A stretch of 21,942 nucleotides of DNA from positions 1-21,942 of IMG/VR virus record IMGVR_UViG_3300011116_000797. One strand, given 5' to 3'. Below, one piece after another: positions 1 to 21,942 of the stretch (positions within the stretch are counted from its first letter, which is position 1; the number at the start of each line of letters is the position of its first letter). The stretch comes from a virus. The position numbers were made by a program, and so were the translations under genes. Below the pieces are notes generated by a model. It did not search any database and was not told where the DNA came from. It was given only the letters and a program-made list of their open reading frames with translations.

Positions 1-578
1 TTCATGTCTGCTTGCCCTATTAAGAAATTCTTAGCAAGGTATGCAAGACGTATTCCATGATCTGTTTTTAATTCCACACCTGTATCTTTATTCTCGCTAT
101 CTGTGGAATAGTATAGTGAGAGATTTTCAATACCCTTAAGTATAAGGGCTGCAGATTTTACACGGGTATAAACCCAGAACTGTATATCTGTATTATTAAG
201 GATGATAGTCTTCCATGCTTGTGTATAAGTATCATTGAAGAAATCTCCGTCCCAGTGGATACGGAATAGTTTAGGGGCGCTTCGCTTGTTGCAGTCAATA
301 ATAAATTCATCTATCATTTCACTTAGCAACACCTGCATGGTGTCAAGGTCTGCGTCCTTTAGTAACTCCCAGTTATGTAATAGGTTTTTCTTTACTGTTG
401 GGAATACTTTTTCCAATTTGCCTGCATAGCAAACACTTTCACAGACAGACGTTGCGCCAGGACATGAATAAGCCTTTCCTGCAGGTAATCCGAATGTGTT
501 AGCGATTGTTGGGGTCTTTCCATTTGGTGAGACGGCATTAGTTACTTTCCTATCTTTGCTTCTGAGTAGTTTAGTCAT
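1..578 (-). CDS. GP88-like phage protein, 3' end outside window
   Basis: Open from an ATG at 578 to the left window edge, 192 codons seen, no stop. The product has a compact Cys motif (SCPGATSVCESVCYAG, Cys at residues 39, 46, 50), a following basic helix, and FRIHWDGDFF near residue 105 followed by QFWVYTRV near 133. This pattern matches my memory of the Gene product 88 family of mycobacteriophages, whose function is unknown; the Cys cluster may bind a metal (inference). It follows the 46-aa gene by 7 nt and shares its transcript, and has its own bipartite promoter at 606-628. The ribosome site is AAAGAAAG about 12 nt upstream. The family name is from memory, not a search. Confidence 0.72.
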   Translation of the reverse strand, partial: MTKLLRSKDRKVTNAVSPNGKTPTIANTFGLPAGKAYSCPGATSVCESVCYAGKLEKVFPTVKKNLLHNWELLKDADLDTMQVLLSEMIDEFIIDCNKRSAPKLFRIHWDGDFFNDTYTQAWKTIILNNTDIQFWVYTRVKSAALILKGIENLSLYYSTDSENKDTGVELKTDHGIRLAYLAKNFLIGQADM

Positions 579-585
579 GGTGGGC

Positions 586-726
586 TTACTCGCTTTCTTT
601 ATTTAATTTTAGCATGAGGGACTGACAAATTTTTCTATTGTATTTTTTCTTATTGGGTACGGCAGAGGCAGCGTTAGACCTACGTAATTCCATAAGCCTA
701 CGTAATTCCTCTTTAGATTTCTTCAT
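586..726 (-). CDS. Small basic protein, 46 aa, probably leaderless
   Basis: A 46-codon ORF too short for usual callers. The product is very basic (starts MKKSKEELRRLMELRRS, ends LMLKLNKESE) with two ELRR repeats encoded by a 13-bp direct repeat, and probably forms a charged helix. A textbook promoter lies directly upstream: TTGACA at 755-760, 17-bp spacer, TAAAAT at 732-737. Only 5 nt separate the -10 box from the ATG, so the mRNA should begin at or near the start codon. An internal ATG (codon 12) with an AGG just upstream is an alternative start. It ends 7 nt before the GP88-like gene and its 3' end contains that gene's promoter. No recognised family. Confidence 0.6.
   Translation of the reverse strand: MKKSKEELRRLMELRRSNAASAVPNKKKYNRKICQSLMLKLNKESE
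606..628 (-). promoter_or_regulatory. Bipartite early promoter motif, copy a
   Basis: TTGTCA at 623-628, 11-nt spacer, TAAAAT at 606-611 with an upstream TG (TGCTAAAAT). Lies in the end of the 46-aa gene and points to the GP88-like gene. One of five copies with identical spacing. Confidence 0.5.
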
Positions 727-731
727 ACTTA

Positions 732-760
732 ATTTTACCAAAATCGTGGGAAAATGTCAA
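732..760 (-). promoter_or_regulatory. Consensus promoter of the 46-aa gene
   Basis: TTGACA (755-760) and TAAAAT (732-737) with a 17-bp spacer on the minus strand. The ATG follows after 5 nt, giving a leaderless transcript that continues into the GP88-like gene. Confidence 0.65.
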
Positions 761-774
761 ATCTTACGTAAACA

Positions 775-796
775 CGACACGCCCGACCTCGTGTCG
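775..796. repeat. CGACACGCCCGA element, copy 1, inverted repeat
   Basis: CGACACG, 8-bp centre, CGTGTCG. Lies directly behind the terminator of the 836-2226 unit. TTACGTAA (764-771) is adjacent, as in copy 2. Confidence 0.5.
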
Positions 797-825
797 AAAA
801 TTTTGTGCGGGGGAAGCACACAAAA
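797..825 (-). terminator. Terminator of the seven-gene unit
   Basis: On the minus strand TTTTGTGTGC, loop TTCCCCC, GCACAAAA, then TTTT, 11 nt after the stop at 836. The stem has a 2-nt bulge. Confidence 0.55.
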
Positions 826-835
826 TCTTTTTTAG

Positions 836-1078
836 TTATTCGTCACTATCTACATACACATAGAGAGAGACAAACTCATCATGCTGGAATTGAACAATGT
901 TCTTTTCACCAAACTCATCCTTATAAGCGATAGCATAGTTGCTGCCTGTTTCATCAGATGCAATTCCAAGTACCTCAACGACCTCATCTTCAACCATGAT
1001 TAAGTCTTCAATCATCAATTGATCTGGTGTTAAGTTATCTGCAAATTTTAATTCCATGTTAGTTATTGTAACAGTCAT
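836..1078 (-). CDS. Acidic small phage protein, 80 aa
   Basis: Last gene of the seven-gene leftward unit. Ribosome site GGGAGG 8 nt before the ATG, lying inside the end of the preceding 21-aa gene. The protein is acidic and predicted mostly beta: IMVEDEVVEVLGIASDET, a Y-rich strand, then FVSLYVYVDSDE. Alternating strands with the LI.VEDEVVEV pattern suggest a small SH3-like barrel, as in many short phage proteins (inference). The stop is followed within 11 nt by an intrinsic terminator. Function unknown. Confidence 0.75.
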   Translation of the reverse strand: MTVTITNMELKFADNLTPDQLMIEDLIMVEDEVVEVLGIASDETGSNYAIAYKDEFGEKNIVQFQHDEFVSLYVYVDSDE

Positions 1079-1079
1079 T

Positions 1080-1145
1080 TTAACGTCCTCCCGAAATTGC
1101 CATGATAGCGATTAGCATTAGTGCAAAAATAAAGAATGCTTCCAT
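1080..1145 (-). CDS. Tiny single-helix membrane peptide, 21 aa
   Basis: The ATG overlaps the stop of the 106-aa gene as TAATG, and the stop lies 1 nt before the next ATG. The product (MEAFFIFALMLIAIMAISGGR) is one hydrophobic helix with an acidic N-end and a basic C-end. It fills exactly the gap between two genes in a chain where every other junction is a TAATG overlap, which supports translation. The GGAGGA that encodes its C-terminus doubles as the ribosome site of the next gene. Function unknown; could modulate a membrane protein, or merely bring ribosomes to the next start. Confidence 0.5.
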   Translation of the reverse strand: MEAFFIFALMLIAIMAISGGR

Positions 1146-1465
1146 TATTCTAGCCCCAACCCTAATTCAAATCCTTCATCTTCATTGTAGTATTCAATGT
1201 TTTCAGGTAGCCATGCGTGTAGGTGGTGTTGCTCAATAATAGCCCATACAGGTGCAGCCGTGTTGCCCTTGTACAAAATACCCTCTGGCATCTCAACGGT
1301 TTCATCCCATAAATCTTCATTAGCAAAGTCAAGAGCCTGTATGCATACTGGCACCATGCTAAGAGGTACTGGTGGATAGTGATTACCTGTTAAGTGATAG
1401 CCAATAGCCTGTTCAAGGCTTATGTCAATATTTTCTGCTAAGTCCATCGCTGTATTCATTCCCAT
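1145..1465 (-). CDS. Conserved-looking phage protein, 106 aa
   Basis: Starts in a TAATG overlap with the 73-aa gene. The sequence is acidic, with LEQAIGYHLTGNHYPPVPLSMVPV at residues 17-40 split by two prolines, a helical middle and a Glu-rich tail. The tract HLTGNHYPPVP recurs, as far as I remember, in unannotated proteins of actinobacterial phages; no function is known to me. No membrane segment and no Cys pairs. A second ATG two codons in is a possible start, but the coupled first ATG is preferred. Confidence 0.75.
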   Translation of the reverse strand: MGMNTAMDLAENIDISLEQAIGYHLTGNHYPPVPLSMVPVCIQALDFANEDLWDETVEMPEGILYKGNTAAPVWAIIEQHHLHAWLPENIEYYNEDEGFELGLGLE

Positions 1466-1686
1466 TATTTACTTACGACCTTTCGTCCTTCACGATAGAA
1501 AGTGCGGGTGTGCATCTTTCCACTTGGCTCAGATAAATTAACTGTTGCATACTCATCTGCAAATCCCCAATCAATGTGCTTATTAAACTCATCAACGGCA
1601 CTTAGTGCATCTGCATAGCGACCCGTCCAATGTACTGGCTTGCTATCATAGGCTACTGTTACTGCGTATAGGTATTCATTTTCCAT
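1465..1686 (-). CDS. Small phage protein, 73 aa
   Basis: Coupled at both ends by TAATG overlaps. The product starts MENEYLYAVTVAYDSKPVHWTGRY, continues with a short helix (ADALSAVDEF) and ends in strands (TFYREGRKVVSK). A beta-alpha-beta layout with mixed charge is likely. No recognised family and no catalytic motif. Function unknown. Confidence 0.7.
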   Translation of the reverse strand: MENEYLYAVTVAYDSKPVHWTGRYADALSAVDEFNKHIDWGFADEYATVNLSEPSGKMHTRTFYREGRKVVSK

Positions 1687-1826
1687 TATGCGTTCTCCTT
1701 AGTTTTCCAAAGTAAATCAATCTCGGTGTAGTCTGCCTCTGCGTTATTAGCAAGGTAGCAATTTAAGCAATACAACTCAGTAATAGATACTGCGTTTTCA
1801 TTACATCTAATACATGTATCTTCCAT
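1686..1826 (-). CDS. Zinc-finger-like peptide, 46 aa
   Basis: Missed by length-limited callers. Two CxxC pairs, Cys5/Cys8 (CIRC) and Cys20/Cys23 (CLNC), spaced as in a treble-clef or zinc-ribbon knuckle, followed by an acidic stretch and a basic end. TAATG overlaps on both sides place it firmly in the operon. Zinc binding is inferred from Cys spacing; the partner, protein or nucleic acid, is unknown. Confidence 0.62.
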   Translation of the reverse strand: MEDTCIRCNENAVSITELYCLNCYLANNAEADYTEIDLLWKTKENA

Positions 1827-2002
1827 TATCCTCTACTCCCTTGTGTAGGTCTGCAATCGTGTGCCTCTGTATAGTCAAATCCACAAAAGTAACAATCCAT
1901 TTTCTCATCACAATTCTTGCAAAAATAAGTAAATTGCATCTCATCACAACAAAAGTGTATCGTGTCACTAATCTCGTAGTGTTGCGTTGTTTCAATTATC
2001 AT
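1826..2002 (-). CDS. Cysteine-rich zinc-binding-like protein, 58 aa
   Basis: Joined by TAATG overlaps to the 74-aa gene before it and the 46-aa gene after it. Seven Cys: 18, 19, 28, 31, 37, 40 and 50, giving CKNC, CYFC and HDC (with His48). The CxxC-x5-CxxC-x7-H-x-C pattern suggests one or two zinc sites. Aromatic residues fill the middle. No recognised family. Frames on either strand at the same place are shadows and lack a ribosome site. Confidence 0.62.
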   Translation of the reverse strand: MIIETTQHYEISDTIHFCCDEMQFTYFCKNCDEKMDCYFCGFDYTEAHDCRPTQGSRG

Positions 2003-2226
2003 TACGCACCAACCTTTACTGCGACAACCGCATAAAAATCTTTACCCCATGACTTGATGCTATCTCCGTGTTGAGGTCTAACACGAACACGATAGGCTTG
2101 AAAGTCTGAGCCATACCATGCGTCATGACTTTCTGCCTCTTGAATAATTCCGTCAATCTTGCGATTACGGGAACGATAGTATTTTCCTACTAGTAGGTTA
2201 TCTATTGTATAGGTTAGTGCTGACAT
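2002..2226 (-). CDS. Small basic phage protein, 74 aa, first gene of its unit
   Basis: First gene after the bipartite promoter at 2270-2292, with AAAGAAAGGCGG upstream of the ATG, the same ribosome site that leads the other early units. The sequence has several predicted strands: YTIDNLLVGKYYRSRNRKIDGI, then YRVRVRPQ, then DFYAVVAVKVGA. The basic YRSRNRK patch could touch nucleic acid (inference). Function unknown. Confidence 0.75.
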   Translation of the reverse strand: MSALTYTIDNLLVGKYYRSRNRKIDGIIQEAESHDAWYGSDFQAYRVRVRPQHGDSIKSWGKDFYAVVAVKVGA

Positions 2227-2269
2227 TTAGTCCGCCTTTCTTTTCTGTTAATTAACTTATTACTCTGTA

Positions 2270-2292
2270 ATCCTATCATGGGAGGCTGACAT
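2270..2292 (-). promoter_or_regulatory. Bipartite early promoter motif, copy b
   Basis: ATGTCA at 2287-2292, 11-nt spacer, TAGGAT at 2270-2275 with extended TG (TGATAGGAT). Drives the seven-gene unit 2226->836. A 5-bp dyad with 3-bp centre (2259-2271) overlaps its downstream edge. Confidence 0.6.
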
Positions 2293-2340
2293 TCCTCTAC
2301 CTACTAGCAAGTAATTCCAAATATTGAGACGCTCAAGCCA

Positions 2341-2356
2341 TGTGATAAATCTCACA
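2341..2356. promoter_or_regulatory. CRP/GlxR-type palindrome 1
   Basis: Perfect TGTGA-N6-TCACA (centre TAAATC), 12 bp from a DnaA box and about 50 bp upstream of promoter copy b. Confidence 0.6.
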
Positions 2357-2367
2357 AATCCTGGGCC

Positions 2368-2376
2368 TGTGGATAA
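2368..2376 (-). other. DnaA box, gap 2
   Basis: TTATCCACA on the minus strand; a degraded second copy (TCGTCCACA) lies 20 bp away at 2388-2396. Confidence 0.6.
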
Positions 2377-2393
2377 CTTACGTAACCTGTGGA

Positions 2394-2413
2394 CGACACG
2401 CCCGAACGTGTCG
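2394..2413. repeat. CGACACGCCCGA element, copy 2, inverted repeat
   Basis: CGACACG, 6-bp centre, CGTGTCG, next to a terminator and to TTACGTAA (2378-2385). Same order as copy 1. Confidence 0.5.
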
Positions 2414-2442
2414 AAAAAAATGAGCAGTTTAAATCATGCTCA
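2414..2442 (-). terminator. Terminator of the five-gene unit
   Basis: Minus strand TGAGCA, 10-nt loop, TGCTCA followed by seven T. About 10 nt after the stop at 2453. Confidence 0.65.
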
Positions 2443-2452
2443 GGATTTTATT

Positions 2453-2602
2453 TTATTTGTTGCGTTCATCTCGCAATGCGATTTGCAATCTGCGGATTTC
2501 TTTATGTTGTTCAATATTTTGTTTCCAAAATAAACACATTACGGTTAGAGATCCACCAAGAGCAATTACAATTGCAATAAGTGTTCCAGTATCTAGAATC
2601 AT
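2453..2602 (-). CDS. Single-pass membrane protein, 49 aa
   Basis: Starts in an ATGA overlap with the 62-aa gene. Residues about 7-25 (TLIAIVIALGGSLTVMCLF) form one membrane helix; the rest is a charged helix (EQHKEIRRLQIALRDERNK) likely to coil in the cytoplasm. This resembles small phage membrane proteins of unknown role; a lysis-modulating or superinfection role is possible but not shown. An intrinsic terminator follows at 2414-2442. Confidence 0.62.
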   Translation of the reverse strand: MILDTGTLIAIVIALGGSLTVMCLFWKQNIEQHKEIRRLQIALRDERNK

Positions 2603-2787
2603 TTAGCCATCTCGCTTTCTTTATGACAAGCATTGAAAAACTTTACATGGTCAAATCTTTCGTTATCGCTTTCAAACATTAAAGAAAACTCATCAACCAA
2701 ATCTTCAAAAAGTAATTGGTCACCAATTAAATCTTTGAATCCGTTTAAGATTTCAGCGGTTGCTACATAGTCTTTACGAGTCATCAT
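2599..2787 (-). CDS. Conserved-type small phage protein, 62 aa
   Basis: Begins directly after the stop of the 50-aa gene and overlaps the next gene by ATGA. The sequence starts MMTRKDYVATAEIL, has FEDLVDEFSLMFESDNERFD in the middle and ends HVKFFNACHKESEMAK. The pattern TRKDY ... ESDNxRFD ... F..AC recurs in many short phage proteins I remember. Their function is unknown. Helical and acidic, no metal site. Two ATG codons are adjacent at the start; either could be used. Confidence 0.75.
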   Translation of the reverse strand: MMTRKDYVATAEILNGFKDLIGDQLLFEDLVDEFSLMFESDNERFDHVKFFNACHKESEMAK

Positions 2788-2940
2788 TTAGTAAATCTCC
2801 ACTTTCTCAACGTCTGCGACATTATCTAAGCGCCATGTACTGTTTACAATTTCAATAACCTTTTCAATTGAGTGGGCTTCATACGCAGGGTATGAAACCT
2901 CACCGCTTGAGTTACGCACTGAAAGTTTTACGCCGTTCAT
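2788..2940 (-). CDS. Small phage protein, 50 aa
   Basis: A 50-codon ORF filling the gap between the 69-aa and 62-aa genes. Its ATG overlaps the previous stop as TAATG and its own stop is directly followed by the next ATG. Product MNGVKLSVRNSSGEVSYPAY, a helix AHSIEKVIEIVNSTW, then RLDNVADVEKVEIY: a compact beta-alpha-beta pattern. No known family. Confidence 0.6.
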   Translation of the reverse strand: MNGVKLSVRNSSGEVSYPAYEAHSIEKVIEIVNSTWRLDNVADVEKVEIY

Positions 2941-3149
2941 TAGTTGGCCACCTTTAGAATTGCATAAGAGCCATTTGCATTTATTTCATCTAGTGCAGGC
3001 TGAATGCGTGGGGCAAGCAATTCCTTGAGCATTGACTCAAGCATTTGAGTACGCATTAACTCTGGAAGTGCAAGCAGGCTCATTCCTACTGGATGAGTTT
3101 CGTCTACCACTGTGACGAAGTGAAGGGAGTGTTTAATTTCTACTGTCAT
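2940..3149 (-). CDS. Small phage protein, 69 aa
   Basis: Second gene of its unit, with AGGA upstream of the ATG. The product starts with strands (VEIKHSLHFVTVVDE), has a long Met/Leu-rich helix (LLALPELMRTQMLESMLKEL) and ends NGSYAILKVAN. No recognised family; the amphipathic helix could mediate dimer contacts (inference). Stop overlaps the next ATG as TAATG. Confidence 0.7.
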   Translation of the reverse strand: MTVEIKHSLHFVTVVDETHPVGMSLLALPELMRTQMLESMLKELLAPRIQPALDEINANGSYAILKVAN

Positions 3150-3167
3150 TTATTTATTTCCTATTCT

Positions 3168-3365
3168 TTAGTTTGAGTTTATTAGTGTGTTAGTACCACG
3201 AAGAGTACCACGAATACCAAGAGTATCGCAAGCGACTTTAACAGATACGCCAACAGGTAATTGTGTTGGGTAAGTGTTGATGAATTGAGCAACCTGACCT
3301 TTAGAGGATAGGTTGATTTTTTTAGTGGAACCTGAAAAGGTTTCTAGTGTTACAGTGTAAGTCAT
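3168..3365 (-). CDS. Small phage protein, 65 aa, first gene of its unit
   Basis: First gene behind the bipartite promoter at 3398-3420, with the ribosome site AAAGAAAGG upstream. The sequence reads as a small beta-rich domain: MTYTVTLETFSGSTKKINL, a helix VAQFINTY, then VGVSVKVACDTLGIRGTLRG. Neutral to basic, one Cys, no membrane helix. Function unknown. Confidence 0.72.
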   Translation of the reverse strand: MTYTVTLETFSGSTKKINLSSKGQVAQFINTYPTQLPVGVSVKVACDTLGIRGTLRGTNTLINSN

Positions 3366-3386
3366 TTAGTGACTTCCTTTCTTTAA

Positions 3387-3407
3387 GTGATAGGACTATC
3401 CTATCAC
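3387..3407. promoter_or_regulatory. 9-bp perfect dyad over a -10 box
   Basis: GTGATAGGA, CTA, TCCTATCAC: arms of 9 bp with 3-bp centre. Placement over the -10 box of copy c makes it a good operator candidate; a 5' hairpin is less likely because half of it precedes the transcription start. Confidence 0.5.
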
Positions 3408-3420
3408 GGGGGGCTGACAA
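3398..3420 (-). promoter_or_regulatory. Bipartite early promoter motif, copy c
   Basis: TTGTCA at 3415-3420, 11-nt spacer, TAGGAT at 3398-3403 with TGA before it. Drives the five-gene unit 3365->2453. A perfect 9-bp inverted repeat with 3-bp centre (3387-3407) covers the -10 box. Confidence 0.62.
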
Positions 3421-3430
3421 ATTAAGGCAT

Positions 3431-3481
3431 TTATTCGCTAGGCTCACTGTGATACTGGTCACATTTATTTGCTAGGCTCAT
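3431..3481 (-). CDS. Possible 16-aa leader peptide
   Basis: A 16-codon frame (MSLANKCDQYHSEPSE) about 30 nt downstream of a good promoter (3517-3545), with AAGG before the ATG. Both ends lie in a 21-bp direct repeat and the middle encodes a perfect TGTGA-N6-TCACA palindrome. It could be a real leader ORF, or just a frame open by chance through regulatory DNA. The promoter argues that something is transcribed here. Confidence 0.2.
   Translation of the reverse strand: MSLANKCDQYHSEPSE
3448..3463. promoter_or_regulatory. CRP/GlxR-type palindrome 2
   Basis: Perfect TGTGA-N6-TCACA (centre TACTGG) between the two halves of a 21-bp direct repeat, about 28 bp upstream of promoter copy c and downstream of the promoter at 3517. 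A one-mismatch site (TGTGA-N6-CCACA) lies at 3567-3582. Confidence 0.6.
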
Positions 3482-3516
3482 TGCCTTATCTGTCCTTATT
3501 TAATTGTTATACTAGA

Positions 3517-3545
3517 AGTATAGCAAAGAAATGTCAAAAAGTCAA
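3517..3545 (-). promoter_or_regulatory. Sigma-70-like promoter in the 3366-3660 gap
   Basis: TTGACT (3540-3545), 17-bp spacer, TATACT (3517-3522) with extended TG. The -10 box is one half of TATACT-N3-AGTATA (3508-3522). Transcribes the gap leftwards over the possible 16-aa ORF and the CRP-like site. Confidence 0.5.
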
Positions 3546-3555
3546 ATCCTGCATC

Positions 3556-3564
3556 GGCGTGTCG
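3556..3564 (-). repeat. CGACACGCC element, copy 3
   Basis: GGCGTGTCG on the plus strand (inverted relative to copies 1, 2 and 5), beside the one-mismatch CRP-like site. Confidence 0.45.
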
Positions 3565-3589
3565 TGTGTGAGATACACCACATTTGCCC

Positions 3590-3610
3590 TGTGTATAACC
3601 CTGTGGATAA
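3590..3610 (-). other. Tandem DnaA boxes, gap 3
   Basis: TTATCCACAGGG (minus strand, box at 3602-3610) is followed directly by TTATACACAGGG (box at 3590-3598), a 12-bp direct repeat of two perfect TTATNCACA boxes. Confidence 0.65.
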
Positions 3611-3620
3611 CTTTTGTCGA

Positions 3621-3650
3621 AATTTTGACGGGCTAAATAAATAACCCGCC
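3621..3650 (-). terminator. Terminator-like hairpin of the six-gene unit
   Basis: Minus strand GGCGGGTTA / TAGCCCGTC stem (with wobble pairs) followed by AAAATTT and CGAC. The T-run is weak, but the position and the AAAATTT(T)CGAC tail match the terminator at 797-825. Confidence 0.45.
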
Positions 3651-3660
3651 AAGATCTAAT

Positions 3661-3735
3661 TTACAAAGAGTAAAGAAAACCAAATACAATCATAGCAATT
3701 AGAATAACTAACAATTTATTTTTCCTCAATTTCAT
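3661..3735 (-). CDS. Tiny membrane peptide, 24 aa, nested overlap
   Basis: Overlaps the last 20 nt of the 29-aa gene in another frame. The product (MKLRKNKLLVILIAMIVFGFLYSL) has a basic N-terminus and one hydrophobic helix running to the C-end, oriented N-in by the positive-inside rule. GGGA precedes the ATG by about 8 nt. Ends 11 nt before a terminator hairpin. It follows the trend of leftward units carrying a tiny hydrophobic gene near the 3' end. Confidence 0.45.
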   Translation of the reverse strand: MKLRKNKLLVILIAMIVFGFLYSL

Positions 3736-3805
3736 TTAGTAATTCCCAAAGTACTGGCTCTAACTCTAACGCCACTGCGTCAAGTTTTTCTTGAAGTGTT
3801 TTCAT
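3716..3805 (-). CDS. Small acidic helical peptide, 29 aa
   Basis: Starts in an ATGA overlap with the 49-aa gene. The product, MKTLQEKLDAVALELEPVLWELLNEIEEK, is given here in two halves: MKTLQEKLDAVALELEP and VLWELLNEIEEK. It has a heptad-like Leu/Val pattern consistent with a short amphipathic helix. Its 3' end overlaps the 24-aa membrane peptide. Function unknown. Confidence 0.45.
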   Translation of the reverse strand: MKTLQEKLDAVALELEPVLWELLNEIEEK

Positions 3806-3951
3806 TCTGCAATCTCCAATTCATTTATGTCAGCGACATAGACATTATCTTTATTTATTCCGTATTTTAATTGGAATTGAAATACATCAATAGCCTCATC
3901 ATAGGATTCAGCCTCAACAGTTATGAAAGCATTAAACTCATAGTTATTCAT
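3802..3951 (-). CDS. Small phage protein, 49 aa
   Basis: TAATG overlap at the start, ATGA overlap at the end. The sequence begins MNNYEFNAFITVEAESYDEA, continues IDVFQFQLKYGINKDN and ends VYVADINELEIAE: strand, helix, strand, as in short phage proteins that carry a VEAxSYDEA segment. Acidic. Function unknown. Confidence 0.6.
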   Translation of the reverse strand: MNNYEFNAFITVEAESYDEAIDVFQFQLKYGINKDNVYVADINELEIAE

Positions 3952-4115
3952 TATTTAACCTCCTTGTATAGGTAATCCCATGCCTTACGGCATAGAATGA
4001 TAGATTGGCAGTTATCACAACAGATAACGCCATGAGGATTAAGGTCAATGTCATAGACATCAACCATTGCAGTAGTTGCTCCACATACGGAGCGAAGGGG
4101 TGCGAATGTACTCAT
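3951..4115 (-). CDS. Cysteine-containing small protein, 54 aa
   Basis: Preceded by AGAAAGG. Cys at residues 11, 32, 33, 36 and 42 (CCDNC and LCRK) could form one zinc site. Product MSTFAPLRSVCGATTAMVDV, then YDIDLNPHGVICCDNCQSI, then a helix ending YLYKEVK. TAATG overlap with the following gene. No recognised family. Confidence 0.58.
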   Translation of the reverse strand: MSTFAPLRSVCGATTAMVDVYDIDLNPHGVICCDNCQSIILCRKAWDYLYKEVK

Positions 4116-4283
4116 TTATTTAACCTTTCTAGTAGAGATACATACATCATGCATACATGTACCGCTAGGTATGCACATGTCGTGTATAGTGTCGGGGGCT
4201 AAGATGACCTGACCGCATTGGCAGAGGTTCATCATTCCTTTAGGGTAATCGCTAACAGTAGCGAGTTTAGTCCAAATACTCAT
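4116..4283 (-). CDS. Cysteine-rich small protein, 55 aa
   Basis: Starts in an ATGA overlap with the 67-aa gene. Cys21, 23, 37, 43, 48 with His34 and His45 (LCQCGQ, DMCIPSGTCMHDVC) suggest metal binding. The second half is encoded by a stretch rich in alternating purine/pyrimidine ATG/CAT steps. Stop is directly before the ATG of the 54-aa gene. Function unknown. Confidence 0.58.
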   Translation of the reverse strand: MSIWTKLATVSDYPKGMMNLCQCGQVILAPDTIHDMCIPSGTCMHDVCISTRKVK

Positions 4284-4483
4284 TTAGACACCTTCCAATC
4301 TGACCACTCAGGAAGACGGTCAGGGTCGCCGTCATAGTAGTAACGCTCTATGTTATTTTCACACACCTCGCAGAATGTGTATTGTGTATCCGCTACATCA
4401 GAGATTGCACTGATGAATGGAGTGTGTAGTTTGCACACCTCTAGTTTAAGAGGGGCTTGATAGTATCTATCTAGTGTAGTCAT
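4280..4483 (-). CDS. Zinc-finger-like small protein, 67 aa, first gene of its unit
   Basis: First gene behind the bipartite promoter 4539-4561, ribosome site AAAGAAAGGTGG. Cys17-x2-His20 and Cys38-x2-Cys41 form a possible CxxH...CxxC zinc site; the C-terminal half reads NIERYYYDGDPDRLPEWSDW. Similar short proteins with CxxC..NI and a W-rich tail occur in actinobacterial phages to my memory; no function is assigned. A 5-bp stem-loop (AAGGG/CCCTT) sits in the leader just before the ribosome site. Confidence 0.72.
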   Translation of the reverse strand: MTTLDRYYQAPLKLEVCKLHTPFISAISDVADTQYTFCEVCENNIERYYYDGDPDRLPEWSDWKVSK

Positions 4484-4538
4484 TTGAGACCACCTTTCTT
4501 TAAGGGATTTCTGTACCCTTGTTTTTCTTTATACTGTA

Positions 4539-4561
4539 AGTATAGCAGGGGGGTCTGACAA
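4539..4561 (-). promoter_or_regulatory. Bipartite early promoter motif, copy d
   Basis: TTGTCA at 4556-4561, 11-nt spacer, TATACT at 4539-4544 with TGC before it. Drives the six-gene unit 4483->3661. TATACT-N3-AGTATA (4530-4544) overlaps the -10 box, the same dyad as at 3508-3522. Confidence 0.62.
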
Positions 4562-4594
4562 ATTGGAGGGGACAAAAGGTATCAATTCGGACAT

Positions 4595-4610
4595 TGTGAG
4601 ATTCATCACA
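4595..4610. promoter_or_regulatory. CRP/GlxR-type palindrome 3
   Basis: Perfect TGTGA-N6-TCACA (centre GATTCA), 34 bp upstream of promoter copy d. Followed at once by a degenerate copy (4611-4626) that runs into a DnaA box. Confidence 0.62.
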
Positions 4611-4624
4611 TGTGATACACATCA

Positions 4625-4653
4625 TGTGGATAACTGGTTAGACCTGTGGATAA
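4625..4653 (-). other. Paired DnaA boxes, divergent gap
   Basis: Two perfect AGTTATCCACA sites on the minus strand (boxes 4625-4633 and 4645-4653), 20 bp apart, about two helical turns, so on the same face. Confidence 0.65.
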
Positions 4654-4669
4654 CTATTTTTCGATCCCC

Positions 4670-4685
4670 TGTGACGGACATCACA
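4670..4685. promoter_or_regulatory. CRP/GlxR-type palindrome 4
   Basis: Perfect TGTGA-N6-TCACA (centre CGGACA), between the DnaA boxes and the GACACG-G-CGTGTC palindrome. Confidence 0.62.
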
Positions 4686-4690
4686 TCCAG

Positions 4691-4704
4691 GACACGGCGT
4701 GTCG
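4691..4704. repeat. CGACACGCC element, copy 4, palindrome
   Basis: GACACG-G-CGTGTC, perfect 6-bp arms with 1-bp centre, 3 bp upstream of the -35 box at 4707. Confidence 0.5.
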
Positions 4705-4706
4705 TC

Positions 4707-4735
4707 TTGACTTTTGGCGGTATTTATGATACCCT
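4707..4735 (+). promoter_or_regulatory. Sigma-70-like promoter inside the divergent gap
   Basis: TTGACT (4707-4712), 17-bp spacer, TACCCT (4730-4735) with TGA before it. No ORF follows before the next promoter, so it could make a longer leader for the 4883 unit, a small RNA, or a replication primer (inference). Confidence 0.4.
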
Positions 4736-4769
4736 TACAGGTATACAATTAAATAACAGGGTAAAACGA

Positions 4770-4785
4770 TGTGACCCAAATCACA
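4770..4785. promoter_or_regulatory. CRP/GlxR-type palindrome 5
   Basis: Perfect TGTGA-N6-TCACA (centre CCCAAA), 38 bp upstream of promoter copy e. Confidence 0.62.
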
Positions 4786-4797
4786 AAAATACTTTCC

Positions 4798-4809
4798 CGA
4801 CACGCCCGA
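4798..4809 (+). repeat. CGACACGCCCGA element, copy 5
   Basis: Exact 12-mer as in copies 1 and 2, 13 bp upstream of promoter copy e; no inverted partner here. Confidence 0.45.
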
Positions 4810-4822
4810 GAAACAGGCTAAT

Positions 4823-4845
4823 TTGTCAGTGGTAGGTGCTAGAAT
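4823..4845 (+). promoter_or_regulatory. Bipartite early promoter motif, copy e
   Basis: TTGTCA at 4823-4828, 11-nt spacer, TAGAAT at 4840-4845 with TGC before it. Drives the rightward unit 4883-5411; the only plus-strand copy with exact spacing. Confidence 0.62.
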
Positions 4846-4882
4846 ACTAGGTATAGAGATTAAATAAAGAAAGGTGTTCAAG

Positions 4883-5059
4883 ATGAATACACTAAATAGA
4901 ATAGTAGCAGAGCAACAGGCTCGCTACAAGATAGAGCATGAGGCTAACCTTGCTAAGTACCCTTGGATTAAAGAAAGCATAGAGGCTTATCGCAATGCTA
5001 CTCCTGAGCAATTAGCACAGGTTGAGGCTATCCTTAGAAAGAGAGGTCAGATTAAATGA
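4883..5059 (+). CDS. Small helical protein, 58 aa, first gene of rightward unit
   Basis: Follows the bipartite promoter 4823-4845 and AAAGAAAGG at 4866-4874. The longer frame from GTG 4874 would begin inside that ribosome site, so the ATG at 4883 is chosen. The protein is helical: IVAEQQARYKIEHEANLAKY, WIKESIEAYRNATPEQLAQV, then a basic end RKRGQIK. Overlaps the next gene by ATGA. Function unknown; the charged helical make-up is like small phage regulators, but no HTH is visible. Confidence 0.68.
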   Translation: MNTLNRIVAEQQARYKIEHEANLAKYPWIKESIEAYRNATPEQLAQVEAILRKRGQIK

Positions 5060-5151
5060 CACTAGATGAATACAAGGCGCACGTTGAGGCGCAACGCAAG
5101 GCAAGCACCTTGCAAGCCCTATCACTACTAATTAAGAAAGAAAGTAAATAA
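5056..5151 (+). CDS. Tiny helical peptide, 31 aa
   Basis: ATGA overlap with the 58-aa gene; the stop is directly followed by the next ATG. Product begins MTLDEYKAHVEAQRKASTL and ends LLIKKESK, an amphipathic helix with basic end. The AAGAAAGAAAG encoding its end serves as ribosome site for the next gene. Confidence 0.5.
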   Translation: MTLDEYKAHVEAQRKASTLQALSLLIKKESK

Positions 5152-5316
5152 ATGAAAACTAATTTTGAGATAATGCAAGAGATTAACCCTCTTGCTAAAA
5201 AACACTACGGAGACATGGACTTAGCATGGCTATGGGGTTGCTCCCAAGCACTACTAACCGCACAACAGTTAGAGTTAATTCTAGGTATGCTACAAGAGAA
5301 AGAGGCTAGTCAATGA
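5152..5316 (+). CDS. Small phage protein, 54 aa
   Basis: Coupled to both neighbours. Product MKTNFEIMQEINPLAKKHYG, then DMDLAWLWGCSQALLTAQQL, then ELILGMLQEKEASQ. Two helices with a Trp-rich segment between; acidic. Overlaps the following zinc-knuckle gene by ATGA. No known family. Confidence 0.6.
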   Translation: MKTNFEIMQEINPLAKKHYGDMDLAWLWGCSQALLTAQQLELILGMLQEKEASQ

Positions 5317-5411
5317 GCGCAATGTACGCACACACCTGCGAGTCATGCGGTGATACAGGTATCATTATTTTTGATGAGGGTACTACACGCATAGACCCTT
5401 GCAAGTGTTAA
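5313..5411 (+). CDS. Zinc-knuckle peptide, 32 aa
   Basis: Last gene of the rightward early unit. CESCGDTG at residues 9-16 and CKC at the C-terminus (Cys9, 12, 30, 32) form a likely four-Cys zinc site. CxxCxxxG is the DnaJ-type or rubredoxin-like knuckle. Start overlaps the upstream stop as ATGA. Function unknown. Confidence 0.55.
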   Translation: MSAMYAHTCESCGDTGIIIFDEGTTRIDPCKC

Positions 5412-5614
5412 GATAAATCGGTGGCACTAGTGTTAGAATTATTGACGGCACTAGTGCTAAGATCTTTGCACCCACCACACTAGTGTGCTCACTAATTTAT
5501 TTATTTTTATTTCACAAAAGTATGTATCATACACGTATAGAAAATATTCAGATTTTGGTCAAACCTCATTTTTAAAATTTTTCAGATTTTCACGGGATAT
5601 GATAGAATAATCCT
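5412..5614. promoter_or_regulatory. Gap with CACTAGTG triple repeat
   Basis: CACTAGTG occurs at 5425-5432, 5449-5456 and 5478-5485. The first two are in a longer repeat GGCACTAGTG(T/C)TA and run into extended -10-like boxes (TGTTAGAAT, TGCTAAGAT); the third sits in the 12-bp palindrome CACACTAGTGTG. The rest to 5599 is AT-rich without an ORF, with a small dyad GTATG-TAT-CATAC at 5520-5532. Confidence 0.45.
5600..5608 (+). promoter_or_regulatory. Extended -10 promoter of the 45-aa gene
   Basis: TGATAGAAT, no recognisable -35. The ATG at 5615 is at the expected start of transcription. The 13-mer TATGATAGAATAA is shared with the promoter at 8960. Confidence 0.55.
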
Positions 5615-5752
5615 ATGGCTATATTAAACAACCTAGATAACGACAAACCACTATTTGAAACAGAATCCACTTCTCTGGCTGTAAAGGTTTTTTCAGAAAC
5701 CTGTTGCAATGGATGTTCTTGCAAATCTGAATCAGATCACAAACCAGAATAA
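5615..5752 (+). CDS. Leaderless Cys-rich small protein, 45 aa
   Basis: The ATG lies 7 nt after the last base of an extended -10 box (TGATAGAAT, 5600-5608), exactly where transcription should start, and no ribosome site precedes it. The product has an acidic N-terminal half (MAILNNLDNDKPLFETES) and a Cys cluster ETCCNGCSCKSESDH with Cys30, 31, 34, 36, which could bind a metal. The stop is followed directly by a long inverted repeat. Monocistronic. Function unknown. Confidence 0.58.
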   Translation: MAILNNLDNDKPLFETESTSLAVKVFSETCCNGCSCKSESDHKPE

Positions 5753-5753
5753 A

Positions 5754-5808
5754 AGGTTTTATATTATAACTATTTGTTATATATAAAATTCAACGGTATA
5801 TAAAACCT
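5754..5808. terminator. Long inverted repeat between convergent genes
   Basis: AGGTTTTATAT (5754-5764) and ATATAAAACCT (5798-5808), perfect 11-bp arms, with an inner TATAAC-N5-GTTATA hairpin (5765-5781). Lies between converging genes and includes part of the stop codon of the minus-strand gene. Probably a two-way terminator, though AT-rich. Confidence 0.5.
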
Positions 5809-6013
5809 ACCATTTACCCACTGGACATCTAGCATTTAACAACATAGACTTAGCCTTCATAAAACATCCACACTTCTGGCATGTTTGAGTCTTTTGTCTA
5901 AAGAATTCACAACCTTTACAAATTTCTAATCTCTCTGCTGCAACTTCTTCTGGACTTCTGGGCGAACCATTAAATAAGTCCCAAGGCTTAACATCTTTTT
6001 GATCATCACTCAT
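5807..6013 (-). CDS. Zinc-ribbon protein ending in CPxGKW, copy 1
   Basis: 68 aa. N-terminal acidic linker (KPWDLFNGSPRSPEEVAAER), then a zinc ribbon with Cys32, 35, 45, 48, 50 and 63: EICKGCEFF, CQKCGCFM, and the terminal CPVGKW. Short proteins with this ending are common in marine and freshwater phages (I believe DUF6171; from memory). Function unknown; probably zinc-binding. A paralogue with identical Cys spacing lies at 14812-15021. A -10 box TATAAT ends 7 nt before the ATG with no good ribosome site beyond AGGA, so it may be leaderless. Its stop codon lies inside an 11-bp inverted-repeat arm. It is alone on the minus strand between plus-strand genes. Confidence 0.78.
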   Translation of the reverse strand: MSDDQKDVKPWDLFNGSPRSPEEVAAERLEICKGCEFFRQKTQTCQKCGCFMKAKSMLLNARCPVGKW

Positions 6014-6020
6014 ATATCCT

Positions 6021-6026
6021 ATTATA
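6021..6026 (-). promoter_or_regulatory. -10 box of the zinc-ribbon gene
   Basis: TATAAT on the minus strand, 7 nt before the ATG at 6013, so the mRNA should begin at or within a base or two of the start codon. TATAG-C-CTATA (6023-6033) overlaps it. Confidence 0.45.
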
Positions 6027-6082
6027 GCCTATAGCGAGATATAAATCCAGCATTGACACTACTAGAGTATATTACTCTTATG

Positions 6083-6106
6083 TTGTCAGGGGGAGGTTTG
6101 TATACT
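6083..6106 (+). promoter_or_regulatory. Variant bipartite motif upstream of the holin-like gene
   Basis: TTGTCA (6083-6088) and TATACT (6101-6106), spacer 12 rather than 11. Flanked by AGAGTA-TAT-TACTCT (6064-6078) and another TATACTCT half (6101-6108), which looks like an operator cluster. Confidence 0.35.
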
Positions 6107-6154
6107 CTATTTTTCGGCTTAATTCGTATCCCGCCGAATTTGAAATAAAAATAA

Positions 6155-6162
6155 TGTATAAT
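6155..6162 (+). promoter_or_regulatory. -10 promoter of the holin-like gene
   Basis: TGTATAAT with TATAAT at 6157-6162; ATG at 6172 after 9 nt. Rules out the upstream ATG at 6154 as start and leaves a leader of about 3 nt. Confidence 0.5.
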
Positions 6163-6171
6163 AGTGTTATT

Positions 6172-6456
6172 ATGACAGCAACTGACTGGGCTCAATTTAT
6201 TCTTGCTTTGCTTTCAATTGGCGCAATTATAATTGGTGCGATTCGCTGGTACATAAAGATTCAAGTTAAACCTATCGTCGATGCCGTAGAAGATATCCGC
6301 GCCGAAACTAAAACCAACGGCGGAACCAGTATGCGTGATGAAATTAAATCAATTAAACTTGAGCAAGAAAATGCTAGAGAAAAGCGTAAGGCAACTAGTG
6401 ATAAACTTGATCATATGTACGAAGTGTTATTAGACTTTGTTTCTCGTTCTAAATAA
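6172..6456 (+). CDS. Holin-like membrane protein with coiled-coil tail
   Basis: 94 aa from the ATG at 6172. An earlier in-frame ATG at 6154 lies just upstream of and around the -10 box TATAAT (6157-6162), so it cannot be in the mRNA. Residues 8-28 form one membrane helix (FILALLSIGAIIIGAIRWYI), followed by a charged coiled coil that contains the segment TKTNGGTSMRDEIKSI. One membrane helix plus an NGG(T/S)S(M/L)RD coil is typical of small actinophage membrane proteins annotated as putative holins (DUF2746-like, from memory). It would let endolysin reach the wall or tether a tail component. The lytic enzyme is not adjacent, so the holin role is an inference. Confidence 0.6.
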   Translation: MTATDWAQFILALLSIGAIIIGAIRWYIKIQVKPIVDAVEDIRAETKTNGGTSMRDEIKSIKLEQENAREKRKATSDKLDHMYEVLLDFVSRSK

Positions 6457-6698
6457 CTACTATATATAAACTATCTTTTAAAAACCTTAACTATAGTATA
6501 TTCTTTTCTTATATATATTTAGTATACACTATTCAATACCTGGCTAAAATAGACTTATAGTAATAAAACGGACATATAGGATTATAACGATTTGATAACT
6601 CTTTTATATACCTGGTGTTTTACGCTTAATTATGGGATATATAACCTTTTGTTATAAACCTTTATTTACTGGCATAAAATAATGTTACAATGTGAGGG

Positions 6699-6747
6699 CT
6701 GGCACTCTAGGTTGCTACCCCCACCCTACAGCGCCTAGGGTGTCCAG
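6699..6747 (+). ncRNA. GC-rich 13-bp stem-loop, possible structured RNA
   Basis: CTGGCACTCTAGG (6699-6711) pairs with CCTAGGGTGTCCAG (6734-6747): 13 bp with one bulged T and one T-G wobble, 22-nt loop containing CCCCCACCC. No T-run follows. CACCCTA/TAGGGTG is an alternative inner stem. Could be a small RNA, a processing site or a DNA site; type is uncertain. Confidence 0.35.
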
Positions 6748-6757
6748 TTATGAATTA

Positions 6758-6766
6758 TGGTATAAT
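6758..6766 (+). promoter_or_regulatory. Late-type extended -10 promoter, Ig-like gene 1
   Basis: TGGTATAAT, no -35 match 17 bp upstream; ATG 8 nt after the box. Confidence 0.6.
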
Positions 6767-6774
6767 CTAATATT

Positions 6775-7191
6775 ATGTGTACCCCTACAACCGAAAAACT
6801 TGGTGCTACACCAGCCAACATTCAGTGGAATGTTGTTCGTGGAGATACTGCAACACTAAAGATAGAGTTTTTTGAAGACGACGAAACTACCCCATACGAG
6901 ACTACCGCTTGGTCTTTTATAGCAACTTCTTATGATCCAGTATCAGATGCTTTGGATTTATTGACTGTAGAATCCTATGAAGACGGTGTTATTTATATAA
7001 TTGCAAAAGCAAATATTACAAAGAACTGGGGAATTGGAAAATACAAGCCAGTTGTTGCAGAGTTAAGGTTTGATCTTCAGGCTACAATTCCTGGGGATGG
7101 AGTCTCTGGTGGTGGTGGAGACGAAATTACAAAATGGACTCCAGTTATTGGAACAATTTGTGTAATGGGTGATGTAAGCGGTACGTTATGA
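6775..7191 (+). CDS. Ig-like/beta-sandwich structural protein, copy 1
   Basis: 138 aa, predicted all-beta. It starts with a short linker, then IQWNVVRGDTATLKIEFFED, which aligns with INWTVVIGDSASFRIYVEDD in the 15764 protein and YNFSYYRGDTYQFVIRPKN in the 8051 protein. A Gly-rich loop (GDGVSGGGGDE) precedes the last strands. The RGD(T/S)A...F.I pattern at the N-terminus is like BppU-type baseplate or fibre N-terminal domains, which attach a receptor-binding protein to the tail tip (inference). Extended -10 TGGTATAAT ends 8 nt before the ATG, so the mRNA is nearly leaderless. Overlaps the 28-aa gene by ATGA. Confidence 0.65.
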   Translation: MCTPTTEKLGATPANIQWNVVRGDTATLKIEFFEDDETTPYETTAWSFIATSYDPVSDALDLLTVESYEDGVIYIIAKANITKNWGIGKYKPVVAELRFDLQATIPGDGVSGGGGDEITKWTPVIGTICVMGDVSGTL

Positions 7192-7274
7192 TAGTCAGAG
7201 TAACTCCAGCCCAAGTAAACATTCCTCCTGTAATTAAGGTTGGAACAAAAGTTTACAGAACACAGTCTAAGTAA
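7188..7274 (+). CDS. Tiny protein after the Ig-like gene, 28 aa
   Basis: Coupled by ATGA to the Ig-like gene. Product MIVRVTPAQVNIPPVIKVG, ending TKVYRTQSK. The second Ig-like gene (15764) is also followed by a short protein (16219, 85 aa) with a strand-proline pattern, so this may be a reduced relative or linker partner. Ends 11 nt before the collagen-like fibre gene. Confidence 0.5.
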   Translation: MIVRVTPAQVNIPPVIKVGTKVYRTQSK

Positions 7275-7285
7275 TAAGGAAGTCT

Positions 7286-8026
7286 ATGGCAAAAAACATG
7301 GACTCGCCTCAGCCACTTAAAAGAAAGCCATACGCTCAGGCAATTCAAAGTTTAGAGCAACAATCTCAAGAATTAAAAGAATACATTGCCGTTCCTGGAA
7401 TAACTGGTGAAAAAGGTGAACAGGGGCAAAAAGGTGATAAAGGAGAAAAGGGAGATACAGGGCCACAGGGTCCAAAAGGTGATACAGGGAAAGAAGGGCC
7501 ACAGGGAGTCCGTGGTGAGCCAGGTAAAGGTGCTGAAGGCTATGACTCAGTCTCTGGTCAATATCCAGGATGGGCCTATTATAAAAATACAGATAACTTA
7601 AAAACAAATATTGGTCCAGAAAAAGGAAATGATGGTTGGGTTTACCCTAAATTTATTTTAGACGTAGAAAGATCAAATGAGACATATATTTCTCAAGGCT
7701 CCAAGTCTTCTTTTTTAATAGATAGCAATATGTTAAGTTTTAAATCTTTAAAAATTGGGGCAAAAGTAGACATACGGTATGACTTTGAGATTACGACATA
7801 CTCAAACTATACAGACCTATGGCTTAGACTTTTTAGCGAAAAATATTCAGACCTTCCAACATCCTATGTGGCAAACCTTAAATATCAATATTCCTACGAT
7901 ATGTCATTTTTTCAAACGGTGTACATTAGTAACTCAAGATTAAAAACTTGCGTAATTAGGCCAGAGTTTAGATCAGACTTAGAGGGCTCTCTTATTTTAA
8001 AAGGCATGTATATATCCGTGTCTTAA
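7286..8026 (+). CDS. Collagen-like tail fibre protein
   Basis: 246 aa, ribosome site AAGGAAG. Residues 1-35 form a charged helix (possible trimerising coil), residues 38-82 hold about fifteen Gly-X-Y triplets rich in GEKG, GDKG, GDTGPQG and GPKG, and residues 85-246 form a non-repetitive beta-rich head ending GMYISVS. Phage collagen repeats form trimeric rods between the tail attachment and a receptor-binding tip. The likely role is host-surface binding at the virion tail. The antisense frame over the collagen repeats is a shadow. Confidence 0.8.
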   Translation: MAKNMDSPQPLKRKPYAQAIQSLEQQSQELKEYIAVPGITGEKGEQGQKGDKGEKGDTGPQGPKGDTGKEGPQGVRGEPGKGAEGYDSVSGQYPGWAYYKNTDNLKTNIGPEKGNDGWVYPKFILDVERSNETYISQGSKSSFLIDSNMLSFKSLKIGAKVDIRYDFEITTYSNYTDLWLRLFSEKYSDLPTSYVANLKYQYSYDMSFFQTVYISNSRLKTCVIRPEFRSDLEGSLILKGMYISVS

Positions 8027-8035
8027 TGGTATAAT
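8027..8035 (+). promoter_or_regulatory. Late-type extended -10 promoter, Ig-like gene 2
   Basis: TGGTATAAT directly after the collagen-fibre stop, followed by AGGAGG and the ATG at 8051. Here a normal leader is present. Confidence 0.6.
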
Positions 8036-8050
8036 AAAGCAGGAGGAATA

Positions 8051-8404
8051 ATGGCATTTCCAGGAACATATAATTTTAGTTATTACCGTGGTGACACTTA
8101 TCAATTTGTAATCCGTCCAAAAAATTCAAACGGAGAGTCTTTTGACCTTACCTCATATTCGGGCAACGCAGATTTTACAATAGCCAATAGGCGTGGCAGT
8201 ACTGGCACTCAGATTACTGCAACTGCAACGGTAGACCCAGCAACAGACATTGTTACCTGTACTATTACGGGAACACAAGGCAGAGGACTTGTTGCTGGAA
8301 CAACATATGTATATGACGTTCAAATTGATAATGGAGCAGGTGTTATTTTTACGCTTTTGACAGGGTCTATTACAGTAACAGATGATATTACTGGAGCGGT
8401 TTAA
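8051..8404 (+). CDS. Ig-like/beta-sandwich structural protein, copy 2
   Basis: 117 aa, all-beta. NFSYYRGDTYQFVIRP at residues 8-23 aligns with the same block of the 6775 and 15764 proteins; then alternating Thr/Ala/Gly strands, VYDVQIDNGAGVIFTLLTGSITV near the end. Strong ribosome site AGGAGG and its own extended -10 promoter (8027-8035). The stop overlaps the next ATG as TAATG. Likely a tail-tip or fibre-attachment protein by context. Confidence 0.65.
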   Translation: MAFPGTYNFSYYRGDTYQFVIRPKNSNGESFDLTSYSGNADFTIANRRGSTGTQITATATVDPATDIVTCTITGTQGRGLVAGTTYVYDVQIDNGAGVIFTLLTGSITVTDDITGAV

Positions 8405-8970
8405 TGCCAGATGTAGTATTATCAAATGATGATTTAACAGTTTTGGCTGGTCCTTCAACAGTTGAGTTACTTGTCGATATTGGCCCAACAGGAACTCGTG
8501 GTAGCAATTTTTTTGTGGGTGTTGGAAATCCAAATTCAAATGCAGGATTAAATCCAATATTAAATGACATGTATATTAACTCAGCCCCTGGAACAGACTA
8601 TGGATATTTATATCAGTATGTTTCTGAACCTGGTGGAAATACATGGATTGAGGTTTTAAAAATTGCTCCAGCAATTTATTCAAAAATACATACTGTAACT
8701 TTTGGATCAGGATCAGATGCTGATTATGGAAGTGGAATGATAATTATTCCAATAACAAACATAACTTCAGTTACTGGTTTACAAGCAAATAACTTTAATG
8801 TCCAATATTCTATTATTAATGCAAAGCCACTAGCAACCTCTATTTCTTCAATTGCAGTATCTGGATCAAACCTTGCTATAAGTCTTGAAGCCTCAAAGTA
8901 CGATGGAACATGGGACGATCTTTCTGGAGAAATTTCTGTACATTTATTTATTTCGGTTATGATAGAATAA
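8404..8970 (+). CDS. Tail fibre/baseplate-associated protein, 188 aa
   Basis: Coupled to the Ig-like gene by TAATG. Residues 22-45 include VDIGPTGTRGSNFFVGVGNP, a short Gly-rich segment often found at the N-terminus of phage fibre subunits, followed by YLYQYVSEPGGNTWIEVLK and a beta-rich C-terminal domain (GTWDDLSGEISVHLFISVMIE). No enzyme motif. Its C-terminal codons contain the promoter of the next gene. A structural role is inferred from position and composition. Confidence 0.62.
   Translation: MPDVVLSNDDLTVLAGPSTVELLVDIGPTGTRGSNFFVGVGNPNSNAGLNPILNDMYINSAPGTDYGYLYQYVSEPGGNTWIEVLKIAPAIYSKIHTVTFGSGSDADYGSGMIIIPITNITSVTGLQANNFNVQYSIINAKPLATSISSIAVSGSNLAISLEASKYDGTWDDLSGEISVHLFISVMIE
8960..8968 (+). 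promoter_or_regulatory. Late-type extended -10 promoter, 284-aa fibre
   Basis: TGATAGAAT inside the last codons of the 188-aa gene, 17 nt before the ATG at 8986. Confidence 0.5.
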
Positions 8971-8985
8971 GCACGGTGACATAAT

Positions 8986-9840
8986 ATGACAGAATCTATT
9001 GGCTCCCTTTATAACACGCAAATTCCAAGTTATTCAGAAAATGCTGACGTACAGGAGGCGTTTAGACTTTATCATTATGGATCTACAGATTATAATACGG
9101 CCAATACAAATACGGCAAATCTTGTAAATCCATCAATTGCTTACGCCTTAAATAATTTACAAACACAGATCAATGCCATTTCTCCACTAGACGTTAGTAT
9201 TATTGATGCAAAAGGTGATTTACTTGTTGGTTCCGCAAACAATACAGCAGACAACCTTCCCGTTGGATCAAACAACTATGTTCTTACTGCAGATTCAACC
9301 CAAACTCTTGGAATTAAGTGGGCAGCACTTGATACAACGCTTACAAATACTGCAACTTTTACAAATAAAACTTTAACTTCTCCAATAATTAATGGTCTAG
9401 GAGTTATTTTTGAAGGCACAACAGATGATGCATTTGAAACAACTTTAAGTGCACAAGATCCAACAAGTGATAGATCAATAGTTATTCCAAATGAAAGTGG
9501 AACTCTAGCACTAAAAGATTTATCTTTTAACACACAAACTGGAACAACTTACACCTTTGTATTGACCGATTCTGGGAAACTAGTAACGGCATCAAATGCT
9601 TCTTCACAGACATATTCTATCCCCACAAATGCCTCAGTTGCTTTTCCAATTGGAACACAGATACACCTAGTCCAATATGGTATTGGGCAAGTAACCGTTA
9701 ATGCAGCAAGTCCTGGAACAACAAATTTGCTCTCTAGCGCAGTAATCTCAATACAGCCAAAAACTAGGGTACAATATAGTTCTATAACCTGTGTAAAAAT
9801 GGATACAAACACCTGGTTAGTGATTGGAGATATAGAGTGA
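8986..9840 (+). CDS. Modular tail fibre protein, 284 aa
   Basis: Made of modules also found in the two large fibres downstream. Residues 74-113 carry DAKGDLLVGSANNTADNLPV and a TLGIKWAA end (compare the 16959 protein); residues 142-176 carry one 35-aa repeat (FEGTTDDAFETTLSAQDPT start); residues 185-284 match the C-terminal domain of the 836-aa fibre ([36 protein letters not shown]). All-beta, Thr/Asn-rich fibre. Probably a short receptor-binding fibre. Its stop overlaps the GTG of the adhesin gene. Confidence 0.75.
   Translation: MTESIGSLYNTQIPSYSENADVQEAFRLYHYGSTDYNTANTNTANLVNPSIAYALNNLQTQINAISPLDVSIIDAKGDLLVGSANNTADNLPVGSNNYVLTADSTQTLGIKWAALDTTLTNTATFTNKTLTSPIINGLGVIFEGTTDDAFETTLSAQDPTSDRSIVIPNESGTLALKDLSFNTQTGTTYTFVLTDSGKLVTASNASSQTYSIPTNASVAFPIGTQIHLVQYGIGQVTVNAASPGTTNLLSSAVISIQPKTRVQYSSITCVKMDTNTWLVIGDIE
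9409..9513 (+). repeat. 35-codon repeat in the 284-aa fibre
   Basis: Single 105-nt copy, the most diverged (NESGTLAL end). Confidence 0.7.
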
Positions 9841-11480
9841 GAATTTTAGGAGTTGTGGCCTCTTCTATTTCAAGAGTTGCATCACTTATTGATACTTTTA
9901 CTAGAACAACTGCTGGATCTTTGGGTGGTACATGGTCTAATATTATTGGAACTTGGTTTGCAAATGGAACCAAAGCAGAAAATAATACAGTAACTTCAAA
10001 TATTGGTTTAACTGCAGCAGAAGCAGGTGGAGAAAATCCTTTAATTCTTGCAGATGTAACCGCAGATAATGTTGGTGTTGCATTTTGGGTAACTGATTCT
10101 TCCAACTATTGGGCAGCAAGTGTAAATCAAGCAATTGTAACAACAAACACATACTCGTCATCATGTTCTACATATGCATCACAGGGATATGGCTCAACCT
10201 ATACATGTACTAGTTATGCTGCTTGCACATCTACAAGTGCTAGATACGGTGCTTGCATAACATACGCTGCAACATATGCTGCATATTGTGCCACATATGG
10301 CGGAAGATATGGAACAATCTGTACAAGTTATGCCACTCCAAGTGGTCCAACAGTGTGTATAACAAGTGGACAAACTTTTGCAGGCTATAGCCAAATCTGT
10401 AGTACATACACTTCAGTATTATCAAATACAACATACTCTGGAGGAACTAGAACTTTTAATCTTATAAAAAAGGTTGGAGGAAGTTTATCAACAGTTTATA
10501 CCAAGGTAATTACAGCAGCAATTTCATCTTATAGAATTATTGCAACATCAACAGGATGGCTGTGGGTCCAAGCATTTCCATCTACTGGACAATCTGGTGT
10601 TGAAACTATTGATTATTTATCACAACCATCTTCTCCTGTAAAGGGAACAAAGCAAGGACTTTACATTGATCTTAGTGGATATCTGCAAACTAAAACTGCA
10701 GACAATGTTTCTATTTCTGGATCAAGCGTTTCAAGTGTTTATACTGGTACAGCAACAGTTTCAGGTGGAACATTAAGTTCAGATGATGCATATTACTATA
10801 GAACATTTACTGGAAATGGATCATTAACAGTTACTGGTTCACTCAAATGTGATGTTTTAATTGGTGCAGGTGGTGCTGGCGGTAATGGTGGTTCTGGCGG
10901 TGGCTCATATACTTCAGGTTATGTTGCAACTACTGGAAGTTATGCTTTTGTTATTGGTGCTGCTGGAAATAATAGTACAGGAATTGGAATTACTGCGTAT
11001 GCTGGAGGTGCTGGTGGTGCAACAGCCACTTCAGCAGGTAGTGCTGGTGGTTCTGGAGGCGGTGGAGGATATTCTAACAACACTAGTCAAGTCAACGTTG
11101 GTGGCGCAGCAACAAGAGCATCTGGTGGAACAATAACTTATGGTAACGCTGGTGGAACTAGTCAGGCTACAATTTACTTTACAGGCTCTGGTGGTGGTGG
11201 AGGTTGGGGAGAAGCAGGCGGATCAAACGGAAATGCAGGCGAAGGCACTGGTCTTTATGGAATCGGTGGTTCTGGCGGAGCGGGAGTTAGTACTTACAGT
11301 AACTGGGGCGCAGCAGCAGGCATTGGACAACTCTCAGGTGGACTTCGTTGGTTCGGTGGCGGTGGCGGTGGCTCTGCACAATCTGGCGGGGGTAATGGCC
11401 TAGGAACTGGAGCAAATACTTCAGGAGTTAGTAGCAGTGGTTTTGCAATGGTTAGATATTTGAAATCGGCGGTAGCATAA
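9837..11480 (+). CDS. Large adhesin: lectin-like domain with Cys/Tyr-repeat insertion and polyglycine C-terminus
   Basis: 547 aa from a GTG in a GTGA overlap. Residues 19-95 (DTFTRTTAGSLGGTW ... VAFWVTDSSNYWAA) and 203-278 (TRTFNLIKKVGGSLSTVYTK ... GLYIDLS) look like the two halves of a concanavalin-like beta-sandwich. Between them, residues 105-195 are an insertion with eight Cys (110, 124, 130, 140, 151, 162, 174, 188) and many Tyr, built on C(S/T/A/I)(T/S)Y repeats. Residues 342-530 are rich in Gly runs (GGAGGNGGSGGG and others), as in polyglycine-helix adhesins at the tips of some phage fibres. The C-terminus GFAMVRYLKS is common in such Gly-rich phage proteins. Likely the receptor-binding adhesin. 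Starts at the end of the short fibre gene and overlaps the next gene as TAATG. Confidence 0.7.
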   Translation: MRILGVVASSISRVASLIDTFTRTTAGSLGGTWSNIIGTWFANGTKAENNTVTSNIGLTAAEAGGENPLILADVTADNVGVAFWVTDSSNYWAASVNQAIVTTNTYSSSCSTYASQGYGSTYTCTSYAACTSTSARYGACITYAATYAAYCATYGGRYGTICTSYATPSGPTVCITSGQTFAGYSQICSTYTSVLSNTTYSGGTRTFNLIKKVGGSLSTVYTKVITAAISSYRIIATSTGWLWVQAFPSTGQSGVETIDYLSQPSSPVKGTKQGLYIDLSGYLQTKTADNVSISGSSVSSVYTGTATVSGGTLSSDDAYYYRTFTGNGSLTVTGSLKCDVLIGAGGAGGNGGSGGGSYTSGYVATTGSYAFVIGAAGNNSTGIGITAYAGGAGGATATSAGSAGGSGGGGGYSNNTSQVNVGGAATRASGGTITYGNAGGTSQATIYFTGSGGGGGWGEAGGSNGNAGEGTGLYGIGGSGGAGVSTYSNWGAAAGIGQLSGGLRWFGGGGGGSAQSGGGNGLGTGANTSGVSSSGFAMVRYLKSAVA

Positions 11481-11854
11481 TGGCTCATTGGGCAGAATTA
11501 GATGAAAATAATGTTGTTCTACGTGTAGTTGTAGGAAGTAATGATGATTTTAATGAAGGCTATGACTGGATAGTTGAAAATCTGGGTGGAACATGGATTA
11601 GAACAAGTTATAATACAAAAAGAGGAATACACACTTTAGACGGTATTCCAATTAGAAAAAATTTTGCATTTCCTGGATATACCTATGATAGTGAAAAGGA
11701 TGCCTTTATTGCTCCACAACCATACCCCTCTTGGATTTTTAATGAAGAGGCTTGTGACTGGGATCCACCAATAGAAATGCCAGATGATGGAGAATATTAT
11801 ATTTGGAGAGAAGATCTCGTTAACTGGTATATTCCAATAGTAGAAGATTTATAA
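11480..11854 (+). CDS. Conserved fibre-associated protein, 124 aa
   Basis: TAATG overlap with the adhesin. The sequence has blocks I recall from many marine and freshwater phage proteins near tail fibres: MAHWAELDENNVVLRVVVGS at the start, GGTWIRTSYNTKRG, FAFPGYTYDSEKDAFIAPQP, YPSWIFNE, and a Trp-rich end. The usual family length is similar. Function is not established; a chaperone or small virion component for the adjacent fibre is the usual guess. Confidence 0.72.
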   Translation: MAHWAELDENNVVLRVVVGSNDDFNEGYDWIVENLGGTWIRTSYNTKRGIHTLDGIPIRKNFAFPGYTYDSEKDAFIAPQPYPSWIFNEEACDWDPPIEMPDDGEYYIWREDLVNWYIPIVEDL

Positions 11855-11870
11855 AAGAGATAAGAAATAG

Positions 11871-11878
11871 TGTATACT
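11871..11878 (+). promoter_or_regulatory. Late-type -10 promoter, 140-aa gene and glycan cassette
   Basis: TGTATACT between 11854 and 11898, then AAAGGAG. Likely heads the transcript 11898-15021. Confidence 0.45.
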
Positions 11879-11897
11879 ATATATAAAGGAGAAATAA

Positions 11898-12320
11898 ATG
11901 GCAATTGTTGAACCAAGAGACTTTAGAACCTTGGACTATCCTAAAAGTTCTAGTTATTCTTCACACCACATTGCTTTTGTTGTTGATGGTGTTGTTGAGG
12001 AAGTTTTTCATACCGAAAATAATCTTTTTGAAATATTTTCAAATGTCTTTTCAGTAAGGCAAGCAGATAACACTTCTGAAGAACTATACAAGATTGAACT
12101 ACTTGTTGATGATGTCGTTAAAGAGACATTAACTGTTTCAGAAAGATCTGCATCAGTTTTACTTTCTAATCCAGCAATTATATTCTTTGATCTTGAAACT
12201 CACCCAACTGTAGCAATTAAAGACTTATATGATTCAACAACTTTAACATTTTCAAAGCCTGTAATTGAGGAGCCTGAGCCTGAGCCAGTTCTGGGCCAGC
12301 CTTTTGTCGAAGATATTTAA
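11898..12320 (+). CDS. Unrecognised structural-region protein, 140 aa
   Basis: First gene after its own promoter (TGTATACT, 11871-11878) and ribosome site AAAGGAG. Two beta-rich halves (HHIAFVVDGVVEEVFHTENN and YKIELLVDDVVKETLTVS) with similar VDGVV/VDDVV patterns. The C-terminus has a Pro-Glu stretch (EEPEPEPV). Acidic. No family recognised; it opens the transcript that also carries the glycan cassette. Confidence 0.65.
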   Translation: MAIVEPRDFRTLDYPKSSSYSSHHIAFVVDGVVEEVFHTENNLFEIFSNVFSVRQADNTSEELYKIELLVDDVVKETLTVSERSASVLLSNPAIIFFDLETHPTVAIKDLYDSTTLTFSKPVIEEPEPEPVLGQPFVEDI

Positions 12321-12352
12321 ACAATAAAATTAAAATAAAGGGGGTAAATAAA

Positions 12353-13060
12353 ATTTTAAAAATTGTAAAATTTATACCAAATTCTAATGCTCAAACTACA
12401 GTAAGTCCTATATCAGCAAATATGTCTATACCACAATGGTATAAAGATGGAGAAACAGAGTATTTTCACTCTGGGGAAAAACAAAAAGGCATGAAAACAT
12501 GTATTCCTTTTTTAGAATCATTATCAATAGGATATTTGCTAAGAACCTCTATTAATATTTATATTAAAAAAAATCACAATAAATCAATATCTATTGATTA
12601 TGATGATGAGTTTGACTCAAGACTACTACCACCAGTTTCTCTTAGACCCCTTCAATTTGGAAGTACAATTCCAAGACCAGCAGGACACTCAGATTTAAAT
12701 TTAGTTTGGCAGGCAGCCTGGGGTTGGCAAACTCCAAAAGGATACAGCAGTTTAGTTACTCATCCACTAAATAGGTCCGATTTGCCATTTACAACAACTG
12801 CTGGTATGATTGATAGTGATAAGTATATTTCTGCTGGTAATCTTTCATTTTTTTTAAAAGAAGACTTTGAAGGACTTATACCTAAGAACACTCCTTTTGC
12901 ACAAATAATTCCAATTAAAAGAAATAGTTGGAATGGGATTGTTTCTTCAGAGTTAGTAGAAAAGGCAAATAAAATAGAAAAAGATGGTCATGACGGTGGA
13001 TATAAAAAATATATGTGGGAAAGGAAAAAATATAAAATGGAGATAAAAAATGAGCATTGA
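12353..13060 (+). CDS. DUF6065-like phage protein, probable ATT start
   Basis: 235 aa if translation starts at ATT 12353, eight nt after a strong AAAGGGGG ribosome site; the first ATG is at 12422, with no ribosome site. The upstream codons read LKIVKFIPNSNAQTTVSPIS, which looks like the usual N-terminus of this family. Further blocks: IPQWYKDG, CIPFLESLSIGY, WQTPKGYSSLVTHPLNRSDL, NLSFFLKEDFEGLIPKNTPF and AQIIPIKRNSW. These blocks match phage proteins I remember under DUF6065 (from memory), function unknown. It precedes a glycosyltransferase and a sugar epimerase with which it overlaps, so a glycan-related role is plausible (inference). Confidence 0.65.
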   Translation: MLKIVKFIPNSNAQTTVSPISANMSIPQWYKDGETEYFHSGEKQKGMKTCIPFLESLSIGYLLRTSINIYIKKNHNKSISIDYDDEFDSRLLPPVSLRPLQFGSTIPRPAGHSDLNLVWQAAWGWQTPKGYSSLVTHPLNRSDLPFTTTAGMIDSDKYISAGNLSFFLKEDFEGLIPKNTPFAQIIPIKRNSWNGIVSSELVEKANKIEKDGHDGGYKKYMWERKKYKMEIKNEH

Positions 13061-13793
13061 TAAAGTAACAGTAGGTTGGATTGACTCTGGATCAGTGACA
13101 AGTGGGTTTGCAGCGTATGTTGCTCAAATTCTTTTGCATAGATCTGATAAGATTGATAATGTTCTTGCTGCTTCTGGCCCATACCTTTCAGCAAATAGAA
13201 ACAAGATGGTGTTACAGTTTTTAGAAACGGATTCTGAATGGCTTTTATCACTTGATAGTGATTTATTAATTGATTTAGAGTCTTTTGACACTCTTTTATC
13301 AGTAGCAGATGAAAAAGAATACCCTATTGTTGGTGGAAAATATTATTTACCACTAAAGGGAGGATTGCTTATTGCAGCACAGGCCTGGCATCCAGAAGTT
13401 CCTGGTGGTGGAGTATTTATTGATGAAACAGATATTTCAACAACAGACCTCATGATTGATGACTTACATTCACTTGGCGGAGGGTATTTGTTAATTCATA
13501 GAACTGTATATGAAACAATTTTAAATAATTCAACAAACCCAATGCCTTGGTTTAAAGATTATTATGACGATTACCCATATGATGCTTGGATTAGTGATGA
13601 TATTCATTTCTTTAAACTTGTTCATGAAAATGGATTTAAAACTGCTCTTTGTACAAAAGCAACTTCCCAGCATTTAAAAACAAATATATTAGGAGATTTC
13701 CAGTATCTTTCTTTTAAAGAACAACAAAGTAAAGAATTTAATTCACATGCTAACCATAAACGTAAATCTTGGGTAGTAAAGGGGAAAAAGTGA
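13050..13793 (+). CDS. GT-A type glycosyltransferase
   Basis: 247 aa. An N-terminal beta-alpha fold is followed by WLLSLDSDLLID at residues 64-75, where D69-S70-D71 is the DxD metal/nucleotide-sugar site of GT-A glycosyltransferases. Downstream come YPIVGGKYYLP and SLGGGYLLIHRTVYE, then WISDDIHFFKLVHENG (acceptor/ED-like region) and TSQHLK. Transfer of a sugar to a virion or host glycan is expected; donor and acceptor cannot be read. Overlaps the gene before by 11 nt and the dehydratase by a GTGA. Confidence 0.75.
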   Translation: MSIDKVTVGWIDSGSVTSGFAAYVAQILLHRSDKIDNVLAASGPYLSANRNKMVLQFLETDSEWLLSLDSDLLIDLESFDTLLSVADEKEYPIVGGKYYLPLKGGLLIAAQAWHPEVPGGGVFIDETDISTTDLMIDDLHSLGGGYLLIHRTVYETILNNSTNPMPWFKDYYDDYPYDAWISDDIHFFKLVHENGFKTALCTKATSQHLKTNILGDFQYLSFKEQQSKEFNSHANHKRKSWVVKGKK

Positions 13794-14824
13794 GAGTTCT
13801 TTTAACTGGTGCTGGTGGCTTTGTAGGCCACCATACATTGTCTCATTTGCTTAAAACAACAGACTGGGATTTTGTAGTAACAGATTCATTTAGGCATTAT
13901 GGGACATCTGCAAGGCTTCGTGCAGTATTTGAAGAACTTCCAGGGGAAAGAAATAGGGTAAAGGTTGTTACCCACGACCTAACAACTCCAATTGATGCCG
14001 TTACTTCAAAAGAGTTTGGCAATATTGAAGTTATTATAAATATGGCATCAGACTCCCATGTTGACAGATCTATTGAAAACCCTAGGCCTTTTGTTGAAAA
14101 TAATATTGCCATTGCCTTGACTATGTTTGATTATGCAAGAACATTAGATAATCTTCAATGTTTTATTCAGATTTCTACAGATGAGGTTTATGGCCCAGCC
14201 TTGAATGGTGTTTTGCATAAAGAGTGGGAGCCACTGGTTCCATCAAATCCTTATTCTGCAAGTAAAATGGGGCAAGAAGCAGTTGCTAACGCTTATTGGA
14301 GATCCTATAATATTCCTTTGGTAATTACCAATACAATGAATATTATTGGTGAGCGTCAAGATGTAGAAAAGTTTGTTCCAAAAACTATTGCTAAATTTTT
14401 AAAGGGTGAGTCAATGCTGGTTCACTCTAAAGAAGTAAACGGAAAGTATATTTCTGGAAGCAGATTTTATTTACATGCAAGAAATCAGGCTGACGCACTA
14501 AGACACTTGGTTGAGCATTTTATTAAGACTCCACACAGATATACTGATGGTCTTGCTAAGCCCGAAAGATTTAATGTTAAAGGTGAGGTAGAAATAGCAA
14601 ATGATGATATGGTAGATCTTATTGCAACTATGATGCCTTTTGAAATAAATTTTGCTCCAGTAAAATATGTAAATGTAGAAGGAACACGCCCAGGACATGA
14701 TTTAAGATATGGTCTAGATGGATCTAAACTTAAAGATTTAGGCTGGAATCCTCCAGTGCCTTTTGAAAAATCATTAAAGAGAATTGTAGATTGGACGGTT
14801 AAAAATCCAGTATGGCTGAAATAG
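13790..14824 (+). CDS. NAD-dependent sugar epimerase/dehydratase (RmlB-like SDR)
   Basis: 344 aa from GTG 13790, which overlaps the upstream stop as GTGA and follows AGGGGA by 4-5 nt; a TTG further upstream is less likely. Extended short-chain dehydrogenase: VRVLLTGAGGFVGHH at the N-terminus (Gly7, 10, 13 bind NAD), NMASDSHVDRSIENP at 84-98, STDEVYG at 129-135, and catalytic YSASK (Tyr155, Lys159). The SDSHVD and TDEVYG blocks are typical of dTDP-glucose 4,6-dehydratase and relatives. It would convert a nucleotide sugar for the adjacent glycosyltransferase. Exact substrate unknown. Confidence 0.82.
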   Translation: MRVLLTGAGGFVGHHTLSHLLKTTDWDFVVTDSFRHYGTSARLRAVFEELPGERNRVKVVTHDLTTPIDAVTSKEFGNIEVIINMASDSHVDRSIENPRPFVENNIAIALTMFDYARTLDNLQCFIQISTDEVYGPALNGVLHKEWEPLVPSNPYSASKMGQEAVANAYWRSYNIPLVITNTMNIIGERQDVEKFVPKTIAKFLKGESMLVHSKEVNGKYISGSRFYLHARNQADALRHLVEHFIKTPHRYTDGLAKPERFNVKGEVEIANDDMVDLIATMMPFEINFAPVKYVNVEGTRPGHDLRYGLDGSKLKDLGWNPPVPFEKSLKRIVDWTVKNPVWLK

Positions 14825-15021
14825 AAAATAATTTAAATGATGGGAGACAACTTCCCATCCTTGTATCAGATTATGTTGTTAAAAAAAGAATGGATATTTG
14901 TAAAAAATGTATTCATTTTATGAAAAAAACAGAACAATGTGACATTTGTTTGTGCATTATGCCTTATAAAGCAAGAAATGCAGAATCTTTTTGTCCAATT
15001 AATAAATGGAGTGCCGTTTAA
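14812..15021 (+). CDS. Zinc-ribbon protein with CPxxKW, copy 2
   Basis: 69 aa, overlapping the dehydratase gene by 13 nt. Cys30, 33, 43, 46, 48 and 61 (DICKKCIHF, CDICLCIM, CPINKW) have exactly the spacing of the 5807-6013 protein (steps 3, 10, 3, 2, 13). The N-terminus (DGRQLPILVSDYVVKKR) differs. Likely the same family (I believe DUF6171). It ends the long rightward transcript. No clear ribosome site, which fits translational coupling. Confidence 0.75.
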   Translation: MAEIENNLNDGRQLPILVSDYVVKKRMDICKKCIHFMKKTEQCDICLCIMPYKARNAESFCPINKWSAV

Positions 15022-15051
15022 ACCCTTAAGGTTTTATAGATAACTGGTTTA
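15019..15051 (+). terminator. Weak terminator between convergent genes
   Basis: TAAACC / GGTTTA stem after the zinc-ribbon gene, with a T-rich stretch (TTTATTTTTTT) just downstream. Palindrome GTTTAAAC (15016-15023) adjoins. Confidence 0.35.
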
Positions 15052-15071
15052 TACTTTATTTTTTTACAGTT

Positions 15072-15617
15072 TTATTTAGGAAACTTGCTCATCCACATTC
15101 TAGTCTTAGGTGTTATGCCCTTCCAAGAAGACCAATCTTCTCCACCCCTAGACATGTAGTACGCAATCTCAGCATTTTTGACGGGATTGAATAATTCAGC
15201 ATTAGAGTCAAGATCAAACTTATCTCTACGGTCTGGACCCAAAGAGTCAATCATATTGATTTGAAACATGCCATAAGATGAGTCACCTGTCTTGTGGTTT
15301 CCGTTAAATGCTAAAGGACGACCATTAGATTCTTTCTTGGCAATAGCCCAGGCTACCACTAAGTCGTTGCCTTTGAATCCTACCAAAGAAAGCAACTTCT
15401 TTAATTCAATATCTGTAAGATTTGTTTTGTTTTCATAACGTTCTAACATTTTTGCTTTAGAAACAACAAAAGCCACCTTGTGGGTGGCATCAGGGTTTTC
15501 AGCCTGTTTAATTAGTAAGTTGTTTTCCGTAGTTGATGCATTGGCAAAGTTGCTAAAAGGTGCCACAACCCCAACCAATGCTAGGATTCCAATCCAAGCC
15601 TTCTTATCTCTTCTCAT
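15072..15617 (-). CDS. Secreted lysozyme-like lytic transglycosylase (endolysin candidate)
   Basis: 181 aa on the minus strand. A signal peptide is visible: MRRDKK, hydrophobic AWIGILALVGVVAPF, then an ANA-S cleavage site near residue 27. The C-terminal half has the lysozyme-like fold of SLT transglycosylases: AWAIAKKESNGRP with catalytic Glu96, GDSSYGMFQINM at 111-122, NPVKNAEIAYYM, then DWSSWKG. It would cut peptidoglycan after Sec export, either as endolysin or as host-entry enzyme. Ribosome site TAGGAGG; strong promoter 15669-15698; the leader starts with a perfect 8-bp hairpin. It is the only long minus-strand gene within the fibre region. Confidence 0.78.
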   Translation of the reverse strand: MRRDKKAWIGILALVGVVAPFSNFANASTTENNLLIKQAENPDATHKVAFVVSKAKMLERYENKTNLTDIELKKLLSLVGFKGNDLVVAWAIAKKESNGRPLAFNGNHKTGDSSYGMFQINMIDSLGPDRRDKFDLDSNAELFNPVKNAEIAYYMSRGGEDWSSWKGITPKTRMWMSKFPK

Positions 15618-15642
15618 AATAAAAACCTCCTAGAGACTAAAA

Positions 15643-15662
15643 ATGCTACTTGTTAGTAGCAT
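15643..15662 (-). promoter_or_regulatory. 5'-terminal hairpin of the lytic-enzyme mRNA
   Basis: ATGCTACT, 4-nt loop, AGTAGCAT, perfect 8-bp arms, followed on the minus strand by TTTT. Begins at the predicted transcription start and ends about 25 nt before the start codon. Confidence 0.6.
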
Positions 15663-15668
15663 GTATTA

Positions 15669-15698
15669 ATTATAACATGAATTTGGTCTCAAAGTCAA
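15669..15698 (-). promoter_or_regulatory. Strong promoter of the lytic enzyme
   Basis: TTGACT (15693-15698), 18-bp spacer, TATAAT (15669-15674) with TG one base upstream. Unlike the late promoters it has a -35 box. Predicted start near 15662, the first base of an 8-bp hairpin. Confidence 0.65.
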
Positions 15699-15744
15699 AC
15701 TTTGGATAACATTTGTATAACTTTTTAATTTTTACGCTGATAGG

Positions 15745-15753
15745 TGGTATAAT
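15745..15753 (+). promoter_or_regulatory. Late-type extended -10 promoter, Ig-like gene 3
   Basis: TGGTATAAT, 10 nt before the ATG at 15764; divergent from the lytic-enzyme promoter. Confidence 0.6.
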
Positions 15754-15763
15754 AATAGATATT

Positions 15764-16216
15764 ATGGCCATATATAGAAATCCCGATGAAACTCCACTAG
15801 CAGGAGTAACCGCTCCATCTACATATAATATTGGAAATAAACCACCACTTATTAACTGGACAGTTGTTATTGGAGATAGTGCTTCTTTTAGAATTTATGT
15901 TGAAGATGATCTTGAAAATCCTTTAGATTACGACACTACATCCATTGGCGATGACTCTGGTTGGGATATTAAAGGGGAGTTTAGAAGATACTCTGATGAT
16001 GTCGGAGATGATTTATTGTTTACGGTTTATCCAGATCAAACAGAATTTGATGAGGCTGGAGAATTTACAGTTACAGTGTCTCCAGCACAATCTAAGATTT
16101 TAAGAACAGGCGATGTCTTTGATATTCAACTAAGAGATGCTACTCGTGTATGGACAGTTTGTCAGGGTGAAATGATTATGATTGGTGAAGTTACGGAACA
16201 AGACGAAGTTAGTTAA
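15764..16216 (+). CDS. Ig-like/beta-sandwich structural protein, copy 3
   Basis: 150 aa from ATG 15764. A longer frame from 15713 includes the -10 box (15748-15753), so it is not used. Residues about 29-48 (LINWTVVIGDSASFRIYVED) align with the other two Ig-like proteins, followed by GWDIKGEFRRYSDD and EFTVTVSPAQSKILRTGDVF, ending with a strand (VWTVCQGEMIMIGEVTEQD). Closest in layout to the 6775 protein: both end with W(T)..-I/G strands. The mRNA leader would be about 4 nt. Probably an attachment domain for the fibres that follow. Confidence 0.65.
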   Translation: MAIYRNPDETPLAGVTAPSTYNIGNKPPLINWTVVIGDSASFRIYVEDDLENPLDYDTTSIGDDSGWDIKGEFRRYSDDVGDDLLFTVYPDQTEFDEAGEFTVTVSPAQSKILRTGDVFDIQLRDATRVWTVCQGEMIMIGEVTEQDEVS

Positions 16217-16218
16217 TT

Positions 16219-16476
16219 ATGGCAAGAACAAATATATCAAACATCGCTTTAGGTGTTCTAGTTTCAGCAACAGCCATTTCACCAACGGTAACAATATCAG
16301 ATTTAAAACCAAGTATTAGTCAAATTACTTTAACACAATACCCACAGGTTATTTCAGTAAACGATATATTACCATTTAGACTAAGAATAACTAATATTGG
16401 TATTGAAGGCTACCGTCAAAATAATCCCCCAGGAATTGGGGTTCAAATAATTGGTTTCTCTAACTATATACTTTAA
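16219..16476 (+). CDS. Small beta-rich structural-region protein, 85 aa
   Basis: Starts 2 nt after the Ig-like gene. Ser/Thr/Ile-rich: TISDLKPSISQITLTQYPQV, ISVNDILPFRLRITNIGIEG, then IGVQIIGFSNYIL at the end. The repeated strand pattern suggests a small beta domain. Similar short proteins next to fibre genes are known to me only as hypothetical. Its tail contains part of the next promoter region. Confidence 0.6.
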   Translation: MARTNISNIALGVLVSATAISPTVTISDLKPSISQITLTQYPQVISVNDILPFRLRITNIGIEGYRQNNPPGIGVQIIGFSNYIL

Positions 16477-16481
16477 TATTG

Positions 16482-16490
16482 TGATATAAT
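16482..16490 (+). promoter_or_regulatory. Late-type extended -10 promoter, 148-aa fibre
   Basis: TGATATAAT with the ATG exactly 7 nt after its last base: the clearest leaderless configuration in the window. Confidence 0.62.
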
Positions 16491-16496
16491 TCAGAC

Positions 16497-16943
16497 ATGG
16501 CTAAAATATCAATTGCAAGCGTAAAGGCCCTGTTTCAAACAGGGGACAGACCTTCCGAGTTAAACTATGTTGACCTTATTGATACAACGTCAGCACTTTC
16601 AACAGATCTTGGGTCTTCAGGAAATAACGAATCAACCATAAACGGTATTGAAAACTCAACTATATTTGATAACTTTACGGCAAGCGAGTGGAGATCAATG
16701 AAGTATATGATCTCAATAAAAAAGACTTCTGGAGGCACAAATAAATTTTATGCCACAGAATTAACTATACTAATTGACGGAACAGATATTTCTGTCAGTG
16801 AATACGGAACAATAGACAATGATGGGAATATTGGCACCATCTCCGTGTCTAGAGCGGGAGATACAGTTTCACTAACTGTAGTTCCTGTAGGTGGGCAAAC
16901 CCCTATAACCCTACGCTATATGCGTATGGGGTTAAAGGCTTAA
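16497..16943 (+). CDS. Short fibre protein, leaderless, 148 aa
   Basis: The ATG is 7 nt after the end of TGATATAAT (16482-16490), so the transcript should start at the ATG itself; no ribosome site is present. The N-terminus MAKISIASVKALFQTGDRPS is an attachment-type segment. Residues about 54-148 (NFTASEWRSMKYMISIKK ... TLRYMRMGLKA) align with the C-terminal domain of the 579-aa fibre (TFSASTYTAAKYVIQMKK ... KVSKTYIKA). So this is a short fibre bearing the same tip domain. Beta-rich. Confidence 0.68.
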   Translation: MAKISIASVKALFQTGDRPSELNYVDLIDTTSALSTDLGSSGNNESTINGIENSTIFDNFTASEWRSMKYMISIKKTSGGTNKFYATELTILIDGTDISVSEYGTIDNDGNIGTISVSRAGDTVSLTVVPVGGQTPITLRYMRMGLKA

Positions 16944-16958
16944 CTAAGGAGATAATAA

Positions 16959-18698
16959 ATGGCAACAGTAACAAAAGATTTTAGAGTAAAGGCAGGACTG
17001 GTAGTTGAAGGATCAACTGCGACTGTCAATGGAAAGAATGTAGTAACAGCAGGCGTCGTTGATGCTAAGGGTGATTTAATTGTAGGTAGCGCAGATGATG
17101 CAGTAGCACGTCTTGGCGTTGGTACAAATGGCCAAGTTCTTACAGCAAACTCAAGTGCAACATACGGCGTTGAGTGGTCAGCCCCAGCAGCAGTTGGTGT
17201 GTTTGGTGCAAGCATTGAGTTTGAAGGTGCAACAGCAAATGCGTTTGAAACAACTCTTGCAGTAACAGACCCAACTGCAGATCGAACAATCACACTACCA
17301 GATGCAACAGGCACAGTAGCACTTACTTCAGATATTCCATCAAGCACTGATGGACTTTCAGAAGGTTCAACAAACAAGTATTTTACAGATGAAAGAGCAC
17401 AGGACGCAATTGGAAATTCAGTTGGAACTGGTCTTTCATACAACGATACAACAGGTGCAATTTCTGTAACAGCAAATACATATGATGCATACGGTGCAGC
17501 ATCTTCAGCACAGTCAGGAGCAGAGTCAACTGCTTCAGGATATGTTTCAACACATGCAGGTCTTACAGCAACACACGGTGCAACTGGTGCAATAGTTGGA
17601 ACAACTAACACACAGACACTTACAAATAAGACACTTACAAGCCCAACACTTACAACTCCAGACCTTGGTGTTGCAACTGCTACATCTGTAAATGGAACAA
17701 CTATTCCAAATACAAAAACTCTTGTTGTAACAACAGATAAGTTAAACGTACTTGCAGCAACATCTTCTTCAGAACTTGCTGGAATCATCTCTGATGAGAC
17801 TGGTACTGGAGCACTTGTTTTTGCTAATACACCAACACTCGTAACACCAAATATTGGTGCTGCAACTGGTACATCTTTGGTTCTTTCAGGGGACTTAACA
17901 GTTAATGGTACAACAACTACAATTAACTCAACAGAAATCACAATTGACGATAAGAACATTACACTTGGTTCAGTAGCATCTCCAACAGATGCAGGTGCTG
18001 ACGGTGGTGGTCTTACACTTAAGGGTGCTACAGACAAGACTTTCTCATGGGCAGATGCAACTGATGCATGGACCTCATCTGAACACCTTAACCTTGCTTC
18101 TGGCAAGGACTACTACCTAAATGGCACACTAGTAACTGCTGCAACACAGACTCTTACAAATAAGACAATCAATGGTGCAAATAATACACTTACAGTACGA
18201 ATTGCAAATGATGTTTCTGGTCTTGGAACTGGTGTAGCAACATTCCTTGCAACACCATCTTCTGCAAACCTTGCATCAGCACTTACTGATGAATCAGGAT
18301 CTTCAACAGTAGCATTTACAAATAGCCCAACTTTTGTTACACCAACTCTTGGTGCAGCATTAGCAACATCAGTAGGATTTGCTGATACCCTCACAGGATC
18401 TGCAACTGCAACTGCTGGAACTTCAGCAACAACAATTGATACATTCTCAGCATCAACATATACTGCTGCTAAGTATGTAATTCAAATGAAGAAGGGTACT
18501 GACATTGAAGTAATTGAAATGTTGGTAGCAGTAGACGGATCAAACAACGTTTACGTAACAGAGTATGCTGATGTAATTAGCAATGCTGAACTAGGAACAA
18601 CAAATGCAGTTTATTCTGCAGGAGATGTTCTTCTTCAGGTTACTGCTGCTGCAGCAGATACCGCTGTTAAGGTAAGCAAGACCTACATCAAAGCATAA
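16959..18698 (+). CDS. Large modular tail fibre protein, 579 aa
   Basis: Ribosome site AAGGAG. Modules in order: N-terminal MATVTKDFRVKAGLVVEG (shared with the 18718 protein as NKDFKVKHGLDV); VVDAKGDLIVGSADDAVARL; one 35-aa repeat at residues 88-122; [20 protein letters not shown]; a [15 protein letters not shown] block with [21 protein letters not shown] near 320-380, shared with the 836-aa fibre; and a tip domain at 492-579. Thr/Ala-rich beta-helical or triple-stranded fibre. A 388-codon antisense frame covering it is a by-product of codon choice. Role: host adhesion. Confidence 0.75.
   Translation: MATVTKDFRVKAGLVVEGSTATVNGKNVVTAGVVDAKGDLIVGSADDAVARLGVGTNGQVLTANSSATYGVEWSAPAAVGVFGASIEFEGATANAFETTLAVTDPTADRTITLPDATGTVALTSDIPSSTDGLSEGSTNKYFTDERAQDAIGNSVGTGLSYNDTTGAISVTANTYDAYGAASSAQSGAESTASGYVSTHAGLTATHGATGAIVGTTNTQTLTNKTLTSPTLTTPDLGVATATSVNGTTIPNTKTLVVTTDKLNVLAATSSSELAGIISDETGTGALVFANTPTLVTPNIGAATGTSLVLSGDLTVNGTTTTINSTEITIDDKNITLGSVASPTDAGADGGGLTLKGATDKTFSWADATDAWTSSEHLNLASGKDYYLNGTLVTAATQTLTNKTINGANNTLTVRIANDVSGLGTGVATFLATPSSANLASALTDESGSSTVAFTNSPTFVTPTLGAALATSVGFADTLTGSATATAGTSATTIDTFSASTYTAAKYVIQMKKGTDIEVIEMLVAVDGSNNVYVTEYADVISNAELGTTNAVYSAGDVLLQVTAAAADTAVKVSKTYIKA
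17220..17324 (+). repeat. 35-codon repeat in the 579-aa fibre
   Basis: Single 105-nt copy of the same module (FEGATANAFETTLAVTDPT start, DATGTVAL end). Confidence 0.75.
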
Positions 18699-18717
18699 TT
18701 AGACAAGGGAGCCAACT

Positions 18718-19191
18718 GTGGTAGCACCATCAACGACTTATAACAAAGACTTTAAAGTAAAGCATGGGTTAGATGTAACTCAAGGCGGTACTTTTGGAGG
18801 AACTGTCACAGTTGGCACACCTACTGAAAATGCACACGCAGCAACAAAACTTTATGTAGATTCGTCATTAACTAATTTTAAATTTTCTACATCCTCTAGT
18901 GCTCCAGCAACTCCTGTTGCAGGACAGGCATATATAGACTCAGATACAGGCAGATTAACTATTTATATAAATTCATCCTGGGTTGAATTTGCAACAATAA
19001 CAGATTCATATGACATAAGACAGCATATCCATGATACTGCAATTGATGGAACTGGAATAGTTGTTAGCATTTTTCAAGATGGTGGATTTTATGACACACA
19101 GTTTGATTCAGATCAAGACGCAGGATATTATGATTTTAATGAATGGGCCATGATCTGGAATGGTGGAGTGGCAATAGATAATTTTAACTAA
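18718..19191 (+). CDS. Fibre-like structural protein, 157 aa, GTG start
   Basis: GTG start preceded by AAGGGAG. The N-terminal KDFKVKHGLDVTQGGTF resembles the start of the 579-aa fibre, followed by VTVGTPTENAHAATKLYVDS, a motif common in phage fibre proteins (tail-fibre repeat with AATKxYVDS). SSAPATPVAGQAYIDSDTG is another frequent fibre segment. The C-terminus is acidic with aromatic residues (GGFYDTQFDSDQDAGYYDF). Structural protein by composition and context. Confidence 0.68.
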   Translation: MVAPSTTYNKDFKVKHGLDVTQGGTFGGTVTVGTPTENAHAATKLYVDSSLTNFKFSTSSSAPATPVAGQAYIDSDTGRLTIYINSSWVEFATITDSYDIRQHIHDTAIDGTGIVVSIFQDGGFYDTQFDSDQDAGYYDFNEWAMIWNGGVAIDNFN

Positions 19192-19196
19192 TTACC

Positions 19197-19205
19197 TGAT
19201 ATAAT
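19197..19205 (+). promoter_or_regulatory. Late-type extended -10 promoter, 836-aa fibre
   Basis: TGATATAAT shortly after the 157-aa gene; followed by AAAGGAG and ATG 19235. Confidence 0.58.
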
Positions 19206-19234
19206 GTTATTGAAAAACTAAAAGGAGAATATAA

Positions 19235-21745
19235 ATGGCAACAAGAATGCAACAGCGCAGAGGCACTGCTGCTCAGTGGACATCTACCAACACTGGCAAT
19301 GGACCAATTCTTAATGCTGGCGAAATTGGCTGGGAGTCAGACACCAACAAATTTAAGATTGGTGATGGAACAAATCACTGGGTAAATCTTGACTATTTTA
19401 TTGACGCTAACTCAACAGCAAATCCATCATTTGGTACAAGCATTATTTTTGAAGGCGCTACCGCAAATGACTTTGAAACTACAGTTGCCGTAACAGATCC
19501 AACTGCTGACAGAACAATTACTTTACCTGATGCAACAGGAACAGTGGTTTTGGCTGACGGCAGTGGAAACCTTACAGTTTCAGGAAATTTAACAGTAAGT
19601 GGTACAACTACTACTATTAACAGCACAACAATTAATGCTACAACAGGAATTGTTTTTGAAGGTGCAACAGCAAACGATTTTGAAACAACTTTAACAGTAA
19701 CAGATCCTACAGCCGATAGAACTGTAACGTTTCAAGATGCAACAGGAACAGTTGTTTTAAGAGACTCAACAGACACTTTTACAAATAAATCAATTTCACT
19801 TGGATCAAACACAGTTACATCAACTCTTGCACAATTAAACACTGCAGTTACCGATGCAGATGTAGCCTCTCTTGCAGGCACAGAAACACTTACAAACAAA
19901 ACTCTTACAAGTCCAATAGTTTCAGGTCTAACACTTTCAGACGCTTCAATTATCATTGAAGGCGCATCAGCAAATGCTTATGAGACAACTTTAACGGTTA
20001 CAGATCCAACCGATGATCGTATAATTACTTTCCCTGACGCAACAGGAACTGTTGCTTTAGTGGAAAACCTTACAACATCACTTAGCGGTACTTACCTTTT
20101 AGTAGGAGACCTTTCAGACACAGTTGCAGAACTTGATGGGTCAGGAGACCTACTAGTACCTGGAGCATCTATTATTATAGAGGGTACAACAGATAATACT
20201 AATGAAACTACTCTTACTGTTACAAATCCAACAGCAGATCGTACAATTACCTTTCCAGATGAAACAGGAACAGTTCAACTTAGAGTAACTGATGTTTCAG
20301 ACACTGAAATTGGATACCTTAATGGTGTAACTTCTGCAATTCAGACTCAGATGGATGCTAAGGCTCCTCTTGCTTCCCCAACATTTACAGGTACTGTAAC
20401 ACTACCATCAGGAACAGTTACATCTACAATGATTCTAGATGGAACTATCTTGAATGAAGACATTAATGCATCAGCAGCAATTGCTTTATCTAAGTTAGCA
20501 ACAGACCCACTTGCTCGTGCAAACCACACAGGCTCACAAACAGCCTCAACGATTTCAGATTTTAATGAAGCAGCACAAGATGCAGTAGGAGGAACGCTAG
20601 GTTCTGGTCTTACATATACAGATGCTTCAAATACAATTACTGTAGATTCCACAGTCGTCCAATTAAGAGTTACAAACGTAACTGACACAGAAATTGGATA
20701 CCTTGATGGAGTTACATCAGCAATTCAGACTCAAATGGACGCTAAGGCTCCACTTGCTTCACCAACATTTACAGGAACAGTAAATGCAGCAGCACTTACT
20801 CTTTCTGGAGATTTAACTGTAAACGGAACAACTACAACAATTAATTCAACTACTCTTTCAGTAGATGATAAGAATGTTGTTCTTGGTGACGTTGCCACTC
20901 CTTCAGATGCAACTGCTGATGGTGGCGGTATTACTCTTAAGGGCGCAACAGATAAAACATTTAACTGGGTTGACGCTACAGATGCTTGGACTTCATCAGA
21001 ACATATCAATCTTGCTTCAGGTAAGTCTCTATATTTAAACGGTACTTTATTAAAAGATGCTACAGAAACTCTTACAAATAAGACTCTTACTAGTCCAACT
21101 TTAACAACTCCTGCTCTTGGAACTCCAGCATCAGGAACAATGACAAATGTTACTGGTCTTCCGCTATCAACAGGCGTAACTGGAACTCTTGCAATAACAA
21201 ACGGCGGTACTGGAGCAACAACAGCATCAACTGCTGCAGCAGCATTACTTCCAGCACAGGCAACAAACTCTGGTAAGTATCTTACAACAGATGGCTCAGG
21301 AACACTTTCTTGGGGAACTGTTTCAGGATACTCTGCTCCAACACTTGGTTCAACCTCAATTGCATCAGGTACAACCGTTACAACAGTTGCAGGATTAACT
21401 TTAACAGCCCCAATTATTACAACTTCTGTTAATGCTCAAACAGGAACAACATATACAACTGTTCTTTCAGATGCATCAGCACTTGTTACACTAAATAATG
21501 CATCAGCAATTACTGTAAGTATTCCAACAAATGCTTCAGTTGCATATGCAATTGGGAGTGTCATTAACTTTGCTTGGATTACTGGTGCAGGTCAGCCAAC
21601 TATTCAGGCTACAACAAGTGGAACAACAACAATTCTTTCAACTGCAGCAACAAGCACAGCACCAAAACTTCGTGCAGTAAACTCTGTAGCATCAGCAGTT
21701 AAAATTGCTACAGATATTTGGTTAGTGACTGGTGATCTTGCATAG
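19235..21745 (+). CDS. Largest tail fibre protein, 836 aa
   Basis: The N-terminus [20 protein letters not shown] with [20 protein letters not shown] matches the N-terminal domain of phage fibres of the major-tropism-determinant type, used for virion attachment. The shaft has four 35-aa repeats ((F/I)EG..N..ETT..VT(D/N)PT.DR..(F/L)PD.TGTV), two copies of [20 protein letters not shown], and the [15 protein letters not shown] block shared with the 579-aa fibre. [20 protein letters not shown] near residue 645 is another widespread fibre motif. Residues 735-836 match the C-terminus of the 284-aa protein. Ribosome site AAAGGAG; own promoter 19197-19205; strong terminator after the stop. Confidence 0.78.
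19448..20281 (+). repeat. Four 35-codon repeats in the 836-aa fibre
   Basis: Copies at 19448-19552, 19655-19759, 19955-20059 and 20177-20281, each exactly 105 nt, encoding (F/I)EG..N..ETT..VT(D/N)PT.DR..(F/L)(P/Q)D.TGTV.L. Confidence 0.8.
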
Positions 21746-21794
21746 TACTTTGTAAAAACAAAAGTACTCAACCTATACTCAAGGTTGAATAATT

Positions 21795-21825
21795 AAAACT
21801 CCGCATAAAAACGGAGTTTTTTTTT
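21795..21825 (+). terminator. Strong intrinsic terminator of the fibre region
   Basis: AAAACTCCG, 8-nt loop, CGGAGTTTT followed by more T (nine T in all). Preceded by two weaker hairpins, AGTACTTT/AAAGTACT (21744-21768) and CAACCT/AGGTTG (21769-21787). Confidence 0.88.
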
Positions 21826-21834
21826 GTAAATTTG

Positions 21835-21843
21835 TGATATACT
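21835..21843 (+). promoter_or_regulatory. Extended -10 promoter of the last gene
   Basis: TGATATACT just after the terminator T-run; about 58 nt of leader before the ATG at 21902. Confidence 0.5.
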
Positions 21844-21901
21844 TAATACTACTTTGGAAAACTCAAAGTACTCATCTAAATTTGCTTAGAAAGGTAAATA
21901 A

Positions 21902-21942
21902 ATGTCAGAAGTTTTTTCGTTTCGTCTATCAGAAGAATTTGT
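21902..21942 (+). CDS. Start of a gene cut by the window end
   Basis: ATG preceded by AGAAAGG and an extended -10 promoter (21835-21843). Only 13 codons are visible: MSEVFSFRLSEEF. This start resembles, from memory, the N-terminus of class II ribonucleotide reductases of actinobacterial phages, which would mark the change from structural to nucleotide-metabolism genes. Thirteen residues are too few to be sure. Confidence 0.55.
   Translation, partial: MSEVFSFRLSEEF

Follow-up and report, generated by a model that had tools for sequence, protein, structure and literature searches.

The 399-bp gap at positions 4484-4882 of the window, an IMG/VR virus record of 21.9 kb (21,942 nucleotides) analysed at its full length, is probably a divergent early-promoter region assembled from a modular kit. 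The kit appears to serve the whole early region in a family of tailed phages that infect Actinobacteria, encode WhiB and are roughly 100 kb in size. The putative early timing is taken from the gene layout. Many small leftward genes occupy the left 5 kb of the window, and collagen-like, tail fibre and sugar genes fill its right two thirds. Glycosyltransferase-like and GDP-mannose dehydratase-like genes lie beside the tail genes at 12422-14824, and the GC content climbs to 52% at 11001-11500, where a 547-aa gene ends, in surroundings of ~34-38%.

The gap separates the leftward gene of a 67-aa CxxC protein (FCEVCENNIE family; 4280-4483, - strand), which has relatives in 62 IMG/VR loci (alignment A1), from the rightward gene of a 58-aa protein (4883-5059, + strand) with relatives in 38 IMG/VR loci. 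Ribosome-binding sites were recognised in the sequence of both, AGAAAGG at 4493-4499 (- strand) and AAAGAAAGG at 4866-4874 (+ strand). The AGAAAGG sites fit the 3' end of actinobacterial 16S RNA as its complement. No gene was called within 4484-4882 by the home-made gene caller, which missed some small genes. Two reading frames inside the gap, 4596-4835 (+ strand) and 4500-4625 (- strand), were left uncalled and were rejected as genes; the translated matches examined for them were short pieces accounted for by conserved DNA motifs. Rfam and tRNA scans gave no match, the INPHARED phages contained no relative of the gap, nor any of two proteins encoded by the window, and no relative of the 67-aa family was found in MAG contigs (84,980 bacterial and archaeal genomes).

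The inventory of sites given by the first-pass annotation, namely three CRP-type palindromes, two DnaA boxes, two CGACACGCC elements and three promoters without any gene, proved to be real, and all of these elements lie within 4484-4882. The palindromes are perfect copies of TGTGAN6TCACA, and both DnaA boxes are perfect TTATCCACA on the - strand. At the left end, comparison with the promoter pattern termed P2 below places a leftward promoter, P2-left, with an extended -10 TGCTATACT at 4539-4547 (- strand), a predicted start at ~4532 and a TGTCAG element at 4555-4560 (- strand) within AATTTGTCAG, the distance from TGTCA to the -10 hexamer being 11 bp. Upstream of it, the sequence contains a TGTCCG box at 4589-4594 (- strand), followed by palindrome 1 at 4595-4610, centred at about -70.5 of P2-left. 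DnaA box 1 occupies 4625-4633, and box 2, on the same strand and 20 bp away, occupies 4645-4653, a distance that belongs to the phased spacings found in relatives. The rightward promoter P1 is preceded by palindrome 2 (4670-4685, centred at -64.5 of P1) and by a C-element of class A at 4696-4704 (- strand), which reads GGCGTGTCG on the + strand and lies immediately upstream of the -35 element TTGACT (4707-4712, + strand; part of TTGACTTTT). The extended -10 of P1, TGATACCCT, is at 4727-4735 (+ strand), with a predicted start at ~4742. The second rightward promoter, P2-right, comprises palindrome 3 (4770-4785, centred at -74.5), the second C-element CGACACGCC at 4798-4806 (+ strand; -54), TGTCAG at 4824-4829 (+ strand; AATTTGTCAG) and the extended -10 TGCTAGAAT at 4837-4845 (+ strand), with a predicted start at ~4852.

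Over the whole window, the TGTGAN6TCACA palindromes number 5 against 0.04 expected, the DnaA boxes 4 against 0.26 and CGACACGCC 5 against 0.00, and no shuffle reached any of these counts. A generic scan for promoters gave 2 promoter-like sites in 4300-5100 against a shuffled mean of 1.7, so the three promoters of the gap are persuasive solely through comparison with relatives. A terminator-like stem at 4813-4793 (- strand) was discarded as merely the context of the C-element; by eye, the stem is not conserved.

Two stereotyped promoter types, P1 and P2, recur in the window and in its relatives; their positions are given on the assumption that transcription starts 7 nt after the -10 hexamer. 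In P1, a CRP site with its centre at -64.5 is followed by the C-element, then TTGACTTTT and, 17 or 18 bp from TTGACT, an extended -10. The C-element of P1 occurs either as class A, GGCGTGTCG at -46 to -38, or as class B, CGACACGCC at -54 to -46, and it is present at 76 of the 87 TTGACTTTT promoters versus 3 of the 93 other TTGACA/T promoters. The C-element plus -35 pattern had no match in 84,980 bacterial and archaeal genomes and was found in at least 120 stretches of IMG/VR virus contigs; the combination is therefore phage-specific. In relatives, the P1 -10 often lies 35-64 nt ahead of a start codon. The region from -12 to +5 of P1 (4728-4743 and 3508-3522 in the window) often contains an inverted repeat whose arms appear to vary together (TATACTTCTAGTATA, ATACCCTTACAGGTAT, TAGGATACTCCTA); its arm score is 4.08 versus 3.53 +/- 0.07 on permutation with kinship uncontrolled, and pairing in fixed columns is weak.

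The P2 promoters follow the pattern WWTGTCAG-N7-TGnTAnnnT, in its fuller form beginning AAWWTGTCAG, and mostly stand 29-66 nt ahead of a start codon. The spacer from TGTCA to the -10 hexamer is 11 in all 236 distinct P2 promoters; the spacer counts peak sharply at 11, and those at 12 bp were an artefact of the search pattern. A good -35 element is mostly absent, with 44 of the 236 matching 5-6 of the 6 TTGACA bases at 16-18 bp versus ~2 in shuffles. Because these 44 also carry a good -35 match, TGTCAG is not strictly a replacement of the -35 element, and an operator in the P2 spacer is an equally possible reading. TGTCCG occurs at -50/-51, -59/-60 and -68 of P2 promoters; these boxes, ~9 bp apart upstream of TGTCAG, are possibly extra sites for the same protein.

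The distances of the CRP and DnaA sites from both promoter types are fixed. Within -45 to -100 of P1, 66 of 104 CRP sites are centred at -64.5, and at P2 the preferred centres are -64.5 (44), -74.5 (40) and -85.5 (21 of 152), in steps of 10-11 bp. Adjacent DnaA boxes on the same strand and less than 80 bp apart show spacings of 11-13, 20-21 and 41-42 bp only. A DnaA box stands at -91 in 22 P2 promoters, none of which has a CRP site at -50 to -92 (Fisher test, 6e-10, uncorrected for relatedness). Because of this fixed geometry and mutual exclusion, the CRP and DnaA proteins are read as acting on the same promoters through a single docking slot. Against this reading, neither a CRP site (-50 to -92) nor a DnaA site (-84 to -105) was found at 80 of 180 P1-like promoters, although 93 of the 180 lack TTGACTTTT, or at 73 of 250 P2 promoters.

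To the first-pass annotation, the gap had looked like the decision point of the phage, combining a candidate origin with an early switch. It is instead one copy of a repeated module, since the remaining perfect CRP palindromes, DnaA boxes and CGACACGCC elements of the window all sit in three more gaps of the leftward region (775; 2341-2402; 3448-3610). The second copy (3366-3715, - strand) comprises P2 at 3403, a CRP site at 3448, P1 with TTGACTTTT at 3522, a C-element at 3556 and a DnaA box at 3602; the third (2227-2452, - strand) contains P2 at 2275, a CRP site at 2341, a DnaA box at 2368 and a C-element at 2394; the fourth (579-835, - strand) is reduced to P2 at 611, a generic TTGACA promoter at 737 and a C-element at 775. 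Within 3431-3480, a CRP palindrome is flanked on either side by direct repeats TGAGCCTWAGCAAATAA, which are conserved in relatives and are found in the orthologous gaps of, for example, L051, L059, L011 and L095.

The same concentration in gaps was observed in 61 dereplicated IMG/VR loci, the window included, where gaps of at least 80 bp were compared with coding DNA. The density of TGTGAN6TCACA is 1.15/kb in gaps versus 0.024/kb in coding DNA and that of TTATCCACA 1.04/kb versus 0.006/kb, and CGACACGCC has 192 intergenic occurrences versus 1 coding, so that for the three motifs the density in gaps exceeds that in coding DNA ~48- to 800-fold, counts that share ancestry and are inflated by common descent. 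Control words with scrambled letters turn up 0-1 times in the gaps of these loci, and the TGTGA/TCACA half-sites are separated there by N6 in 223 sites and by N5, N7 and N8 in 0, 1 and 0. In the 12 long relatives (records of 96-118 kb), most sites are confined to one stretch of 10-25 kb. A 106-kb relative read whole (G005) has all its P2 promoters, CRP sites and CGACACGCC elements within 28.7-36 kb and most of its DnaA boxes within 23.7-39.8 kb; another record (G001) possesses CGACACGCC and lacks CRP and DnaA sites. In the syntenic gaps of relatives the order of sites is alike: in most cases a CRP site lies ~50-57 bp, or DnaA boxes lie ~71 and 113 bp, away from the leftward P2, and the elements on the right follow a similar sequence. 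Since the module recurs in other gaps of the window and of relatives alike, the gap is not a unique decision point.

The motif in the CRP slot differs in a subgroup. About nine contigs (e.g. L058, L059, L230, L243, L317) keep the C-element, in several of them as class A with TTGACTTTT, and are poor in CRP sites or lack them altogether. What they contain is a direct repeat, GTTAY-N6-GTTAY, with an 11-bp period reminiscent of the sites of OmpR/PhoB-family regulators. The repeat with spacing 6 occurs at 4.9 per 10 kb versus 0-0.65 at other spacings in this motif-enriched set, and next to promoters its centre falls at -63 or -73/-74 (8 cases at P1, 6 at P2). The direct repeat in the place of the CRP site would correspond to a swap of host regulator, which is only suggestive because the set was partly selected by motif and few cases underlie the positions.

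As to the proteins that may bind these sites, neither a CRP HTH nor DnaA domain IV was detected in the 12 long relatives, so the CRP-type and DnaA factors should be those of the host. Neither DNA polymerase I nor sigma region 4 had a match above cut-off. WhiB, a protein of Actinobacteria (PMC6282962), is encoded by all 12 long relatives, above cut-off, and C. glutamicum was the sole match among 14 controls. The GACAC core is the motif that WhiA uses in either orientation in Streptomyces (PMC3781837), where this protein works together with WhiB (PMC4850268). Among 180 P1 promoters, 39 have GACAC at -53 and 40 have GTGTC at -43. By this analogy, a WhiA-like protein acting with the phage WhiB is the best candidate for the C-element binder, a lead for a site that is probably occupied by another factor than those of the slot. 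Elsewhere in G005, L342:280-975 (+ strand) showed a sub-threshold match to the sigma-D-binding region of RsdA (PF16751, E 6e-4) and may encode an anti-sigma-like protein.

It is likely that the gap works as follows. Leftward transcription would start from P2-left at ~4532, and rightward transcription from tandem promoters, the distal P1 at ~4742 and the proximal P2-right at ~4852. P1 would be a promoter of sigma-A type with an extended -10, and the P2 promoters carry the phage-specific TGTCAG at its set place in the spacer. Upstream of each promoter there would be a docking slot for a host activator, where a CRP-type dimer may sit at about -64.5 (P1), -74.5 (P2-right) and -70.5 (P2-left), with host DnaA bound farther out on the tandem boxes. 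The C-element CGACACGCC, between slot and promoter core at P1 and P2-right, is probably bound by a further factor. The kit thus appears to put small early genes under the control of a CRP-type carbon sensor and of the replication initiator DnaA of the host.

Other readings of the gap were weighed against this divergent early-promoter region. It is unlikely, and yet the most plausible of them, that the host factors have the opposite sign and serve as repressors or gauges that restrain early promoters until host cAMP or DnaA-ATP shifts, as host cAMP-CRP represses the pir, dam and recE promoters of phage T1 (PMC6737242). Taken by themselves, the sites would suit repression equally well. However, they lie upstream of the promoter core and not over it, their 10-11 bp phasing is the geometry expected of activators that contact RNA polymerase, and P2 mostly lacks a good -35, as expected if a helper is needed. 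We consider it improbable that the gap is the replication origin of the phage, at which DnaA boxes recruit the host initiator and transcription from P1 primes or activates replication. A promoter stands next to two perfect DnaA boxes that share a strand and are 20 bp apart, a divergent gap is a common place for an origin, and DnaA-stimulated transcription activates ori-lambda according to references given in PMC3985674. Nevertheless, almost every long relative has its DnaA boxes spread over several distinct places, in gaps kilobases apart and not in a single cluster; they keep set distances from promoters, and the -91 box of P2 excludes CRP sites. Moreover, the AT content of the gap peaks at only 73% over 60 bp, in a segment that overlaps P2-right, and the cumulative GC skew of the 106-kb relative stays level around the gap and reaches its minimum 6 kb off.

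An early lysis/lysogeny switch of a temperate phage, with the palindromes as operators of a phage repressor, is very improbable. Divergent promoters with several operator-like sites would suit it, and sites repeated across gaps recall dispersed operators, for instance the stoperators of cluster A mycobacteriophages; against this, neither tyrosine integrases (PF00589) nor large serine recombinases (PF07508) were found in the 12 long relatives, whose records may be incomplete, and the palindromes keep strictly to the spacing of CRP sites and are phased to promoters, their slot being filled by another motif in a subgroup. The promoter at 4707 had been described as lacking an ORF of its own and as a possible source of a small RNA or replication primer. 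It does fire into ~110 bp of the gap before P2-right without an immediate ORF, and we give a small regulatory RNA hardly any credence: there is no Rfam match and no + strand terminator between P1 and the rightward gene at 4883, whose start codon lies 141 nt downstream of the predicted P1 start; the DNA below P1 is taken up by control sites of P2-right; and P1 in relatives often stands 35-64 nt ahead of a start codon, so that this promoter would read into the rightward gene. Of the first-pass annotation, then, the gene-free divergent regulatory region with its conserved and functional-looking CRP-type, DnaA and CGACACGCC elements has stood, and the unique decision point, the origin, the ORF-less promoter with its small RNA and the lysogeny switch are not supported.

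Returning to the divergent early-promoter region, a wider reading, to which we give somewhat less than even chances, is that one chassis of TTGACTTTT and TGTCAG promoters with CGACACGCC runs the early genes of the family, with an exchangeable slot for CRP, DnaA or OmpR/PhoB-type factor sites. If so, takeover of the cell would sense the carbon and replication state of the host, and evolution would swap the sensor and keep the chassis. That host CRP or DnaA can control individual phage promoters is already known; in the open-access papers searched, no description was found of a combined CRP/DnaA module that is repeated through the early region of a phage lineage with a changing slot occupant. 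The kit would offer a readable regulatory code for uncultured actinophages and a testable tie between infection and host physiology, and the phage-specific motifs CGACACGCC and TGTCAG could be used as baits for transcription factors.

Among known systems, class I CRP-dependent promoters of the lac type share with the phage promoters TGTGAN6TCACA upstream of the -35, strict spacing and phasing of 10-11 bp. The CRP centres of E. coli class I promoters are at -61.5, -71.5 and -82.5, and those of the phage at -64.5, -74.5 and -85.5, a constant offset of 3 bp if transcription starts 7 nt after the -10 hexamer. Because of this offset, the phage promoters are not classified as lac-type class I, only as working like it; they differ also by the often intervening CGACACGCC and by their setting as phage early promoters. 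Middle promoters of phage T4, in which a MotA box WWWTGCTTtA stands 12 +/- 1 bp from the -10 and sigma is appropriated (PMC2988021), resemble P2 in an A/T-rich stretch followed by a TG-containing element just past the -35 position, a fixed short spacer, TGn and an extended -10. However, the P2 element is TGTCAG and not TGCTTtA, and its likeness to the MotA box is positional. T1 and lambda, through the CRP repression and DnaA-stimulated transcription mentioned above, likewise have promoters tied to host CRP or DnaA, but here the two are combined in one repeated module and alternate at P2, whereas in T1 the effect is repression and concerns few promoters. The WhiA/WhiB promoters of Streptomyces are similar in the GACAC core near promoters, in both orientations, with WhiB present in every long relative, and differ in that the phage motif is 9-10 bp long and has two fixed positions (-54 and -46). 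Lastly, the start-associated sequences of cluster K mycobacteriophages, which are located at ribosome-binding sites, and the cluster A stoperators, which are bound by a phage repressor, are also short motifs that recur in numerous gaps of a single actinophage genome; in contrast to them, the motifs described here are phased to promoters.
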